64,000 bases of DNA, taken from Faecalibacterium prausnitzii (GTDB lineage Bacteria > Bacillota > Clostridia > Oscillospirales > Ruminococcaceae). A program made the position numbers and the translations under genes. The stretch is from NCBI RefSeq assembly GCF_003287405.1, contig NZ_PRLD01000004.1:62001-126000 (forward strand). The letters are read 5' to 3'. Positions 1 to 64,000 of this stretch are shown here, one piece after another. How positions within the stretch are numbered: position 1 is the first letter of the stretch; every line of letters starts with the position of its first letter. The notes under the pieces are model-generated. The model saw nothing but the letters and a program-made list of their open reading frames with translations. It was not told the DNA's origin and searched no databases.

Positions 1-473
1 GCCCCGGCCACATAGGGGGTGACAAGGCTGGCAGTGCCGGAAGCGTAGTCTGGGTCCAGCAGATAAGCCAGCGCGTCCACAAAGTCCTGCGCGGTCACGG
101 GGCCCAGCACTGCGCCGGTATAGTCCACCCAGTTCTCGTCCCGCAGGTGGAAAGTCCATGTCAGGGTGTCGGCGTCCCACTCCCAGCTGGTGGCAAGACC
201 TTCGCGGATCTTGCCGCGGCTGTCGTACTCCACCAGCGTGTCTACGCAGTGGGTGCCGTGGTACAGGTCCGGGTCGGCAGAGCAGATCAGGTAGTTCAGG
301 GAGGCGGGCTGACGGGCATACAGTACGGTGTAGGTGGTGCTGTCGCCGGTTGCGGCAGTGCCGCCCGCAGAGGAGCCGCCGCAGCTGCTCAGCAGCCCGG
401 CAGCAGCGGTGGAAAGGGCTGCTGCACCGCCGGCCTTTAAGAACTGACGGCGGGAAAAAGCATGATGCATCAT
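1..473 (-). CDS. Peptide/nickel-type ABC transporter substrate-binding lipoprotein, N-terminal part (runs off left edge)
   Basis: An open frame starts at ATG 473 and continues past base 1, so only about 157 residues are visible. The start follows AAAGAGG at good spacing. The N-terminus has a twin-arginine signal (SRRQFLKAG) and then a lipobox-like LLSSCGG, so the protein is probably exported folded and lipid-anchored. The mature part (YTVLYARQPASLNYL, then a 'LVEYDSRGKIREGLATSWEW' segment) is typical of family 5 oligopeptide-binding proteins, which deliver peptides to Opp/Dpp permeases. The permease genes are not in view. It has its own promoter and a leader terminator. Family assignment is fairly sure; the ligand is unknown. 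Confidence 0.85.
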   Translation of the reverse strand, partial: MMHHAFSRRQFLKAGGAAALSTAAAGLLSSCGGSSAGGTAATGDSTTYTVLYARQPASLNYLICSADPDLYHGTHCVDTLVEYDSRGKIREGLATSWEWDADTLTWTFHLRDENWVDYTGAVLGPVTAQDFVDALAYLLDPDYASGTASLVTPYVAG

Positions 474-495
474 AAAAACCTCTTTCGCTCTTTGT

Positions 496-530
496 AAAAA
501 AGAGGTAACGGAACCACATCCGTTACCTCT
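496..530 (-). terminator. Leader terminator upstream of the peptide-binding protein
   Basis: A perfect 11-bp inverted repeat (AGAGGTAACGG at 501-511, CCGTTACCTCT at 520-530) is followed on the minus strand by six T. It lies between the promoter at 572-600 and the ATG at 473, so it would stop transcription before the gene unless overridden. The leader just upstream contains GTTACC (minus strand, near 557-562), which could pair with GGTAAC of the 5' arm. That conditional antitermination is inference. Confidence 0.75.
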
Positions 531-571
531 CTGTAACAAGTCCATCGGCTACCAACGGTAACTTTAAGCCC

Positions 572-600
572 AGTATAGCATTGTTTGGGCGCAACGTCAA
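572..600 (-). promoter_or_regulatory. Sigma-A-type promoter for the peptide-binding protein
   Basis: On the minus strand TTGACG (595-600) and TATACT (572-577) are separated by exactly 17 bases. Transcription would give a leader of roughly 95 bases that includes the terminator at 496-530. Confidence 0.8.
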
Positions 601-627
601 ATAGTTTCCACCGGGGCAGGGGCTGAC

Positions 628-750
628 CCCTCCCGTGAAAATGGGATAGCGGAGCGCCCGCAGGCGCTCCGCTATCCCGAAAATAAAAATCTTTTTTCCG
701 CTATTTATGCGCAAAGCAACGCGGAGCGCATTCTGAATCGTCAAATCGTC
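628..750 (-). repeat. Family II two-hairpin element, copy C
   Basis: Read on the minus strand it runs: ATCGTC end motif (737-750, duplicated), hairpin 2 with 6-bp stem ATGCGC/GCGCAT (707-712, 726-731) around a conserved 13-nt loop, an AT-rich linker, hairpin 1 with a perfect 16-bp stem (643-658, 663-678) closed by a UGCG tetraloop, then ATTTTCACGGGAGGG (628-642). It sits directly after the stop of the ferredoxin gene and may serve as its terminator. Other copies are at 19170-19282, 31252-31362 and 31413-31519. Confidence 0.8.
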
Positions 751-756
751 CGGCTA

Positions 757-2055
757 TTATTCGGAAACCTGCTTTCCGAGACTGGGCGCAGTGACGTTGG
801 CAGGGGAAGCGCTCTGCCCGGCGGGGATGGTGTCGGGCAGGGCGGCAGCGGCGGTCTCTGCGGTCTGAGCGGCAGCTTCGGCGGTGGATTCCACAGCGTT
901 TTCCGCTGCCTTGGCGGCATCCTCTGCGGCCTTGGCGGCGCGTTCGGCTTTCAGCTGCTCGGCACGCAGACGCGCTTCCTCCTGCCGCTTCTGGGTGCGT
1001 GCCTTGATGCGGCACACCGAGCACAGTCCCTCGGCGCTGTCCGGGGCAATGGGTTTGCCGCACTGTTTGCACAGGGTCTTGGTGCACTTGTGCAGCACCA
1101 CGGGGCCAAGGGTGGTAAGCTGGTACAGCTTCATGCCGTCAAAGCCCTTGTTGGAGCACACGTTCATGCACACGCCGCACTCACTGCACTTCCACGGGGT
1201 AAGTACGATGCGGGTCTGGCCGTTCGGCATATCCTCAAACTTCATAGCGTTGGCACGGCAGGCTTTTTCGCACCGGCCGCAGCCAAAGCAGTTATCGGTG
1301 AATTTGGGCATATAGTAGCCGTACTGCAGGGGCGTCTCCATGGCGGCCTTCAGCTGCTTTGTGCGCTGGTGCAGCAGCAGACGGAAGTCCACCCCGCTGT
1401 CCTCTTCGCTGCGCAGGCCGGGCAGCATCTGCAGCAGCTTTTTGGTGCCGCTCTTGGAGCCGTGGCTCACCTGCTCCAGCATCTCACGGCGGGTCAATTC
1501 CTGCACATGGTAGGGGTACTCTTTTTCCTCATACGCCAGCGAGAACCGCGCTTCGAACATCGGCTGACCGAAAAAGTCCACAAGGCGGGTCAGTTCCTTG
1601 CGCAGCTGCTCGGCGCACAGATCGTTCTCGCACTGTCCGCAGGGGGTCAGGTCCAGCACGATCTTTTTGTTCAGCGCCAGATACGCCAGCGCTTCCCACG
1701 AGAGCGCACAGATGCAGCTGCGCACCACGGTGTTTTTGCGGGTGGATCTTTCACAGCCGATCCAGATGGTATCGCTGTCGGAGTCCGCTGCGGCGGTATC
1801 CCGCTGCACCTGCTCCGGCGAGGGTGCAATGCAGCCGCTGCGGCAGGCGGAAACGCACAGCCCGCAGTCGGTGCAGGGGTCCCAGTCCTTGACAAGGTTC
1901 GGGCGGGAGAAAATTTCCTCACCGTAGGGGCAGATATCCTTGCAGGTGGTGCAGGGCTTGCGGTGGGGGTGCAAATTCCAGCATTGGCGGCGGTTGATCT
2001 CTGGATGGGTGGTCTTCATCAGGGCATCCATTGCAGTTCTGGTAAAAAAGCCCAT
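757..2055 (-). CDS. Polyferredoxin-like 4Fe-4S protein with alanine-rich C-terminal tail
   Basis: This 432-residue protein has several cysteine clusters. Near residues 25-75 are CTTCKDIC and CTDCGLCVSACRSGC. In the middle are CFGCGRCEKACRAN and CSECGVCMNVC, two ferredoxin-type 4Fe-4S motifs. Then comes a small CKQCG...CSVCR zinc-ribbon-like unit, followed by a charged helical stretch and an Ala/Thr-rich tail of about 90 residues. No signal peptide is seen, so it is likely cytoplasmic. It begins 5 bases after the stop of the trigger-factor-like gene, which implies one operon. An electron-transfer or maturation role is likely. The partner enzyme is not visible. Confidence 0.8.
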   Translation of the reverse strand: MGFFTRTAMDALMKTTHPEINRRQCWNLHPHRKPCTTCKDICPYGEEIFSRPNLVKDWDPCTDCGLCVSACRSGCIAPSPEQVQRDTAAADSDSDTIWIGCERSTRKNTVVRSCICALSWEALAYLALNKKIVLDLTPCGQCENDLCAEQLRKELTRLVDFFGQPMFEARFSLAYEEKEYPYHVQELTRREMLEQVSHGSKSGTKKLLQMLPGLRSEEDSGVDFRLLLHQRTKQLKAAMETPLQYGYYMPKFTDNCFGCGRCEKACRANAMKFEDMPNGQTRIVLTPWKCSECGVCMNVCSNKGFDGMKLYQLTTLGPVVLHKCTKTLCKQCGKPIAPDSAEGLCSVCRIKARTQKRQEEARLRAEQLKAERAAKAAEDAAKAAENAVESTAEAAAQTAETAAAALPDTIPAGQSASPANVTAPSLGKQVSE

Positions 2056-2060
2056 GGTCT

Positions 2061-3035
2061 TTACTCCTTTTCCACAACAGAGGTAAGTGCGGCGTGGTCG
2101 AGCAGGAAGCGCTGCACCTTCTGGTTGGTCACGGCGGCGGCTACGGCGTCCCGGCTCAGCACTTTGCGGATCTCTTCCTCCGGGGTGTCGTGCAGCTTGG
2201 AAAGGCGGGCGTACTCGGCGTCCACCTCCTGCTGGGTCACGGTGATTTGTTCGGCTTCGGCAATGGCGCGCACTGCCAGCACCGCCCGCAGCTGACGCTC
2301 GGCTTCCCTGCGGTAGCCCTCCCGCACCTGCTCCGGGGTCAGCCCGGCGCTCTTGCAGTACAGCTCCATGGTCATCTGGCTCTTGCGCAGCCGCTGACGC
2401 AGCTGGTTCATCTGGTACTCGGCGTTCTGCGCCAGCAGTTCGGCGGGCAGCTCCACGGTCAGGTTTGCGCCCGCCATATCCAGCAGCGCCGCCCCGGCAA
2501 TGCGGTCGGCGTTGGCTTCGTGGGAAAGACGCTTTTTCTCCCGCAGGCTCTCCCGCAGGGCGTCCAGATCGTCATAGCCCAGGGATCTTGCAAGGGCATC
2601 GTCCACCGGGGGCACTTGTTTGCGCTCTACTGTGTGCAGGCAGATCTCAAACTGTGCGGTTTTGCCGGAAAGCTCCGGCACGCGGAACTCAGCGGGGTAG
2701 GTGAAGTCGAAGCGGAAAGTCTCGCCCGCGCAGTGGCCGTACACCGCTTCTTCTGCGGCGGGCATCAGCTGCCCGGTGCCCAGCACCACGGTCACCTGCT
2801 CCATCCGGCTGTCCGGGATGGGTGCACCCTCCAGAAAGCCCTCGAAATCCAGCGTGACCCGCATCCCGCGCGCGGCGGGGGCACCAGTCGGCACAAAGGG
2901 CGCATGGACACGCGCCAGATTGCCGATATCCGCTTCCACGGCCTTTTCCGATACCGGGCGCACCCGGCGGGTGAAGGCAAGCCCCTTGTACTGCCCCAAG
3001 GCGGCAGCGGGCATGGTGTTTGCAGTTTGTTCCAT
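2061..3035 (-). CDS. Trigger-factor-like chaperone/PPIase lacking the ribosome-binding domain
   Basis: The 324-residue protein aligns by eye with the middle and C-terminal parts of trigger factor: an FKBP-type prolyl isomerase domain (about 40-140: VTLDFEGFLEGAPI, VLGTGQLMPAAEEAVYGH) and the helical arm domain (about 145-320: LGYDDLDALRESL, ELLAQNAEYQMNQL). Normal trigger factor is about 430 residues and starts with a ribosome-docking domain carrying a GFRxGK motif; here that domain is absent and only about 40 unrelated residues precede the FKBP unit. It is tightly coupled to the Fe-S protein downstream, which suggests a dedicated chaperone rather than the general ribosomal one. Confidence 0.85.
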   Translation of the reverse strand: MEQTANTMPAAALGQYKGLAFTRRVRPVSEKAVEADIGNLARVHAPFVPTGAPAARGMRVTLDFEGFLEGAPIPDSRMEQVTVVLGTGQLMPAAEEAVYGHCAGETFRFDFTYPAEFRVPELSGKTAQFEICLHTVERKQVPPVDDALARSLGYDDLDALRESLREKKRLSHEANADRIAGAALLDMAGANLTVELPAELLAQNAEYQMNQLRQRLRKSQMTMELYCKSAGLTPEQVREGYRREAERQLRAVLAVRAIAEAEQITVTQQEVDAEYARLSKLHDTPEEEIRKVLSRDAVAAAVTNQKVQRFLLDHAALTSVVEKE

Positions 3036-3065
3036 AGTCGAACACTCCTTTTTATAAAAGCGGCG

Positions 3066-5009
3066 TTACAGCCCGCGGGCGGCCAGCCAGCTTTCTGCGA
3101 TCTCGGAGAACATCTCCGGGTATTTGGCATCTTCCTCGGTAAAGGCGCTCAGGTAGTACTCCACCTCGGCGCGGGTGGGGGCCACGGTGCGCCGCCAGAT
3201 GGTAAAGGTGGTGCCGTTGCCCATATCAAAGGTGGCTTCCTGTGTAAAGTACTCGTCCCGCACCGCAAGGAACCTCTCGTTCAGCTTGTGGGACATCTCG
3301 TTCTCAGGGTCATTTACATGAGTCAGCGGGAAAGGATCAGCGGTGAGAACGTATTTTGCCTCAAAGAACTGCATGGGGAAGTTGTGGGTGCCCGGCACCG
3401 AGAAGCCGAAGGCCAGCTTATCGTTGATGGGGGTCGCGGGCAGCTGGCAGTTCTTGAAGTGGTCCGGGCAGTACAGCGTGTCGTGGGGGATCATGTAGCT
3501 GATCTCGCCCTCGGCGCAGTGGGTGTCGATCCAGTTGGCAATGGCCTTGATCTGCGGCAGATCCTTGCGGTCATAGACCAGGTCATCAATGGCGGCAAAA
3601 TCGCGGGCGCTCTCCTGCAGAGAGGCCGAGAGAATAGTGCGGCCGATGAGAAAATCCGGCAGAGCGACGGTGGTCAGCGGGGAGCAGCGCACCGAGGTGG
3701 CAAAGGCGATGGTGAACAGCCAGAAGCCGATCTTCAGGTTCCGGCGGCGGGTGATGCCCTCGGCCAGCGCAGTCGCGCCCAGCAGGAACAGCAGAAACCA
3801 GCCGGGTAAAAACAGCAGCATATGTTGGGAACCGGTGGTCTGCACCCGGGTGAACAGCAGCATGCTCAGCAGGATCTCCAGCCCGGCAAGGCAGGGCAGC
3901 GCGGGCATTTTGTGCCTTTTCAGGCAGAACCACAGGCCCAGACCGATGAGCACAAGGTTCATCAGGCCCATGCGGGCGTATTGCAGGTAGATCTCCGTGA
4001 CCATGCCGCCGCCGTTATAGTAGGCGTAGCGGTCGGCGTAGCTGTAAGCAAGGATGTGGCTGACCATCGGCCACAGCAGCACCAGCATGGCCACCATGGA
4101 CATCAGGCCGAACAGCACCAGATTGCGCACCTGCACGAGCGCCTGCTTTTTCTGCCCGGCGCGGGCGGTGCGCACGCTGCTTACCAGCACCAGAACTGCG
4201 TAGGCAAAGTAGTAGCCCACTACAAAATATAAGTACCACCGGCGGGAGAGGATAATGGCTGCCGTGGCAGCAAACAGCAGGCAAAAGCGTACCGGCTCCA
4301 GTTTTTCAAACCGGAAATCCAGCGTGAGCAGCAGGATGCTGAAGCCGAAGATGAGACCGAACCAGTCCGGCTGGCTGAGCATGGCACTCATGCGCAGCCA
4401 CGGGTAGGTGACCATCCACGACATTCCAATAAGGAAGTACCAGAAGCGGTTCTTCACCTGCAGCATCTGCCCCACCTTGATGGTAAGCCCTGCCAGCAGC
4501 ACCAGCAGCATGGGCAGGATGCTGAACACCTGACAGAAGGCAAAGCTGTCGCCGGTGCGGTCGCTCAGGCAGAAGGGAAAATCCAGAAACAGGGTAATGA
4601 AGTTGGTGTAGTCCTCGGCAAAAGAGCCGAAGATGTAATGGAAGCCAGCCGTCGGGCTTTGCAAAAAGGCGGCTTCGGCGCTGTACTGCTTGTTGATATA
4701 GTTGACATAATCCCAGATGTATACAAAGCTGCGGCGGTTCAGCGCCCAGAAAAAGTAGATCAGCGCCGCCGCCCACAGGCCGACGATCACCGCTTTGTGG
4801 AACAGGTCAAATTTTATCCCTGCTACCCGCAGCACCAGCAGCACACAGGCGAACAGCGCTAAGTTGCACCACAGGCTCACCAGCGGAAAAAAGAACCTGC
4901 TGCCGGGCGCAGCCAGCGCAAAAACAGCCAGCAGCACTGCCGCTGCAGCCAGCACCAGCGCAGTTTTCGCCGCAGCGGAAACGCGGGGCTTTGTGATAGT
5001 ATCGGTCAT
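3066..5009 (-). CDS. Multi-pass membrane protein, GT-C glycosyltransferase-like
   Basis: A 647-residue protein with about a dozen hydrophobic segments in its first 450 residues and a soluble C-terminal domain of about 170 residues. I placed the start at ATG 5009, after GGAGGG, rather than at the upstream ATG 5117. The architecture (alternating membrane helices, an acidic first outer loop with 'YIWDYVNYINKQY', a C-terminal extracytoplasmic domain) fits polyprenyl-phosphate-sugar-using GT-C enzymes. I see no decisive family signature. It lies 30 bases upstream of the trigger-factor-like gene and could be co-transcribed. Function is unproven. Confidence 0.7.
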   Translation of the reverse strand: MTDTITKPRVSAAAKTALVLAAAAVLLAVFALAAPGSRFFFPLVSLWCNLALFACVLLVLRVAGIKFDLFHKAVIVGLWAAALIYFFWALNRRSFVYIWDYVNYINKQYSAEAAFLQSPTAGFHYIFGSFAEDYTNFITLFLDFPFCLSDRTGDSFAFCQVFSILPMLLVLLAGLTIKVGQMLQVKNRFWYFLIGMSWMVTYPWLRMSAMLSQPDWFGLIFGFSILLLTLDFRFEKLEPVRFCLLFAATAAIILSRRWYLYFVVGYYFAYAVLVLVSSVRTARAGQKKQALVQVRNLVLFGLMSMVAMLVLLWPMVSHILAYSYADRYAYYNGGGMVTEIYLQYARMGLMNLVLIGLGLWFCLKRHKMPALPCLAGLEILLSMLLFTRVQTTGSQHMLLFLPGWFLLFLLGATALAEGITRRRNLKIGFWLFTIAFATSVRCSPLTTVALPDFLIGRTILSASLQESARDFAAIDDLVYDRKDLPQIKAIANWIDTHCAEGEISYMIPHDTLYCPDHFKNCQLPATPINDKLAFGFSVPGTHNFPMQFFEAKYVLTADPFPLTHVNDPENEMSHKLNERFLAVRDEYFTQEATFDMGNGTTFTIWRRTVAPTRAEVEYYLSAFTEEDAKYPEMFSEIAESWLAARGL

Positions 5010-5098
5010 GGAACAAGACCCTCCTTGCAAAGTTTCACATTCTACAGTATAACAACTCCCCCGGGCACTGTCCAGCACCCCGGCGGCGAAAAATGCAG

Positions 5099-5132
5099 AA
5101 TGTCCCGCCGCTTTCAAAGCAGACGGGACATT
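5099..5132 (-). terminator. Terminator after glgB
   Basis: The 9-bp stem AATGTCCCG (5099-5107) / CGGGACATT (5124-5132) extends inward through GCTT/AAGC. T-rich sequence lies on both sides (TTTTT at 5131-5135 on plus, GCATTTTT on minus). It sits just after the glgB stop. Confidence 0.7.
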
Positions 5133-5144
5133 TTTGCATAAATA

Positions 5145-7100
5145 TTACTTATCGGAAACTTCTGCGGCGGCTTTTGCAGCCTTTGCCGCCTTGCGCTTTT
5201 GCGCCAGCGCCTTGTTGGCGCTCAGGCGGGCGGCGTCCGGGTTCGGGGCTTCCGGGGTAAGCCGCAGCAGGTAGCTGCCCATGGCGGGCAGATCCAGCGT
5301 CAGGGTGTAGTCCCTGCCAAACACACCGCCGTCGGTGGTGTGGAAGTTCTGCTTGCGGTGCGCCTTGTGCACGCCGCCCCATGTGCCGGCCTCGGTATCC
5401 AGCACCAGCTCTGCGCTGCAGGGGAACTTGAGGTACAGAGGAAACTTTTTGTGGGCGCTGTCCTGTGTGTTCATGACGCAGAGCAGGTTCTGCCCGCGCC
5501 CCTTGCGCAGCCATGCGTACACGCCCTCGGCACAGCTTTCGCTTGCCACCCACTCAAAGCAGTCCGGGTTGTACTCGCCATCGTAGAGGGCGGGCTCGGA
5601 GGCGTAGGTGCGGCAAAGGGCGGCAAAGTATTTCTGGAAGGCATCGTGGAAGGGGTATTCCAGCAAATTCCAGTCCAGCTCCCGCTTTTCGTCCCACTCC
5701 CGGAAATGTGCCAGCTCGTTGCCCATAAAGTTCAGCTTTTTGCCGGGATGGGTGTACATATAAAAATATAGGGTGCGCAGCTGGGCGCACTTTTCCGCGT
5801 AGCTGCCCCACAGCTTATCAATGATGGTCTTTTTGCCGTGCACCACCTCATCGTGGCTCAGCGCCAGCAGGTACAGCTCGTTGTAGAAGTAGTGCATACT
5901 GAACAGCAGCTTGCCGTAGCAGCCCGGGCGCTCGCCGAAGGGGGTGGCAAAGTAGTCCAGCGTGTCGTGCATCCAGCCCATGTCCCACTTGTAGTCAAAG
6001 CCCACGCCCTCGTAGCGGGTGGGAGCGGTCACCTTGAGGAAGTTGGTGGAGTCCTCCGCCATGTAGATGCCGGTGGGCCAGCGCTCGTTCAGGCCGTGGT
6101 TCAAACTGCGCAAAAAGTTCACCGCGCCCTGATTCACGCCGCGGTTGGGGTCGCCCTGCCAGTACAATGCGCGGGAGATGGCGTCCATGCGGATGCCGTC
6201 GCAGTGGTACACGTCCATCCACAGCCCGGCGGCGCTGCTCAAAAAGCTGCACACCTCCCGGCGGTAGTAGTTGAAGTTGCAGGTGCCCCACTCGCTCTGA
6301 CCCACGTCGCTGTCGTACTCGTACAGGTGGGTGCCGTCAAACTTTGCCAGCGCGTCAGCATTGGCGGCAAAGTGCACCGGTACAAAATCCATGATGACGC
6401 CGATGCCCATGCGGTGGCAGGCGTTGACAAAGCTGGCAAACTGGGCGGGGGAGCCGTAGCGGCTGGTCACCGAGAAGTAGCCGGTGGTCTGGTAGCCCCA
6501 GCTGCCGTCAAAGGGGTGCTCTGCCAGCGGCAGCAGCTCCACATGGGTAAAGTGATGCTCCAGCAGCCACGGGATGAGTTCCCGCGCCAGCTCCTCGTAG
6601 TTGTACCACCCGTCCGAGCCGTCCGGCTGGGTAGTGCCGGGCTTATGCTTCCAACTGCCGGCGTGCAGCTCGTAGATGTTCAGCGGGCGGTTGCGGCATT
6701 TGTCCCGCCGCTCCATCCACGCGGTGTCGTCAAAGGTGAAATCCAGCTTTGTCAGCTTGCTGGCGGTGCCGGGGCGCAGCTCGGTGGCAAAGGCGTAGGG
6801 GTCGCTGCGCATCACGGTGCTGCCGTCCGCGCCGTGCACGCGGTATTTGTAGAGGTCCCCCTCCGCAAGGCCGGGGATAAAGGCGCTCCACACGCCGGTA
6901 TCGGCTTTTTCCATGGGCACGCCGCGCTCCCAGCCGTCAAAGCCGCCGCACACCTCCACGGCGGTGGCACCGGGTGCCCACACGGCAAAACGCCAGCCCT
7001 CGGCGCCGTTTGGGTCGGTGCAGGGGTGCGCACCCAGAATGCGGTAGGCATCGAAGCAGTCGCCACTGAAAAACGTGCGGGGGATCACAGGGTAATTCAT
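5145..7100 (-). CDS. glgB: 1,4-alpha-glucan branching enzyme
   Basis: The 651-residue GH13 enzyme forms alpha-1,6 branches in glycogen. An N-terminal CBM48 beta domain (about 15-110) precedes the catalytic barrel. Conserved regions visible: MDFVPVHF (I), [10 protein letters not shown] with nucleophile D306 (II), YMAEDS with acid/base E349 (III) and [10 protein letters not shown] (IV). The C-terminal beta domain ends in a lysine/alanine-rich tail. AAGGAG precedes the ATG. No other glg gene is in view; its divergent neighbour is a GH13 hydrolase, so the two may be co-regulated from the shared 240-base intergenic region. Confidence 0.97.
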
Positions 7101-7128
7101 GCAAAGATCTCCTTACTTCTCTATGTTG

Positions 7129-7278
7129 ACCGGCGCGCCGTGCGCCGGTTGGTACAAAGCTATTTGGGCAAACTATCCAAGAAAAACGGCTATTTACCGG
7201 CATGATAGCCGATAATCTTAGCGAATCTTGACAAAAATCGGCAAATTTTCACATATTTGCCAAATCTTGTGGTATACT
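7129..7278. promoter_or_regulatory. Divergent control region between glgB and the GH13 hydrolase
   Basis: It holds a perfect dyad GGCAAAT-N8-ATTTGCC (7240-7261) lying where the -35 of a TATACT box (7273-7278) would be, a likely operator for the plus-strand gene. A hairpin ACCGGCGC/GCGCCGGT (7129-7149) lies in the glgB leader, about 30 bases before its ATG. A second short dyad, GGCTAT...ATAGCC, lies near 7190-7210. Confidence 0.55.
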
Positions 7279-7337
7279 GTTGCTACCGCCGTGCAAGCGG
7301 CGCAACTTTTTAAGCAATAGAATGGGAGCGAACGATC

Positions 7338-8693
7338 ATGGCTTGGTATGACGAAGCAGTATTTTATCACATCTATCCGCTGGGGCTGTGCGGCTGTGCG
7401 CACGAAAACGACGGCCAGCCCACCCCGGGTGCTTTTGCAAAGCTGGAAGCATGGGCAGCCCACGCGGCAAAGCTGGGCTGTACGGCCATCTACATCGGCC
7501 CGCTGTTCGAGAGCGGCTCCCACGGCTACGATACCATCGACTACCGTCTGGTGGACCGCCGCCTTGGCACCAACGAGGAGTTCAAGGCCTTTGTGGCGGC
7601 CTGCCACGCCCGCGGGCAGCGGGTCATCGTGGACGGCGTGTTCAACCATGTGGGCCGCGATTTCTTTGCCTTCCAGGACCTGAAGTCGAACCGCGAGAAC
7701 GCCCGCTATAAGGACTGGTTCTGCGATGTGAACTTCTGGGGCAACAACGAGTATAACGATGGCTTTTCCTACGGCAACTGGGGCGGCTACAACCTGCTGG
7801 TCAAGCTGAACCAGCGCAACCCGGAGGTGCAGCAGTACCATTATGATACCGTCCGCTTCTGGGTGGAGCAGTTCGACATCGACGGCATCCGTCTGGATGC
7901 AGCCGACGTGCTGGACTTCGACTTCATGCGCGGGCTGCGCCGTCTGGCAAACGAGGTAAAACCGGAGTTCTGGCTGATGGGCGAGGTCATCCACGGCGAT
8001 TACAGCCGCTGGGCAAACCCGGAAATGCTGCACTCCGTTACCAACTACGAGCTGCACAAGGGCTTGTGGAGCGGACACAACGACCATAACTATTTTGAAA
8101 TTGCCCACACTATGCGCCGACTGCAGGGGCTGTGCCACGACACCCGGCTGTATCTCTTCTCAGATAACCACGATGTGGAGCGTCTGCCCAACAAGCTGCG
8201 CAACCGGGAGCATATCCGGCACATTGCCATTCTGGTGTACAGCCTGTGGGGCATCCCGTCCATCTACTACGGCTCGGAGTTCGGCATCGAGGGCAAAAAG
8301 GAGTGGGGCAGCGACTGGCCGCTGCGCCCCTGTCTGGAGCTTAGCGACTACGCTGACGCAGAACGCACAAATCCTGTTACCAGTGTATACAAAGTTCTGG
8401 GGAAATGCAAGGCTGAATTGCCGGAAATGACCTACGGCGAGGTAAAAGAGCTGCAGCTCACCACCCAGTGCTATGCTTTTGCCCGGGTGCTGGACGGCAA
8501 GGCGGTGGTAGCGGTGCTGAATAACGGCGATACTCCCGCACAGCTGGAGTTCCAGCTGCCGGTGGAAGCTGCCAAGGTCACCGATCTGATGGCGGACACT
8601 GTAGGCGCGCAGGAGGTGCTGGTCTCCACCGAGTGGAACCGCATGAAGGTGCAGCTGCCCTCCAATTACGCCACCCTGCTGCGGGTAGAATAA
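7338..8693 (+). CDS. GH13 alpha-amylase/cyclomaltodextrinase-type glycosidase
   Basis: 451 residues, no signal peptide, so it acts on imported maltodextrins or glycogen in the cytoplasm. The (beta/alpha)8 barrel starts at once (AVFYHIYPLG). Motifs: VDGVFNHVG (98-106), GIRLDAADV with nucleophile D187, LMGEVIH with acid/base E216, and FSDNHD with D279. A short C-terminal beta domain follows about residue 370. Length fits small neopullulanase/cyclomaltodextrinase relatives that lack the N-terminal dimerisation domain. GGAGCG precedes the ATG. It is divergent from glgB, and its terminator comes from a repeat copy downstream. Confidence 0.92.
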   Translation: MAWYDEAVFYHIYPLGLCGCAHENDGQPTPGAFAKLEAWAAHAAKLGCTAIYIGPLFESGSHGYDTIDYRLVDRRLGTNEEFKAFVAACHARGQRVIVDGVFNHVGRDFFAFQDLKSNRENARYKDWFCDVNFWGNNEYNDGFSYGNWGGYNLLVKLNQRNPEVQQYHYDTVRFWVEQFDIDGIRLDAADVLDFDFMRGLRRLANEVKPEFWLMGEVIHGDYSRWANPEMLHSVTNYELHKGLWSGHNDHNYFEIAHTMRRLQGLCHDTRLYLFSDNHDVERLPNKLRNREHIRHIAILVYSLWGIPSIYYGSEFGIEGKKEWGSDWPLRPCLELSDYADAERTNPVTSVYKVLGKCKAELPEMTYGEVKELQLTTQCYAFARVLDGKAVVAVLNNGDTPAQLEFQLPVEAAKVTDLMADTVGAQEVLVSTEWNRMKVQLPSNYATLLRVE

Positions 8694-8707
8694 AGCACCG
8701 CTTGAGG

Positions 8708-8784
8708 CTTGCCCCGGAGCAAAAGCTTTCACCCTTTGGGGAAAGACTTCCCCCTTCCGGGGGAAGCCTTTTTTCGGAAGTCTG
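8708..8784 (+). repeat. Family I repeat, internally deleted copy, acting as terminator
   Basis: The sequence begins GCTTGCCCCGGAGCAAAAGC, nearly identical to the start of the element at 33056. It keeps two hairpins, CTTTC...GAAAG (8726-8745) and CTTCCCCC-TTCC-GGGGGAAG (8747-8766), but lacks the unit interior. The second hairpin is followed by six T (8769-8774), so it serves as a good intrinsic terminator for the glycosidase gene. Confidence 0.75.
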
Positions 8785-8798
8785 CTGTTGGAATAACC

Positions 8799-8827
8799 TT
8801 GCACATTTTGCCGCGTTTTGCTACAAT
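8799..8827 (+). promoter_or_regulatory. Promoter of the niaR-like gene
   Basis: TTGCAC (8799-8804) and TACAAT (8822-8827) with a 17-base spacer, about 45 bases ahead of the coding start. Confidence 0.7.
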
Positions 8828-8870
8828 AAGGAGAGAAAAGTTGTTTTACGGAAAGGAAGCCTGACCCCCT

Positions 8871-9389
8871 ATGAATGCAGCACAGCGCAGAGAACGCATC
8901 CTGACCCGGTTGAACAGCGCCGGTGCCCCCTTAAGCGCCAGCACGCTGGCGGCAGAGCTGGGGGTGTCGCGGCAGATCGTGGTAGGAGATGTGGCACTGC
9001 TGCGCGCCGGCGGGGCGCAGATCGATGCCACCCCCCGGGGCTACCAGCTGCACCCGGCGGAAAAGGGCTATACCGGCATTCTGGCCTGTGTGCACCGCAC
9101 GCAGGAGGAGATGCGCCGGGAGCTGTACACTGTGGTGGATCAGGGCGGCACAGTGGTGGATGTGGCGGTGGAAAACAGCCTGTACGGCGAGATCCGCGCC
9201 ACGCTGAACCTGTGCAACCGGTACGACGTGGACAACTTTATCCGTCAGGCGGCGGATGCGCCCGAGAGCCTTTTGAGCCGCATGACCGGCGGCGTGCACC
9301 TGCATACTTTGCGCTGCCCGGATAAGGACACCTTTGCCCGCATCCGCGCAGCTTTGGAGCAGCAGGGGCTTTTGTACCGCAAGGAGTAA
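8871..9389 (+). CDS. niaR: NiaR-type niacin-responsive transcriptional repressor
   Basis: 172 residues. The N-terminal winged helix (residues 5-60, SASTLAAELGVSRQIVVGDVALLR) is HTH_11. The C-terminal half is a 3H domain, named for conserved histidines; here they are in CVHRTQEE and GGVHLHTL. In Firmicutes such proteins (YrxA/NiaR) bind nicotinic acid and repress NAD salvage, synthesis or niacin-transport genes. No NAD gene is adjacent, so the target lies elsewhere or is autoregulatory. The ribosome site GGAAAGGA is rather distant from the ATG. Confidence 0.88.
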   Translation: MNAAQRRERILTRLNSAGAPLSASTLAAELGVSRQIVVGDVALLRAGGAQIDATPRGYQLHPAEKGYTGILACVHRTQEEMRRELYTVVDQGGTVVDVAVENSLYGEIRATLNLCNRYDVDNFIRQAADAPESLLSRMTGGVHLHTLRCPDKDTFARIRAALEQQGLLYRKE

Positions 9390-9400
9390 CGCTGCTCCGC

Positions 9401-9415
9401 TTATACCCAGTATAA
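9401..9415. promoter_or_regulatory. Palindrome upstream of the TetR-type gene
   Basis: TTATAC-CCA-GTATAA is a perfect 15-bp palindrome in the 96-base gap before the TetR-type gene. It is a plausible operator for autoregulation and could also hold a -10 element. Confidence 0.45.
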
Positions 9416-9485
9416 AAAGGCTTGCGGGGCTTGTCTATCCGCAAAACCGGAAAAATGTTGGAAAATCAACAAAAAAGCAAAAGAG

Positions 9486-10037
9486 GTGGGTTTTCTGGAT
9501 ATCCGCATTGAAAAGACCGAGCGCGCCATCAAACAGGCCTTTATGGAGCTGCGCCGCGAAAAGCCGGTGGAGAAGATCCGTGTCAAGGAGCTGTGCGACC
9601 GCGCCTGCATCAATAAATCCACATTTTACGCCCATTATCAGGATATCTATGCGCTGGCCAACGCCATGGAGGACGAGATGGTGCAGGCGGTGGTGGAAAG
9701 CCTGCCCCGCCTGACCGCCAGCGATGTGAGCGAGCGCACCGAGTGGCTTGCGCGGGAGATGTTCCGCGCCTTTGCCGAGCATCAAGAAGAGATCGCCGTG
9801 CTGTTCTCCGGCTCCCGGCAGGGGCTGTTCATCAACCGGGTGGAGCAGGCTATGTGCCATTACATCGCCCAGACCGACCCCACCTTTGAGACGGACGTAG
9901 TGCGCAAGGTGGTGCTGTCCTTCTGCGTGCAGGGGTGCTACTACACCTTTACCAGCTACTGCGGCCAGATGGACGAAAAGCGCCTTGTGGCGCTGCTTGC
10001 CTCCATCGCCCGCGCCGCGCAGAAGATACGGATGTAA
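9486..10037 (+). CDS. TetR/AcrR-family transcriptional regulator
   Basis: About 183 residues. The N-terminal helix-turn-helix (about 12-58: TERAIKQAFMELRREKPVEK, then CINKSTFYAHYQDIYAL) matches TetR proteins in which HTH is followed by a C-terminal TetR_C domain. The GTG at 9486 gives a frame-compatible start but falls inside the ribosome site GAGGTGG. A CTG at 9495, 5 bases after that site and giving MDIRIEKTE, has better spacing. The gene ends before a strong shared terminator. Ligand and targets are unknown. Confidence 0.85.
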   Translation: MGFLDIRIEKTERAIKQAFMELRREKPVEKIRVKELCDRACINKSTFYAHYQDIYALANAMEDEMVQAVVESLPRLTASDVSERTEWLAREMFRAFAEHQEEIAVLFSGSRQGLFINRVEQAMCHYIAQTDPTFETDVVRKVVLSFCVQGCYYTFTSYCGQMDEKRLVALLASIARAAQKIRM

Positions 10038-10054
10038 TGTAAGAAAAATAAAGA

Positions 10055-10098
10055 AAACAGAATGCCGGACAACCCGCAGGTTGTCCGGCATTCTGTTT
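10055..10098. terminator. Bidirectional terminator between convergent genes
   Basis: A perfect 20-bp stem (AAACAGAATGCC... at 10055-10074 pairing with 10079-10098) is closed by CGCA on plus, which is a C(UGCG)G tetraloop on minus. It separates the TetR-type gene and the ABC importer operon. Confidence 0.85.
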
Positions 10099-10107
10099 AA
10101 AAACTCT

Positions 10108-10872
10108 TTACAGCATCTTGGAGAGGAAGGCTTTCAGACGGGGGTGTTTGGGGTTGGTGAACAACTCCTGCGGCGGCTCATCCTCCTGAATTTTGCCACC
10201 GTCAATGAAGATGACCCGGTTGGACACCTCGCGGGCAAAGCCCATTTCGTGGGTGACCACCAGCATGGTGATGCCGGTGTGTGCCAGCTCCTTCATCAGC
10301 TCCAGCACCTCGCCCACCATCTCGGGGTCAAGGGCGCTGGTGGGCTCGTCGAACAGGATCACGTCCGGGTCCATGGCCAGCGCACGGGCAATGGCGATGC
10401 GCTGCTGCTGACCGCCGGACAGGCTCTTGGGGTAGGCGTTGGCCTTGTCAGCCAGACCTACGCGGGCCAGCAGCTCGTCTGCGCGGGCAGAGATGGCGTC
10501 CTTGTCCTTCAGCTTCAGCAGGCTGGGTGCCAGCTCAAGGTTCTTTTTCACGGTCAGGTGGGGGAACAGGTTGAAGTGCTGGAACACCATGCCCATCTTC
10601 TGGCGCACGGCATCGATGTGTGTCTCGTTTACCTCCACACCCTCAAACTTGATGGAACCGGAGGTGGGAGTCTCCAGCCGGTTCAGGCAGCGCAGAAAGG
10701 TGGACTTGCCGCAGCCGGAAGGGCCGATCAGGCACACCACATCGCCGCGGTAAATATCAAGGTCGATGCCTTTCAGCACATCCAGCGTGGGGTCGGCCTT
10801 TTTTGCGCCGCGCTTCTTTACGCCGCCATAGGTCTTGGTCAGGCCGCGTACTTCCAAAATCTTATCGGTCAC
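10108..10872 (-). CDS. Polar amino-acid ABC transporter ATP-binding protein
   Basis: About 254 residues when started at GTG 10872, which has GGAGG 10 bases upstream; the ATG at 10893 has no such site. Walker [11 protein letters not shown]-loop FQHFNLFPH, signature LSGGQQQR, Walker [13 protein letters not shown] and H-loop THEMGF are all present, as in GlnQ/HisP. It overlaps the end of the permease gene by 11 bases, so the two are translationally coupled. It powers uptake by the binding protein and permease upstream. Confidence 0.93.
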
Positions 10873-11626
10873 TTTGTGCCAGCCTCCTCTCAAACTTGCT
10901 CAGCAGCCATGTAAACAGCATAACAAGGATCAGGTAGATCAGTGCAACGCCCAGCAGGGGGAACATGGCTTCATAGGTACGGTTCATAATGCCCTGTGCA
11001 GCATACAGCAGCTCCTTGCCGCCGATGGTGGTGATCAGGGAAGTATCCTTGAGCAGGACGATGAACTCGTTGCCCAGTGCAGGCAGCACCGCACGGATGG
11101 CCTGCGGGATGATGATGACCACCATGGTGGTCATGTAGTTCAGGCCAAGGCTGCGCCCGGCCTCCATCTGGCCGGGGTCCACAGCCATCAGGCCGCCGCG
11201 GATGATCTCGGATACATACGCGCCGGAGTTGATGCCCAAGGTCAGTGCACCAACCATAGTAAAGTTGCGGCTGTTGGAAAAAATGACCATGCTCATGATC
11301 AGCAGCTGCACCATCATGGGCGTGCCGCGGATGATGGTGGTGTACAGCTGACACACCGCGTTAAAAAAGCCCAGCACCGCGTTTTTGTGGCCGGGTCGCT
11401 GCTGGTCGTGGGTCACGCGCACCAGTGCCACCACGCTGCCCAGCACCACGCCCAGCGCCAGCGCCAGTGCGGTGACCAGCAGGGTGGTGCCCACACCGTT
11501 GATGTACTGCATCCAGCGGTCCTTCAGCAGAAAGGCCTGATAAAACTTAAAAAAGAAATCCTGTCCAAAGCTTAGCTTTGTGCCGCTGTTGAGCAGCTCT
11601 TTGAGCAGTTCGTATTGCGCAGCCAT
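10862..11626 (-). CDS. Polar amino-acid ABC transporter permease
   Basis: 254 residues with about five membrane helices and the HEAT/His-Glu-Gln-Arg-opine permease signature. The EAA loop is around '[20 protein letters not shown]'. AGGATGTGA supplies the ribosome site before ATG 11626. A single permease gene suggests a homodimeric channel. It lies between the binding protein gene, from which a terminator separates it, and the ATPase gene, which it overlaps. Confidence 0.92.
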
Positions 11627-11674
11627 TCACATCCTCGCTTTCTGTTTGTCAATAAATTGTAACCACTTTTTTCT

Positions 11675-11706
11675 AAAAAAAGAGGTGCCCCGGAGCGGGG
11701 CGCCTC
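11675..11706 (-). terminator. Intra-operon terminator after the binding-protein gene
   Basis: Minus-strand stem GAGGCGCCCCG (11696-11706) / CGGGGCACCTC (11682-11692), one G-T pair, loop CTC, then seven T (11675-11681). It lies between the binding-protein and permease genes and would lower permease/ATPase expression relative to the binding protein. Confidence 0.85.
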
Positions 11707-11738
11707 CTTGGGTACGGGAATGGTACAGGGCACGCAGC

Positions 11739-12575
11739 TTAGTTTGCGTTGATGTACTTGTCCACGATGGCCTGCAGAGTGCCGTCAGCCTTCAGCTCCT
11801 CCAGAGCCTTGTTGACAGCGTCCTCCAGAGCAGAACCCTTTGCCATGCCGATGGCGTAATCCTCCTCGGCGTAGCTGGTATCCAGCACCTTCAGGCCGGG
11901 GTTGGCAGCCACGAACTCCTGTGCGGGAGCGTTGTCGATGACCACAGCGTCCACCTGACCATTGTTCAGGGCCTGCACAGCGGTCAGACCGTCGTCGTAA
12001 GCAACCACGTTCTCATCGCCGAAGTCATCGGAGCAGTAGATGTAGCCGGTGGTGCCGCGCTGGGTACCAATCGTCTTGCCGGCCAGATCATCGGGAGAAG
12101 CAATATCGGAATCGTTGGGCACGATGATGGACTGGATGCCGGTGGCGTAGCTGTCGGAGAAGTCCATCACAGCCTTGCGCTCGTCGGTCACGGTAACGCC
12201 TGCCATCACGATGTCGGCCTTGCCCTGCTGCACGCTGAGCAGTGCGGCGTCAAAGTCCATGTCATCGATCTGCAGCTCCAGACCCAGCTTCTCAGCAATG
12301 GCCTTGGCGGTGTCCACGTCGATGCCCTCGAACTCGCCGGCATCGGTGGTCATCTCGTACGGAGGGAAGGCGGCGTTGGTAGCCATGGTCAGCTTGCCGG
12401 CTTCCACGGTGGTCAGCTCAGCAGCAGCGGCAGAAGAAGCAGCCTCGGAGGAAGCAGCAGAGCTTGCCACAGAAGAAGCAGCAGAGCTTGCGGAACCACC
12501 GCAGGCGGTCAGAGCCAGAGCAGCAACGGAAACAGCAGCGGCAGCCATGAAGCTGCGGCGAGAGATCTTTTTCAT
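11739..12575 (-). CDS. Polar amino-acid ABC transporter substrate-binding lipoprotein
   Basis: 278 residues from ATG 12575 (GAGGAG 9 bases upstream; an in-frame TTG at 12581 is too close). The signal combines a twin-arginine motif (SRRSFMAAAA) and a lipobox (ALTACGG), followed by a Ser/Ala linker. The SBP_bac_3 fold is evident: LTMATNAAFPPYEMT, GIDVDTAKAIAEKLG, DIVMAGVTVTDERK, GTQRGTTG. Family 3 proteins bind polar or sulfur amino acids; the ligand cannot be read from sequence. It is the first gene of the operon and has a strong promoter. Confidence 0.93.
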   Translation of the reverse strand: MKKISRRSFMAAAAVSVAALALTACGGSASSAASSVASSAASSEAASSAAAAELTTVEAGKLTMATNAAFPPYEMTTDAGEFEGIDVDTAKAIAEKLGLELQIDDMDFDAALLSVQQGKADIVMAGVTVTDERKAVMDFSDSYATGIQSIIVPNDSDIASPDDLAGKTIGTQRGTTGYIYCSDDFGDENVVAYDDGLTAVQALNNGQVDAVVIDNAPAQEFVAANPGLKVLDTSYAEEDYAIGMAKGSALEDAVNKALEELKADGTLQAIVDKYINAN

Positions 12576-12658
12576 ATTCAAACACTCCTCAATCTATGCA
12601 ATATAGTTTGCTTTGCCCCGATGGGATGCGATTCATCGCGCTTTCGGGGAACGCACTT

Positions 12659-12687
12659 AGTATAGTTTGTACAAAACAAAAAGTCAA
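12659..12687 (-). promoter_or_regulatory. Promoter of the amino-acid importer operon
   Basis: Minus-strand TTGACT (12682-12687), 17-base spacer, TATACT (12659-12664). About 35 bases upstream lies a dyad TTGCA-N8-TGCAA (12724-12741) that could bind a regulator. Confidence 0.8.
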
Positions 12688-12783
12688 TACTTGTGCATAA
12701 TAATCCGTGAAATTGAAACGATTTTGCAAACATTTATGCAATAACGGAGAAAATGTATGAATATATGCGGTATAAACCGGCTT

Positions 12784-13359
12784 TTACAGGCTTCTTGCAA
12801 TCTCCTCCGCGCTGCGCTTAGGTACGCAGTAGTCGCGGTTTTCATCCAGATAGTACTTTACGCCGGTCTGCTCGGTCATGGGGACGATGCCGGCTTTGTG
12901 GGTGGGGTAGCCGAAGGCCACCATAAAGGCCAGCTTCTGCGGCTCCTCAATGCCCAGCAGCGCGGTCAGGGCGGGCTTATTGATCGCGCCCATGATGCAG
13001 CTGCCCACGCCTTTGTCCCATGCGGCAAGGGTCATGTTTGCCAGCGCAATGCCGGTGTCGGTGGCAAGGTCGCCGGGGATGGCGGTATCCTGCACCACCG
13101 CTGCATAAAAGGTGGGCAGCTCGTCTGCCTTGGGCGTGCCCTGCTCCGGCGGCAGATAGCCAGCCCATTTGACCAGCGGCTGTACCTTGGCCACCATCTC
13201 CGGGCTTTGCACCAGCACCAGACGCACCGCTTGCCGGTTTGCCCCGCAGGAGGACAGCCGCACGGCCTGTACGATATCGTCCACCACATCCTGCGGCACG
13301 GCCTTTTGTACAAACCGGCGGTAGGTGCGGCGGGTAGTCAGAAGTTCCATTGCGTTCAT
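12784..13359 (-). CDS. Nitroreductase-family flavoprotein
   Basis: 191 residues from ATG 13359, which follows AAAGGAG. The nitroreductase fold is shown by the N-terminal MELLTTRRTYRRF, the SSCGANRQ FMN-binding segment, TGIALANMTLAAWDKG, then MGAINKP and the C-terminal basic motif. These enzymes use FMN and NAD(P)H to reduce nitro compounds, quinones or flavins. It lies 41 bases after the exporter subunits and may share their transcript. Its substrate is unknown. Confidence 0.88.
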   Translation of the reverse strand: MNAMELLTTRRTYRRFVQKAVPQDVVDDIVQAVRLSSCGANRQAVRLVLVQSPEMVAKVQPLVKWAGYLPPEQGTPKADELPTFYAAVVQDTAIPGDLATDTGIALANMTLAAWDKGVGSCIMGAINKPALTALLGIEEPQKLAFMVAFGYPTHKAGIVPMTEQTGVKYYLDENRDYCVPKRSAEEIARSL

Positions 13360-13400
13360 AGAGATCACTCCTTTATATAGATAGCTTGGAAAGCGACAGA

Positions 13401-13853
13401 TTATTTCCGCTTTTTCGGCAGCGGCACGCACAGCACCAGACTGATGCCGATGGCCAGCGCCACCGCAATTTTAAAGGTGCTGATGCCCTTGGCAAGGGCA
13501 AGGGCGTTTTCGTTCTGGATGAAATAGTAGGCGGTGTAGTAAATGCCCGCGCCCGGCACCAGCGGGAAAATGCCGGTCAGCAAAAACACCGTGACCGGCG
13601 TTTTTTGGGTAATGGCAAACACGCGGGTAAGGATGGTAAGCGGAATGACCGCCAGCAGGGAGGCCGTGGCGGCGTCTGCGCCCAGCAGGGTCAGCAGTTC
13701 GTACCACAGCCAGCCCACAGCGCCCACCAGTGCGCAGTAAGGCAGGCAGCGCCGGGGGCACGCAAACAGAATGGCAAAACTCAGCGTGCCCGCCGCGGCC
13801 AGAAAAAACTGCGCGGTCAGCTCACTGATCTGTACAGCTGTAAGGGATATCAT
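13401..13853 (-). CDS. ThrE-type threonine/serine exporter, C-terminal subunit
   Basis: 150 residues with five hydrophobic helices (ThrE_2/DUF3815 type), ending in a basic PLPKKRK. The start ATG 13853 overlaps the stop of the partner gene in an ATGA arrangement, so the two halves are translated together. In Corynebacterium ThrE the two halves are one protein; split forms like this are common in Firmicutes. It probably exports threonine or serine, or a related small metabolite. Confidence 0.82.
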   Translation of the reverse strand: MISLTAVQISELTAQFFLAAAGTLSFAILFACPRRCLPYCALVGAVGWLWYELLTLLGADAATASLLAVIPLTILTRVFAITQKTPVTVFLLTGIFPLVPGAGIYYTAYYFIQNENALALAKGISTFKIAVALAIGISLVLCVPLPKKRK

Positions 13854-14641
13854 ACCACGACCACCCCCGTAAATACTGTGTACAGCCGCAGCACAAGACC
13901 GGTGCCTATGGCAATGCTGGCGGCAATGAGCAAAGCGTCGATCATGCGGATGGTGCCGGAAAGGTAGTCGCCCTGCACAAAGTCCCGGATGCCCATGGTA
14001 AAGGCGATGCCCGGAGTCAGGATCATCAATGTACCGATGATGGCGTGGCTGGCAGAAGTGTGCAGCAGATTGCATAGCAGGATGCACACCAGCGTGATCA
14101 GCGCGGCGGTGCTGATCTTCTGGAAGCCGCCGGGCACTTCATGCCGCCCGCACCACAGCAGATACCAGCTGGCCACCAGTCCCGCCCCGGCAGCTGCCAG
14201 TGCACTGCGCAGGTTGCCGCCGAACATCATGGCAAAGCAGAACGCCCCGCACAGCCCGGACAGCAGCTGCACATGGTCTTTGGGGAAGGGCAGCTGCCGC
14301 GCCAGCACCAGACGGCTCTCGGCCTCATCCAAGGTCATCCCGGTCTGGGCAATCTGGCGGGAAAGCTCGTTCACCGCCGCTACCCGCCCCAGATGGGTGG
14401 TGCGCACCGGTACGTTGCGCACTTCGCTGATCTCGGCAGTGCCGGCGCTGGCAAAAATGCCGTTGGTCAGCACATAAACGTGAAATTCCCGCAGGTGGAA
14501 GCTGCGCGCCATGATCTCCATGGTCTGCTCCACCCGGAACACCTCCGCGCCGTTTTCCAGCAGGGTCTGCCCTGCGGCCATGATAAAATCCATAATGCGG
14601 CGGCGCAGCTCTTCATCGGGAAAAGGGTCTCTGCTGTTCAT
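13850..14641 (-). CDS. ThrE-type threonine/serine exporter, N-terminal subunit
   Basis: 263 residues from ATG 14641, preceded by AGGAGA. The first 100 residues form a soluble region (FIMAAGQTLLENGAEVFRVE is the DUF1212 hallmark), followed by about five membrane helices with GTLMILTPGIAFTMGIRDF. The partner subunit overlaps by 4 bases. The ORF extends upstream but lacks any ribosome site there. It marks the end of the minus-strand block; the Met T-box lies divergently. Confidence 0.85.
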   Translation of the reverse strand: MNSRDPFPDEELRRRIMDFIMAAGQTLLENGAEVFRVEQTMEIMARSFHLREFHVYVLTNGIFASAGTAEISEVRNVPVRTTHLGRVAAVNELSRQIAQTGMTLDEAESRLVLARQLPFPKDHVQLLSGLCGAFCFAMMFGGNLRSALAAAGAGLVASWYLLWCGRHEVPGGFQKISTAALITLVCILLCNLLHTSASHAIIGTLMILTPGIAFTMGIRDFVQGDYLSGTIRMIDALLIAASIAIGTGLVLRLYTVFTGVVVV

Positions 14642-14773
14642 TGCCTGCTCTCCTTGCAAAAGATGATACCCTATTTTATCATGTGCACCAGCCGCATACA
14701 AGGGTGTATCAAAAAAACGGGCGCGGCAAAAGGCCGGAAGCAATATTCCTACCAAAAAACTTCGTTAGGGGTG

Positions 14774-14802
14774 TTGACAAATGCCGCCGATGGGGTTATT
14801 AT
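14774..14802 (+). promoter_or_regulatory. Promoter of the methionine uptake operon
   Basis: TTGACA (14774-14779), 17-base spacer, TATTAT (14797-14802), immediately upstream of the T-box leader. Confidence 0.85.
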
Positions 14803-14807
14803 AGTGT

Positions 14808-15116
14808 CAATATCACAAAAATGGCTGTGAAGAGAAGAGTAGGCCTTCGCATTGATCCTTACCAGAGAGCCCGGGCGGTGAAAAAGGGCAGGAAACAGGA
14901 AGCTGAAAATGGTCTCGGAGCCGTGCGGACGAGGCGCAGGAGTGCTAAGCCCGCAACGGGATGCGCCCGTTACAGCGTCCGGCTGTAAGCAGTACACGCT
15001 GCCGCAGCATCGAGGCTGCACCCGTAAGGATGCAGTGAACCAAGGTGGTACCACGGAAGTATGTTCATGCCTCCGTCCTTGCAGAGCCTAAGGCTTGTAA
15101 GGACGGGGGCATTTTT
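14808..15116 (+). promoter_or_regulatory. T-box leader, methionine-specific
   Basis: A T-box transcription-attenuation leader that senses uncharged tRNA. The T-box sequence AAGGTGGTACCACGG is at 15042-15056; its TGGT (15046-15049) would pair with a tRNA 3' end carrying discriminator A, as in tRNA-Met. Stem I carries an AGAGA motif (about 14865) and a specifier loop region 'GAAAATGG' whose codon ATG (14909-14911) reads methionine. The terminator is a 14-bp stem (15067-15080 / 15099-15112) followed by TTTTT. Low charged tRNA-Met would stabilise the antiterminator and turn on metQNI, which agrees with the downstream genes. Confidence 0.95.
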
Positions 15117-15200
15117 CATGCATCCGTTCAAGGCCGCGCGCGGAAAGGTGCCGTGCGGGCCGCAGTACATAATAGAGAACAATAGAGAGGGAACAAAACT

Positions 15201-16115
15201 ATGATTACTCGTCGCGATTTTCTGAAAGTTACCGGTGTGGCAGCCGCAGCCGCTGCCCTGACTGCCTGCGGTGGTTCTTCTTCCACTGCTTCTTCCGCCG
15301 CTGCATCCGGCAGCGTGGCATCCTCTGCCGCAGCTAAGCTGGATAAGATCAAGGTGGCTGTGCCCAACGATACCACCAACGAGGCTCGTGCCCTGACCCT
15401 GCTGGAGAAGAACGGCTTCTTCAAGCTGAAGGCAGACGCAGGCCTGACCGCTACCAAGAACGACATCGAGGAGAACCCCCTGAACGTCACCGTGGACGAG
15501 GTGGAGGCCGCTCAGGTGCCCAACGTCCTGCAGGACGAGGACTACGCCGTCATCAACTCCAACTACGCCATCTCTGCCGGTCTGAACCCCATGACCGATG
15601 CACTGGCCATGGAGGACGGCTCTTCTGCTTACGTCAACATTCTGGTGTGCAAGGACGGCAATCAGGAGGAGCCCAAGATCAAGGCTCTGGCTGCTGCCCT
15701 GCAGAGCCAGAAGGTGAAGGACTTCATGGACGAGACCTACAAGGGCTCCGTGGTGTCCGTTGTGGAGAACCCCACCGACGGCTACGATTCCACTGTGGAT
15801 TATGACGCTCTGAACGGCCAGACCGTCAGCTGTGCCGCTACTCCCGCTCCCCACTGCGAGGTGCTGGAGATCTGCAAGGAGATCCTTGCCGCCAAGGGCA
15901 TCACGCTGGACATCCAGGAGTACGACGACTATGTGATCCCCAACCAGATCGTCGAGGACGGTCAGGTAGACACCAACTACTTCCAGCATCAGCCGTATCT
16001 GGACAACTTCAACGCCGAAAAGGGTACCCATCTGGTAACTGTTGCCGGCATTCACGTGGAGCCCATGGGCATCTACGGCGGCAAGCAGGACAGTCTGGCA
16101 CCCATCGAGGGATAA
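15201..16115 (+). CDS. metQ: Methionine ABC transporter substrate-binding lipoprotein
   Basis: 304 residues. The N-terminus has a twin-arginine motif (TRRDFLKVTG) and a lipobox (ALTACGG) with a Ser/Ala linker. The NLPA/MetQ fold is evident from IKVAVPNDTTNEARALTLLE, VDEVEAAQVPNVLQDEDYAV and DYVIPNQIVEDGQVDTNYFQ. MetQ proteins bind methionine with high affinity. Unusually for the family, the NLPA segments appear in a different order from textbook MetQ: the 'VPNDTTNEARAL' and 'VEAAQVP' strands precede 'EYDDYVIPN'. This looks like circular permutation and should be checked. GAGG precedes the ATG. First gene after the Met T-box. Confidence 0.9.
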   Translation: MITRRDFLKVTGVAAAAAALTACGGSSSTASSAAASGSVASSAAAKLDKIKVAVPNDTTNEARALTLLEKNGFFKLKADAGLTATKNDIEENPLNVTVDEVEAAQVPNVLQDEDYAVINSNYAISAGLNPMTDALAMEDGSSAYVNILVCKDGNQEEPKIKALAAALQSQKVKDFMDETYKGSVVSVVENPTDGYDSTVDYDALNGQTVSCAATPAPHCEVLEICKEILAAKGITLDIQEYDDYVIPNQIVEDGQVDTNYFQHQPYLDNFNAEKGTHLVTVAGIHVEPMGIYGGKQDSLAPIEG

Positions 16116-16133
16116 TCTAAAGGAGCAATTTCT

Positions 16134-17147
16134 GTGATCGAACTCAAGTACCTTTCCAAGACCTTCCAGATGAAGGATGGCGCGGTGAAAGCGCTGCAAA
16201 ACATCAACCTCACCATTCCCGATGGTGCAATCTACGGCATCATCGGTATGTCCGGTGCGGGCAAATCCACGCTGGTGCGCTGCATCAACCTGCTGGAGCG
16301 CCCCACCGGCGGCAGCGTGGTGATCGACGGCGTGGCAATGGAGACTTTGTCTCCCGTCTCGCTGCGCAAACGCCGCCGGGAGATCACCATGATCTTCCAG
16401 CAGTTCAACCTGCTCATGCAGCGCACCTGCCTGAAGAATGTCTGCTTCCCCATGGAGCTGGCAGGCGTAAAAAAGGCCGAGGCGGAAAAGCGCGCCATGG
16501 AGCTGCTGGAGATGGTGGGGCTGCCGGATAAGGCCAACGCCTACCCGGCACAGCTGTCCGGCGGTCAGAAGCAGCGCATCGCCATTGCCCGCGCACTGGC
16601 TACCAACCCCAAGGTGTTGCTGTGCGACGAGGCCACCAGTGCGCTGGACCCCAACACCACCCACTCCATCCTGACCCTGATCAAGGATATCAACCGCAAA
16701 CTGGGCATCACCGTGGTGGTTATTACCCACCAGATGAGCGTGGTGGAGGAGATCTGCGACAGCGTGGCTATTCTGGACGGCGGTGTGGTCGTGGAACAGG
16801 GCTCGGTACAGGAAATTTTTGCAAACCCCAAAACGGCAGCCGCCAAGCGTCTGGTAGCCCCCAACGGCGGCAGCGCAGCGCGGGATCTTTCCTGCTTTGC
16901 GCCGGATGACCATGTGGTGCGCGTTACCTTTAACGGTTCCTCCACTGCAAAGCCGCTGGTGGCAAGCCTTGCCGCCGAAAAGGGCATTCTAGTGTCGGTG
17001 CTCAGCGCCGATACCCGTGATCTGAGCGGCCAGTGCTACGGCTCTATGCTGCTCAAGCTGCCCGCAGAGCTTGCTGTCGCACAGCAGGCTATGGAATATA
17101 TGCGCAGCCAGTCCGGCGTAACGGTAGAGGAGGTGACCGGTATATGA
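16134..17147 (+). CDS. metN: Methionine ABC transporter ATP-binding protein
   Basis: 337 residues from GTG 16134, with AGGAG upstream. Walker A GMSGAGKST (38-46), signature LSGGQKQR, Walker B VLLCDEATSALDP, H-loop ITHQM. A C-terminal NIL domain (about 255-337), typical of MetN, binds methionine and gives feedback inhibition of transport in E. coli. The stop overlaps the metI start (ATGA). Confidence 0.96.
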   Translation: MIELKYLSKTFQMKDGAVKALQNINLTIPDGAIYGIIGMSGAGKSTLVRCINLLERPTGGSVVIDGVAMETLSPVSLRKRRREITMIFQQFNLLMQRTCLKNVCFPMELAGVKKAEAEKRAMELLEMVGLPDKANAYPAQLSGGQKQRIAIARALATNPKVLLCDEATSALDPNTTHSILTLIKDINRKLGITVVVITHQMSVVEEICDSVAILDGGVVVEQGSVQEIFANPKTAAAKRLVAPNGGSAARDLSCFAPDDHVVRVTFNGSSTAKPLVASLAAEKGILVSVLSADTRDLSGQCYGSMLLKLPAELAVAQQAMEYMRSQSGVTVEEVTGI

Positions 17148-17800
17148 ATATCGCAGATTACGGTTTTGCCATCTGGGAGACCTTTTATGTAACGGTGCTC
17201 TCCACCGCCTTTGCGCTGGTGCTGGGTCTGCCGCTGGGCGTGCTGCTGGTAGCCGGTGACAAGGACGGCATTCTGCCCCTGCCCAGCTGGCTGATGCATC
17301 TGATCAATATCGTCATCAACATCCTGCGCAGCGTGCCCTTCCTGATTTTGATGATCTGCGTGTTCCCGCTTACCCGCGCCATCGTGGGCACTACGGTGGG
17401 CACCAAGGCCACCGTAGTGCCGCTGGTGGTCGCCGCCTTCCCCTTTGTGGCACGTCTGGTGGAGACCAGCCTGCGGGAGCTGGATGAAGGCGTAGTGGAA
17501 GCTGCCCAGAGCATGGGCGCTACTCCGTTCCAGATCATCACCAAGGTCATGATCCCGGAGTGCCTGCCCGGCCTGATCTCCAGCATGACCACCGCGCTGA
17601 CCACCATTCTGGGCTATTCCGCCATGTCCGGCGTCATCGGCGGCGGCGGTCTGGGTAAGATCGCCTTGTCCTACGGCTACTACCGCTACCAGACCAACAT
17701 CATGATCGTCTGTGTGGTGCTGCTGGTGCTGATGGTGCAGGCGTTCCAGTCTGTGGGTACTTTGTGGGCCACCAAGAGCGATAAGCGCCTGCGGAAATAA
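17144..17800 (+). CDS. metI: Methionine ABC transporter permease
   Basis: 218 residues starting at ATG 17144, overlapping metN by 4 bases. About five membrane helices with the permease coupling loop ELDEGVVEAAQSMGATPFQI, as in MetI of the D-methionine family. A homodimer should form the channel. Confidence 0.95.
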   Translation: MNIADYGFAIWETFYVTVLSTAFALVLGLPLGVLLVAGDKDGILPLPSWLMHLINIVINILRSVPFLILMICVFPLTRAIVGTTVGTKATVVPLVVAAFPFVARLVETSLRELDEGVVEAAQSMGATPFQIITKVMIPECLPGLISSMTTALTTILGYSAMSGVIGGGGLGKIALSYGYYRYQTNIMIVCVVLLVLMVQAFQSVGTLWATKSDKRLRK

Positions 17801-17817
17801 AAAAACTTTGAATTTTC

Positions 17818-17853
17818 GATTCCCCGCCGGAGACAGCTCTCCTGCGGGGAATC
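17818..17853 (+). other. Hairpin between metI and metY
   Basis: GATTCCCCGC (17818-17827) pairs with GCGGGGAATC (17844-17853), with an inner AGGA/TCCT-type extension. There is no clear T-run, so it may be a weak terminator or an mRNA-stability hairpin that lets metY be co-transcribed. Confidence 0.55.
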
Positions 17854-17892
17854 GTCCTTCCCGACCAAAAAACCAGCAAAGGAGTATGTTGT

Positions 17893-19167
17893 ATGAACCG
17901 TGATACCATCTGTGTGCAGGGCGGCTACACCCCCGGCAATGGCGAGCCCCGTCAGATCCCCATCATCCAGTCCACCACCTTCAAGTACGCCACCAGCGAG
18001 GACATGGGCAAGCTGTTCGATTTGGAAGCAGACGGCTATTTCTATTCCCGTCTGCAGAACCCCACCTGCGACATGGTAGCCAAAAAGATCTGCGAGTTGG
18101 AGGGCGGCACCGCCGCCATGCTAACCTCCAGCGGACAGGCCGCAAACTTCTTTGCGCTGTTCAATCTCTGTGAGGCGGGGGACCACATCGTGGCTTCCAG
18201 CACCATCTACGGCGGCACCTTCAACCTCATCTCAGTCACCATGGCAAAGATGGGCATCACTGCCACCTTTGTAGACCCCCTGTGCACCGAGGAGGAGCTG
18301 AACGCTGCCTTCCAGCCCAACACCAAGGTGGTGTTCGGTGAGACCATCGCAAACCCCGCCCTGACCGTGCTGGACATTGAAAAGTTTGCCAAGGCCGCCC
18401 ACGCCCACGGCGTGCCGCTGATGGTGGACAACACCTTCCCCACGCCGGTCAACTGCCGCCCCTTTGAGTGGGGCGCGGACATCGTGACCCACTCCACCAC
18501 CAAGTACATGGACGGTCACGGCGCAGTGCTGGGCGGTGCCATCGTGGACGGCGGCAAGTTCGACTGGATGGCGCACGCCGAGAAGTTCCCGGGCCTGTGC
18601 ACCCCGGACGATAGCTACCACGGCATCACCTACGCCGAGCGCTTCGGTAAGGAGGGTGCTTTCATCACCAAGGCCACCGCGCAGCTCATGCGGGATTTCG
18701 GCTCCATGCAGTCCCCCATGAACGCCTATATGCTGAACCTTGGTCTGGAAAGCCTGCACGTTCGGATGCAGCGTCACTGCGCCAACGGTATGGCGGTGGC
18801 ACAGTTTTTGGAGAACCACCCCAAGGTGGCCTATGTGAACTACTGCGGGCTGGAAAGCAGCCCCTACCACGCACTGGCGCAAAAGTATCTGCCTAACGGT
18901 AGCTGCGGCGTCGTGAGCTTTGGTCTGGCTGGCGGACGTCAGGCTGCCAGCACCTTTATGAAGGAGCTGAAGCTTGCCGCCATCGAGACCCATGTGGCAG
19001 ATGCCCGCACCTGCTGCCTGAACCCTGCCTCCAGCACCCACCGCCAGATGAACGACGAGCAGCTGGCTGCCGCCGGTGTGCCCGCCGAGCTGGTGCGCAT
19101 GAGCTGCGGTCTGGAATCTGCCGAGGATCTCATCGCCGATATCGCGCAGGCGCTGGATAAGGTATGA
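17893..19167 (+). CDS. metY: O-acetylhomoserine sulfhydrylase (aminocarboxypropyltransferase)
   Basis: 424 residues, a Cys/Met-metabolism PLP enzyme. The PLP lysine is K204 in THSTTKYMDGHG; other family marks are YYSR-like YFYSRLQNPT, TSSGQAANF and the C-terminal SHRQMND-like STHRQMNDEQL. It makes homocysteine directly from O-acetylhomoserine and sulfide. That fits the adjacent metA, which carries the acetyl-CoA-specific glutamate. It is inside the methionine module under the T-box unless the hairpin at 17818 stops transcription. Confidence 0.95.
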   Translation: MNRDTICVQGGYTPGNGEPRQIPIIQSTTFKYATSEDMGKLFDLEADGYFYSRLQNPTCDMVAKKICELEGGTAAMLTSSGQAANFFALFNLCEAGDHIVASSTIYGGTFNLISVTMAKMGITATFVDPLCTEEELNAAFQPNTKVVFGETIANPALTVLDIEKFAKAAHAHGVPLMVDNTFPTPVNCRPFEWGADIVTHSTTKYMDGHGAVLGGAIVDGGKFDWMAHAEKFPGLCTPDDSYHGITYAERFGKEGAFITKATAQLMRDFGSMQSPMNAYMLNLGLESLHVRMQRHCANGMAVAQFLENHPKVAYVNYCGLESSPYHALAQKYLPNGSCGVVSFGLAGGRQAASTFMKELKLAAIETHVADARTCCLNPASSTHRQMNDEQLAAAGVPAELVRMSCGLESAEDLIADIAQALDKV

Positions 19168-19169
19168 TT

Positions 19170-19282
19170 CCCTCCCGTGAAAATACATTTGTCGCGGCCA
19201 ACAGGCAGCGACAAATGTGAAATCAAAAATCATGATTCCTCTGAAGATGGCAAAGCGAACGCGGAGCCATTTTTGGATCATC
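19170..19282 (-). repeat. Family II two-hairpin element, copy A
   Basis: Read on the minus strand: GATGAT end (19277-19282), hairpin 2 stem ATGGC/GCCAT (19247-19251, 19266-19270) around the conserved 14-nt loop, AT-rich linker, hairpin 1 stem ACATTTGTCGC/GCGACAAATGT (19185-19195, 19208-19218) with a 12-nt loop instead of UGCG, then ATTTTCACGGGAGGG (19170-19184), identical over 15 bases to copy C. It lies antisense between metY and metA. Confidence 0.78.
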
Positions 19283-19303
19283 TAGCAAAGGAGCAACCAT
19301 CCT

Positions 19304-20239
19304 ATGCCGCTGATCATCCCCAAGACCTTACCCGCCTTTGATGCCCTGTATGAGGAAAACGTTTTTGTCATGCACCGGGAGCGGGCGCTGGCGCAGCATA
19401 TCCGCCCGCTGGAAATTCTGATCCTGAACCTGATGCCCACCAAGATCGCCACCGAGACCCAGATCGCCCGGCTGCTGGCAAACACTCCGCTGCAGGTGCA
19501 CATGACCCTGCTGCAGACCGCCAGCCACTCTGCCACCCATGTGTCGGCTGCTCACCTTGAGGCTTTTTACAAGACCTTTGACGAGGTGAAGAACAACCGC
19601 TACGACGGCATGATCATCACCGGTGCGCCGGTGGAGACCATGGATTTTGAACAGGTGGACTACTGGAACGAGCTGTGCGAGATCATGGACTTCAGCGAAA
19701 CGAACGTCTACTCCACCCTTCATGTCTGCTGGGGCGCACAGGCCGGGCTGTACTACCACTACGGCGTGCGCAAGCAGCTGCTGCCGGAAAAGATGTTCGG
19801 CGTGTTCGAGCACCGGGTCACCCGCCCGGCAAACCCGCTGGTGCGCGGCTTTGATGAGGTGTTCTACGCCCCCCACAGCCGCCATACCGGCATCTGCCGG
19901 GAGGATGTGGACAACTGCGCCGCCCTGCGCATTCTGGCCGAGAGCGACGCCGCCGGGCCCTTCCTGATGAGCACCGAGAACGGACGGCAGATCTTCGTCA
20001 CAGGTCACCCGGAGTACGATAAGTACACGCTGGATGCCGAGTATAAGCGGGACGTAGCCAAGGGCTTGCCCATCCATGTGCCCGTCAACTACTACCCGGA
20101 CGACGACCCCGCAAAGCCGCCGCTGTTCCGCTGGCGCGCCCACGCCCACCTGCTGTACGAAAACTGGCTCAACTACTACGTTTACCAGAACACCCCCTAC
20201 GATCTGGGGGATATCCAGCGGGTCAAGCACGAGAAGTAA
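19304..20239 (+). CDS. metA: Homoserine O-acetyltransferase (MetA/HTS fold)
   Basis: 311 residues of the homoserine transsuccinylase fold. Catalytic C142 is in [10 protein letters not shown]235 and E237 are in TGHPEY. Residue 111 is Glu in ITGAPVE. Published work on Bacillus cereus and E. coli MetA showed that Glu at this position favours acetyl-CoA and Gly favours succinyl-CoA, so this enzyme should make O-acetylhomoserine, the substrate of the neighbouring metY product. AAAGGAG precedes the ATG. Confidence 0.95.
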
Positions 20240-20282
20240 ATAACAAAAAGGCGATGCCGCACGGCATCGCCTTTTTGTTATT
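20239..20282. terminator. Bidirectional terminator after metA
   Basis: A 20-bp perfect stem (20239-20258 / 20263-20282) with GCAC loop and T-runs on both strands. It separates metA from the convergent flavin reductase gene, whose stop codon lies inside the stem. Confidence 0.9.
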
Positions 20283-20862
20283 TCTTACGTTTTACGGGCT
20301 TTTTCTTCCGCACACTGTAGCCGAAGGTGCCCAGCTTTCTGCCAAGGGCCAGATACTCGCCGTGGCTGTACACGATGAGGTTTGCCTTGTCCAGACACAG
20401 CTTGCCTTTTTCGTCCAGCAGGCTCTCGTCCACATCGCAGGCCACCACCTCGGCTAAAAACAGGTCGTGGCTGCCCAGCGGGATGCGCTGGGTGATGCGG
20501 CATTCCAGATTGACCGGGCTTTCCTCCAGCACCGGGCAGTCGGTCAGCACGCTGCCCGGGGCGGCGTGCAGGCCGCAGGCGGCAAATTTGTCTACATCGC
20601 GGCCGCTCTTCACACCGCACCAGTCAATGGCGCGCACCAGCTTTTCGGTGGGCAGGTTGATGGCGAACTGCCCGTGTTCGCACAGCAGCTGATGGCTGTA
20701 CCGCTCCGGGCGCACGCTGATGGATACCATGCTGGGCTGGGTGCAGATGGTGCCTGTCCAGCCGATGGTGATAAGGTTGGGCTTATCCAGCCCGCCGCAG
20801 GATACCAGTACCGGCGGCTCCGGGTTCAGAAGGGTGCTGCCCTTCCAGCTTTGCTTGCTCAT
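20278..20862 (-). CDS. Flavin reductase-like (DIM6/NTAB) flavoprotein
   Basis: 194 residues from ATG 20862. The split-barrel FMN-binding domain is seen in PVLVSCGGLDKPNLITIGWTG, SISVRPERYSHQLL, FAINLPTEKLV and LAEVVACDV. Such proteins reduce or store flavin, or serve as small NAD(P)H:flavin oxidoreductases. A basic tail (SVRKKKPVKRKK) is notable. The start overlaps the preceding glycosyltransferase stop by 4 bases, so they share an mRNA. Substrate unknown. Confidence 0.85.
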   Translation of the reverse strand: MSKQSWKGSTLLNPEPPVLVSCGGLDKPNLITIGWTGTICTQPSMVSISVRPERYSHQLLCEHGQFAINLPTEKLVRAIDWCGVKSGRDVDKFAACGLHAAPGSVLTDCPVLEESPVNLECRITQRIPLGSHDLFLAEVVACDVDESLLDEKGKLCLDKANLIVYSHGEYLALGRKLGTFGYSVRKKKPVKRKK

Positions 20863-21839
20863 CCGTGATATTTCCTTTCGTAGGGAGCCCATGTGCGCTC
20901 CGAGATGATATAGCGCGGGCGGGCTTTGGTTTCCATATAGATCTTGCCGATATACTCGCCGATCACGCCCAGACACACCAGCTGTACACCGCCCATAAAG
21001 CAGACGATGCACACGGTGGACGCCCAGCCTGCCACGCTGCTGCCCATGGCGGCGCACACGATGGCCCAGATGACCCCGATAAAGCTGACAAGGCTCACCA
21101 CGATGCCCGCCCCGGTGATGATGCGGATGGGTTTGTTGGAAAGGCTGGTAATGCCGTCAAAGGCCAGCGCCAGCATCTTGCTCAGGGGGTAGTGGCTCTC
21201 GCCTGCCAGGCGCTCGTGGCGCTCGTAGGTGACCACATCGTGGGCAAAGCCCACCAGCGGCACCATGCCCCGCAAAAAGATGTTGACCTCCTTGTAATCC
21301 GCAAAGCTTTCCAGCACGCGGGTGCTGATCAGGCGGTAGTCTGCGTGGTTGAACACGATATCCGCGCCCAGAGCGTTCATCACATGATAAAAGCCCTCGG
21401 CGGTGAACCGCTTGAAGAAGGTATCGGTGTCCCGGCGGCTGCGCACGCCGTACACCACCTCGGCACCGTCCAGATACTTTTTCACCATCTCGTCCATGGC
21501 GTTGATGTCGTCCTGACCGTCGCAGTCGATGGAGATGGTAATATCGCAGCTGTCGCTGTGCAGTGCCTCCATCAGCCCCGCCAGCACGGCGTTCTGGTGA
21601 CCGCGGTTGCGGCTTTGGGAGATGCCGATATAGTGCTCGTCCTGTGCGGCAAAGCCTTGGATCAGCTCCCACGTTTTGTCGCGGGAGCCATCGTTGACAA
21701 AGAGCACCCGGCTTTTATCGCTGACCAGCCCCTGTGCGGTCAGACTGTGGATCTTTTCCAGAAACATGGGTGCTGTAATGGGCAGCACCTGCTCCTCATT
21801 GTAGCAGGGGATCACGATCCAGAGAACAGGTTTGGACAT
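20859..21839 (-). CDS. Membrane-anchored family 2 glycosyltransferase (GtrB/DPM1 type)
   Basis: 326 residues from ATG 21839 (AAGGAG upstream). GT-A domain: IVIPCYNEEQVLP, SIDCDGQDDI (DxD-like), YGVRSRRDTDTFFKR and a C-terminal QRxxRW-like RHERLAGESHYP. Two hydrophobic helices near 230-300 anchor it. These enzymes move a sugar from NDP-sugar to undecaprenyl phosphate. The acceptor pathway is not in view, although the window ends in a polysaccharide cluster. Confidence 0.9.
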   Translation of the reverse strand: MSKPVLWIVIPCYNEEQVLPITAPMFLEKIHSLTAQGLVSDKSRVLFVNDGSRDKTWELIQGFAAQDEHYIGISQSRNRGHQNAVLAGLMEALHSDSCDITISIDCDGQDDINAMDEMVKKYLDGAEVVYGVRSRRDTDTFFKRFTAEGFYHVMNALGADIVFNHADYRLISTRVLESFADYKEVNIFLRGMVPLVGFAHDVVTYERHERLAGESHYPLSKMLALAFDGITSLSNKPIRIITGAGIVVSLVSFIGVIWAIVCAAMGSSVAGWASTVCIVCFMGGVQLVCLGVIGEYIGKIYMETKARPRYIISERTWAPYERKYHG

Positions 21840-21879
21840 TGCTTGATTGCTCCTTAAATATAAGATAGTTGGCAAAAGG

Positions 21880-22560
21880 CTACTGCACCATCTGCTGCAA
21901 AGCATTCGGCTCCAGCAGCTTGAAGCTGCTGCGGTAGGTATCGATGAGCCCTTCCCTCTGCATGGTGCTCAGCTCCCGGGAAAGGGCGCTGCGGTCGCAG
22001 TTGAGGTAATCTGCCAGCTGGATGCGGGAGAAGGGGATGCTGAAGGTCAGGCTGTGGGCGCGGGCGGCTTCGCTGAGCAGATAAGCCGCCACCTTGGCGC
22101 GCAGGCTCTTCATCACCAGCAGGTCGATGCGGCGGGAGAGGGAAAAATATTTATCGCTGATGGTGCGCACAAGGTTCTGCACCACCCGCTGGTGGGCGGG
22201 GCTGCCGTCCGAGAGCAGCAGCCGCTCGTAGGGCAGCAGCAGCACCTCACAGGGGGCAGCAGCCAGCACGGTGACCGGGCTGGACAGGCTGGAACCGCCC
22301 AGAACGTCCCCGAATACCCCGCCCGGCTCTACCCGGGCAATGGGGATGCGTGCCCCGCCCGGTGCCGGGCGGTAGGCTTCCAGCTCGCCGGACAGCACGA
22401 TGCCTACCCGGCGGCTGGGCTCCCCCGCCAGCACAAGGGCTTCGCCCTTGCCGTAACTGCGCACGCTTGCCCCCAGCCGGGACAGCAGCGTGCTGAGCTC
22501 CGCAGCGGAAAGCCCTGCGAACAGCGTGGTGGTTTGTAACAGCGGCAGATAATTATTCAT
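21880..22560 (-). CDS. Crp/Fnr-family transcriptional regulator
   Basis: 226 residues from ATG 22560, 5 bases after GGAG. An N-terminal cyclic-nucleotide-binding-like beta roll (about 10-120, YGKGEALVLAGEPSRRVGIVL) is followed by a C-terminal HTH (FSRIQLADYLNCDRSALSRELS). There is no FNR-type four-cysteine set, so the effector is not an Fe-S cluster. It is divergent from an orphan substrate-binding lipoprotein gene that it may control; an inverted CGTTGC...GCAACG lies between them (22608-22624). Confidence 0.9.
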   Translation of the reverse strand: MNNYLPLLQTTTLFAGLSAAELSTLLSRLGASVRSYGKGEALVLAGEPSRRVGIVLSGELEAYRPAPGGARIPIARVEPGGVFGDVLGGSSLSSPVTVLAAAPCEVLLLPYERLLLSDGSPAHQRVVQNLVRTISDKYFSLSRRIDLLVMKSLRAKVAAYLLSEAARAHSLTFSIPFSRIQLADYLNCDRSALSRELSTMQREGLIDTYRSSFKLLEPNALQQMVQ

Positions 22561-22746
22561 CGCAACTCCGCAGAGAAAACAACGTTCTCTGCAGCCTCCT
22601 GCAATTGCGTTGCACACGCAACGGTATTTTTACCCCTATTATAGTAAACTGGAACGCGCAAAGCAAATGATTTTGCAAAATTTTTCAAAAAAGACCGGTT
22701 TCCGCTTCCCGTACCGGGGTGTGCCGGGTGTGAAAAGGAGTATATC

Positions 22747-23799
22747 ATGAAAAAGATCCTGTCCTTACTGCTGGCGTTCAGCCTTGCACTGAGCCTTGCA
22801 GCCTGCGGCGGCAGCGCAAGCTCTGCCGTTTCCAGCACGGGGGTGTCCGAAGCTGCTTCCTCTGCGGCTGCTTCTGAGGAAGAAACTGCTGCGCCGCTGT
22901 CTGCTACAGAGCCGCTGCGCATCGCCGGGCTGAAGGGCCCCACCACCATGGGTCTTGTCAACCTGCTCTCAATGGAGCAGGCCGGCACTGCCGCCATGGA
23001 CTACGATTTGCAGCTTTACGGCGCTGCGGATGAGATCGTGCCGCTGCTCATCAAGGGCGAGCTGGACATGGCCGCTATCCCGGCCAATCTGGCAGCGACC
23101 CTGTACCAGAAAACCAACGGCGGCATTCAGGCCGTGGCAGTGAACACCTTGGGCGTTCTGTATGTGGTGGAGCAGGGCGACACCGTCCACAGCATGGCAG
23201 ACCTCAAGGGCCGCACCATCCTGTCCACCGGCAAGGGCACTACCCCGGAGTATGTGCTGCGCTATCTGCTTACCTCCAACGGCCTTGACCCGGACAAGGA
23301 TGTGGACATCCAGTATTACAGCGAAGCCACCGAGGTGACCGCCCAGATGGCCAGCACGCAGGACGCCATTGCCGTGCTGCCCCAGCCCTATGTGACCGCC
23401 GCCGGGCTGAAGGACGACACCCTGCGGATAGCCCTTGACCTGACCGCCGAGTGGGACAAGGTGGCAGACACCCAGCTGATCACCGGTGTGACCGTGGTGC
23501 GCAAGGCCTACGCAGAGGAGCACCCGGATGTGGTAGCCGCCTTTCTGGCAGACTATGCCCAAAGCGTGAACGCCGCCAACACCGATCTGGACGGCACCGC
23601 CGCTCTGTGCGAGGAGCAGGGCGTGGTGGCAAAAGCCGCCATCGCCAAAAAGGCACTGCCCAACTGCAACATCGTCTGCCTGACCGGCGAGGAACTGAAG
23701 GCGGACGTCTCCGGTTACCTGCAGGTGCTCTACGATGCCGACCCCGCCGCCGTGGGCGGTACGCTGCCCGGCGAGGACTTCTACTGGACAGCCCAGTAA
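22747..23799 (+). CDS. NMT1/SsuA-type ABC substrate-binding lipoprotein, without its permease
   Basis: 350 residues. A Sec signal with lipobox (LALSLAACGG) is followed by a Ser/Ala linker. The fold has LRIAGLKGPTTMGLVNLL, LIKGELDMAAIPANLA, GRTILSTGKGTTPEYVLRYLL and AVLPQPYVTAA, as in NitT/TauT proteins and related DUF3834-like forms. No permease or ATPase gene follows; the next feature is a repeat and a dipeptidase gene. The ligand could be an aliphatic sulfonate, thiamine precursor or similar. AAAAGGAG precedes the ATG. Confidence 0.85.
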   Translation: MKKILSLLLAFSLALSLAACGGSASSAVSSTGVSEAASSAAASEEETAAPLSATEPLRIAGLKGPTTMGLVNLLSMEQAGTAAMDYDLQLYGAADEIVPLLIKGELDMAAIPANLAATLYQKTNGGIQAVAVNTLGVLYVVEQGDTVHSMADLKGRTILSTGKGTTPEYVLRYLLTSNGLDPDKDVDIQYYSEATEVTAQMASTQDAIAVLPQPYVTAAGLKDDTLRIALDLTAEWDKVADTQLITGVTVVRKAYAEEHPDVVAAFLADYAQSVNAANTDLDGTAALCEEQGVVAKAAIAKKALPNCNIVCLTGEELKADVSGYLQVLYDADPAAVGGTLPGEDFYWTAQ

Positions 23800-23824
23800 C
23801 AGCCTGAAAAAAGCATTCCATCTC

Positions 23825-23862
23825 CCGCCGCTCTGCCGTGGTACGCAGCGCGGCGGTTTTTT
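23825..23862 (+). terminator. Terminator after the orphan binding protein
   Basis: Stem CCGCCGC-TCTGC (23825-23836) with GCAG-C-GCGGCGG (23845-23856), then six T. Confidence 0.85.
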
Positions 23863-23875
23863 GTTTTGGAACGAT

Positions 23876-24015
23876 GTACCCCTTCCGTCTTGCCGCTTCG
23901 CGTCAAGCCACCTTCCCCAAGGGGACGGCTTTTGGCGGTAGCGGGAAAGTTTCCGGCATAGCGCAAAGGCGTCCCCTTGGGGGAGCTGGCGAACGTAGTG
24001 AGCCTGAGGGGGTAC
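23876..24015. repeat. Family I paired element, outward-facing units
   Basis: A 140-bp element bounded by GTACCCC (23876-23882) and GGGGTAC (24009-24015). It has two inverted half-units of about 50 bases. Each has a CCCCTTGGGG-type hairpin and, toward the outside, a second hairpin (GGC-GAACGTAGTGA-GCC on the right, CTTG...CAAG on the left) and a G-rich end. The element lies between a terminator and the dipeptidase promoter. Confidence 0.8.
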
Positions 24016-24039
24016 AATAAGGATTTCAGCTCGTCCCGG

Positions 24040-24068
24040 TTGCAATTCCGCTGCAAAAGTTCTACAAT
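24040..24068 (+). promoter_or_regulatory. Promoter of the dipeptidase gene
   Basis: TTGCAA (24040-24045), 17-base spacer, TACAAT (24063-24068), 33 bases ahead of the start codon. Confidence 0.75.
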
Positions 24069-24101
24069 AGAAGCACATTATAGAATATGGAGGGAAAACC
24101 T

Positions 24102-25586
24102 ATGGCTTGCACTACCATTCTGGTCGGCAAGGCAGCATCGTACGATGGCTCTACCATGATCGCCCGCAACGATGACTCCGGCTCCGGCCATTTCACCGCT
24201 AAAAAATTCACCGTGATCCACCCGGAGGAGCTTCCCAAGACCTACCGCAGCGTCCTCTCCCATGTGGAGATCCCCCTGCCGGAGGGCGCACTGCGGTTTA
24301 CCGCCATGCCCAATGCCGTGGAGGGCAAGGGCATCTGGGCAGCTTCCGGCGTCAATGCCGCTAACGTGGGCATGACCGCCACCGAGACCATCACCTCCAA
24401 CCCCCGCGTGCTGGGCGCAGACCCGCTGGTGGAGTATCAGCCCGCCAAGGGCGAAAAGCCTGAGGTGCCCGGCGGCATCGGCGAGGAAGATATCGTCTAT
24501 CTGGTGCTGCCCTACATCCGCTCTGCCCGCGAGGGCGTGCTGCGTCTGGGCAGTCTGCTGGAGCAGTACGGTACTTACGAGATGAACGGCATCGCTTTTC
24601 AGGATGTAAACGAGATCTGGTGGCTGGAGACCATCGGCGGTCACCACTGGATCGCCCGCCGCGTGCCGGACGATGTGTATGTGGTCATGCCCAACCAACT
24701 GGGCATCGACACCTTTGATTTGGAAGATGCCTTTGGCGCACAGGAAAACTACCTCTGCTCCGCCGACCTGCGGGAGTTTATTGCCAAGAACCACCTTGAC
24801 CTCTCTTTGGACGGCGCACTGAACCCCCGGGACGCCTTTGGCAGCCACGATGATGCCGACCACGTTTACAACACCCCCCGCGCATGGTATATGCTGCGCT
24901 ACCTCAACCCCCGCACATGGGTGTGGGAGGGTGCCGATGCCGACTACACCCCCATGTCCGATGACCTGCCGTGGTGCATGGTGCCGGAGCGCAAGGTGAC
25001 CCCGGAGGACATCAAGTATATGCTGTCCAGCCACTATCAGGGCACCCCCTACGACCCCTACCTGAGCTACGGCGACAAGTCCGCAAAGGGCGCGTACCGT
25101 TCTATCGGCATCAACCGCAACGACTTTATGGCGCTGCTGCAGATGCGTCCCGACCAGCCGGAGGAATCCCGCGCAGTGGAGTGGGTGGCCTATGCTTCCA
25201 ACGCCTTCAACACCATGGTGCCCTTCTACGCCAACGTGGAGCGCACCCCGGAGTATCTGGCCAACACCACCGGCACCGTGTCCACCGATAACTTCTACTG
25301 GACCAGCCGCCTGATTGCCGCCATGGCAGACGCTTCCTATAACAAGTCCCTGTTCCACCTCGAGCGCTACGAGGAAGCCGTGCTCTCTGCCGGCCGCGCA
25401 CTGGTGAACCAGTACGATGCAAAGCTTGCCGCCGAGCCGGACGCTGCCCGCCGCGCCGCCCTGCGGGAGGAAGCCAACACCGCCATCGCCGCCATGCTGC
25501 AGGAGAAGGCCGCCGACACGCTGGACAAGGTCCTGTTTGAGCTGAGCAGCCAGATGAAGAACGCCTACTCCCGCTCGGACGCCTGA
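24102..25586 (+). CDS. C69-family dipeptidase (PepD type)
   Basis: 494 residues from ATG 24102; GGAGGG lies between it and the in-frame ATG 24087, so the later start is right. The N-terminus MACTTILVGK puts a cysteine at position 3, the expected nucleophile of this Ntn-hydrolase family after processing. Next is SYDGSTMIARNDDSG, typical of C69 enzymes. No signal peptide is present, so it cleaves imported dipeptides in the cytoplasm. Monocistronic, with promoter and terminator. Confidence 0.93.
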   Translation: MACTTILVGKAASYDGSTMIARNDDSGSGHFTAKKFTVIHPEELPKTYRSVLSHVEIPLPEGALRFTAMPNAVEGKGIWAASGVNAANVGMTATETITSNPRVLGADPLVEYQPAKGEKPEVPGGIGEEDIVYLVLPYIRSAREGVLRLGSLLEQYGTYEMNGIAFQDVNEIWWLETIGGHHWIARRVPDDVYVVMPNQLGIDTFDLEDAFGAQENYLCSADLREFIAKNHLDLSLDGALNPRDAFGSHDDADHVYNTPRAWYMLRYLNPRTWVWEGADADYTPMSDDLPWCMVPERKVTPEDIKYMLSSHYQGTPYDPYLSYGDKSAKGAYRSIGINRNDFMALLQMRPDQPEESRAVEWVAYASNAFNTMVPFYANVERTPEYLANTTGTVSTDNFYWTSRLIAAMADASYNKSLFHLERYEEAVLSAGRALVNQYDAKLAAEPDAARRAALREEANTAIAAMLQEKAADTLDKVLFELSSQMKNAYSRSDA

Positions 25587-25636
25587 TTGAAACCAGCCTG
25601 AGCACTAAAACCGGTCACGACCGGTCACATAAACGC

Positions 25637-25676
25637 AAAAAAGACCACCGCATACACAAGTGCGGTGGTCTTTTTT
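25637..25676. terminator. Terminator after the dipeptidase gene
   Basis: A perfect 16-bp stem AAAAAAGACCACCGCA (25637-25652) / 25661-25676 ending in six T. Just upstream is a GGTCACGACCGGTCAC direct repeat. Confidence 0.92.
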
Positions 25677-25716
25677 GGCGTAAAGACACTCTTGTATCCT
25701 AGATGTTAGCAACCGT

Positions 25717-25791
25717 GCACAAAAATCGAGGATATTTTTGTGCGCGAAAATGACTGAAACTGATTGATTCTGACGATATTTTTGCTATAAT
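25717..25791 (+). promoter_or_regulatory. Control region of the fructose operon
   Basis: A perfect 10-bp dyad GCACAAAAAT-N7-ATTTTTGTGC (25717-25743) is followed by TGACTGAAACTGATTGATTC, with repeated TGA-type half sites (25751-25770). The promoter is TTGATT (25764-25769), 16-base spacer, TATAAT (25786-25791). The repeats overlap the -35 and are likely sites for the DeoR-type repressor encoded downstream. Confidence 0.65.
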
Positions 25792-25869
25792 AAAGATGCA
25801 GACAACCAAAACACGCCAAGACCGTGCAGAAACAGTCAGGCGTGGGAAGGAAAGAAGGGGAAAGACACC

Positions 25870-26625
25870 ATGCTGGCAGAGGAACGTTTTGCACTGATCT
25901 TAGAACAGCTGAACGAGAAACGCACCGTGACGGTGCAGCAGCTGTGCGAAGCGCTGCACACCAGCGAATCCACCATCCGGCGCGATTTGACCGAGCTGGA
26001 TCGGCAGGGCAGGCTGACCAAGGTGCACGGAGGGGCTACCCTGCCGGACAGCCGTTTTCTGGCAGACGAGCCCACCATGGAAGCCAAGGAGACGCTGGCA
26101 GTGGCAGAAAAGCGCAGCATTGCCGCAGCCGCCGCAGCGCTCATCACCGCCGAAGATTTTGTGTTCATCGATGCAGGCACCACCACGCTGGAGCTGGTGC
26201 GGGCGCTGACGGGTGCGGCGCTCAAGGCCACTTATGTGACCAACGGCGTGGCGCACGCCCGGCTGCTGGCACAAAAGGGCTGCCGGGTGTATCTGCCCGG
26301 CGGGCTGCTGCGTCCCCAGACCGAGGCCATCGTGGGGGCCCCGGCAGTCAGCAGCATCCAGCAATATAACTTTACCAAAGCATTTATGGGTGCCAACGGC
26401 GTAGCGCTGGAAGCGGGCTTTACCACCCCGGACCCCGAGGAAGCAGCCGTAAAGGCCGCAGCCGTCCGCCGCGCAAGGGAAAGCTGGTTCCTTGTGGACG
26501 ACGCCAAGTTTGCCAAAATTTATCCGGCGGTCATCACGGATCTGCACAGCGGTGCTATCCTGACCAACCGCTGCCCGAACCCCAAGTATAAGCAGCAAAC
26601 ATTTGTAAAGGAGGCAGAAGTATGA
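25870..26625 (+). CDS. fruR: DeoR-family repressor of the fructose operon
   Basis: 251 residues. N-terminal HTH (RTVTVQQLCEALHTSESTIRRDLTEL), then the DeoR sensor domain (DFVFIDAGTTTLELVRAL, VYLPGGLLRPQTEAIVG, FMGANGVALEAGFTTPDPEEA), which usually binds a sugar phosphate such as fructose-1-phosphate. It is the first gene of fruR-fruK-fruA, and its stop overlaps the fruK start. AAGGGG gives the ribosome site. Confidence 0.92.
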   Translation: MLAEERFALILEQLNEKRTVTVQQLCEALHTSESTIRRDLTELDRQGRLTKVHGGATLPDSRFLADEPTMEAKETLAVAEKRSIAAAAAALITAEDFVFIDAGTTTLELVRALTGAALKATYVTNGVAHARLLAQKGCRVYLPGGLLRPQTEAIVGAPAVSSIQQYNFTKAFMGANGVALEAGFTTPDPEEAAVKAAAVRRARESWFLVDDAKFAKIYPAVITDLHSGAILTNRCPNPKYKQQTFVKEAEV

Positions 26626-27527
26626 TCTACACCGTTACTTTTAACCCGGCCATCGACTATGTTGTGCGTCTGGACGCACCGCTGGAGGTGGGCGAAGTGA
26701 ACCGCGCCAAAGGCGAGGACTGTGTGCTGGGCGGCAAGGGCATCAACGTGTCCGGCGTGCTGGCGCAGCTGGGCTGCGAGAGCGTGGCACTGGGCTTTGT
26801 GGCCGGCGAGACCGGCGCATGGCTGGAGCGCGGTCTGGCGGCGCAGGGACTGAAAACCGATTTTGTGCATCTGGAAAACGGCATGACCCGCATCAACGTC
26901 AAGATCAAGGCCGGGCAGGAGACCGAGCTGAACGGCGCAGGCCCTGCCATCCCGGAAAGTGCGTTGCAGCAGCTGGAAGCCCAGCTGGACAAGCTGGCCG
27001 AGGGGGATATCCTCATTCTGGCAGGCAGCATCCCGGCAAGCTTGCCGCAAAGCGTCTACGAGCGGCTGCTGGCGCGGCTGCAGGGCAGGGGCGTGCGCGC
27101 AGTGGTGGATGCCACCCGCGACCTGCTGGTGAACGTGCTGCCCTACCACCCCTTCCTCATCAAGCCCAACAACCATGAGCTGGGCGAGATCGTGGGCAAG
27201 GTGCTGACCAGTGACGCAGAGATCGTGGCAGCTGCCCGCACTCTGCAGGAAAAGGGCGCCCGCAACGTGCTGGTGAGCATGGCAGGGGACGGTGCGCTGC
27301 TGCTGGACGAGCAGGGACAGGTGCACCGCATCGGCTGCCCCAAGGGCAAGGTGGTCAACAGCGTGGGCGCGGGCGACAGCATGGTGGCCGGTTTTGTGGC
27401 CGGATATCTGCAAAGCCGCAGCTACGCGCAGGCGCTGCGGCTGGGCACCGCCTGCGGCAGCGCAACGGCTTTCAGCCTTGGGCTTGCCACAAAGGAAAAG
27501 ATCGACGAGCTGCTGGCGCAGCTTTGA
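26622..27527 (+). CDS. fruK: 1-phosphofructokinase
   Basis: 301 residues, PfkB family. N-terminal FNPAIDYVVRLD, then GGKGINVSGVLAQLG (substrate-binding glycines) and the C-terminal NSVGAGDSMVAGFVAGYL with the catalytic Asp of the GAGD anion hole. It phosphorylates fructose-1-phosphate made by FruA to fructose-1,6-bisphosphate. The ATGA overlap with fruR and AAAGGAGG upstream show coupling. Confidence 0.96.
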   Translation: MIYTVTFNPAIDYVVRLDAPLEVGEVNRAKGEDCVLGGKGINVSGVLAQLGCESVALGFVAGETGAWLERGLAAQGLKTDFVHLENGMTRINVKIKAGQETELNGAGPAIPESALQQLEAQLDKLAEGDILILAGSIPASLPQSVYERLLARLQGRGVRAVVDATRDLLVNVLPYHPFLIKPNNHELGEIVGKVLTSDAEIVAAARTLQEKGARNVLVSMAGDGALLLDEQGQVHRIGCPKGKVVNSVGAGDSMVAGFVAGYLQSRSYAQALRLGTACGSATAFSLGLATKEKIDELLAQL

Positions 27528-27557
27528 TAGGATAAAAGGAACAAAGGAGGAACGTTT

Positions 27558-29486
27558 ATGCGCATTACCGAGTTATTTACCGCACAGTCCATTGCGCTGG
27601 ACGAAGCGCTGCAGACGCAGGAGCAGATCCTGAGCCGTCTGGTGGAACTGCAGGCTACCCACGGCAACATCACCGATAAGGATGCCTACAAAAAGGCGCT
27701 CTATGCCCGCGAGGCCGAGGGCTCTACCTATGTGGACAACGGTATCACCGTGCCCCACGCCAAGACCAATGTGGTCACCCGTCCCAGTCTGGCTGCCCTG
27801 CGGCTGACAACCCCGGTGCAGTATAACGCCGAGGATGACGGCACCACCGACCTGCTGTTTGCCATTGCCGCCCCGGAAAACGGCAGCTTGCACGTGGATA
27901 TGCTGGCACGCATGATGCAGATGCTGATGAACGAGGACTTTGTGGAAAAGCTTAAAGCTGCAAAGAGCCCCAAGGAGTTCTTGGAGTGCATCGACGCGCA
28001 GGAGGAAGCGCAGTTCGGCACAGAAAGCTTTACCCAGCAGGCCATCCCGCAGGACGGCTACCGCATTCTGGCCGTAACCGCCTGCGTCAACGGCATTGCC
28101 CATACCTACATGGCGGCAGAAGCACTGACCAAGGCCGGAGACAAGCTGGGCCTGCCCACCAAGGTGGAGACCAATGGTTCGGACGGCGCAAAGAATATCC
28201 TGACCCGCGCCGAGATCGCCGCCTGTGACGGTATTATCGTAGCAGCGGAGAAAAAGGTGGATACTGCCCGCTTCGACGGCAAGCCGGTGCTGTTCACCCG
28301 CGTGGATGACGGCATCCACAAGCCGGAGGAACTCATTAAGAAAATCGCCCACGGCGAGGTGCCCGTGTTCCACGCCGAGGGCGGCGCAGCAGCCGAGGAT
28401 GACGCTTCCGGCAAGGACAGCTTCGGCCGCAGCCTGTACAAGAACCTGATGAACGGCGTTTCCCATATGCTGCCCTTCGTGGTGGGCGGCGGCATCATGA
28501 TCGCGCTGGCCTTCCTGCTGGATGATTACAGCATCAACCCCGCAAACTTCGGCATGAACACCCCTGTTGCCGCTTTCTTCAAGACGGTGGGCGGCGCAGC
28601 CTTCGGCTATATGCTGCCCATTCTGGCAGGTTTCATCGCCATGTCCATCGCCGACCGTCCGGGTCTTGCCGTAGGTTTTGCCGGCGGCGTGCTGGCTATG
28701 AACGGCACCAACTTCACCGACCTTGCCGCAGGCAGCACCACCGGCATCTCCGGCGGCTTCCTTGCAGCGCTGCTGGCCGGTTTTGCAGCGGGCTACATCG
28801 TGCAGTTCCTCAAAAAGGTCACCGAAAAGCTGCCCGCCAGCCTGAACGGTATCCGCCCGATGCTCATCTACCCGCTGGGCGGCATTCTTATCGTAGGTGC
28901 GATGATGTGCGCCGTGAACCCGGTGATGGGTATGATCAACACCGCCATGACTGACTGGCTGAACGCACTGGGCGGCAGCTCCAAGGTGCTGCTGGGCGCT
29001 ATCGTGGCCGGTATGATGAGCGTGGATATGGGCGGCCCGGTCAACAAGGCAGCCTATGTCTTTGGCACCGCAGCCCTTGCCTCCGGCAACTACGAGGTGA
29101 TGGCCGCCGTCATGGTGGGCGGCATGGTTCCTCCCATCGCCATCGCCCTGTCCACTACCTTCTGCCCCCGCAAGTGGACGCCGGAAGAGCGCCGCAACGG
29201 CATCGTGAACTACGTCATGGGTCTGTGCTTCGTGTCTGAGGGTGCCATCCCCTATGCGGCAGCCGACCCGCTGCGCGTTCTGCCCAGCTGCGTTGTCGGC
29301 TCTGCGGTCGCCGGTGCGCTCTCTATGACCTTCGGCTGCGCACTGCGCGCACCCCACGGCGGCATCTTCGTATTCCCGGTGGTGGATCACGCTGCGCTGT
29401 ACTGCGTGGCGCTGGCTGTGGGCAGTGTGCTGGGTGCAGTGATCCTGAGCCTTGTCAAAAAGACCCAGCCTGCTGAGGCAAAGTAA
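27558..29486 (+). CDS. fruA: Fructose PTS transporter, EIIABC fused
   Basis: 642 residues. EIIA domain at 1-150 with phospho-His H67 (TVPHAKT); EIIB at about 165-265 with phospho-Cys C176 (TACVNGIAHTYMAAEAL, a variant of the usual CPTGIAHT); EIIC from about 288 with eight or so membrane segments (PFVVGGGIMIALAFLLDD). It imports fructose as fructose-1-phosphate. AAAGGAGG precedes the ATG, and a terminator follows. Confidence 0.96.
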   Translation: MRITELFTAQSIALDEALQTQEQILSRLVELQATHGNITDKDAYKKALYAREAEGSTYVDNGITVPHAKTNVVTRPSLAALRLTTPVQYNAEDDGTTDLLFAIAAPENGSLHVDMLARMMQMLMNEDFVEKLKAAKSPKEFLECIDAQEEAQFGTESFTQQAIPQDGYRILAVTACVNGIAHTYMAAEALTKAGDKLGLPTKVETNGSDGAKNILTRAEIAACDGIIVAAEKKVDTARFDGKPVLFTRVDDGIHKPEELIKKIAHGEVPVFHAEGGAAAEDDASGKDSFGRSLYKNLMNGVSHMLPFVVGGGIMIALAFLLDDYSINPANFGMNTPVAAFFKTVGGAAFGYMLPILAGFIAMSIADRPGLAVGFAGGVLAMNGTNFTDLAAGSTTGISGGFLAALLAGFAAGYIVQFLKKVTEKLPASLNGIRPMLIYPLGGILIVGAMMCAVNPVMGMINTAMTDWLNALGGSSKVLLGAIVAGMMSVDMGGPVNKAAYVFGTAALASGNYEVMAAVMVGGMVPPIAIALSTTFCPRKWTPEERRNGIVNYVMGLCFVSEGAIPYAAADPLRVLPSCVVGSAVAGALSMTFGCALRAPHGGIFVFPVVDHAALYCVALAVGSVLGAVILSLVKKTQPAEAK

Positions 29487-29529
29487 CAAGCCATTTTCTT
29501 TCTCCATACGGATAGTTCTTCATAAGAGC

Positions 29530-29564
29530 AAAGGGGACTGCCGCACACCGCGGCGGCCCCTTTT
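29530..29564 (+). terminator. Terminator of the fructose operon
   Basis: AAAGGGG (29530-29536) pairs with CCCCTTTT (29557-29564); an inner GCCGC/GCGGC stem strengthens it. T-run present. Confidence 0.82.
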
Positions 29565-29659
29565 GCGTTTGCACAAGCGCCATTTTCACAAAAAACAGGA
29601 CAATATACCGCCCAAAACGGCCTATCCTGCCGGAATTGCATTCTGCGCGTTGTTTTGCA

Positions 29660-29688
29660 TTGCACCCTATCCCGGGCTGTGGTATACT
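29660..29688 (+). promoter_or_regulatory. Promoter of the DUF1846 gene
   Basis: TTGCAC (29660-29665), 17-base spacer, TATACT (29683-29688). The coding start is about 60 bases further. Confidence 0.7.
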
Positions 29689-29747
29689 TATGCTTGTGAT
29701 TTAACGCCCGGGTATGGTGTGCCGGGCCACCAGAGAGGAAACGAACG

Positions 29748-31241
29748 ATGAAAATAGGATTTGACAACGACAAATATCTTTCCATGCAGTCTGAGCATAT
29801 CCGCGAGCGCATCAAGAAGTTTGACAATAAACTGTATCTGGAATTCGGCGGCAAGCTGTTCGATGATTACCACGCCTCCCGCGTGCTGCCCGGCTTTCAG
29901 CCGGACTCCAAGCTGCAGATGCTGCTGCAGCTCAAGGAGCAGGCCGAGATCGTCATCGTCATCAGCGCCGAGGACATCATCAGCAGCAAGGTGCGCGGCG
30001 ACTACGGCATCACCTACGATCTGGACGTGCTGCGCCTGATCGACGCTTTTCAGGAGGTGGGGCTGTATGTGGGCAGCGTGTGCGTGACCAAGTACACCGC
30101 CGCCGCCGAGGTGGAGGCCTTTGAAAAGCGGCTGAACAGTCTGGGCATCCGCACCTTCCGCCACTACAAGATCCCCGGCTACCCCAACGATGTGGCACGC
30201 ATCGTCAGCGACGAGGGCTACGGCCGCAACGAGTACATTGAGACCGAGCGCCCGCTGGTGGTCATCACCGCGCCCGGCCCCGGCAGCGGAAAAATGGCGG
30301 TCTGCCTGTCCCAGCTGTACCATGAATATAAGCGCGGCGTCAAGGCCGGTTACGCCAAGTTCGAGACCTTCCCCATCTGGAACATTCCCCTGAAGCACCC
30401 GGTCAATCTGGCTTACGAGGCCGCCACCGCCGACCTGAACGATGTGAACATGATCGACCCCTTCCATCTGGAAGCCTACGGCGTGACCACCGTGAACTAC
30501 AACCGCGACATTGAGATCTTCCCGGTGGTGAACGCCATGTTCGAACTGATCGCAGGCCAGAGCCCCTACAAGTCCCCCACGGATATGGGCGTGAACATGG
30601 CCGGCAACTGCATCGTGGACGATGCAGTCTGCTGCGAAGCCTCCCGCAAGGAGATCGTGCGCCGGTACTACAAGTGCCTGTGCCAGCAGAAGATCACCGG
30701 CACCGCCAAGGAGAGCGAGCGCTATAAGCTGGAGCTGCTGATGAATCAGGCCGGGCTGACCATGGGTGCACGAGAGGTGGAAAAGCAGGCCCACGCCCGC
30801 AGCGAAGCCACCGGCGGCGCACCGGCTGCTGCCATTGAGCTGAGCGACGGCACCGTGATCACCGGCAAGACCGGCCCGCTGCTGGGTGCTACCGCAAGCG
30901 CCCTGATCAATGCGCTCAAGTATCTGGCGGGCATCCCGCAGGAGACGGATTTGGTCAGCGCAACTGCCATTGAGCCCATCCAGACCCTCAAGACCAACTA
31001 TCTGGGCGGCAAGAACCCCCGCCTGCACACCGACGAGATCCTGATCGCCCTGTCCAGCTCTGCTGCTTCCAGCGAGCTTGCCGCAGCAGCCATGCACCAG
31101 CTGCCCAACCTCAAGGGCTGTGATGTACACTCCACCGTGCTGCTTTCCAGCGTGGACAGCAGCACCCTGAACCGTCTGGGGATGTACCTGACCTGCGACC
31201 CCGTCTACGAGGAAGAGGACCGCAAGTACCATAAGCTGTAA
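29748..31241 (+). CDS. DUF1846-family protein of unknown function
   Basis: 497 residues, full length for the family, which is widespread in Firmicutes but lacks an established biochemical role. It starts MKIGFDNDKYLSMQSEHIRERI. A P-loop-like TAPGPGSGKMAVCLSQLYH near residue 175 hints at nucleotide binding, and the C-terminal third carries a Ser/Ala-rich, metabolite-binding-like segment. No signal peptide or membrane helix. Monocistronic between a promoter and a family II repeat that may terminate it. Confidence 0.85.
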   Translation: MKIGFDNDKYLSMQSEHIRERIKKFDNKLYLEFGGKLFDDYHASRVLPGFQPDSKLQMLLQLKEQAEIVIVISAEDIISSKVRGDYGITYDLDVLRLIDAFQEVGLYVGSVCVTKYTAAAEVEAFEKRLNSLGIRTFRHYKIPGYPNDVARIVSDEGYGRNEYIETERPLVVITAPGPGSGKMAVCLSQLYHEYKRGVKAGYAKFETFPIWNIPLKHPVNLAYEAATADLNDVNMIDPFHLEAYGVTTVNYNRDIEIFPVVNAMFELIAGQSPYKSPTDMGVNMAGNCIVDDAVCCEASRKEIVRRYYKCLCQQKITGTAKESERYKLELLMNQAGLTMGAREVEKQAHARSEATGGAPAAAIELSDGTVITGKTGPLLGATASALINALKYLAGIPQETDLVSATAIEPIQTLKTNYLGGKNPRLHTDEILIALSSSAASSELAAAAMHQLPNLKGCDVHSTVLLSSVDSSTLNRLGMYLTCDPVYEEEDRKYHKL

Positions 31242-31251
31242 GGATACAGCC

Positions 31252-31362
31252 GGACGATTTAGAATGGCCGCCGCGTGCGCTTTGGCCATTGTTTAAGGAA
31301 ATAAGCTTTGTTTGATTTGTGGCTCAGAAACGCCTGCGGGCGTTTCTGAGCCACTTTTTCAC
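31252..31362 (+). repeat. Family II two-hairpin element, copy D
   Basis: On plus: GGACGATT (31252-31259), hairpin 2 stem AATGGCC/GGCCATT (31263-31269, 31284-31290) with the conserved 14-nt loop, linker, hairpin 1 with a perfect 16-bp stem (31319-31334, 31339-31354) and TGCG tetraloop, then TTTTTCAC. The T-run makes it a convincing terminator for the DUF1846 gene, which stops 11 bases before it. It faces copy B. Confidence 0.85.
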
Positions 31363-31412
31363 AGCTGGGGGTCGTGATTGGAAACTGCATTTTGCCTTTA
31401 TAACCTTTTTTT

Positions 31413-31519
31413 GTGAAAATGCGTTTGGAGCGCTCCGCAGAGCGCGACAAACGCGAAATAAAAATAATCATTCCGCTGAAAATATCCAGAGCGTAAGCGG
31501 AGGATATTTCCAATCGTCC
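31413..31519 (-). repeat. Family II two-hairpin element, copy B
   Basis: Read on minus: GGACGATT (31512-31519), hairpin 2 stem AAATATCC/GGATATTT (31480-31487, 31502-31509) with the 14-nt loop, linker, hairpin 1 (31421-31454) made of 7 bp, a tandem GA/GA internal loop and 6 bp closed by TGCG, then ATTTTCAC. It is antisense to and upstream of the SNF transporter gene and inverted relative to copy D, 50 bases away. Confidence 0.82.
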
Positions 31520-31564
31520 TACGTTCCCAAAGGCCGCTGTGCAAGCGGCATTTCGTACTGTTGC

Positions 31565-31593
31565 TTGCTACTTGTCCGCAGATGTGGTACACT
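31565..31593 (+). promoter_or_regulatory. Promoter of the SNF transporter gene
   Basis: TTGCTA (31565-31570), 17-base spacer, TACACT (31588-31593). Confidence 0.6.
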
Positions 31594-31639
31594 TGTTTTG
31601 CTTAATTTTTATAGCAGATAGGAAAAGAGGATTTAAAAC

Positions 31640-33010
31640 ATGGAACAACAACACAAGCGCAGCGCGTTCTCCGGTAAGATCGGGTTCGTGCTGTCGGCCG
31701 CAGGCGCTTCGGTGGGTCTGGGCAACATCTGGCGCTTCCCGTATCTGGCAGCCAAATACGGCGGCGGCATTTTCCTGCTGGTATACATTCTGCTGGCAGT
31801 TACCTTTGGTTATACCATGATCGTGGCCGAGACTGCACTGGGACGCATGACCCACAAAAGCCCGGTCAGCGCCTACGCCCACTTCGGCAAGGGCAGGGGC
31901 ATCCGGTTCGGCGGCTGGATCAACGCCATTATCCCCATTTTGATCGTGCCGTATTATTCGGTCATCGGCGGCTGGGTCATCCACTATCTGGCCGAGTACC
32001 TGTGCGGACGCGGCGGCAATCTGGCAGCGGACGGCTACTTCTCTGCCTTTATCACCAACGGCTTGCAGGCCGAGCTGGCGTTTTTGCTGTTCAGTCTGTT
32101 CACGCTGGGCATTATCTTTGCCGGTGTGCGCAACGGCGTGGAGCGGGTCTCCAAGGTGATGATGCCGGTGCTGGTGGTGCTGTCGCTGATCATTGCGGGC
32201 TACTCGGTCACCCGTCCCGGCGCACTGGCGGGTGTGAAGTACTTTCTGGTGCCCAACCCCAAAAACTTTTCGTGGATGACTGTAGTCACCGCCATGGGAC
32301 AGATGTTCTATTCTTTGTCCATCGCCATGGGCATTCTGGTCACCTTTGGTTCTTATATGAAGAAGGACGTTTCCATTGAGGAGTCCACCGAGAACGTGGA
32401 GGTGTTCGATACCGCCATTGCTATCATGGCAGGTCTGATGATCATCCCGGCGGTGTTTGCCTTCTCCGGCGGCGACCCGGACACCCTGCAGGCCGGCCCT
32501 GCGCTGATGTTCATCACCATCCCCAAGGTGTTTGCCAGCATGGGTCTGGGCACTGTGGTGGGTGTGCTGTTCTTTGTGCTGGTGCTGTTTGCAGCCATTA
32601 CCAGCTCCATCGCCCTGACCGAGAGCGCCGTCTCCACCTTTGAGGACGAGCTGGGCTGGGATCGCACCCGCTCCACCGTGCTCATCGGCGCCATCATGGT
32701 GGCGCTGGGCAGCCTGTCGGCACTGGGCTACGGCCCGCTGGCCGGGGTGACCGTGTTCGGGATGCAGTTTTTGGACTTCTTCGACTTTTTGACCAACTCG
32801 GTCATGATGCCCATTGCAGCCATTGCCACCTGCCTGCTGGTGTCCCGCGTCATCGGCGTGGAACAGATCGCGCAGGAGGTGGAGCAGGACGGTCAGCGGT
32901 TCCGCCGCAAGCCGGTGTTCAATTTTATGATCCGCTGGCTGTGCCCCATTTTTGCAGCTATCATTCTGGCAAGCTCGGTGGCAAACGCCTTGGGCTGGAT
33001 CGCCATGTAA
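31640..33010 (+). CDS. Sodium-dependent transporter, neurotransmitter:sodium symporter (SNF/LeuT) family
   Basis: 456 residues with about 11-12 membrane helices. The family signature is at the N-terminus: GASVGLGNIWRFPYLAAKYGG (TM1 unwound region with Na+ and substrate contacts). Bacterial relatives such as LeuT, TnaT and MhsT import amino acids with Na+. The exact amino acid cannot be read. It is monocistronic and followed by a family I repeat. Confidence 0.92.
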   Translation: MEQQHKRSAFSGKIGFVLSAAGASVGLGNIWRFPYLAAKYGGGIFLLVYILLAVTFGYTMIVAETALGRMTHKSPVSAYAHFGKGRGIRFGGWINAIIPILIVPYYSVIGGWVIHYLAEYLCGRGGNLAADGYFSAFITNGLQAELAFLLFSLFTLGIIFAGVRNGVERVSKVMMPVLVVLSLIIAGYSVTRPGALAGVKYFLVPNPKNFSWMTVVTAMGQMFYSLSIAMGILVTFGSYMKKDVSIEESTENVEVFDTAIAIMAGLMIIPAVFAFSGGDPDTLQAGPALMFITIPKVFASMGLGTVVGVLFFVLVLFAAITSSIALTESAVSTFEDELGWDRTRSTVLIGAIMVALGSLSALGYGPLAGVTVFGMQFLDFFDFLTNSVMMPIAAIATCLLVSRVIGVEQIAQEVEQDGQRFRRKPVFNFMIRWLCPIFAAIILASSVANALGWIAM

Positions 33011-33055
33011 ACGGTACGATTTCGTGGATGCAGCTCACGACAATCCACTTTTGCA

Positions 33056-33215
33056 GCTTGCCCCAGAGCAAAAGCCTTCCCCCTTGGGGGAAGGTGGCAT
33101 TGCGTCAGCAATGACGGATGAGGGGAAATTACCCGTAAGCTGCTGCTTACCTGCGCCCTCATCAGTCACCTTCGGTGACAGCTTCCCCCGACCGGGGGAA
33201 GCCTTCATATAGAAG
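33056..33215. repeat. Family I paired element, inward-facing units
   Basis: Left unit: hairpin CCTTCCCCC-TT-GGGGGAAGG (33075-33094), then stem CATTGC/GCAATG and TGACGGATGAGGG. Right unit, inverted: hairpin GCTTCCCCC/GGGGGAAGC (33181-33202) with stem GTCACC/GGTGAC and the complement of the same GATGAGGG end. Here the G-rich ends face the centre, opposite to the copies at 23876 and 40204. It lies between the SNF transporter and adenine deaminase genes. Confidence 0.8.
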
Positions 33216-33248
33216 CTTTTTACAGGAAAACAGGACAAGGGGGCCCTT

Positions 33249-34988
33249 ATGAAAATGGAAACCTTGAAGCAGCAGATCCTGACAGCAAAGGGTGACGTGC
33301 GGGCAGAGCTGGTGCTGAAAAACGCCCGGGTCATCAACGTGTTCACAAACGAGATCGAGCAGGCTGACGTAGCCATCTGTCAGGGCATCATCCTTGGCGT
33401 GGGGCACTACACCGGCGAGACCGAGCTGGACTTGCAGGGCAAGTATGTCTGCCCGGGGCTTGTGGATGGGCACATCCACATTGAAAGCTCTATGCTCTGC
33501 GGCCCGGCCTTTGAACAGGCGGTGCTGCCCCACGGCACCACGGCGGTGGTCACTGACCCGCACGAGATCTCCAATGTGGCCGGTACGGCAGGGCTGGACT
33601 TTATGCTGGAGACCACAAAAGATCTGGCGCTTTCGGTCTACTTTATGCTGCCCTCCTGCGTGCCCGCCACTGGGCTGGACGAGTCCGGCGCGGTGCTGGA
33701 AGCAGAGCAGCTGCGCCCCTATTACCAGCAGCCCCGGGTGCTGGGTCTTGCTGAGCTGATGAACTCCTACGGCACAGTGCGCGCGGACGAAAAGATTTTG
33801 CAGAAGATCTGCGACTGCACCGCTGCGGGCAAAAAGATCGATGGGCACGCACCCTTCCTCAGCGGGGAGGAGCTGAACGCCTATGTCACTGCCGGGGTGC
33901 AGTCCGATCATGAATGCTCGGACGTCCGCGAAGCCATGGAAAAGCTGCGGCGCGGACAGTACATCATGGTGCGGGAAGGCACGGCAGCCCAGAATATGGA
34001 CAGCCTGCTGCCCCTGTTCCGGGAGCCTTATTGCAGCCGCTGTATGCTGGTGACCGACGACAAGCACCCCGGAGACCTGTTGCAGGGCGGACACATCGAT
34101 TATATCATCCGTAAGGCTATTGCCGCCGGGGTGGACCCGGTGGTGGCAGTGCGGATGGGCACCCTTGTTCCGTGCCAGTATTTCGGTCTTGCGCACAGCG
34201 GCGCGGTAGCTCCCGGCTATACCGCCGACCTGATCGTGCTGTCCGATCTGGAAAAGTTCACGGTGGAGCAGGTGTACAAAAAGGGCAAGCTGGTGGCGCA
34301 GCAGGGCAGAATGCTGCATCCCGCCGCCCTTGCGGTGGACAAAGCACGGTTTGCGCGGGTGTTCGATTCCTTCAATATGGACGAGATCACCCCGGAGCAA
34401 TTGCAGCTGAAACAGACCGGCACCCAGCAGCGGGTGATCTGCCTGACTCCGCACGCCCTGCTGACTACCGAAAAGATCGTTCCGTTCTGTCAGCACCCGG
34501 GCACAGCGCCCGGCGTGGACGTGACGCAGCAGATCGTCAAGCTGGCGGTGTTCGAGCGGCATCACCGCTCCGGTCATGTGGGCTTGGGCTTTTTGGGCAA
34601 CTACGGCCTGCAACGCGGCGCAGTGGCTTCCAGCATTGCGCACGACTCCCACAACCTCATCGTGGCGGGCACCAACGATGCCGACATGGTGCTGGCGGGC
34701 AACACGGTGCGCAAAAATAAAGGCGGCCTTGCCTTTGCGTTGAACGGACAGGTAGTGGGCGAGCTGCCGCTGCCGGTGGCAGGGCTTATGAGCACCGAGA
34801 GCGCCGAAGCCGTGGAGGAAAAGCTGCAAGCGCTCAAGGCAGCGCTGAAAGCCCACGGCATCTCGGAGGACATCGACGCCTTTATGACCCTTGCTTTCGT
34901 CAGCCTGCCGGTCATCCCGAAGCTGCGGCTGAACACCTACGGCATCGTGGATGTGGATGCCCAGCAGATCGTCCCGGCGGTGTTCTGA
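33249..34988 (+). CDS. ade: Adenine deaminase
   Basis: 579 residues of the amidohydrolase superfamily, as expected for AdeC. Metal-binding motif GLVDGHIHIESSM, then TDPHEISNVAG, DGHAPFLSG, VTDDKHPGDL and the C-terminal adenine deaminase domain with SIAHDSHNLIVAGTND. It converts adenine to hypoxanthine and ammonia. Mn/Fe dependence is known for the family. AAGGGGG precedes the ATG. Monocistronic. Confidence 0.96.
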   Translation: MKMETLKQQILTAKGDVRAELVLKNARVINVFTNEIEQADVAICQGIILGVGHYTGETELDLQGKYVCPGLVDGHIHIESSMLCGPAFEQAVLPHGTTAVVTDPHEISNVAGTAGLDFMLETTKDLALSVYFMLPSCVPATGLDESGAVLEAEQLRPYYQQPRVLGLAELMNSYGTVRADEKILQKICDCTAAGKKIDGHAPFLSGEELNAYVTAGVQSDHECSDVREAMEKLRRGQYIMVREGTAAQNMDSLLPLFREPYCSRCMLVTDDKHPGDLLQGGHIDYIIRKAIAAGVDPVVAVRMGTLVPCQYFGLAHSGAVAPGYTADLIVLSDLEKFTVEQVYKKGKLVAQQGRMLHPAALAVDKARFARVFDSFNMDEITPEQLQLKQTGTQQRVICLTPHALLTTEKIVPFCQHPGTAPGVDVTQQIVKLAVFERHHRSGHVGLGFLGNYGLQRGAVASSIAHDSHNLIVAGTNDADMVLAGNTVRKNKGGLAFALNGQVVGELPLPVAGLMSTESAEAVEEKLQALKAALKAHGISEDIDAFMTLAFVSLPVIPKLRLNTYGIVDVDAQQIVPAVF

Positions 34989-35003
34989 AAAAAGTAGAAG
35001 AAT

Positions 35004-35047
35004 AAAATTCAATGCGCCGGACCTGCAGGTCTGGCGCATTGAATTTT
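35004..35047. terminator. Bidirectional terminator between ade and modC
   Basis: AAAATTC + AATGCGCC-GGACC (35004-35023) pairs with its complement (35028-35047); TGCA loop; AT-rich ends on both sides. Confidence 0.85.
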
Positions 35048-35061
35048 AGATAAATATTTTT

Positions 35062-36111
35062 TCAGCCTTTCAGCGGCATGATGCTCTCCGGCGCGGCACA
35101 CAGGTACTGCGGTGCGGCGGGCGCTGCCGAGGAAAGGCTTTTTTTGCTTACCTTCCACCACAGCTGCGCCGTGCCCTCCGGCGGGGTGCAGATGAGGTTC
35201 CAGTCAAAGGGGTTCTCACTGGTGGAAACGGCCTTTACCGGGATGGCGTTGGGCACATCGGCGGTGCAGGGCGTAAAGTCGTGGGCACGGATGCCCACAG
35301 CGGTGCAGCCCGCCGGGACGGGCAGCGCCAGCCGCAGGGTGGTGTTCCAGCCGTCCAGCCGGACGGTGTGGCTGTCCAGCGGGGTGCAGGGCAGAATGTT
35401 CTTGCAGCCGGTCAGCCGCGCGGCGGCAACACTCTGCGGGTCGGCAAAAACGGCCTTGGTGCTGCCGGTGCGCAGCACCTGTCCTTCGTTCAGAACGATC
35501 ATCTCTTTGCACAGGCGGTAGGCCTCGTCCCGGTTGTGGGTCACCAGCAGGGCAGTGCCCGCAAAGTTTGCCAGCAGGCTGCCTACCTCGCCTTCTACCT
35601 CTTCCCGCAGATAGCTGTCCAATGCGCTGAAGGGCTCGTCCAGCATCAGAATGCGGGGCTTGCCCACCAGAATGCGCGCCAGCGCGGCGCGCTGCTGCTG
35701 TCCGCCGGAAAGCTGGGCGGGGTAGCGCTTGGCAAGCGGTTCCAGCCGCATGGCACGCAGCATTTCGGCGCAGGCAGCGCGGCGGGCGGCGGGGTCTTTT
35801 TCCGCCTTCAGGCCGCAAAGGACATTCTGCTCCACAGTCATGTTGGGGAACAGGGCGTAGTTCTGGAACAGCAGCCCCACGCCCCGCTGCTGCGGCGGCA
35901 GGTCGATGTGCTGCGCACTGTCAAACAGCACCCGCCCGTCCAGCACGATGCGTCCGCGGTCCGGCTTTACGATGCCTGCAATGCACCGCAATGTCATGCT
36001 TTTGCCGCAGCCGGAAGCTCCCAGCAAAGCGGTGGAGGTGTTGCCGGCGGTAAAGGCGGCGCGGAGGGTGAAGCCGTCCAGCTTTTTTTCAATGTTGATT
36101 TCAAGGCTCAT
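35062..36111 (-). CDS. modC: Molybdate/tungstate ABC transporter ATP-binding protein
   Basis: 349 residues from ATG 36111, overlapping modB by 4 bases. Walker A GASGCGKSM, signature LSGGQQQR, Walker B ILMLDEPFSALD, H-loop THNRDEAYRL. The C-terminal 110 residues resemble an OB-type regulatory domain (TOBE-like) where oxyanion may bind. Last gene of modABC. Confidence 0.92.
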   Translation of the reverse strand: MSLEINIEKKLDGFTLRAAFTAGNTSTALLGASGCGKSMTLRCIAGIVKPDRGRIVLDGRVLFDSAQHIDLPPQQRGVGLLFQNYALFPNMTVEQNVLCGLKAEKDPAARRAACAEMLRAMRLEPLAKRYPAQLSGGQQQRAALARILVGKPRILMLDEPFSALDSYLREEVEGEVGSLLANFAGTALLVTHNRDEAYRLCKEMIVLNEGQVLRTGSTKAVFADPQSVAAARLTGCKNILPCTPLDSHTVRLDGWNTTLRLALPVPAGCTAVGIRAHDFTPCTADVPNAIPVKAVSTSENPFDWNLICTPPEGTAQLWWKVSKKSLSSAAPAAPQYLCAAPESIMPLKG

Positions 36112-36779
36112 TTCCGGGCACCCGCTTTCTGTTTTTTCTCCAGCAGGTTCACCGCCAGCAGCACCACCGCCGAAATGGCGATATCCACCAGCACCCACCG
36201 CATGGCACCCAGTTCATCGTTGGTGCGCCAGAGCTGGTAGACCGTGGTGGCGATGGTGGCGGTCTTGCCGGGGGTGTAGCCCGCGATCATGCTGGTAGCG
36301 CCGTATTCGCCCAGTGCCCGGGCAAAGGCCAGCACTGTGCCCGCCAGAATGCCCTGACGGCAGGCGGGCATCCGCACCCGCCAGAAGATCCATGTATCGG
36401 ACTGTCCCAGCGTCTGCGCCGACCACGCCAGCGTTTCGTCAAAGCTTTCAAACGCGCCGCGCGCGGTGCGGTACATCAGCGGAAAAGCCACCACGATAGA
36501 AGCAAAGATGGCGCTGTACCAGTTCATGACCAGCTTTACCCTAAACTGCTGCATGAAAAAGATGCCCAGCGGCCGCTTTGCGCCGAAGAGCAGCAGCAGA
36601 AAGTAGCCCACCACCGTGGGCGGCAGCACCATAGGCAGGGTGAGCAGCACATCCAGCACACCCTTGACCACCCGGGGCAGACGAGCAATATAATAGGCCG
36701 CAAAAATGCCAAGAAAGAACACCGCCGCGCAGCTGATCAAAGCAATGCGCAGGCTGTTCCACAACGGATACCAGTCCAT
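36108..36779 (-). CDS. modB: Molybdate ABC transporter permease
   Basis: 223 residues with five or six membrane helices and the permease loop LAWSAQTLGQSDTWIFWRVRMPACRQGI. Motif LPMVLPPTVVGYFLL is typical of ModB. Ten bases separate it from modA. Confidence 0.93.
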   Translation of the reverse strand: MDWYPLWNSLRIALISCAAVFFLGIFAAYYIARLPRVVKGVLDVLLTLPMVLPPTVVGYFLLLLFGAKRPLGIFFMQQFRVKLVMNWYSAIFASIVVAFPLMYRTARGAFESFDETLAWSAQTLGQSDTWIFWRVRMPACRQGILAGTVLAFARALGEYGATSMIAGYTPGKTATIATTVYQLWRTNDELGAMRWVLVDIAISAVVLLAVNLLEKKQKAGARK

Positions 36780-36789
36780 GTCTGCTCCT

Positions 36790-37674
36790 TTATACGGCGC
36801 TGAAGCCCACGCCCTCGAATACGGTCATGGCCTTGTCGGTCTGTAAGTAAGCCAAAAACTCCTTGGCAGCCTCAGCGTTGGGGGCAGCTTTCAGCACAGC
36901 GGCAGGATAGATGACCTGACCGCACATCTCCCTGGTGGCCTCATCCACGGGGGTCAGACCGGCGCTGTACGCATCGGTGCAGTAAACGACACCGGCATCC
37001 ACGCTGCCTTCGGTGATCTGCGTGGTCACCTCCTTGACGTTGGAACCGTAGGTGATCACACCCGCAGCGGCCAGTGTGGCTTCGTCCAGCTGGTAGTAGG
37101 CAAGGATCTTCTGGGTGTACTGGCCCACAGGCACATCGCTGTTGCCCATGCAGAACAGGATATCCTGTGCCTTCAGGTGCTCGGCCAGTGCATCAAAGCT
37201 GTCAATGCCCTTGTCGCTGCCCTCCGGCACGCAGAGCACCACCTTGTTCTCCAGCAGGTCCACGCGGCTGTCGGCATCCACAAAGTCCAGCCCGTCCTTG
37301 TTCACATCGGCAGAAGCGGTGATGTCCAGCTGGTTCATCTGCTTCTGACCGGCAGAGATGAACAGATCGCAATCCGCGCCCTCCTGGATCTGGGTCTTGA
37401 GGGTGCCGGAGGAGTCGAAGTTAAAGCGGAAGGTCACCTCCGGGTGCTCTGCCGTGTAGCTCTCGCCGAGAGCATTGAGTGTCTCGGTGAGGGAGGCGGC
37501 GGCAAACACGATCAACTCCACGCTCTGGGCCGCTTCCGGGGAAGCGGCGACAGAGGAAGCCACAGACGATGCTGCGCTGGAAGCAGCACCGCCGCAGGCG
37601 GTGAGGGCAGCGGCTGCACCGGCCATACCGGCAGCGACCAGAAAACTCCGGCGGGAAATGCGATGGTCGTTCAT
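36790..37674 (-). CDS. modA: Molybdate ABC transporter substrate-binding lipoprotein
   Basis: 294 residues. Twin-arginine plus lipobox signal (ISRRSFLVAA ... ALTACGG). The ModA fold: LIVFAAASLTETLNALGE with the Ser cluster, FNFDSSGTLKTQIQEGADCDLFISA, and GVVYCTDAYSA. It binds molybdate or tungstate; discrimination is not possible by eye, and the aldehyde-oxidoreductase-family enzyme in the island makes tungstate plausible. AAGGAG precedes the ATG. A 74-base gap to the preceding gene leaves room for a promoter (TATACT near the gap centre). Confidence 0.93.
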   Translation of the reverse strand: MNDHRISRRSFLVAAGMAGAAAALTACGGAASSAASSVASSVAASPEAAQSVELIVFAAASLTETLNALGESYTAEHPEVTFRFNFDSSGTLKTQIQEGADCDLFISAGQKQMNQLDITASADVNKDGLDFVDADSRVDLLENKVVLCVPEGSDKGIDSFDALAEHLKAQDILFCMGNSDVPVGQYTQKILAYYQLDEATLAAAGVITYGSNVKEVTTQITEGSVDAGVVYCTDAYSAGLTPVDEATREMCGQVIYPAAVLKAAPNAEAAKEFLAYLQTDKAMTVFEGVGFSAV

Positions 37675-37748
37675 CTCTGTTTTCTCCTTACTTCAAGTAA
37701 AAAATAGTATATTTCTACGCCCCGTAAAGGAAAACAGGGCAGGAAACC

Positions 37749-38681
37749 TTACTTGCGGGCGCACTCGCCGTCCAGACCTGCGGCGATGCGTACCCCGTGC
37801 TCCAGGCTGGGCAGGATGTACTCCAGATTCTCCTGCACTGCCTTGGGGCTGCCCGGCAGATTGACGATCAGGGTCTTGCCGCGCAGCACGCTGACGCCAC
37901 GGCTCAGCATCCCGCGCGGGGTGATGCTCAGGCTGTGGTAGCGCATGGCTTCGGCAATGCCGGGTGCGTTGCGGTCGGCCACAGCGCAGGTGGCTTCCGG
38001 GGTGATGTCCCGGGGGGAGAAGCCGGTGCCACCGGTGGTGAGCACAAGGTTCACCTGACGGCCGTCTGCCATGCGGATGAGCTGCGCTTTCAGCGCCTTG
38101 GCTTCGTCCGGCAGGATCATGGTCTCCTCCACCACATAGCCTGCGGCGGTGAGCATTTGGGCAATCAGCGGGCCGCTTTTATCCTCCCGCTCGCCGCGGC
38201 TGCCCTTATCCGAAAGGGTGATAACGGCAGCGCGCAGGGGCGGGTTTTCCAGTGCGGGCAGCAGGGTCACCTCGTCCCCCACATGGATCTCGCCGCCGGT
38301 GAGCACCCGGGCGAACACGCCCTCGTGGGGCATGATGCACTCGCCGGTCTGCTGCTTGATGACGCAGTCGTTGTGGCACTCTTTGCCGATCTGGGTCATT
38401 TCCAGCACCACGTCCCCGATGGCGAACCGGCTTGTCACCGGCAGATTGCGGAAATCGAAGCCCTCGATGACCAGATTTTCGCCGAAGGCACCGTAGTCCA
38501 CCCAGATCTTCTTGCGGAACGCCTCGATCTTTTCGGCGCTGAGCATACTGACCTGACGGTGCCAGTTGCCGCCGTGGGCGTCCTCCACAATGCCCCATTC
38601 CGGGGTCAAAACGGCGCTGGGCACCTCAGTTTTTACGGTGCCCCGCTTGGGGCTGGTACAGATTGCCAGAAGCTTACCCAT
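37749..38681 (-). CDS. MOSC-domain / molybdopterin adenylyltransferase (Mog) fusion
   Basis: 310 residues with two units. Residues 1-143 are a MOSC domain (GIVEDAHGGNWHRQVSMLSAE, GAFGENLVIEGFD, QIGKECHNDCVIKQQTGECI), a sulfur-carrier relative of MoCo sulfurases. Residues 147-310 are a MogA/MoaB domain (AAVITLSDKGSRGEREDKSG, LVLTTGGTGFSPRDITPEAT, IVNLPGSPKAVQENLEYILP), which adenylates molybdopterin. This domain combination may link cofactor activation and sulfur insertion. Six bases after moaA. Confidence 0.9.
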   Translation of the reverse strand: MGKLLAICTSPKRGTVKTEVPSAVLTPEWGIVEDAHGGNWHRQVSMLSAEKIEAFRKKIWVDYGAFGENLVIEGFDFRNLPVTSRFAIGDVVLEMTQIGKECHNDCVIKQQTGECIMPHEGVFARVLTGGEIHVGDEVTLLPALENPPLRAAVITLSDKGSRGEREDKSGPLIAQMLTAAGYVVEETMILPDEAKALKAQLIRMADGRQVNLVLTTGGTGFSPRDITPEATCAVADRNAPGIAEAMRYHSLSITPRGMLSRGVSVLRGKTLIVNLPGSPKAVQENLEYILPSLEHGVRIAAGLDGECARK

Positions 38682-38687
38682 AGTTAT

Positions 38688-39665
38688 TTATCCTCCAATG
38701 CGATACATCCCGCGGGTAGCGGGCATGGAACTGTCGTTAAAATGGTGTTCCCGGGGCTTTGCCCAGATGGTCTCCCGGATGGCGGCCAGCAGCTGTGCGT
38801 CGTCCGCGCCGCTGCGCAGCAGGGCGCGCAGGTCGCAGCCGGTCTCGCTGGCAAGGCAGGGGCGCAAAAAGCCCTGACTTGTCAGCCGCACCCGGTTGCA
38901 GGAAGCACAGAACTTGCCGTGCACCGCTGCAATAAAGCCGATGCTGCCCTGCCAGCCCGGCACGGTGTAGTACACCGCCGGGCCGTCACCCAAGGCGTGC
39001 TCCTGCGCAGCAGAAAGGGGCGCAAGCTCCGGCCAGCGCCGGGCAAACCGCGCCCGCAGTTCCGGGCCGGAGATGCAGGGCATGGAAGCGCCGTAGCCGA
39101 TGGGCATCATCTCAATGAACCGCACCTGCATGGCGTTGTCCTTTGCCAGAGCGGCGAGCTGTTCCAGCTCGCCCTCGTTGACGCCCGCCTGCGGCACGCA
39201 GTTCAGCTTGACGGGCAGACCACTTTGCAGCGCCGCCTGCAAGCCCGCCTGCACGGCGGCAAAATCGTCCCGGGCAGTGATCTGCCGGAACACCTCCGGG
39301 CGCAGAGTGTCCAGACTGATGTTCACGCTGTCCAGCCCGGCGTCCAGCAGGGCGGGCAGCTGCTCTGCCAGCAGCACCGCGTTGGTGGTCAGGGTGACCC
39401 GGCGGATGCCCGGAGTCTCTTTAAGCCCTGCAACCAGCTGCGCCACATTCTTGCGCACCAGCGGCTCGCCGCCGGTCACTCGCACGGTGTCAATGCCGCA
39501 CCGGGCAAACAGCGCAGCCAAGCGCAGAAACTCCTCGTAAGTCAGCACGGCTTCCCGCTCCAGCTTTTCCACGCCGTCCGGCATACAGTAGCGGCAGCGC
39601 AGGTTGCACAGGTCGGTCACCGACAGGCGCAGATAATGAATCTCGCGCTGGTAACGATCAAACAT
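38688..39665 (-). CDS. moaA: GTP 3',8-cyclase
   Basis: 325 residues. Radical-SAM cluster CNLRCRYC (residues about 17-24) and the C-terminal second 4Fe-4S cluster CASCNRVR...[11 protein letters not shown], followed by a shortened tail. It makes the first intermediate of molybdopterin synthesis, which MoaC then converts to cyclic pyranopterin phosphate. GGAGGG precedes the ATG; the start overlaps moaC by 8 bases. Confidence 0.96.
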
Positions 39666-40155
39666 AGCCGCCCTCCGCCCGGATGTAGTGGCCGCTTTTG
39701 CCGCCGGTCTTTTCCACCAGATGGATCTCGCCCAGCTCCATGCCCTTATCCACGGCCTTGCACATATCGTAGATGGTCAGCAGTGCGGTGGAAACGCCGG
39801 TCAGCGCTTCCATCTCCACGCCGGTCACGCCGCTGGTTTTTACGGTGCAAAGGGCTTCCACGGCCTGCTGCTCGGGCAGCAGACGGAACTCGATGCCTAC
39901 CTTGGTCAGGGGCAGCGGATGGCACAGGGGGATCAGCTCGCTGGTGCGCTTGGTGGCCATAATGCCCGCAATGCGCGCCACGCCCAGCACATCGCCTTTT
40001 TTCACAGTGCCGCTCTGCACTGCGGCAAAGGCTTCGGCGTTCATGGTAATAATGCCGTGGGCAATGGCTTCCCGGGCGGTGACGGGCTTTGCGCTCACGT
40101 CCACCATCACGGCATTCCCGGCGGCATCAAAATGTGTCAGATTATTATCATTCAT
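39658..40155 (-). CDS. moaC: Cyclic pyranopterin monophosphate synthase
   Basis: 165 residues, full length. [38 protein letters not shown] (active-site region), [31 protein letters not shown] (the catalytic core) and a C-terminal [11 protein letters not shown] are all as in MoaC. The ribosome site is weak (AAGAAAG). First gene of the moaC-moaA-mog transcript; a family I repeat precedes it. Confidence 0.97.
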
Positions 40156-40203
40156 AAAGATCGTATCTTTCTTATTTTAAAATGAATCAAATTTGCAAAC
40201 GTC

Positions 40204-40342
40204 CTCGCCCTCTCAGGCTCATTTCATTCGCCAGCTCCCCCAAAGTGGGAGCCCTTGGCAGTCCACGCAAACTTCATCTCTTTGCCAAGGCCTCTCCCTT
40301 TGGGAGAGGTGGCACGGCGTAGGCCGTGACGGAGAGGGCGAG
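40204..40342. repeat. Family I paired element, outward-facing units
   Basis: 139 bp bounded by a perfect 11-bp inverted repeat CTCGCCCTCTC (40204-40214) / GAGAGGGCGAG (40332-40342). The right unit has hairpin CCTCTCCC-TT-TGGGAGAGG, then stem CACGGC/GCCGTG and TGACGGAGAGGG; the left unit is the inverted relative with GGC...GCC. A nested CCTTGGCA/TGCCAAGG repeat (40253-40290) lies at the centre. Same length and plan as 23876-24015. Confidence 0.85.
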
Positions 40343-40352
40343 CAAGCTGCCC

Positions 40353-41372
40353 TTAGCAGTGCCCAAAGCCGCAGTTCGGCCAGTGGCACACTTCGCAGTT
40401 CAGGCACAAGCCGCCTTCGCCCAAGCGGGCGATATCCTCGGCGGTGATGGGGTCATCTGCCAGCAGGCGGGGCAGCAGCAGGTCAAAAATGGTGCGCTTG
40501 GCGTACATCACGCAGCCGGGCAGGCCGCACACCGGCACACCGCCCAGATAGCTGACGAGGAACATGGCTCCCGGCAGCACCGGTGCACCATAGGTGATGA
40601 TATCGGCGCCGGTGTTCTTGATGGCAAGCGGGGTGCGGTCGTCGGGGTCCACGCTCATGCCGCCGGTGGTAAAGATCAGCTCACACCCTGCGGCCTTGGC
40701 TTCCAGAATGGCGGCGGTGATCCCGGCGGGGTCGTCATCGCAGACCTTGTGGAAAACCATCTCGCAGCCGTAGACGGCCAGCTTGCTTTGCAGGATGGGG
40801 GTAAATTTATCCTCGATGCGTCCCTTGAACACCTCGCTGCCGGTGGTGATGATGCCCACCTTTTTGGCCTGCATGGGCAGCACGTTCAGGATAGGCTCTG
40901 CCCCGGCAGCGGCCTGCATGGCGTCCATCTTCTCCTGCTCGATGACCAGCGGGATGATGCGGGTACCGGCAAGCTTCTGACCCTTTTTCACCGGCAGGTC
41001 GCCGTGGATGGTGGCGATCATCATCTGCGGGGTGCTGTTCACAGCCAGAAGCGCCCTGCGGTTGATCTTTAGCAGCCCATCGCAGTCTGCGATCAGCTCG
41101 ATCTTGCCTTCTTTCGGCGCAGTGCCGTGGATATTTTTGCCCGCAGCGGCCTTGTACAGCAGGGCGGCTGCTTCGTCCTCGTGGAGGATGCCGGGGTGCT
41201 TTTCCCAGACGTAGAGGTTCTCCTTGCCGATGGAAAGCAGCACGGGAATATCCTCGGGCTGGATGACGTGCCCCTTGCGGAAGCGGGCATCCTTGTACTC
41301 GCCCGGGATGATCTGGGTGATATCATGGCAGAGCACCTGCCCTGCGGCGTCAACAGTACGGATCAGTTTCAT
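40353..41372 (-). CDS. Molybdopterin-binding protein (MoeA/CinA-like) with Cys-rich tail
   Basis: 339 residues. A MoCF-type molybdopterin-binding domain at about 170-310 (VGIITTGSEVFKGRIEDKF, LIFTTGGMSVDPDDRTPLA, GLPGCVMYAKRTIFDLLLPR) follows an N-terminal domain of about 165 residues. The last 20 residues are CLNCEVCHWPNCGFGHC, a probable metal or Fe-S site not found in ordinary MoeA. It lies 13 bases after mobB in the moeA-mobB transcript. A role in molybdenum or tungsten insertion is likely; the exact step is not known. Confidence 0.85.
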   Translation of the reverse strand: MKLIRTVDAAGQVLCHDITQIIPGEYKDARFRKGHVIQPEDIPVLLSIGKENLYVWEKHPGILHEDEAAALLYKAAAGKNIHGTAPKEGKIELIADCDGLLKINRRALLAVNSTPQMMIATIHGDLPVKKGQKLAGTRIIPLVIEQEKMDAMQAAAGAEPILNVLPMQAKKVGIITTGSEVFKGRIEDKFTPILQSKLAVYGCEMVFHKVCDDDPAGITAAILEAKAAGCELIFTTGGMSVDPDDRTPLAIKNTGADIITYGAPVLPGAMFLVSYLGGVPVCGLPGCVMYAKRTIFDLLLPRLLADDPITAEDIARLGEGGLCLNCEVCHWPNCGFGHC

Positions 41373-41385
41373 GATGGCATTCTCC

Positions 41386-41904
41386 TTACAGCGCGGGCAT
41401 CTGGGCTTCGATCCAGTCTGCCAGTGCCGGAATATCGTTCAGGTCAAAATCTGCGCCGGGAATATCCCCCACCACCGCCAGCGGCTGGAAGGAGACGGGC
41501 GCATCCGAAATGGCGCTGCGCACCACCTCGATCTTCGGCCAGCCGCTGGACTTGAACCCCTCCAGCAGCACAAGGTCGTAGCCGTGACGCTCGAACAGGG
41601 CAAGCAGATCCTGCTCGGTCAGGCGGAATTCCTCGGTCAGCAGGTAGCGCGTGCCGGAGTAGACCGCCACGCCCTCGGCACCTGCTTCCCGCAGACGGTA
41701 ACTGTCGGTGCCGGGCACATCCGGGGTAAAATCGTGGCCGTCGTGCTTGATAACGCCCACCTTCAGTCCACGGCTGCGCAGCACGGGCAGCAGCTTTTCC
41801 AGCAGGGTGGTCTTACCGCTGTTGTGCACCCCGCTGACCGCCAGCACCGCCGGGCGCTTGAGCGCCTGTGTTTCGGCCAGCGCCTGTTTTTGTTCACTGT
41901 ACAA
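41386..41904 (-). CDS. mobB: Molybdopterin-guanine dinucleotide biosynthesis adaptor protein
   Basis: 172 residues from a TTG start at 41904, which has GGAGG 9 bases upstream. Walker A is GVHNSGKTTLLEKLL, then KHDGHDFTPDVPGTDSYR and LVLLEGFKSSGWPKIEVVR, as in MobB. It overlaps moeA by 11 bases. MobB is a GTP-binding partner of MobA; no mobA is in this window. Confidence 0.93.
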   Translation of the reverse strand: MYSEQKQALAETQALKRPAVLAVSGVHNSGKTTLLEKLLPVLRSRGLKVGVIKHDGHDFTPDVPGTDSYRLREAGAEGVAVYSGTRYLLTEEFRLTEQDLLALFERHGYDLVLLEGFKSSGWPKIEVVRSAISDAPVSFQPLAVVGDIPGADFDLNDIPALADWIEAQMPAL

Positions 41905-43132
41905 AGCAAAGCACCTCCACTTCTGTACCGGGTTCTACCGGCCCGCTGCCGGCAGGGATCTCCACCAGACAGTTGCAGCCCATCATGGCGGACAGCGCAC
42001 CGGAGGAGTGCACCTCGGCGTTGCCCGCGCCGGGCAGCGTTACCTTGCCGCCGCAGGCAGTCGCCCGCAGATAGCGGTTGCCCTTGCTGGGTTTAGAAAA
42101 GCCATTGGTCAGAGTGCAGACGGTGCGGGCGGGGATGCAGCTCTCCTCCCGCCGTCCGGCAGCGCGCAGCAGCGCAGGGATGGCGTACTGCTCCAGCGTG
42201 GCAGCGGCGGCAAAGGGGTTGCCGGACAGGCAGAACACCAGCTTACCGTTAAGTGTAGCCGCCAGCATGGGGCTGCCGGGTTTCTGGGCTACGCCCTCCA
42301 CCAGCAGCTGTGCACCCAGCTTTTCCAGCACAAGGGGCAGATAATCCTTCTGCCCTACGGAGACACCGCCGCTGGTGATGACAGCATCGCAGCGGGTCAG
42401 CAGCTCCTGCATTTTGCCGGTGATGACCTCCGGGTCATCGGAGCACTGCTGCCGCTCCACGGCAAAGCCCAGCTGACGCAGCCGGGCGGCATTCTGGATG
42501 CCGTTGGCATCGTAAATTTTACCGGGTGCCCACGGTGCGCCGGGTTCCAGCAGCTCGCTGCCGGTGGAAAGGATGCCTACGGTCAGCGGGCGGCAGACGG
42601 TTACCTCGGCGTAGCCCTGCCCGGCCAGCACGCCCAGATGGGCGGGGGTGAGCACCGTCCCGGCGGGCGCAATGACCGCGCCTGCGGCCACATCCTCGCC
42701 CCGGAACACCACGTTTTGCAGGGGCTTTACGGCGGCATAAAGCTGCACGGTCTCTTCGCCGCTGTCGGTCAGCTCCTGCATCAGGACGCAGTCCGCGCCC
42801 TCCGGCAGGGGTGCGCCGGTCATGATGCGGGTAGCGCACCCTGCGGGCAGCGCCGCAGCCGGGGCATCGCCCGCGTAAAGCTTCATCACCACCGGCAGGG
42901 TGACCGGGTTCTCCCGGCTTGCACCGGCGGTATCCGCACTGTGCAGGGCGTAGCCGTCCAGCGGGCTGCGGTCAAAGGGGGGCTGGTCCATCCGGGCGCA
43001 AATGTCACTGGCGGCAATGCGCCCGCAGGCGGCTTCCAGCGGGATGGTCTCCGGGGACGGATAAGGCAGAAGCGCTGCCGCGTCCAGCACGCTGCGCAGC
43101 GCCTGAACGGGGGAGCAGAAAGGCTGATTCAT
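41894..43132 (-). CDS. moeA: Molybdopterin molybdenumtransferase
   Basis: 412 residues from ATG 43132 (GGAGG 7 bases upstream; the ATG at 43147 lies before that site). MoeA domains: PLEAACGRIAASDICA, FDRSPLDGYALHSADTAG, RIMTGAPLPEGADCVLMQE, VGILSTGSELLEPG and TSGGVSVGQKDYLPLVLEKLG, then the C-terminal domain IV. It inserts molybdate or tungstate into adenylated molybdopterin. First gene of moeA-mobB-MPT-binding; its leader is structured and ends with a terminator hairpin. Confidence 0.96.
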   Translation of the reverse strand: MNQPFCSPVQALRSVLDAAALLPYPSPETIPLEAACGRIAASDICARMDQPPFDRSPLDGYALHSADTAGASRENPVTLPVVMKLYAGDAPAAALPAGCATRIMTGAPLPEGADCVLMQELTDSGEETVQLYAAVKPLQNVVFRGEDVAAGAVIAPAGTVLTPAHLGVLAGQGYAEVTVCRPLTVGILSTGSELLEPGAPWAPGKIYDANGIQNAARLRQLGFAVERQQCSDDPEVITGKMQELLTRCDAVITSGGVSVGQKDYLPLVLEKLGAQLLVEGVAQKPGSPMLAATLNGKLVFCLSGNPFAAAATLEQYAIPALLRAAGRREESCIPARTVCTLTNGFSKPSKGNRYLRATACGGKVTLPGAGNAEVHSSGALSAMMGCNCLVEIPAGSGPVEPGTEVEVLCFVQ

Positions 43133-43224
43133 TATAACTTCCTCCATAGACCCGCCGCTCTCCCCTTCTGCTATGGCTCAGACGGGGACACCGGCAGGGG
43201 TATTCTTTTTTCAAAAAGGCAGGT

Positions 43225-43368
43225 GAAAAAGAAGCGGAGACGTCTTGACTGGAAAATCAAAACGCCTCCGCAGAATATCCCCACAAAACCGGCAGCGGCA
43301 GTTTGCAGTCTGCTACGCCGGTGGCAGCCTTTGGCTATGCGCCGCCCTTGCAGTGGCAGCACACAGCC
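43225..43368 (-). promoter_or_regulatory. Structured moeA leader: twin hairpins and terminator
   Basis: Reading minus: hairpin 1 is a 14-bp stem (43355-43368 with 43333-43346) with loop ACTGCAAG; hairpin 2 (43289-43321) has stems CCGGC/GCCGG and CTGCC-type and loop ACTGCAAA; then a terminator stem GCGGAGGCGT/ACGTCTCCGC (43262-43271, 43234-43243) with TTCTTTTTC. The two loops share ACTGCAA. This pattern suggests an antitermination leader that binds a protein or ligand. The rest of the 442-base gap (to 43574) also holds a hairpin GGTGGCGGGGG/CCCCACCGCC near 43433-43457 and no gene. Confidence 0.6.
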
Positions 43369-43574
43369 AAAAAGCACCTGTGAAGATGGGAGGAGTTCTT
43401 TTTTTCAAATTGCAGCGTTTCTTCTGCGGGAAGGCGGTGGGGTTTCCCCCGCCACCCTTGAATGCCGGCTTATGCAGCCCTTAGCATTGCGGCGCGGTGC
43501 CCTGCTCTTTGTGGGAGTTTAGACACCTTTGCTCAAAGAAGCTCTTATACCCTGATTCAATTGTAGTTTATGGT

Positions 43575-44492
43575 TTAATCGCAGAAATCGTCCACGTCGC
43601 TGATAGCCTTGGCGTAGCGGCGGGTGAGGTGCTTGGTGGAAAAGAGGAACCGCTCGTTCTGGTTGTTGGTCAGCTCCTCGATATCGGCATACTCCGGGTT
43701 CTCCTGCATGGCCTTCCAAGTCTGCTCGATGACCTCCGGCGCAAGGCCGTAGGGAGAGCGCTGGAAGTACTTGAGCGGAGTGGCGCTGGGGTAGATGCGG
43801 GCGTTGAACCGCACCATCTCAGCAAACATCACACACAGATCCTTGTCCTCGATGAGCTGCGCGATCATGGCATAGTTATCGCTCATGTTGGCGTTGGAGT
43901 AGTAGTAGGTGTCCTTTGCGCCCGCGCGGGTGACGATATCGGTGCACTGGGGGTCTGCGGGCATCTGCGCCAGCAGCTCGTCGGCGTTTTCCACTTCCTC
44001 CAGCAGCAAAGCGTGGGGGGTAATCAGCGCAGCCGCAGAGCGGGCACGGATGTAACCAGCCAGCTCCTGTGCAGGGGTCAGCTCCGGCAGCTCCGGGGCG
44101 GTCTTGGTGGGCTGATCCGCAAAGGGATCGTTTTCCGCCTCCGGCTCACTTGCCAGAAAATCCAGCAGCTCCGGCTTCGCAGCATCGGGCTGCGCGGCTT
44201 CGGCGGCTTCGGGTGCGGCCTCGGCGGCCTGCTTTGCGGCAAGCTCGGCGGTCTCCCGCTCCACTGCGGCGATCACGTCCTCGCCAGTCTTGGCGGCGCT
44301 GCCGTCAAAGGTGCTGCCGGTCTCCTTCAGGCGGCGGGCAGTCTCGCTTGCGGCGTCGATGTCGAACACCTCTGCCTTGGGCTTTTTCTTGGCGGCCAGT
44401 TCTGCCTTTTGCAGCTCCAGAACGGCCTGTTCCGGGTCTACGCTGCCATCCACCGTGGTGGTGTAGCCGGGTTTACGTCTGCCAAACAACAT
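43575..44492 (-). CDS. YdhW-like protein of the oxidoreductase cluster
   Basis: 305 residues. The first 140 are an Ala/Glu-rich low-complexity, probably disordered region. The C-terminal 165 (AALITPHALLLEEVENADEL, then PQCTDIVTRAGAKDTYYYSNANMSDNYAMIAQLIEDKDLCVMFA) look like a conserved domain. In E. coli the ydhY-ydhV-ydhW operon places an uncharacterised protein (YdhW) after the ferredoxin and the AOR-like enzyme; the order here is the same. I infer homology of the C-terminal half but cannot prove it. GAGGAAAG precedes the ATG. Confidence 0.65.
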   Translation of the reverse strand: MLFGRRKPGYTTTVDGSVDPEQAVLELQKAELAAKKKPKAEVFDIDAASETARRLKETGSTFDGSAAKTGEDVIAAVERETAELAAKQAAEAAPEAAEAAQPDAAKPELLDFLASEPEAENDPFADQPTKTAPELPELTPAQELAGYIRARSAAALITPHALLLEEVENADELLAQMPADPQCTDIVTRAGAKDTYYYSNANMSDNYAMIAQLIEDKDLCVMFAEMVRFNARIYPSATPLKYFQRSPYGLAPEVIEQTWKAMQENPEYADIEELTNNQNERFLFSTKHLTRRYAKAISDVDDFCD

Positions 44493-44531
44493 GACGGTCT
44501 TTCCTCTTTCTATGGGATTTATCTGTTGGAT

Positions 44532-46688
44532 TTATTCAGCTGCTGCGGTGTTCTGGGCGTAGATGCCGCGCTTTTCCAGATCATCGGCCATGTCAGCCAG
44601 ATCATACTTCTCCAGCGTCTCGCGGGTGGGCACACCGGTGGTGCGGTCCCAGCCGAAGATGTCGTAGAACAGATCCTTTGCCTTCTCCATGTCGGCGCGG
44701 TCCAGCTTGGTGGTGCCTTCCTCAAATGCCTTGAAGTCGGGGTCCTTATCAAACACCCAATCGCAGATGGCGTCGTGCTCCTGACGCAGGTTTGCGCTGC
44801 CGCAGTTCTGCTGGAAGCTGATGGCGGTCATCGCGCGCAGCATCTGGGTGATGCGGGCACCGTCCTCCTGCAGACCGGCCTGGGTATAGGTCTCGCCGGT
44901 AACAGCAGTCATAAAGTCTGCCTGCAGGTCCAGATCGCCGTGGTAGTCGCGCTCCTTGGAGGGAGACTGGGTCATGGGCCACATCCAGTTGCACAGGGTA
45001 GCGGAGTCGTGGAAGTTCTTATCGTTGACGCAGTAGGCAGCTAGCTTTGCCTTGTTCTCGTTGATGGGAGTGTAGGCCTTGGCCTTATCATAGCAGCCCT
45101 CGCCGAAGAAGTCCTCCATGACCTTCTTGGTCACTTCATAGGGAGCGCCGGAACCGGTCTCGCAGACGATCTCGTGGATCATGCAGTCACGGTTGTAGAC
45201 GAGGTTGTACAGCATACCAACCTGCCATGCCTCAGCAGGGCCGTGGTGGTTGGGGAAGCCGTTGTAGATCAGGTTGGAGTTGGTAGCGCCATCGTCGCGG
45301 TCCAGCCAGCTCTTGGGCAGGCCGAACTTCTCCATCATGGCCAGCGTGCCCTTGGCGATGACGGACAGGTCGCCCTCGCCGTAAGCCATGCGGCGGATCA
45401 GCTCGACCTCCCAGCGGGGATCGCCGGCCTTCTCCCACTCCCAGGGCAGAGAGTCGTACTCGGCCTCGCTGATGTACTTGGTGGCTTCCTCGCGGGGCAT
45501 CCGCAGGATCCACAGCAGGTCGCGGTTCAGGTTGCCGTAGTTGTCCCACAGACCCATGTCGTCCACAGCATGAGACCATGCCAGATTGATGACCATGGTG
45601 CCGTCGCCCTCGTACTTGAAGTCGTGCACGCCATCCGGGTAGACGCGGGTGCCGTACAGCACGGGCATACAGGTGTTGGAGTTGTGGGTGGGCAGATCGT
45701 AATCTGCCAGCGGATCCACATCGTATTCGGTGTAGCAGCGGATGGGGCAGGAGGAGCAGCCGCCGTTCTTCACGGTGTACTCGGCAGCGGGAGCGCCGAA
45801 GTCAAAGTAGCCCTTGAAGCAGCGCAGAGCCACCTTGTTGATATCGTTGTAGGGCTGCTCGCCGGTATCCACGGGGCCGCCGGGAGCCTTCTTCCACATA
45901 CGGCCGGGGGCGCCGGACCAGCGGTTCTTGCCGGAGGTGGCGCTGTACTCTGCCCAGCTCTGAGGCTGTGCGGGCACGTTGTGGTTGTTGTTGCCGCCGA
46001 TCAGGTTGCCCATCATGTAGTTGGAGAGCTCCAGCACCTTCTTGGGGTCAGCGACCTTGACACTGCCGGTGCCGCGGATAGCCAGACCCTTCAGCTTCTT
46101 GTTGCCCATGGCAGCGCCCAGACCGGCGCCGCCGGAGTTGCCAAAGCTGGTGTTCAGGGTGGAGTAGTCCACCAGATTCTCACCGGCGGGGCCGATGGAA
46201 GCGGTCTCGAACTCGCGGCCGTTCTGCTCTACCATCCACTTGTTGGCAGCAAAGGTGCCCTTGCCCCAGATCTCGGTTGCGTCCTCCAGAGAGACCTCGC
46301 CGTCCTCGATGCGCAGGTAAACGGGCTTTTCGGAGATGCCGCTGACAACGATGCCGTCGTAACCGGCATACTTCAGCATGGAGCCGATGTGGCCGCCCAT
46401 GTGAGCGTCGATGATGGAGTGACCCTTGGACCAGGTGGAGCGGAAGGTCACGTTCATACGGCCGGAGCAGGGCACGCCTGCGCCGGTCAGGGGGCCGACA
46501 CCGAAGATGACCAGAGCCTTCTCGTCATAGGGGTCCAGCTCCATAGGAGCTTCCTCATACATAATGCGGTAGGCCATGCCCATACCGCCAATATACTTAT
46601 GGTACTTTTCGTCATCCTGCGTGGTGATCTCGCCGGTGGTCAGGTTGACGCGCAGGATCTTGCCTGCCCAGCCATAACTTTCAGCCAT
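44532..46688 (-). CDS. Aldehyde:ferredoxin oxidoreductase-family tungsten/molybdenum enzyme (YdhV-like)
   Basis: 718 residues. N-terminal AOR domain (GWAGKILRVNLTTGEI, GGMGMAYRIMYEEAP, GVGPLTGAGVPCSGRMNVTFRS, AHMGGHIGSMLKYAGYDGIVV) that binds the bis-pterin cofactor, then the C-terminal helical domains with CSSCPIRC, three of the cysteines for a 4Fe-4S cluster, and later CNW. There is no signal peptide, so it should fold in the cytoplasm. E. coli YdhV, the closest named relative by operon context, is of unknown substrate. It oxidises or reduces an aldehyde/acid pair or another substrate via ferredoxin. AGGAGG precedes the ATG. Confidence 0.9.
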   Translation of the reverse strand: MAESYGWAGKILRVNLTTGEITTQDDEKYHKYIGGMGMAYRIMYEEAPMELDPYDEKALVIFGVGPLTGAGVPCSGRMNVTFRSTWSKGHSIIDAHMGGHIGSMLKYAGYDGIVVSGISEKPVYLRIEDGEVSLEDATEIWGKGTFAANKWMVEQNGREFETASIGPAGENLVDYSTLNTSFGNSGGAGLGAAMGNKKLKGLAIRGTGSVKVADPKKVLELSNYMMGNLIGGNNNHNVPAQPQSWAEYSATSGKNRWSGAPGRMWKKAPGGPVDTGEQPYNDINKVALRCFKGYFDFGAPAAEYTVKNGGCSSCPIRCYTEYDVDPLADYDLPTHNSNTCMPVLYGTRVYPDGVHDFKYEGDGTMVINLAWSHAVDDMGLWDNYGNLNRDLLWILRMPREEATKYISEAEYDSLPWEWEKAGDPRWEVELIRRMAYGEGDLSVIAKGTLAMMEKFGLPKSWLDRDDGATNSNLIYNGFPNHHGPAEAWQVGMLYNLVYNRDCMIHEIVCETGSGAPYEVTKKVMEDFFGEGCYDKAKAYTPINENKAKLAAYCVNDKNFHDSATLCNWMWPMTQSPSKERDYHGDLDLQADFMTAVTGETYTQAGLQEDGARITQMLRAMTAISFQQNCGSANLRQEHDAICDWVFDKDPDFKAFEEGTTKLDRADMEKAKDLFYDIFGWDRTTGVPTRETLEKYDLADMADDLEKRGIYAQNTAAAE

Positions 46689-46700
46689 TGTAGTTCCTCC

Positions 46701-47345
46701 TTACAGATCCAAGTATGCAGCCTGTGCTGCGCTGGTAACGGCATCCCAATCCACGATGGACAGAGCGCCGGACGGGCAGCCTGCCACGCAGGCACCGCAG
46801 GCGATGCACTTGGAGGACTTGCCGGTCTCGGGGTTGACGGTGGGCATATGCCACGGGCAGGCATCATGGCAGGCACCGCAGCCGATGCACTTGTCGGTAT
46901 CCACTACGCGGATGCCGCGGTCGTCGGTGGTGATAGCCTTCTGCGGGCAGGCGTTGCCGCAGGCGGGGTCCTCGCACTGGCGGCAGGTGTCCGGGAAGTA
47001 GACAAAGCAGTTATCGGTGCCGGACAGCAGGCCGTTGCCGGCACCGTCCAGATTCAGGCGGCGCTGGATCTTGACGCGGCTGATGTAAGAGGAGCACACG
47101 CCGTCGTTGGTCAGGGTGCAGTTGATCTCGCAGCGCTGGCAGCCGGTGCACAGGTCTGCGTTGACCACCAGCAGACCCTGCGGCAGTGCCCAGGTGGCCA
47201 CTGCGCCGGAATCCACCTGCTGCTGAGAGCAGCCGAACAGGGACAGCATGGAAGCGGACAGGGTGAGCCCTGCAAGGCTCTTGCCCGAGATCTTCATGAA
47301 TTGACGGCGGGTCATGTCAGCCGTCAGGAAATCAGTTTTTGCCAT
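46701..47345 (-). CDS. Tat-exported 4Fe-4S ferredoxin subunit (YdhY/DmsB-like)
   Basis: 214 residues from ATG 47345, with GGAGG 10 bases upstream; the ATG at 47354 is too close to that site. A twin-arginine signal (MTRRQFMKISGKSLAG) is followed by a lipobox-like LFGCSQ. The mature part has CTGCQRCEINC, CRQCEDPACGNACPQKA, CIGCGACHDACPWHMP and CIACGACVAGCP, about four 4Fe-4S clusters, the DmsB/NrfC architecture. It likely passes electrons between the AOR-type enzyme and a membrane partner. Twenty-two bases from the flavinylated protein gene. Confidence 0.92.
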   Translation of the reverse strand: MAKTDFLTADMTRRQFMKISGKSLAGLTLSASMLSLFGCSQQQVDSGAVATWALPQGLLVVNADLCTGCQRCEINCTLTNDGVCSSYISRVKIQRRLNLDGAGNGLLSGTDNCFVYFPDTCRQCEDPACGNACPQKAITTDDRGIRVVDTDKCIGCGACHDACPWHMPTVNPETGKSSKCIACGACVAGCPSGALSIVDWDAVTSAAQAAYLDL

Positions 47346-47367
47346 AGGTTCCATTCCTCCGTTGAGG

Positions 47368-48285
47368 TCACTCTGCGCAGAGCACCCCGGTCACATAGAA
47401 ATACGAGTTGTTGACGATGGTCGTCACAGCCGAAGAGGTGATGGTCGCGCTGGAAAGGGCATCCACCTCGGTCAGGTCTGCGCTGACGGCACCGGACGCA
47501 TTGCCGGCGGTGATCAGGCTGGCCTGCTCCAGACGCACCTTGGACTGCTCTTCTGCCGAGAGATCCGCAAAGGGGATCGCCATCGGCTCGCCGTCCAGTG
47601 CGCTCTTGCTGAGCATGGCTGCGTACAGCTTGCGCCGTGCCACGGCCTCTGCGCTGGAATCCAGCGGCGGAGCCAGTTCATCGTCCAAGGGTTCTCCATT
47701 CAGTGCCGAGAGGGTAAGCCCCGCAGCATACATCTTGCGGGTCGCCTCGGCCTCGGGAGAGGTATCGAAGGTGCGCCACTGTGCGGGGTCAAAATCCCCG
47801 GCAGCAGCGGGCTGCTCCTCCGCCGCACCGGCAGCGGCATAGGCGGCACCGGTAACGGGGTCCGTTACGGTGTAGCTTTTGCCCGCCAGCGTGAAGGGGG
47901 CTGCGCCTTGATACTGGGACGTGAACTCCGGATTGACGCACTGACCGCCAAGGCTTTCCGTTTCGTCCTGAGAGAGGATCTCTACTGCGGAAACATTGCC
48001 CTCGGCGTCAATGGTCACGGCAGCCTGTACATCGCTCTGGAAGCCCTTCTGAGAGCCCTCCACGCGGTAGCTGCCATCGTCGAGCTGATACACTGCGCTG
48101 ATGCCGTAGGCGGCTGCATCCGCCTCCGACACCGGCAGCAGCGTACCGGCAACCGTGGTGCGTGCGCTTTGCAAGGTGGTCAGACCGACCGCCAAGGCGA
48201 TGGTCGCAACGCCCATGGCTGCATAGCCCGGCAGCCGCTTGCGCCACAGCGGTACGGGCGCAAACGGGTTGGTTGCCTGCTTCAT
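47368..48285 (-). CDS. Membrane-anchored FMN-binding (flavinylated) protein
   Basis: 305 residues from ATG 48285 (AGGTGATAAC upstream). One membrane helix near residues 18-38 places the rest outside the cytoplasm. FMN_bind domain features: VEGSQKGFQSDVQAAVTID and, near the C-terminus, DALSSATITSSAV, which matches the S-x-A-T flavinylation motif; T281 would carry FMN linked by ApbE. An Ala-rich insert of about 80 residues with two SAL/NGEPL repeats (LSALNGEPLD, KSALDGEPMA) lies between. It is the first gene of the cluster and may pass electrons at the membrane surface. Confidence 0.85.
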   Translation of the reverse strand: MKQATNPFAPVPLWRKRLPGYAAMGVATIALAVGLTTLQSARTTVAGTLLPVSEADAAAYGISAVYQLDDGSYRVEGSQKGFQSDVQAAVTIDAEGNVSAVEILSQDETESLGGQCVNPEFTSQYQGAAPFTLAGKSYTVTDPVTGAAYAAAGAAEEQPAAAGDFDPAQWRTFDTSPEAEATRKMYAAGLTLSALNGEPLDDELAPPLDSSAEAVARRKLYAAMLSKSALDGEPMAIPFADLSAEEQSKVRLEQASLITAGNASGAVSADLTEVDALSSATITSSAVTTIVNNSYFYVTGVLCAE

Positions 48286-48464
48286 GTTATCACCTGCCTG
48301 TTTTTTATTTTTGCCGGGTAACCCCGGACAACAATTGAGGCCGCTCTGGCTGCTGCAACAGCGGAGCGGTCTCTTCGATAATATATTAACATGGGGGCGC
48401 AAAGGATGTCAACAGAAACGGACAGCCTTTTCCGATTTGTAACTATTGTTTTTGTAATCTTTGC
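48286..48464 (-). promoter_or_regulatory. Promoter and leader of the oxidoreductase cluster
   Basis: Minus-strand TTGACA lies near 48405-48410 with TAATAT or TATATT 17-19 bases on. A leader hairpin ACCGCTC...GAGCGG (about 48340-48372) follows and has no T-run. No gene in this stretch. Confidence 0.5.
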
Positions 48465-49235
48465 TTAAACTTTAGGGATTTTGCGTCCGCACACCAGCTG
48501 CAGGCCGTATTCCGCCGCAAGCTCTGCGGATTGCACGGTGGGCATACTTTTGCTTACCAGCACCGGCACCCCCGCGCGGATGGCCTTGCGCACCATATCC
48601 AGCGGCACCCGGCCGCTGGTGTACAGCACACATTCTGCCAGCGGCAGCCCCGCCAGCACCGCGCAGCCCACCGCCTTATCCAGCGCGTTGTGCCGCCCCA
48701 GATCCTCGCAGGCAAAAACAATTTCTCCTTTGTGCAGCACAAAGCAGCTGTGCACCGCCCGGGTGGCGCGGTACAGCGGCAGTCCGGCGTGCATGGCGGC
48801 GGTCAGGGTCTGCACCCATTCCGGCTGTAGTGCCAGCCCGGGCACAGGGCGCAGGGGCTGCAGCTCCACCGGACTGCCCAGCGCGATATTATCGGTGCAG
48901 CAGCTGGCAACTTCCTGCGCGGCGGCGCGGCGGGTGGGCAGCGGGTGGCGCAGATATACCTGCACCTTTGCACCCTCGGCGCAGACGGCAATCTGCTCCA
49001 CCTCGTCTGCAGATGCGATCCACCCTTCGGTGAGCAGCCGCCCCAAGGCCAGCTGCGGCAGCAGCGCCGGGGTGCATACCACCCGGAAAGCGGGCTGCTC
49101 GTTTACATAAATAGCGGCGGCGTGCTCTGCCGGTACGGCGGCTTCGGTGCCGTCCGGCAGGCGCAGGCTGGCAAAGGCCGCCTGTGCGCCAAAGCGGTCA
49201 GTGATCTGCAAAGGGGTCGTGCTGTGTATTTTCAT
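48465..49235 (-). CDS. fdhD: FdhD-family sulfurtransferase for molybdenum/tungsten enzymes
   Basis: 256 residues. The family marks VPAEHAAAIYVNEQPAFRVVCTP, LGRLLTEGWI, CFVLHKGEIVFACEDLGRHNALDKAVG and YTSGRVPLDMVRKAIRAGVPVLVSKSMPT are clear. FdhD moves sulfur to the cofactor of formate dehydrogenase-type enzymes. The usual CxxC near residue 120 is not visible; the region reads ASCCTDNIA. AAGGT precedes the ATG. No formate dehydrogenase is in the window, so it may serve the AOR-type enzyme or a distant enzyme. Confidence 0.9.
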   Translation of the reverse strand: MKIHSTTPLQITDRFGAQAAFASLRLPDGTEAAVPAEHAAAIYVNEQPAFRVVCTPALLPQLALGRLLTEGWIASADEVEQIAVCAEGAKVQVYLRHPLPTRRAAAQEVASCCTDNIALGSPVELQPLRPVPGLALQPEWVQTLTAAMHAGLPLYRATRAVHSCFVLHKGEIVFACEDLGRHNALDKAVGCAVLAGLPLAECVLYTSGRVPLDMVRKAIRAGVPVLVSKSMPTVQSAELAAEYGLQLVCGRKIPKV

Positions 49236-49392
49236 AAAGTTACCTTATATTATAAATGCAATGCTGTGTGGCAAACGGACAGTACCAACATACCGGTTCG
49301 GCGGCAAAAAGTCAAGAGCAGCTTGCGCTGCGATGGGAGACGGGACGACCCGGAAGGGGGCTTGCTGCACCTGTGTTTTGCACCGCCAACGC

Positions 49393-49430
49393 AAAGCAGC
49401 CACCGCACGGCAAGGTGCAGCGGCTGCTTT
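49393..49430 (-). terminator. Hairpin after the glycerol-3-phosphate dehydrogenase operon
   Basis: AAAGCAGCC (49393-49401) pairs with GGCTGCTTT (49422-49430). There is no T-run on the minus strand after it, so it is a weak terminator or an mRNA 3' end. Confidence 0.5.
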
Positions 49431-49450
49431 GACTTTGTGCAGAAAGGCCT

Positions 49451-49807
49451 TTATGCCATATCGCGGCAGGTCACAATGTCTGCCCCGGTGTCGCAGACGT
49501 TGTGCAGCACCACATCACCCACATGGATGGGCGCGTGCAGCACCACGCTGTCCAGCGCGGCGACAACCTCGGCCATCTGTCCCTTGGGCACGGGCTTGGA
49601 GGTCTTGACCGGGCAGCGGGAGTGCAGGCAGCCCTCGGCGCGCACGGTGCTGGTAATGATGCGGGTGGGGTGGGTCAGCTCTTCCTTGCCGTAGGCGATG
49701 CCGTTGGGGCAGCCGTTGCCGGTCACTTTATAGCCGTTGGCCTCATCCACCTGCAGATGGCAGCCCTGCGGGCAGCAGGTGCAAATTACTTCCTTCATAT
49801 CGCTCAT
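49451..49807 (-). CDS. DUF1667-family Cys-containing protein
   Basis: 118 residues with ICTCCPQGCHLQV at the N-terminus and further cysteines (GNGCPNG, LHSRCPVKTSKP). These small proteins follow the two flavin dehydrogenase subunits in many Firmicutes glycerol-3-phosphate clusters and probably supply an Fe-S site. The ATG at 49807 overlaps the preceding gene by 4 bases. No signal peptide. Confidence 0.85.
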   Translation of the reverse strand: MSDMKEVICTCCPQGCHLQVDEANGYKVTGNGCPNGIAYGKEELTHPTRIITSTVRAEGCLHSRCPVKTSKPVPKGQMAEVVAALDSVVLHAPIHVGDVVLHNVCDTGADIVTCRDMA

Positions 49808-51057
49808 GCCTCCTCGATCTCAATGGTCACTTCGTCCACGGGGGCTCTGTCCAGCAGCACTCTGGGCAGGGCAATGTGCTCCATCTCACCGGGGGCAAGG
49901 CGGTCGCGCTTGAAGCGTGCGATCACCGTGTCACCGCTCTTGACAAGGATGGTGCTCCTGCCGCAGATGCGGCGGACGCGGAAGGAGACGTTGGTGCTCT
50001 TTTCCACGCCCTCCAGACGGATGCGCTGCGGCAGGGTGTAGCCAAGATCTGCACCGGGCCTCACGGTCAGCACGCGTCCCTCGGCTACGGGGCCGTTCTG
50101 GACGTAGCTGGCAGCGGCCGCACCGGCCAGCTCGCTCTCGCCGGAAACAAAGTCCACCAGATCGTGCACCTGCACCACGTTGCCGCAGGCAAACACGCCG
50201 GGAATGCTGGTCTCCATGTTCTCGTACACGATGGCGCCCTTGGTGCGGGGGTCCATCTCGATACCGGCCTGCTTGGTCAGCTCGTTCTCGGGGATCAAAC
50301 CTACGCTCAGCAGGATGGTGTCTACATCAAACTCCATCTCGGTGCCGGGGATGGGCTTGCGGTCGGGGCCGATCTCGGCCACGATGGCCTTTTCTACGCG
50401 ATTCTTGCCCTGAATATCCACGATGGTGTGGGAAAGGTACAGAGGAATATCAAAGTCGTTCAGACACTGCACGATGTTGCGGGTCAGGCCACCGGAGTAG
50501 GGCATCACCTCTACGCAGGCCAGCACCTTTGCGCCCTCAAGGGTCATGCGGCGTGCCATGATCAGGCCGATATCGCCGCTGCCGAGGATCAGCACCCGCC
50601 TGCCGACCAGATAGCCTTCCATGTTCACATAGCGCTGTGCTGCACCGGCGGTGTACACACCGGCAGGGCGGGTGCCCGGGGTGCCGATGGCACCACGGGT
50701 GCGCTCGCGGCAGCCCATGCCCAGAACGATGCTCTTGGCTTCGATGATCTGATAGCCGTACTCCTTGGAGACGCAGTGAACCTTTTTGTCCGGGGTCACT
50801 TCCAGCACCATGGTGTCCAGCTGCACCTTCACGCCGGTGTTCTTGAGCATCGCAATAAAGCGTCCGGCGTACTCTGGGCCGGTGAGCTGCTCGCCAAAGC
50901 GGTGCAGACCGAAGCCGTTGTGGATGCACTGGTTCAGAATGCCGCCCAGCTCCTTGTCGCGCTCCAGAATGAGGATGTCGCGCAGACCGCTTTCCCATGC
51001 CTTGCAGGCAGCAGCAAGGCCCGCAGGGCCGCCGCCGATAATGACCAGATCAACCAT
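49804..51057 (-). CDS. NAD(FAD)-dependent dehydrogenase subunit (GlpB-type)
   Basis: 417 residues. An N-terminal FAD Rossmann motif, VIIGGGPAGLAAACKAWESG, and a second NAD-binding VLILGSGDIGLIMARRMT near residue 150; FACGNVVQVHDLVD near 290 closes the FAD site. It partners the upstream flavin subunit. GGAGG lies before ATG 51057, which overlaps the previous stop by 8 bases. It probably feeds electrons from glycerol-3-phosphate to another carrier. Confidence 0.88.
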   Translation of the reverse strand: MVDLVIIGGGPAGLAAACKAWESGLRDILILERDKELGGILNQCIHNGFGLHRFGEQLTGPEYAGRFIAMLKNTGVKVQLDTMVLEVTPDKKVHCVSKEYGYQIIEAKSIVLGMGCRERTRGAIGTPGTRPAGVYTAGAAQRYVNMEGYLVGRRVLILGSGDIGLIMARRMTLEGAKVLACVEVMPYSGGLTRNIVQCLNDFDIPLYLSHTIVDIQGKNRVEKAIVAEIGPDRKPIPGTEMEFDVDTILLSVGLIPENELTKQAGIEMDPRTKGAIVYENMETSIPGVFACGNVVQVHDLVDFVSGESELAGAAAASYVQNGPVAEGRVLTVRPGADLGYTLPQRIRLEGVEKSTNVSFRVRRICGRSTILVKSGDTVIARFKRDRLAPGEMEHIALPRVLLDRAPVDEVTIEIEEA

Positions 51058-52495
51058 TGCTCTTTCCTCCTACCTTCGTTTCGCTGACCAGAACGTTCGA
51101 GCCGTTCTTGTCCTGCAGGATGTCCAAGGGGTCTATGCCCAGCTCACGGCTGATCAGCTCCAGCACGCGGGGGCCGCAGAAACCGCCCTGACAGCGGCCC
51201 ATGCCTGCACCGGCGCGGCGCTTGACGCCGTCGATGGTGGTGGCGGGCACCTCGCTGTGGAGGGCTGCTAAGATCTCGCCCTCGGTGATGGTCTCGCAGC
51301 GGCAGATCACCCGGCCATAGGCGGGCTGTTCCCTGACCAGTGCCGCCTTTTCCTCTGCGGAAAGCTCCTTGAAGCGGATATGGCGGCGGCCGTCCTTGTA
51401 ATCGGCCTTTTCAGCGCCCAGAACACCGCGCTGCTGCAGGATGGCAACAGCTTCCTCAGCAACCGCCGGGGCAGCGGACAGGCCGGGGCTCTTCATGCCG
51501 GCAAGGTCGATCCAGCCGGGTGCTTCCGGCTCTTCGCCAATGATAAAGTCGTCCACGTCCAGATTGGCGCGCACGCCCGCAAAGCTGCGGATGGACTCGC
51601 CGAAGTTGATGCTGGGCACGCTGCGCTGGGCAGTGGTCTTGACGAATTCCAGACCGCTGCTGGTGCAGGAGGTGTCGTTGCCTTCCACCGGCTCTGCGTT
51701 GGGGCCGACGAGCAGGTTGCCGTGCACGGTAGGTGCTACCAGCACGCCCTTGCCCAGCGCGTTGGGGCACTGGAAGATAACGTGGCTCACGCGGGTGCCC
51801 TCGCTCTTGTCCAGCAGGTAGTACTCGCCCCGGGTGGGGATGATGCGGAAGTTGGCGGGCTCTACCATGGAGTGCACCTTGTCCGCCCAGATACCGGCGG
51901 CATTGATGACGCAGCGGGTCTCTACCGTGCCGCCGGGCACGGTCAGGCGGTAACCGCCCTCGATGGCTTCGGCATCGGTCACCTTGCAGCTGCGGCGCAG
52001 CTCCACGCCGTTGCGCACTGCCACCTCGGTCATGGCCAGTGCGTACTCCCACGGGTTCACGATGGCGGCGCTGGGTGCCCACAGTGCGCCGCAGACCTTC
52101 TCAGAGAGGCTCGGCTCCATGGCAAGAGTCTCTTCCCGGGAAAGGATCTTCATGCCGGGTACGCCGTTGGCGGTGCCGTTTTCGAACAGATGCTGCAGGT
52201 GGGGCAGTTCCTTTTCGTCCAGTGCCAGCACCAGCGAGCCGCACTGCTTATAGGAGACATCCAGCTTTGCGCAGATCTCCTTTGCCAGTGCCACGCCGCG
52301 CACATTCAGCCGTGCCATGCGGGTGCCGGGGGCGGGGTCGTAGCCTGCGTGGAGAATGGCGCTGTTGGCCTTGGTGGTGCAGTCTGCCACATCGTTTTCG
52401 GCCTCAAGGATGACCACCCTGTTGTCGTAGCGCGACAGCGCATAGGCGGCAGCAGCACCAATGACGCCACAGCCGATGATCGCGATATCATACAT
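51050..52495 (-). CDS. FAD-dependent glycerol-3-phosphate dehydrogenase subunit (GlpA/GlpO-type) with BFD-like Fe-S end
   Basis: 481 residues from ATG 52495, GGAGG upstream. N-terminal FAD motif IIGCGVIGAAAAYALSRYD, a D-amino-acid-oxidase-like fold, and a C-terminal BFD-type 2Fe-2S unit with C398, C400, C435 and C440 (VICRCETI ... GRCQGGFCGP). GlpA-type enzymes oxidise glycerol-3-phosphate to dihydroxyacetone phosphate. The lead gene of a three-gene operon that starts with a terminator-containing leader under glpP. Confidence 0.9.
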   Translation of the reverse strand: MYDIAIIGCGVIGAAAAYALSRYDNRVVILEAENDVADCTTKANSAILHAGYDPAPGTRMARLNVRGVALAKEICAKLDVSYKQCGSLVLALDEKELPHLQHLFENGTANGVPGMKILSREETLAMEPSLSEKVCGALWAPSAAIVNPWEYALAMTEVAVRNGVELRRSCKVTDAEAIEGGYRLTVPGGTVETRCVINAAGIWADKVHSMVEPANFRIIPTRGEYYLLDKSEGTRVSHVIFQCPNALGKGVLVAPTVHGNLLVGPNAEPVEGNDTSCTSSGLEFVKTTAQRSVPSINFGESIRSFAGVRANLDVDDFIIGEEPEAPGWIDLAGMKSPGLSAAPAVAEEAVAILQQRGVLGAEKADYKDGRRHIRFKELSAEEKAALVREQPAYGRVICRCETITEGEILAALHSEVPATTIDGVKRRAGAGMGRCQGGFCGPRVLELISRELGIDPLDILQDKNGSNVLVSETKVGGKSNG

Positions 52496-52557
52496 TGTTC
52501 TTTTCCTCCTGTCCGTTCTGCCTTGGCCTGCGGGAGCCGGGCATCTGTTGGTTGCAC

Positions 52558-52607
52558 AAAAAAAGAGCGAACCGAAACAAAGGCAACTGCCCTTGTCCGT
52601 TTCGCTC
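52558..52607 (-). promoter_or_regulatory. Leader terminator, probable GlpP antitermination site
   Basis: A long minus-strand stem (52607 inward to 52565: GAGCGAAaCGGACAAgGGCA with its complement), followed by seven T (52558-52564). It lies between the promoter and the start of the dehydrogenase operon. In Firmicutes the GlpP protein with glycerol-3-phosphate acts at such leader terminators; glpP is the next gene upstream. Confidence 0.82.
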
Positions 52608-52642
52608 ATATCTCTTGAAACAAACAGCACTTGTTTACTTTT

Positions 52643-52671
52643 ATGATACCCTGTCCCTGCACAAAAAGCAA
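52643..52671 (-). promoter_or_regulatory. Promoter of the glycerol-3-phosphate dehydrogenase operon
   Basis: Minus-strand TTGCTT (52666-52671), 17-base spacer, TATCAT (52643-52648). Confidence 0.6.
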
Positions 52672-52735
52672 GGTGTTTTGCACTTTTTGTGAAACCCTTA
52701 CAAAAAACACCCGCCGCTTTTGCGCAGAATGCGGA

Positions 52736-53302
52736 TCACATATCCCACACCGCCTGATTGGTGGTGGAAATAGCGGTGGCACCGGCTTCCAGAGCCGCCA
52801 TCACATCCTCCTTGTCCGCGATCAGTCCGCCGGTCAGCACCGGAACCTTGGCCTTGGCGCAGACGCGGCGCAGGATCTTGGGCATAGCGCCGGGCAGCAG
52901 ATCCAGACAGTCCGGCAGGTTTGCGGGGATCTTGTCCAGACTTTCCAGCGCGATGGAATCCAGCAGGAATACCCGCAGGATGGCAGCCAGCCCCAGCTCC
53001 TTGGCGCGGCGGATGAAGGACTGCCGGGTGGAGATGATGCCGTCCGCTTCGGTGGTATTGCGGATGAAGTCCACCGCTACCTCCTTGCCCGCCAGCCCGG
53101 CAATAAGATCTATGTGCACCACGGCAAAGCGCCCCGCTTCGTGGATGCGGCGCACGATGGAGGAGATATTGCAGATATCTCCATATAATACAAAGACCAC
53201 CCGGATATTCTCGTTGGTCAGCGCGCTGCAAAGCCCGGCATCGTCCTTGACGGCAGCAATGACCGGCATTTCCTGAATGGCGTCCATCAGCTCCTGTTTC
53301 AT
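52736..53302 (-). CDS. glpP: Glycerol-uptake operon antiterminator
   Basis: 188 residues from ATG 53302 (GGAGG upstream). A TIM-barrel protein as in B. subtilis GlpP: MPVIAAVKDDAGLC, FVLYGDICNISSIVRRI, VVHIDLIAGLAGKEVAVDFI, GIISTRQSFIRRAKELG, LLPGAMPKILRRV and PVLTGGLIADKEDVMAALEAGA. GlpP binds leader mRNA with glycerol-3-phosphate. The leader terminator just downstream is the obvious target. Confidence 0.94.
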   Translation of the reverse strand: MKQELMDAIQEMPVIAAVKDDAGLCSALTNENIRVVFVLYGDICNISSIVRRIHEAGRFAVVHIDLIAGLAGKEVAVDFIRNTTEADGIISTRQSFIRRAKELGLAAILRVFLLDSIALESLDKIPANLPDCLDLLPGAMPKILRRVCAKAKVPVLTGGLIADKEDVMAALEAGATAISTTNQAVWDM

Positions 53303-53373
53303 GCTTTTCCTCCTGCACACGAAAACGTCTTTTACAATTAAAGATATTATGAATGCTTTGACAGATAAAATCA

Positions 53374-53493
53374 ATGATTTTCAGCAAAAATTCCGGTGAA
53401 ATTGCGGCAGCCTCCGCAGGCAGCGCCATCATCAAGGATATCAACGCCATGCAGGGCTTTGGCAACATGGATGTGCTGTGCATGGAAAGGTAA
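53374..53493 (+). pseudogene. Remnant of a P-type cation ATPase gene
   Basis: A 39-residue frame reads ...AIIKDINAMQGFGNMDVLCM and then ends at ER-stop. It matches the segment just before the phosphorylation site of MgtA-like P-type ATPases, where the sequence would be VLCTDKTGTLT. The rest of the ATPase is gone. A terminator lies 7 bases after the stop. A downstream frame (53516-53653) ending LAPLCRFLQERLKF could be another relic, but I do not recognise it. Confidence 0.6.
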
Positions 53494-53499
53494 ACTGAA

Positions 53500-53533
53500 G
53501 GGCTGCTGCACCGCGATGTGCAGCAGCCCTTTT
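53500..53533 (+). terminator. Terminator after the ATPase remnant
   Basis: GGGCTGCTGCAC (53500-53511) / GTGCAGCAGCCC (53518-53529), then four T. Confidence 0.8.
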
Positions 53534-53652
53534 GTGCAGCGGACGCATATTGCACCAGCAGAGCTGGACGGGCAGACCCTGCTGGTGCCCGGCTTTGCCC
53601 CGGATGCCCTTGCACCGCTGTGCCGTTTTTTGCAGGAGCGGCTGAAGTTCTG

Positions 53653-53696
53653 AAAAAAAGAAGCCGCTGCACAAAACGCTGTGCAGCGGCTTCTTT
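53653..53696 (-). terminator. Terminator after the lipoprotein gene
   Basis: A 17-bp stem (53657-53673 / 53680-53696) with a run of seven T on the minus strand, 13 bases after the stop of the lipoprotein gene. Confidence 0.85.
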
Positions 53697-53708
53697 CAGA
53701 AACGCATT

Positions 53709-54266
53709 TTACGCGGCCAGAGCCTTTTCAATGTTGGACAGAATGGTGTCGTGATCCTCAGCGCAGACCAGAACCACCTCGCCGGTGGGCGCTACGGTGA
53801 CGGTGGCAGCCTTTGCAACAAGGTACTGATCCTCCAGATAATGTTCCATGGACTGCTGTTCGCTGGCAACATAGGCTTCCAGTGCAGCCTTTACTGCATC
53901 GGTCTTGCCCTCGGCGGGCTTTACGATGGCAACAGCATAGCTGCGCACCATCATGCTGGAAATGCTGGCGGCAAAGGCGGTGTACTGGTCGTCCTCCAGA
54001 TTCAGCAGCGGCATCAGGATATCCCGGATCTCTTCGTCCAGCTGGTCGGCCTTGTACTCGGAGCTGTAACCGTCAATGGCGGTAAACTTGCCGTCCTCGC
54101 CCTTGGTAAAGATCATATCGTACTCGTTGTCCTCGTCGCTGCGGGCATCGTGGATGATCTGGGAGTAGTCCTTGGGGGTGGAGCTGTCGGCCTTGCTGCC
54201 GCCGGAGCAGCCCACCAAGGTAAACAGGGTCAGCCCTGCCAGCAGGGCGGCGATGAATCTTTTCAT
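53709..54266 (-). CDS. DUF4358-like secreted lipoprotein
   Basis: 185 residues from ATG 54266 (AAAGGAAC upstream). A Sec lipoprotein signal, MKRFIAALLAGLTLFTLVGC, is followed by a Ser/Lys linker and a soluble domain with 'YSQIIHDARSDEDNEYDMI' and a helical 'VAIVKPAEGKTDAVKAALEA' segment. That resembles DUF4358 lipoproteins of Firmicutes, whose function is unknown. Monocistronic. Confidence 0.75.
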   Translation of the reverse strand: MKRFIAALLAGLTLFTLVGCSGGSKADSSTPKDYSQIIHDARSDEDNEYDMIFTKGEDGKFTAIDGYSSEYKADQLDEEIRDILMPLLNLEDDQYTAFAASISSMMVRSYAVAIVKPAEGKTDAVKAALEAYVASEQQSMEHYLEDQYLVAKAATVTVAPTGEVVLVCAEDHDTILSNIEKALAA

Positions 54267-54424
54267 AGTATTAAAGTTCCTTTCATAGTGCTGTGTGTGG
54301 AAGGTGCAGCCGGGGCGCACACGCTACAGGTAGTGTGTGCCGGTTTTGGGCTGCTATTCTGGATACGAATCACTGCACAGCAGAATTGCAGGGAAAAAGT
54401 AACAGTTTTATGAACAGTGCCCGC

Positions 54425-54865
54425 TTACAGCATCAAAGCGTCCAGATCGCCGTGGTTCACCGGGGTGGACAGGATGATTTGGGTGCTGGTAGTGCCCAGC
54501 TTCTGGAACTGCAGAATCAGATGTTCCAGCTGTGCCATGCTGCCGCAGCTGACCTTGACCAGAAAGGTATACGCGCCGGTAACGTGGTAGCACTGCAGCA
54601 CCTCGCGGCTGTTCTGCAGCAGCTCCAGAAAGGCATCCTGCTTGGAGGGAGCCACCGAAAGGCTGATGAGCGCATCCACATACATCCGGTCTGCCGGACG
54701 GTTCAGCGTGACGGTATAGCCGCTGATGATGCCGTCTGTCTCCAGCTTGTGGATACGGCTGGAAACTGCCGGGCTGGTAAGGGACACCTGCTCTGCGATT
54801 TCTTTGACGGGCATCCGCGCATTTTTGGCCAGAAGCGTGAGGATCTTGCGATCGAGATCGTCCAT
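54425..54865 (-). CDS. Lrp/AsnC-family transcriptional regulator
   Basis: 146 residues. N-terminal winged helix (MDDLDRKILTLLAKNARMPV, LTSPAVSSRIHKLETDGII), then an ACT-like RAM ligand domain (YVDALISLSVAPSKQDAFLE, GAYTFLVKVSCGSMAQLE). It probably senses an amino acid. AAGGAG precedes the ATG. The promoter region upstream is very AT-rich. Target unknown. Confidence 0.92.
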   Translation of the reverse strand: MDDLDRKILTLLAKNARMPVKEIAEQVSLTSPAVSSRIHKLETDGIISGYTVTLNRPADRMYVDALISLSVAPSKQDAFLELLQNSREVLQCYHVTGAYTFLVKVSCGSMAQLEHLILQFQKLGTTSTQIILSTPVNHGDLDALML

Positions 54866-55043
54866 ATAAAAGTCTCCTTAAAAAATATGTTGGATTGTAT
54901 AAAATTTTCTGAAAGTAAAGTTTTTATGTTGTGCAAACCCACGGAAATGGAATAAAATTTCGTTTCTGAAATTCTATGTTAATTATATAAAGTTTTTGCG
55001 AAAAAGTAAAGTATTATTTTAAAGCAAAATCCAAAAATATTGT

Positions 55044-55188
55044 TTGACAAGAAAAGAAAAACGGGTATAATACATCATGCAAGGCAGCGCACTGCACAAA
55101 AGCCTGCCGCTGATATTGAGATTCACCACTTTATATACTTTCCCACCCCTCTATACACAAAAACCCGCTGCCAGGCGGGTTTTTGTGT
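55044..55188 (+). ncRNA. Candidate small RNA with its own promoter and terminator
   Basis: A near-perfect promoter, TTGACA (55044-55049), 16-base spacer, TATAAT (55066-55071), precedes about 110 bases that encode no credible protein and end in an intrinsic terminator: ACACAAAAACCCGC (55155-55168) / GCGGGTTTTTGTGT (55175-55188). A short internal GGCAG...CTGCC stem is possible. The next plus-strand gene is 1.5 kb away and a minus-strand gene lies between, so the promoter serves no coding gene. It lacks the SRP RNA and 6S signatures. Lengths are estimates. Confidence 0.65.
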
Positions 55189-55213
55189 TTTATGCGTTTT
55201 TGGGGAACTATAC

Positions 55214-55250
55214 AGCATGACCCCGCGTTTTCACGCGGGGTCATGCTTTT
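55214..55250 (+). terminator. Second plus-strand terminator after the small RNA
   Basis: AGCATGACCCCGCG (55214-55227) / CGCGGGGTCATGCT (55234-55247), then TTTT. It would stop any read-through from the small RNA before pepT. Confidence 0.8.
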
Positions 55251-55284
55251 ATGCAGAAGGGCTTTACAGAAAACGAAAGAAAAA

Positions 55285-56502
55285 TTATTCTGCGTACAGA
55301 GAGATGATGTTCAGCACGATCTCAGTGCAGCGGTCCATCCGCTCCACGGTGGTGCACTCGCACACGCCGTGGAAGTTGAAGCCGCCGGTGCCCAGATTGG
55401 GGCAGGGCAGACCATTCCAGCTCAGGGTAGCGCCATCGGTGCCGCCGCGCACGGGCACCTCCACCGGCTCCAGACCGGCCATGCGCACAGCCTTGCGGGC
55501 GGTCTCAATGAGGTGGAAGTGGGGCTTGATCTTTTCCAGCATATTGCGGTAGCTGTCTTTGATCTCCACTTCTACGGTGCCTGCGCCGTACTTGCCGTTC
55601 AGGTAATCGGCAATGTCCTGCATATTGTCCTTCTTGAACTGCAGTTTGGCGGCATCATGGTCGCGCAGGATGTAGCCCAGCTTTGCGGTGGTGACGTCGC
55701 CGTACATCTGGCACAGGTGGTAGAAGCCCTGACGCCCCTCGGTGGTCTCGGGACGCGCCATCACGGGCAGAGCGCCGTGGAACTCCATGGCAACGTTGGA
55801 AGCGTTGATCATGGTGTCCTTGGCAGAGCCGGGGTGCACCGAGAAGCCGTGGATGGTCACGGTGGCAGCAGCGGCGTTGAAGTTCTCGTACTCGATGTCG
55901 CCGGCATCGCCGCCGTCCACCGTGTAGGCAAAGTCTGCACCAAAACCGGGGATATCGAACAGATCGGCACCCTCGCCGATCTCCTCGTCCGGGGTAAAGC
56001 CGATGCACAGCTTGCCGTGGGGACGGCCCTCGCGGATAACGGTCTCCACGGCGGTCATGATCTCAGCCACACCGGCTTTATCATCTGCACCCAGCAGGGT
56101 GGTGCCGTCGGTGGTGATCAGGGTCTCGCCCTTCATGGAGGCAAGGAAGGGGAAGGCGGAGACCTTCATCACCTTGCCGGTGGCGGGCAGCACCACATCG
56201 CCGCCGTCGTAGTTCTCGTGCAGGATGGGGTTCACGTTCTCGCCGCCGGCATCCGGGGCGGTGTCCATGTGGGCGATCAGACCCAGCGCGGGCTTTTCCT
56301 CGTAGCCGGGGGTGGCGGGCAGGGAGCCGTAGACGTAGCAGTGTTCGTCCACCCGGGCATCCTCCACGCCCAGAGCCTTCAGTTCCTCCACCAGCTTGTG
56401 AGCCAGATCAAACTCCCGCGCAGCGGAAGGATGGGTGCCGGACTCCGGGTCCGAGGTGGTGTAGACCCTGACGTAATCAAGCAGTCGTTCATAGGCGCGC
56501 AT
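55285..56502 (-). CDS. pepT: Peptidase T (tripeptidase)
   Basis: 405 residues from ATG 56502 (AAAGGAG 11 bases upstream). An M20B two-zinc aminopeptidase: LIAHMDTAPDAGG (His and Asp ligands), LLGADDKAGVAEIM, GFTPDEEIGEGADLF (Glu base), VDGGDAGDIEYENFNAA and VPVRGGTDGATLSWNG, as in PepT. It removes the N-terminal residue of tripeptides in the cytoplasm. Monocistronic. Confidence 0.95.
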   Translation of the reverse strand: MRAYERLLDYVRVYTTSDPESGTHPSAAREFDLAHKLVEELKALGVEDARVDEHCYVYGSLPATPGYEEKPALGLIAHMDTAPDAGGENVNPILHENYDGGDVVLPATGKVMKVSAFPFLASMKGETLITTDGTTLLGADDKAGVAEIMTAVETVIREGRPHGKLCIGFTPDEEIGEGADLFDIPGFGADFAYTVDGGDAGDIEYENFNAAAATVTIHGFSVHPGSAKDTMINASNVAMEFHGALPVMARPETTEGRQGFYHLCQMYGDVTTAKLGYILRDHDAAKLQFKKDNMQDIADYLNGKYGAGTVEVEIKDSYRNMLEKIKPHFHLIETARKAVRMAGLEPVEVPVRGGTDGATLSWNGLPCPNLGTGGFNFHGVCECTTVERMDRCTEIVLNIISLYAE

Positions 56503-56647
56503 AATAAAGCACACTCCTTTAGCAATATTGAAGGATCACAGCCCGTGATCCAGCTTCTATCATACCCCGTTTTTCCTGTTTTGACAACCTTTTTTGCCCA
56601 CTTGGGACAGAAAGCACGGGCGCAATAGCAAAATTCAACGTAAAAAG

Positions 56648-56676
56648 TTGTCCGTCAGTCATAAACGTGCTACAAT
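56648..56676 (+). promoter_or_regulatory. Promoter of the 2-hydroxyacid dehydrogenase gene
   Basis: TTGTCC (56648-56653), 17-base spacer, TACAAT (56671-56676). Confidence 0.65.
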
Positions 56677-56736
56677 AAAGACACCCTTATAAAGAAGCGG
56701 GCGCACCGCACAGCAGAAAGATCAGGAGGAGATTTT

Positions 56737-57732
56737 ATGGCAGTCAAAGTGTTTTTCTACACCCTGCGCCCCTACGATGAGCAGGGCATCGTAGAGGAAC
56801 TGGCAAAGCAGTATGGCATCGAGTACGGTTATACTGAGGTGTATCCCACCATGGAGAACGCCCAGCTGGCCGCAGGTTGCGATGCGGTATCGGTGACTCC
56901 CTGCGATATGAGCGCACCCATGCTGCAGCGCTTCCACGATCTTGGGGTGAAAGCCATCTGCTGCCGCTCCATCGGCTACGACCATATAGATCTGGAAAAG
57001 GCACGGGAGCTGGGCATGAAGATATCCAATGCGGATTATCCTCCCGAGGGCGTGGCGAACTTTGCCATTATGCTCATGCTGATGAGTCTGCGCAAGGCGG
57101 GGCACATCCTCAAGCGGGGCGAAGTGCAGGACTACTCCCTGAAGGGCAAGCTCGGACGGGATATCTCCCACTGCACTGTGGGCGTCATTGGCACGGGACG
57201 CATCGGGCAGACTGTGCTGAAGCACCTGTCCGGCTTTGGCTGCCGTCTGCTGGCCTACGACTTGTACCAGAGTGAAGAGGTAAAGAAGATCGCGGAGTAT
57301 GTGCCGCTGGACACCCTGTTTGCCGAGAGTGATGTCATCACCCTGCACACCAATGCCACCGAGGAAAACCATCACCTGCTCAACGCCGAAGCCTTTGCCA
57401 AGATGAAGCCCGGCGTGACCATCGTGAATACCGCCCGCGGCAAGCTGATCGACAGCGATGCTCTGCTGAAGGCGCTGGAAAGCGGGCAGGTGGGTGCTGC
57501 CAGTCTGGATGTGCTGGAAAACGAGAACGGTCTGTACTATTACGATCGCATGGGGGATGTGATCCCGAACACGGAGCTGGCTGCGCTGCGCGCGATGCCC
57601 AACGTGCTCCTGACCGACCACACGGCCTTCTACACCTACGAGGCTGTAAAGAGCATGGTGCTCAGTGTGCTGGAAAGCGCTGCCGCCTTTGCCGAGGGCT
57701 TGCCCACCCGGCATGATGTGACTGACCGCTGA
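56737..57732 (+). CDS. D-lactate dehydrogenase-type D-2-hydroxyacid dehydrogenase
   Basis: 331 residues of the D-isomer-specific dehydrogenases. Substrate arginine region NTARGKLID, catalytic Glu in LDVLENENGLYYYD, catalytic His in LLTDHTAFYTYEA; NAD-binding VGVIGTGRIGQTV near residue 150. Overall like LdhA/HicD/FldH. Reduces pyruvate to D-lactate or, alternatively, an aromatic or branched-chain 2-oxo acid. AGGAGG precedes the ATG. Faecalibacterium are known D-lactate producers, which favours lactate. Confidence 0.88.
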   Translation: MAVKVFFYTLRPYDEQGIVEELAKQYGIEYGYTEVYPTMENAQLAAGCDAVSVTPCDMSAPMLQRFHDLGVKAICCRSIGYDHIDLEKARELGMKISNADYPPEGVANFAIMLMLMSLRKAGHILKRGEVQDYSLKGKLGRDISHCTVGVIGTGRIGQTVLKHLSGFGCRLLAYDLYQSEEVKKIAEYVPLDTLFAESDVITLHTNATEENHHLLNAEAFAKMKPGVTIVNTARGKLIDSDALLKALESGQVGAASLDVLENENGLYYYDRMGDVIPNTELAALRAMPNVLLTDHTAFYTYEAVKSMVLSVLESAAAFAEGLPTRHDVTDR

Positions 57733-57747
57733 GAAATGGTGAAATGC

Positions 57748-57781
57748 AAAAATCGGACAGACCGCGGTCTGTCCGATTTTT
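57748..57781. terminator. Bidirectional terminator between the dehydrogenase and pfkA
   Basis: AAAAATCGGACAGACC and its complement GGTCTGTCCGATTTTT form a stem around a short centre; T-runs on both strands. Confidence 0.88.
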
Positions 57782-57819
57782 GTGCTATTTATCCATAGTA
57801 TCCCAACGCAAATTGGTGC

Positions 57820-58899
57820 TCAGCCCAGACAGACGCCCATGCGGCGTGCCACGCTCAGCAGCTCGCAGTTTTCAGGCACATTGCGGGTCTTGCCGGCAAT
57901 GTCTGCCAGACGGTTCTCGGTCACCCGGCGGTTCACCATGGCCACGGTCACGCCGTAGCGCTCCACCTCCACCAGCTGTGCGGCATAGCTGCCGAACTGG
58001 GTGGCAAGCACACGGTCGTAGGCGCTGGGGCTGCCGCCGCGCTGCATATGACCAGGGATGCACACGCGGGTCTCCATGCCGGTCTTTTTCTGTACCGCCT
58101 GCGCAATGCGGTTGGTGGCGGTGGTGCCAAGCCCTGCCTCAGCACGCTTGGCCATCCAGTCCTTGCGCTTCATGCGGGCTTCCTCGGTGTTGATGGCACC
58201 CTCGGCCACGGCGAGGATGGAGAAGTTCGAGCCCTTCTTCGCACGGCGCTCCACGGCCTCGCACACGCGGTCGATATCGTAGGGCAGCTCAGGCAGCAGG
58301 ATGATGTCCGCGCCGCCGGCAATGCCGGAATACAAGGTAAGCCAGCCGGCCTTGTTGCCCATGATCTCGATGCACATCACGCGGCTGTGGCTGCCGGCGG
58401 TGGTGTGGATGCGGTCGATGACGTCAGTGGCGATGTCTACAGCGGTATGGAAACCGAATGTCACATCGGTGCCGTAGATATCGTTGTCAATGGTCTTGGG
58501 CAGGCCGATGATGTTCAGCCCCTCCTGTGAAAGCAGGTTGGCGGTCTTATGGGTGCCGTTGCCGCCCAGACACAGCAGGCAGTCCAGCTTGGCAGCCTTG
58601 TAGGTCTTTTTCATGGCGGCGACCTTATCAATGTTGTCGTCCTCCACCACACGCATCATCTTAAAGGGGGTGCGCTTGGTGCCCAGAATGGTGCCGCCTA
58701 AGGTCAGGATGCCGCGGAAGTCGTCCTCGGTCATCTCGCGGTAATCGCCGTTGATCAGGCCGCTGTAGCCATTGGCGATGCCTACGATCTCCACGTTATC
58801 CCCCATGCGGGCGTACAGTGCTTTTGCAACGCCACGGATGGTGGCGTTCAGGCCCGGACAATCGCCGCCGGAGGTCAGGATACCAACACGTTTTTTCAT
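57820..58899 (-). CDS. pfkA: 6-phosphofructokinase
   Basis: 359 residues. GILTSGGDCPGLNATIRG (ATP and fructose-6-phosphate site), GGTILGTKR, PKTIDNDIYGTDVTFGFHTA (catalytic TIDND), EIMGNKAGWLTLYSGIAGGA. The usual GGDG(S/T) metal-binding motif reads LGGNGTHKTA, with N114 where ATP-dependent enzymes have Asp; G115 still suggests ATP rather than pyrophosphate use. It likely phosphorylates fructose-6-phosphate. Its shared terminator lies downstream. Confidence 0.9.
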   Translation of the reverse strand: MKKRVGILTSGGDCPGLNATIRGVAKALYARMGDNVEIVGIANGYSGLINGDYREMTEDDFRGILTLGGTILGTKRTPFKMMRVVEDDNIDKVAAMKKTYKAAKLDCLLCLGGNGTHKTANLLSQEGLNIIGLPKTIDNDIYGTDVTFGFHTAVDIATDVIDRIHTTAGSHSRVMCIEIMGNKAGWLTLYSGIAGGADIILLPELPYDIDRVCEAVERRAKKGSNFSILAVAEGAINTEEARMKRKDWMAKRAEAGLGTTATNRIAQAVQKKTGMETRVCIPGHMQRGGSPSAYDRVLATQFGSYAAQLVEVERYGVTVAMVNRRVTENRLADIAGKTRNVPENCELLSVARRMGVCLG

Positions 58900-59098
58900 T
58901 CAAAAGCCCTCTTTCCTTATCATTCAGGCAAAGCCGGACCGCCCGGCAAAGGATGCCGGAGCACCCGGGGTCCTACCTTTTTATAGTATTAGAGTATTCC
59001 GAAAGGGGAGTGCTGTCAAGAGAAAAACCAAAAATTTACAAGCCTATGTACACCGGGCGGCCGCTGCGAAAACTTTTGCAGAAAAACTGAAAAAATGG

Positions 59099-59127
59099 TT
59101 GACAAGCAGCCCGCCGGCGTGTATAAT
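59099..59127 (+). promoter_or_regulatory. tRNA operon promoter
   Basis: A consensus TTGACA (59099-59104), 17-base spacer, TATAAT (59122-59127), 44 bases before tRNA-Gln. Confidence 0.88.
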
Positions 59128-59171
59128 ATCCCTTGTCAGCAACGCACGGCGCGGCTGACACAACCGAATAT

Positions 59172-59245
59172 TGGGGATTTGCATAGTGGTAGTGCGGTAG
59201 ACTCTGACTCTACTTGTGGGAGTTCGATTCTCTCATCCCCAACCA
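59172..59245 (+). tRNA. tRNA-Gln (anticodon CTG)
   Basis: The 74-base sequence folds as a cloverleaf: acceptor TGGGGAT/ATCCCCA, D arm GCAT/GTGC, anticodon stem GTAGA/TCTAC with loop CTCTGAC (anticodon CTG, reads CAG), T arm GGGAG/CTCTC with TTCGATT. The CCA end is encoded. A tRNA-Pro follows after 31 bases. Confidence 0.93.
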
Positions 59246-59276
59246 GTTACCGCAGCCGAATAAGCTGCGGTATTTT

Positions 59277-59352
59277 CGGGGCATAGCGCAGTTGGTAGCG
59301 CGCCTCGTTCGGGACGAGGAGGCCGTGGGTTCAAATCCCGCTGCTCCGACCA
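59277..59352 (+). tRNA. tRNA-Pro (anticodon CGG)
   Basis: 76 bases with acceptor CGGGGCA/TGCTCCG, anticodon stem CCTCG/CGAGG and loop TTCGGGA (CGG, reads CCG) and an encoded CCA. It shares the promoter at 59099 with tRNA-Gln. Confidence 0.93.
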
Positions 59353-59358
59353 AAAAAT

Positions 59359-59393
59359 GCACGTTGATTCGCTAAGAATTTTCGTGCTTTTTT
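59359..59393 (+). terminator. tRNA operon terminator
   Basis: GCACG (59359-59363) / CGTGC (59383-59387) with an inner ATTC/GAAT pairing and six T afterwards. Confidence 0.75.
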
Positions 59394-59395
59394 CT

Positions 59396-59986
59396 TTATT
59401 CGGCAGAATGACGAGCCGGTTTTGAAAAAGTGCCAAAAATTATTTCAGGCGCAAACAGGAAATCTGTTGGAGGCTGACTCTGACAGACTTTTTTGTAAAG
59501 CTGAACGAGGAAAATGTCGAGGACAGTTCCACCGGGTGGTGGGACTGTCTTTTTTTGTGTGGCTGCTGGCAAGCAGAAGTTGACGCCAGATTGACAACCT
59601 ATTCGAGCATGGGGGATCGGCTGGGACGTTTCTCCTTAAAATAAGCGTGTTGTTGAAAAGAAACGCTTCATGCAATGTTTTTGTCTGAGAAAACCCGCTC
59701 TGTTTATATTGATTTCCCTCTGCATCCATGATAAAATAACAGGAGAATTCGTACAATTACGTCGAAAATGATTGCAATGGAAGATACCCTTACGGAGATC
59801 TGAATACTCCTTGTGTCAGCTGTATGGCAGATGGTTATAAACGGAGCCGATGATTGGCTTGACAAAAAGTGCCCGGAAGAAGTCAGGCAAAAACAGTAAT
59901 TGCATCATAACTTCAGAACGAGCAGAAAAGTTGGAAAAGATAGGAATTATGTGGGATACTATGGAGCAAAAGAAGGGCAATCGGCC
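59396..59986 (+). promoter_or_regulatory. Gene-poor gap with a terminator and a promoter before the polysaccharide cluster
   Basis: No gene is recognised. A good terminator lies at 59522-59557 (12-bp stem GACAGT-T-CCACC with its complement, then eight T) with no identified gene in front, so it may close a small transcript or be a relic. A promoter, TTGATT (59709-59714), 17-base spacer, TAAAAT (59732-59737), would give a leader of about 240 bases before the first glycosyltransferase. Confidence 0.5.
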
Positions 59987-61090
59987 ATGAAGAAGGTTTT
60001 GCTGATCGCAACAACACGGCTTACCATGGACGGTTTGACAGAGATCCTGCTCCGGGTAGCCCGCATAGCGGCACGGGAATATTTGGTGGGCTTTGCACTG
60101 GGTGAAGGCTGCAGTGCGGATATCCAGCCGCAGCTGGAAGCGATCGGCAGCGTATATCAGCTGCCTTCCCGTAAAAAAAAGCTGCCCTGCTATATGGCCG
60201 CACTGGCAGCATTGGTCAAGAAGAAAGGCTATGAAGTTGTGCACATCCACGGCAATAGTGCCACGATGGCATTTGACTTGCTGGCTGTATGGGCTGGCGG
60301 CGCGACAGTGCGCATTACGCATTGTCATAACTGCGCGCACCAGCCTGCCCTTAAGCAAGCGACCCTTGGCAGACTGCTGAACCGTTTGGTTACGGATCCG
60401 GTGGCGTGTTCGCGTGCGGCGGGAGAGATGTTATATACCCGGCCATTCCGGGTGCTTGTCAATGGAATAGACTGCGAGCGTTTTTCCTTTTCCCCGTCCG
60501 TACGAGAACAAATGCGGGCGAAATTGGGGCTGCAGGACTGCTTTGTGGTTGGCCACATTGGCCGTTTCAGTCAGCAAAAAAATCACACTCGGCTTTTCCG
60601 CATCTTCAAAACAGTCTTGCAGCAAAAGCCACAGGCAAGGCTTCTGCTTTGCGGCCAAGGAGAAAATTTCGAACAATCTCAGCAGGAAGCCAAGGCGCTT
60701 GGCATTGCGGAGATGGTGCTGTTTTGCGGTAATGTGAATAGGCCGGAAGATTATCTGCAGGCGATGGATGTATTTGTGATGACCAGCCTGTTTGAGGGAT
60801 TGCCCATTGTGGGTGTAGAAGCGCAGGCCAGCGGTCTGCCCTGCATTTTTGCTGACACGATCACGCAGGAAGTGAAGATCCTGCCGCAGACTCAGTTCCT
60901 CGCACTTACACAGCCTGATGAAGCATGGGCAGAGCGTATTGTCCAGACAAAGCCGATGGAACGTAGCCTTGCGGGACATTGCGTAGAGAGTGCTGGATTT
61001 GCAGAAGAAAATCTGGACAGGCAGGTCTGTGCGCTGTATGGAATGGAGGAACATCATTTTGCGAATATCAGTGGTCGTGACCACCTATAA
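59987..61090 (+). CDS. Family 4 glycosyltransferase (GT-B fold)
   Basis: 367 residues from ATG 59987 (AGAAGGG 8 bases upstream; the frame opens earlier but has no ribosome site). N-terminal half has a MKKVLLIATTRLTMDGLTEIL start and VVHIHGNSATMAFD; C-terminal half has FVVGHIGRFSQQKNHTRL, RLLLCGQGE, VFVMTSLFEGLPIVGVEAQASGLP (the EX7E region). It transfers a sugar from a nucleotide donor during surface polysaccharide synthesis. The end overlaps the next gene by 32 bases. Confidence 0.88.
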   Translation: MKKVLLIATTRLTMDGLTEILLRVARIAAREYLVGFALGEGCSADIQPQLEAIGSVYQLPSRKKKLPCYMAALAALVKKKGYEVVHIHGNSATMAFDLLAVWAGGATVRITHCHNCAHQPALKQATLGRLLNRLVTDPVACSRAAGEMLYTRPFRVLVNGIDCERFSFSPSVREQMRAKLGLQDCFVVGHIGRFSQQKNHTRLFRIFKTVLQQKPQARLLLCGQGENFEQSQQEAKALGIAEMVLFCGNVNRPEDYLQAMDVFVMTSLFEGLPIVGVEAQASGLPCIFADTITQEVKILPQTQFLALTQPDEAWAERIVQTKPMERSLAGHCVESAGFAEENLDRQVCALYGMEEHHFANISGRDHL

Positions 61091-62000
61091 CGGAAAAATG
61101 CATCTGGAAAAGCAGCTTCTGTCGTTGTTGCAGCAGGAGCGTGCACCAGATGAGGTGCTGATCTTTGATGATGGCTCCACGGATGGCACAATTGAGCTGG
61201 TACAGAGCTTCATCCGCAAGAATTGTCTGGAGAGCTGGCAGTTTTATGTCAATGCCAAGCGCAAAGGCTGGAAGCAAAACTTTATGGAGGGTCTGCGAAA
61301 AGCCGCAGGGGACATTCTTTTCCCTTGCGACCAGGATGATATCTGGTACCCGAAGAAGCTTGCAGAAATGACCGCAGTGATGGAACAGCACCCGGAAATC
61401 AAACTCCTTGCCTGCGATTACCGTGTGCTCTACGAGCCTGGAGCCCTAAAAGCAACGGTTTACAAGAAAACACCTGCAGAAACGCAGGGCCTAATTACAA
61501 GATATGGATTTACCAAACATTTCTTTATGAACCCTTATCCGGGCTGTACTTATGCGGTGCGGCGCGACTTTTTTGATGCGGTCAAAGAGCTGTGGTTTGA
61601 TGGTTCGCCCCACGACGAATTTCTATGGCTTATGGCCGCAGTGCAGGACGGCGCATGGTTTTACAACCGTGTGCTGATGGATTACGTGCGGTATTCTAAT
61701 AATGCATCCGGGGTGCGCTACAAAGATGTTGCCCTGCAAAAAGAAAACCTGCGCTATATCCACAAACAGCTTTGTGCCCTGCAATCTTTTGCGGCAGAGC
61801 ACCCGGATGCTGTGCCGGTAGAACGCTGCAAAATGCTTGCTGCGGCGCAGATCTGGTGTGCAAAGCGGCAGAAGCTCATGGAAACACGCAGTCCGCTCCG
61901 CTGGCTGGCACTGGCACCGTGGTGGGGGTACTACAATTCACCAAGAAACTGCCTGAGTGATTTGTGGCTGGTGGTGTTTGGGGCATTTAAACGAAAGTGA
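61059..62000 (+). CDS. Family 2 glycosyltransferase (rhamnosyltransferase-like)
   Basis: 313 residues from a TTG start at 61059, which has GGAGGA 7 bases upstream; earlier in-frame starts have none. SVVVTTYNGKMHLEKQLLSLLQQ, ILIFDDGSTDGT-like VLIFDDGSTDGTIELV, DQDDIWYPKKL (DxD) and a C-terminal helical tail. Sugar and acceptor unknown. Overlap with the previous gene implies coupling. Confidence 0.85.
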   Translation: MRISVVVTTYNGKMHLEKQLLSLLQQERAPDEVLIFDDGSTDGTIELVQSFIRKNCLESWQFYVNAKRKGWKQNFMEGLRKAAGDILFPCDQDDIWYPKKLAEMTAVMEQHPEIKLLACDYRVLYEPGALKATVYKKTPAETQGLITRYGFTKHFFMNPYPGCTYAVRRDFFDAVKELWFDGSPHDEFLWLMAAVQDGAWFYNRVLMDYVRYSNNASGVRYKDVALQKENLRYIHKQLCALQSFAAEHPDAVPVERCKMLAAAQIWCAKRQKLMETRSPLRWLALAPWWGYYNSPRNCLSDLWLVVFGAFKRK

Positions 62001-62005
62001 GAAAG

Positions 62006-62824
62006 ATGGATAAAGTTTCAATAATTGTTCGGACCTGTGGACGACCAGAGGTTCTACGAGGAGCACTTGAGAGCATTCGAAAGCAGACCTACCCAGATGT
62101 TGAAACTGTAGTGATTGAAGATGGACTTGAGATTTCACGTCAAATGATATGCACGGAATATTCTGACCTGCAACTAAGATATATTTCAACAGGGAAAAGA
62201 GTTGGACGTGCAAAAGCTGGAAATTTGGGTATGAAGGTAGCACAGGGAAAGTACTTGAATTTTCTGGATGATGATGACGTGTTATACCCAGAACATATAG
62301 AAATACTACTGCAAACATTGCAGTCAGCAGAGGAAAAGGCCGTTTATTCCGTTGCCGAGGAAGCCGCCGCAATTTATCGGAAAAGAAAAAGGACTTTTTA
62401 TGATGTCCGAAAAAAAGTCCGATTTCGAGAGCCGTTTAACCGTATGTATTTGCTGCATACGAATTATCTCCCAATCCAATCTGTGATGTTTGAAAAGAGT
62501 CTTTTTGAGCAATATGGTGGCTTTCGAGAAAATGTAGACTACCTGGAGGATTGGGATTTGTGGGTGCGTTACGCGGCACACACAAATTTCAAAATGGTGA
62601 ATGAAATTACAAGTATGTATCGTGTGCCATTAAATAATTTCCGGCGAGATCGAAAGCTTAAACATGCTTATAACGATGTACAGAAATATTTCTCGGAATA
62701 TGTAGATGTGCTGAACTTCGGAGAATGTCACCGAGAAATTAATGATTTTATCAGACAAAAATATACGCCGAGATGGAAAAAAATGCTGTCGGCTTTTCTA
62801 AAGAAGTATTGGAAGGCGTGGTAG
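62006..62824 (+). CDS. Family 2 glycosyltransferase, AT-rich
   Basis: About 272 residues from ATG 62006; an in-frame GTG at 61997 overlaps the previous stop. The GT-A fold shows VSIIVRTCGRPEVLRGALES, VVIEDG, FLDDDDVLYPEHIEIL (DxD) and YLEDWDLWVRYAAH. The coding GC content is visibly lower than in all genes to the left, a sign of transfer. The ribosome site is weak (GAGAAAG). Substrate unknown. Confidence 0.83.
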   Translation: MDKVSIIVRTCGRPEVLRGALESIRKQTYPDVETVVIEDGLEISRQMICTEYSDLQLRYISTGKRVGRAKAGNLGMKVAQGKYLNFLDDDDVLYPEHIEILLQTLQSAEEKAVYSVAEEAAAIYRKRKRTFYDVRKKVRFREPFNRMYLLHTNYLPIQSVMFEKSLFEQYGGFRENVDYLEDWDLWVRYAAHTNFKMVNEITSMYRVPLNNFRRDRKLKHAYNDVQKYFSEYVDVLNFGECHREINDFIRQKYTPRWKKMLSAFLKKYWKAW

Positions 62825-62869
62825 CTTTTGGGGCTTCTATTTTAAATCTATGGTTGTGGAGAAAAACGA

Positions 62870-63664
62870 GTGATTAATATGTTGAAAATATGTTTTAAAG
62901 AAAGAAAACTTTTATTTGAACTTGCAAAGAACGATGTGAAATCAAGATTTTCATCTTCTGTGTTAGGGGCAGCGTGGACTGTTATGCAGCCATTAATTAA
63001 TATGCTTGTAATTTGGCTTGTATTTCAGGCAGGCTTTAAGTCATCTAATCTGGAAGGAGATATTCCTTTTATTGTGTGGTATATGCCTGCATTTTTGTCA
63101 TGGAATCTGTTTTCAGAATCCGTTAGTCAGGCTACTAATAGTATTCAGGAATATAGTTATCTTGTAAAAAAAGTGAATTTTTCAGTAGAAATCATTCCTG
63201 CAATCAAAATTGTTTCGAATACCTTGATTCATCTGTTTTTTATTGCCTTTATTATTTTTGTGAATCTGTGCTATGGCAGGTTGCCGAATCTTTATTATCT
63301 GCAAGTTATTTATTATGCTGTTTGCTGTATGGCTATTTCTTTAGCAATTGGTTTGCTGACTTCCGCTGTTACACCGTTTACTAGTGATGTGGCCAATATT
63401 GTATCAATTATTATTCAGACAGGTTTTTGGGTGACACCGATTTTCTGGGATCCATCTCAATTAACAAAAGGTGCACAGATGCTCATTCGTTTAAATCCGA
63501 TATATTATATCTGTAATGGATATCGTGACTGCTTTGTTTACCAGATTCCGTTCTATGCCCATAGGGTCAATACTTTATATTTCTGGGGAATTACAATTGT
63601 GCTTTGGTTAATTGGAAGCCGGACATTCAATAAAGCAAAGCAACATTTCGATGATGTATTATAA
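62870..63664 (+). CDS. Polysaccharide ABC exporter permease (Wzm/TagG type)
   Basis: 264 residues from GTG 62870, which has GGAG 8 bases upstream; ATG 62879 is a possible alternative. About six membrane helices of the ABC-2 family: SSVLGAAWTVMQPLINMLVIW, FIVWYMPAFLSWNLFSESV, FTSDVANIVSIIIQTGFWVTPIFWDP, LNPIYYICNGYRD. It exports a lipid-linked polysaccharide with the ATPase downstream. Strongly AT-rich. Confidence 0.88.
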   Translation: MINMLKICFKERKLLFELAKNDVKSRFSSSVLGAAWTVMQPLINMLVIWLVFQAGFKSSNLEGDIPFIVWYMPAFLSWNLFSESVSQATNSIQEYSYLVKKVNFSVEIIPAIKIVSNTLIHLFFIAFIIFVNLCYGRLPNLYYLQVIYYAVCCMAISLAIGLLTSAVTPFTSDVANIVSIIIQTGFWVTPIFWDPSQLTKGAQMLIRLNPIYYICNGYRDCFVYQIPFYAHRVNTLYFWGITIVLWLIGSRTFNKAKQHFDDVL

Positions 63665-63677
63665 GGGGTAATAAAGA

Positions 63678-64000
63678 ATGCCAGAAAAATCAATTGTAGT
63701 ACAGCAAGTTTCTAAAAAATATGATATTTTCTCAGAACAAAAAGATCGCATCAAAGAAATTTTGAGTTTTTCAGGGAAAAAGTACCATAGTGAATACTAT
63801 GCGCTGAATAATATCTCGTTTGATGTAGAGCAAGGGGAGACCTTTGGCATCATTGGTACAAATGGATCAGGTAAATCTACATTACTAAAGCTTATTACTG
63901 GCGTAGCACATCCTTCTAGTGGAAAAATTACTGTGAATGGAAGAATTTCGGCACTATTAGAGCTTGGTGCAGGATTCAATCGAGATTATACAGGAATCGA
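63678..64000 (+). CDS. Polysaccharide ABC exporter ATP-binding protein, N-terminal part (runs off right edge)
   Basis: From ATG 63678 about 107 residues are visible. Walker A is TFGIIGTNGSGKST, followed by LLKLITGVAHPSSGKITVNGRISALLELGAGFN, the diagnostic run of Wzt/TagH/RfbB-type ATPases (the ALLELGAGF segment distinguishes them from importers). An N-terminal segment of 40 residues precedes the ABC core. AAGGGG is upstream. It should work with the permease encoded just before. Confidence 0.92.
   Translation, partial: MPEKSIVVQQVSKKYDIFSEQKDRIKEILSFSGKKYHSEYYALNNISFDVEQGETFGIIGTNGSGKSTLLKLITGVAHPSSGKITVNGRISALLELGAGFNRDYTGI

Follow-up and report, generated by a model that had tools for sequence, protein, structure and literature searches.

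The window, by which we mean the whole 64,000-nucleotide stretch of DNA analysed here, holds four copies of a structured repeat, two of them single and two facing each other tail to tail in an inverted doublet (Table 1). A sequence-only reading had described four structured copies, each with two hairpins, and all four read so in the sequence, as do the hairpin 2 stems and the 13-14 nt loops it gave; hairpin 1, a stem of 15-16 positions, pairs in every copy as claimed and is capped by C(TGCG)G in three of the four (TGTT in 19177-19283), though the stems of copies 2 and 4 contain mismatches. Folding z-scores against dinucleotide shuffles were -3.8, -2.8, -6.1 and -5.0 for copies 1 to 4. Copy 1 lies 14 bp past the stop of the minus-strand gene 757-2055, its tail GGGAGGGG runs on to ~627 and an additional GGACGATT is found at 744-751; copy 2 is a 119-bp insertion relative to genome G017, and copy 3 begins 10 bp past the stop of the gene 29748-31241. 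A weak fifth match to the model (29.3 bits, E 0.0003) at 10051-10183, across a gap between convergent genes, is perhaps a decayed copy.

Table 1. Copies of the repeat and their parts in the window
Feature	Position	Strand	Basis
Copy 1 (single)	635..743	-	model match, 121 bits
Hairpin 2, copy 1: ATGCGC/GCGCAT, loop TCCGCGTTGCTTT	707..731	-	sequence
Hairpin 1, copy 1: 16 bp, TGCG loop	643..678	-	sequence and folding
Copy 2 (single), antisense, flanked by two plus-strand genes	19177..19283	-	model match and relatives' sites
Hairpin 2, copy 2: ATGGC/GCCAT	19247..19270	-	sequence and folding
Hairpin 1, copy 2: one mismatch	19185..19218	-	sequence; G029 orthologue fully paired
Copy 3, left arm of inverted doublet	31252..31362	+	model match
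Hairpin 2, copy 3: AATGGCC/GGCCATT	31263..31290	+	sequence and folding
Hairpin 1, copy 3: 16 bp, TGCG loop, then TTTTTCAC	31319..31354	+	sequence and folding
50-bp doublet centre separating two facing ATTTTCAC ends	31363..31412	.	sequence
Copy 4, right arm of inverted doublet, tail to tail with copy 3	31413..31519	-	model match
Hairpin 2, copy 4: AAATATCC/GGATATTT	31480..31509	-	sequence and folding
Hairpin 1, copy 4: 15 positions, two-base internal mismatch, TGCG loop	31421..31454	-	sequence and folding

The consensus of the unit was drawn from 84 full copies in the genome that holds the window (own genome below; E<=1e-14). The unit runs from a 5' end GGACGATTT, which reads GGACGATTTnGAA in the 84 copies, through hairpin 2, an AT-rich linker of the type TCAGCGGAAAAATTATTTTTATTT, hairpin 1 and ATTTTCAC to a GGGAGGGGTCGTAA tail. 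Hairpin 2 is short, with a near-constant loop like TCCGCGTTnGCTTT and ATGCGC as its commonest stem, whilst hairpin 1 has 15-16 bp and carries the TGCG loop in 73/84 copies. The tail after ATTTTCAC is like GGGAGGGGTCGTAAxGGAAA in most of the 84, and the unit is longer than first drawn; some copies have a third hairpin beyond the tail. Units stand alone or as inverted tail-to-tail doublets: among at least 116 matches in the own genome, 18 inverted pairs are tail to tail and none head to head, doublet members account for 36 of 116 and the remaining 80 are singles or split copies.

Several copies contain other DNA. The same additional element of ~90 nt, which starts near ATCGCAATTTTCAA and has a hairpin of its own, lies within the AT-rich linker at L008 1501-1704 and L076 1500-1703, and part of it also occurs at L077 1533-1637. 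In several copies (own C44 12766-12875, that is L067 1467; L069 1502-1612; copies in G017 and G029) an element of ~100-130 nt (AGCTTGTCGGGGCAAAGCCCCTCC...) stands at the hairpin 1 apex, placed as though the TGCG loop were its target. A subfamily has ~120 nt inserted in the hairpin 2 loop (GTCGTCGTTGTTGCAC end; L026 1854-1953, L058 1592, L071 1508, L007 242 and L074 1564).

Copy number and distribution

A covariance model built from the four window copies was used to search genomes, with at most 150 candidates scored in the own-genome search, 121 in the genus-wide search and 12 in the search of the family. The own genome (3.03 Mb) gave at least 140 matches at E<=0.1 and at least 116 at E<1e-6 (at least 112 in the genus-wide search), a few of which are split copies or reverse-strand matches to hairpin 1 alone. 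Across 31 genomes of the genus (E<=1e-6), eight hold from 70 to at least 121 matches, three hold one or two and 20 hold none; the copy-rich set comprises the own genome and seven further genomes of the same clade, and a laxer search of six copy-poor genomes returned 4, 3, 0, 1, 0 and 1 matches. With strict filters, 2 of 297 genomes searched across the family matched, both of them Faecalibacterium, and an exact pattern, sought in named hosts, was found in seven stretches from three Faecalibacterium genomes. The expectation that the four copies would lead to others with paired stems, in this genome and in its relatives, was thus borne out, and the repeat forms a clade-specific family, numbering some hundred copies or more, in one branch of Faecalibacterium.

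The sequence-only reading knew no named RNA of this plan, and Rfam agrees: no family reached threshold on any copy in the window, where two tRNAs were the only matches, and nothing reached the gathering score on a copy in eight loci that hold copies, a sub-threshold His_leader match (E 0.51) overlapping one copy. A THF riboswitch (Rfam, 87.7 bits) lies at L056 9370-9466, away from the copy there and unrelated to the copies. Carriage by phages or plasmids was considered and set aside, with no match in a pattern scan of viral_contigs, none among plasmids, and 15 in 50,697 phage records, all of them unannotated 4-12 kb fragments from faecal samples labelled 'Bacteriophage sp.', which may be bacterial DNA. 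Searches of the main texts of openly available papers brought up no description of such a family in Faecalibacterium. Candidate RNAs of palindromic form have been reported from human microbiomes, the majority of them with a predicted terminator (PMC8040213); F. prausnitzii is unnamed in the main text of that paper, and the family could be present in its supplement tables.

Pairing of the stems and exchange of hairpin 1 between relatives

Standard pairs fill 93.1% of the 1896 pair cells in the 84 full copies; the share falls to 65.1 +/- 0.7% on shuffling and to 32-43% with the arms slid by 1-3 columns, and 504 cells are altered on both sides, against 140. The copies were aligned by fitting to the model, with its four founders among them, and these figures therefore lean towards structure. 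Both-side changes occur in 16/16 pairs of hairpin 1 and 5/7 of hairpin 2. Within hairpin 1 (1310 cells), 1254 cells are Watson-Crick, 3 are G.U, 10 A.C and 43 other, and changes in both arms affect 429 cells against 4 changed in one arm. Stepwise compensation should leave more G.U intermediates than this, and we therefore examined orthologous sites.

Syntenic blocks between own C44 and the genomes G017 and G029 are 93-98% identical. We compared 26 copy pairs, 20 of which, from 18 sites, have 5' parts at least 80% identical. Of these 20 pairs, eight have hairpin 1 at least 94% identical, one has 81% identity and the other 11 reach no more than 66%; counted by site, with the 5' half conserved, hairpin 1 differs at eight, is kept at eight and is intermediate or doubtful at two. 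The 11 low pairs include a doubtful one (g17:227131), where the hairpin is interrupted and its arms look to be of the same type, and three from a single site that shows three different stems (own 13034, g17 227406, g29 234242). Among the eight differing sites are a doublet in reversed direction (own 20884 vs g29 242091), a hairpin 1 lost in G029 (g17:67779), two consecutive hairpin 1 units of which the second alone is kept in G029 (g17:394125), and a hairpin that by eye resembles a host terminator (g17:405006). The two stems at g17:77535/g29:79110 pair perfectly, with about three pairs changed between them. The stem finder took the wrong hairpin at places where hairpin 1 is interrupted (g17:174271, g17:227131, g29:295746, own:12766).

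Hairpin 1 is thus often replaced wholesale between close relatives with the remainder of the copy still recognisable. As 5' parts, linkers and tails are common to all copies, the exchange is most simply explained by recombination between them, probably across the common linker and tail; inversion within doublets, and tandem insertion followed by deletion, would probably be further routes. Hairpin 2 stems assort independently of hairpin 1 stems over the 84 copies (Mantel r 0.019, p 0.27), whilst some linkage persists between the 5' part and hairpin 1 (r 0.10, p 0.002) and between hairpin 1 and the tail (r 0.12, p 0.002). Given whole-unit exchange, independent assortment and the rarity of intermediates, covariation among paralogues is not by itself proof of selection on RNA. 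The changing stems had been read as compensatory evolution under selection; the orthologous sites and the scarcity of single-step intermediates speak against this, and what looked 'compensatory' is for the most part replacement of a module.

The proposed pseudoknot between the linker TCCGC and the GCGGA of the hairpin 2 loop fared no better. The complement is full in copies 1 and 4, reaches 4/5 in copy 2 and is nearly missing in copy 3 (GCCGC vs AAGGA), and both motifs are present in 53/84 copies; where the linker side differs, however, the loop does not change along with it in these 84 copies, and we rejected the pairing for want of compensating changes.

Gene context, mobility and nature of the repeat

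Neighbouring genes were called by codon usage with a script of our own and not with an annotator. Convergent genes flank 36 of the 98 copies; 29 are sense and 29 antisense in co-directional gaps, one lies between divergent genes and for three a neighbour is lacking. No copy has an overlap above 30 bp with a called gene. The 44 gaps of the window, for comparison, are 35 co-directional, five divergent and four convergent. Singles in co-directional gaps are 15 sense and 21 antisense (p 0.41), a count for which doublets were listed by hand and two of the 84 copies, having no called neighbour, were omitted. Copies therefore are not sited as leaders and are not tied to the upstream gene: they settle in gene-free stretches and mostly spare promoters, and a cis-regulatory RNA was rejected on the lack of orientation preference and the single copy between divergent genes. 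A simple rule requiring a stem and a U-run finds a terminator-like structure on the plus strand of 65/84 copies and on the minus strand of 6/84, with 19/84 failing it (the scan covered slightly different stretches on the two strands). Of 55 sense copies, 36 have their start no more than 30 bp from a stop codon, and 5 of the 19 lying further off have another rule-based terminator ahead of them. The loop C(UGCG)G is of the UNCG type, which is stable in RNA.

Presence of the copies varies between relatives. The site of copy 2 is occupied in the own genome and G029, holds a copy without hairpin 1 in G013, and is empty in G017, where the stop codon abuts the ribosome site of the next gene; the same gap contains another copy in G027 and G028 and, in G012, which is copy-free by the model, what appears by eye to be a decayed copy. 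No target-site duplication is visible at copy 2, and the surroundings of other sites are altered. Doublet 3/4 is shared with G029 and missing from G013 and G017, where by eye a terminator-like hairpin stands in its place. Further singles and doublets are polymorphic between G017 and G029, some present in the one and some in the other; losses may explain part of the absences. Among the 84 own copies none are nearly identical, the closest pair differing at 7.5% of positions, which gives no hint of very recent copying. Of the three guesses of the sequence-only reading, a terminator module and a mobile hairpin element both fit.

A mobilising enzyme was sought among Y1 transposase genes (PF01797) in the 31 genomes. 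They are absent from G017 and G028, two of the eight copy-rich genomes, G011 has a fragment alone and the gene is interrupted in the own genome; 4 of 17 Y1 loci have a copy nearby (L177, L185, L186, L189; L185 weakly), which is not clearly above expectation. Mobilisation by a RAYT or IS200 transposase was rejected, as this distribution is inconsistent with the copy-rich set, and no autonomous parent of the repeat was found among these genes. In G029:C1 at ~2540200-2540950 (L177) a Y1 gene of IS200 type has been inserted, by comparison with G017, at a copy's 5' end, which we take as an IS landing there.

We consider it likely that the repeat is a non-autonomous, extragenic palindromic element of REPIN- or MITE-like kind, multiplied in one Faecalibacterium clade and bearing a terminator-like hairpin 1 that is swapped as a module. 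Where a copy follows a stop codon, hairpin 1 with its short U-run would probably end transcription, and a doublet would probably do so from both sides; by analogy with REPINs (PMC3116915), the repeat may be moved by an enzyme that recognises its hairpins in single-stranded DNA. In REPINs, which occur in hundreds of copies, RAYT transposases move REP sequences arranged as inverted doublets. REPINs resemble the repeat in being extragenic, palindromic, high in copy number, paired in this inverted manner and replicated within genomes, and their hairpins also show compensatory changes (PMC3116915). Here, however, the unit is ~110 nt with two unlike hairpins, whereas REP sequences are short, the copies are mostly singles, and hairpin 1 is exchanged as a module. 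REP sequences carry a GTAG or CGTC tag at one end (PMC3733652), and in the 84 copies neither hairpin has, by eye, a prominent tag of this kind at its foot. Since no RAYT is tied to the Faecalibacterium repeat we do not file it as a REPIN, though REPINs are the nearest kind. Bacterial MITEs are likewise short, non-autonomous, high in copy number and polymorphic between relatives; terminal inverted repeats of their type are found in doublets only, whose outer ends GGGACGATTT are inverted, and the repeat departs from them in the missing duplication at copy 2, the missing parent among Y1 genes and the frequency of single arms. BOX elements of Streptococcus pneumoniae, likewise structured intergenic repeats dispersed through a Gram-positive genome, share the modular plan, but their modules are not known to be related to those described here. 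With Rho-independent terminators the repeat shares a hairpin followed by a U-run, the UNCG-type loop and a place after stop codons, but it differs as a mobile unit with a second hairpin, conserved ends and an orientation independent of the upstream gene.

Those shared features, together with doublet 3/4 occupying the spot of the relatives' terminator-like hairpin, are what an intrinsic-terminator module dispersed through the genome and kept by selection would show, the copies then being host features and not mobile DNA. We regard this as unlikely: singles in co-directional gaps do not favour the sense orientation, most of the genus lives without copies, copy 2 is antisense between two genes and ends neither, and hairpin 2 and the tail would be superfluous to termination. 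A structured RNA with a function of its own (a cis-regulatory leader, small RNA or protein-bound tag), its fold under selection, would account for the strong pairing with changes on both sides of the stems, the constant hairpin 2 loop and the possible loop-linker pseudoknot in 53 copies, but the absence of an Rfam match at threshold, the indifference to orientation, the near absence of copies from divergent promoter gaps, the replacement of stems as wholes with few G.U intermediates and the uncompensated pseudoknot make it very unlikely.

The perfection of the stems might instead be maintained by a DNA mechanism in which strand switching during replication corrects near-palindromes, and not by selection or transposition alone. 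The preponderance of both-arm over one-arm changes in hairpin 1 suggests as much, as do the two perfect stems about three pairs apart at g17:77535/g29:79110 and the common GCGTTTG stem, which exists mismatched as well as fully paired in either direction. Yet orthologous differences are mostly whole-stem swaps, which recombination between copies explains equally well, and mismatched stems persist, the same mismatched GCGTTTG stem being identical in nine own copies; we hold strand switching to be conceivable, though not likely. A further reading makes the hairpin 1 slot a hypervariable palindrome cassette in which both arms are rewritten at once, so that terminator stems are exchanged by a dedicated or habitual process and not as a by-product of rare recombination. 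Unrelated perfect stems of 15-17 bp would then replace one another at one chromosomal site, with g17:405006 as an example of the uptake of a host terminator hairpin; we think this improbable.

If the repeat is the mobile, module-swapping element that we favour, a large part of the structure found between genes in this abundant genus of the human gut would belong to a mobile family that brings a terminator-like hairpin with it, and transcript ends in Faecalibacterium would turn over along with the repeat. It would also carry a warning, as strong 'covariation' among dispersed paralogues can arise by whole-stem swapping and is therefore weak evidence for a selected RNA. The window contains another palindromic intergenic repeat at 40150-40360 (CTCGCCCTCTC...CCCAAAGGGAGAGG...TTGGCA type), and the CTCGCCCTCTC repeat is also found beside many of the copies and, in G003 and G030, at the site of copy 2.
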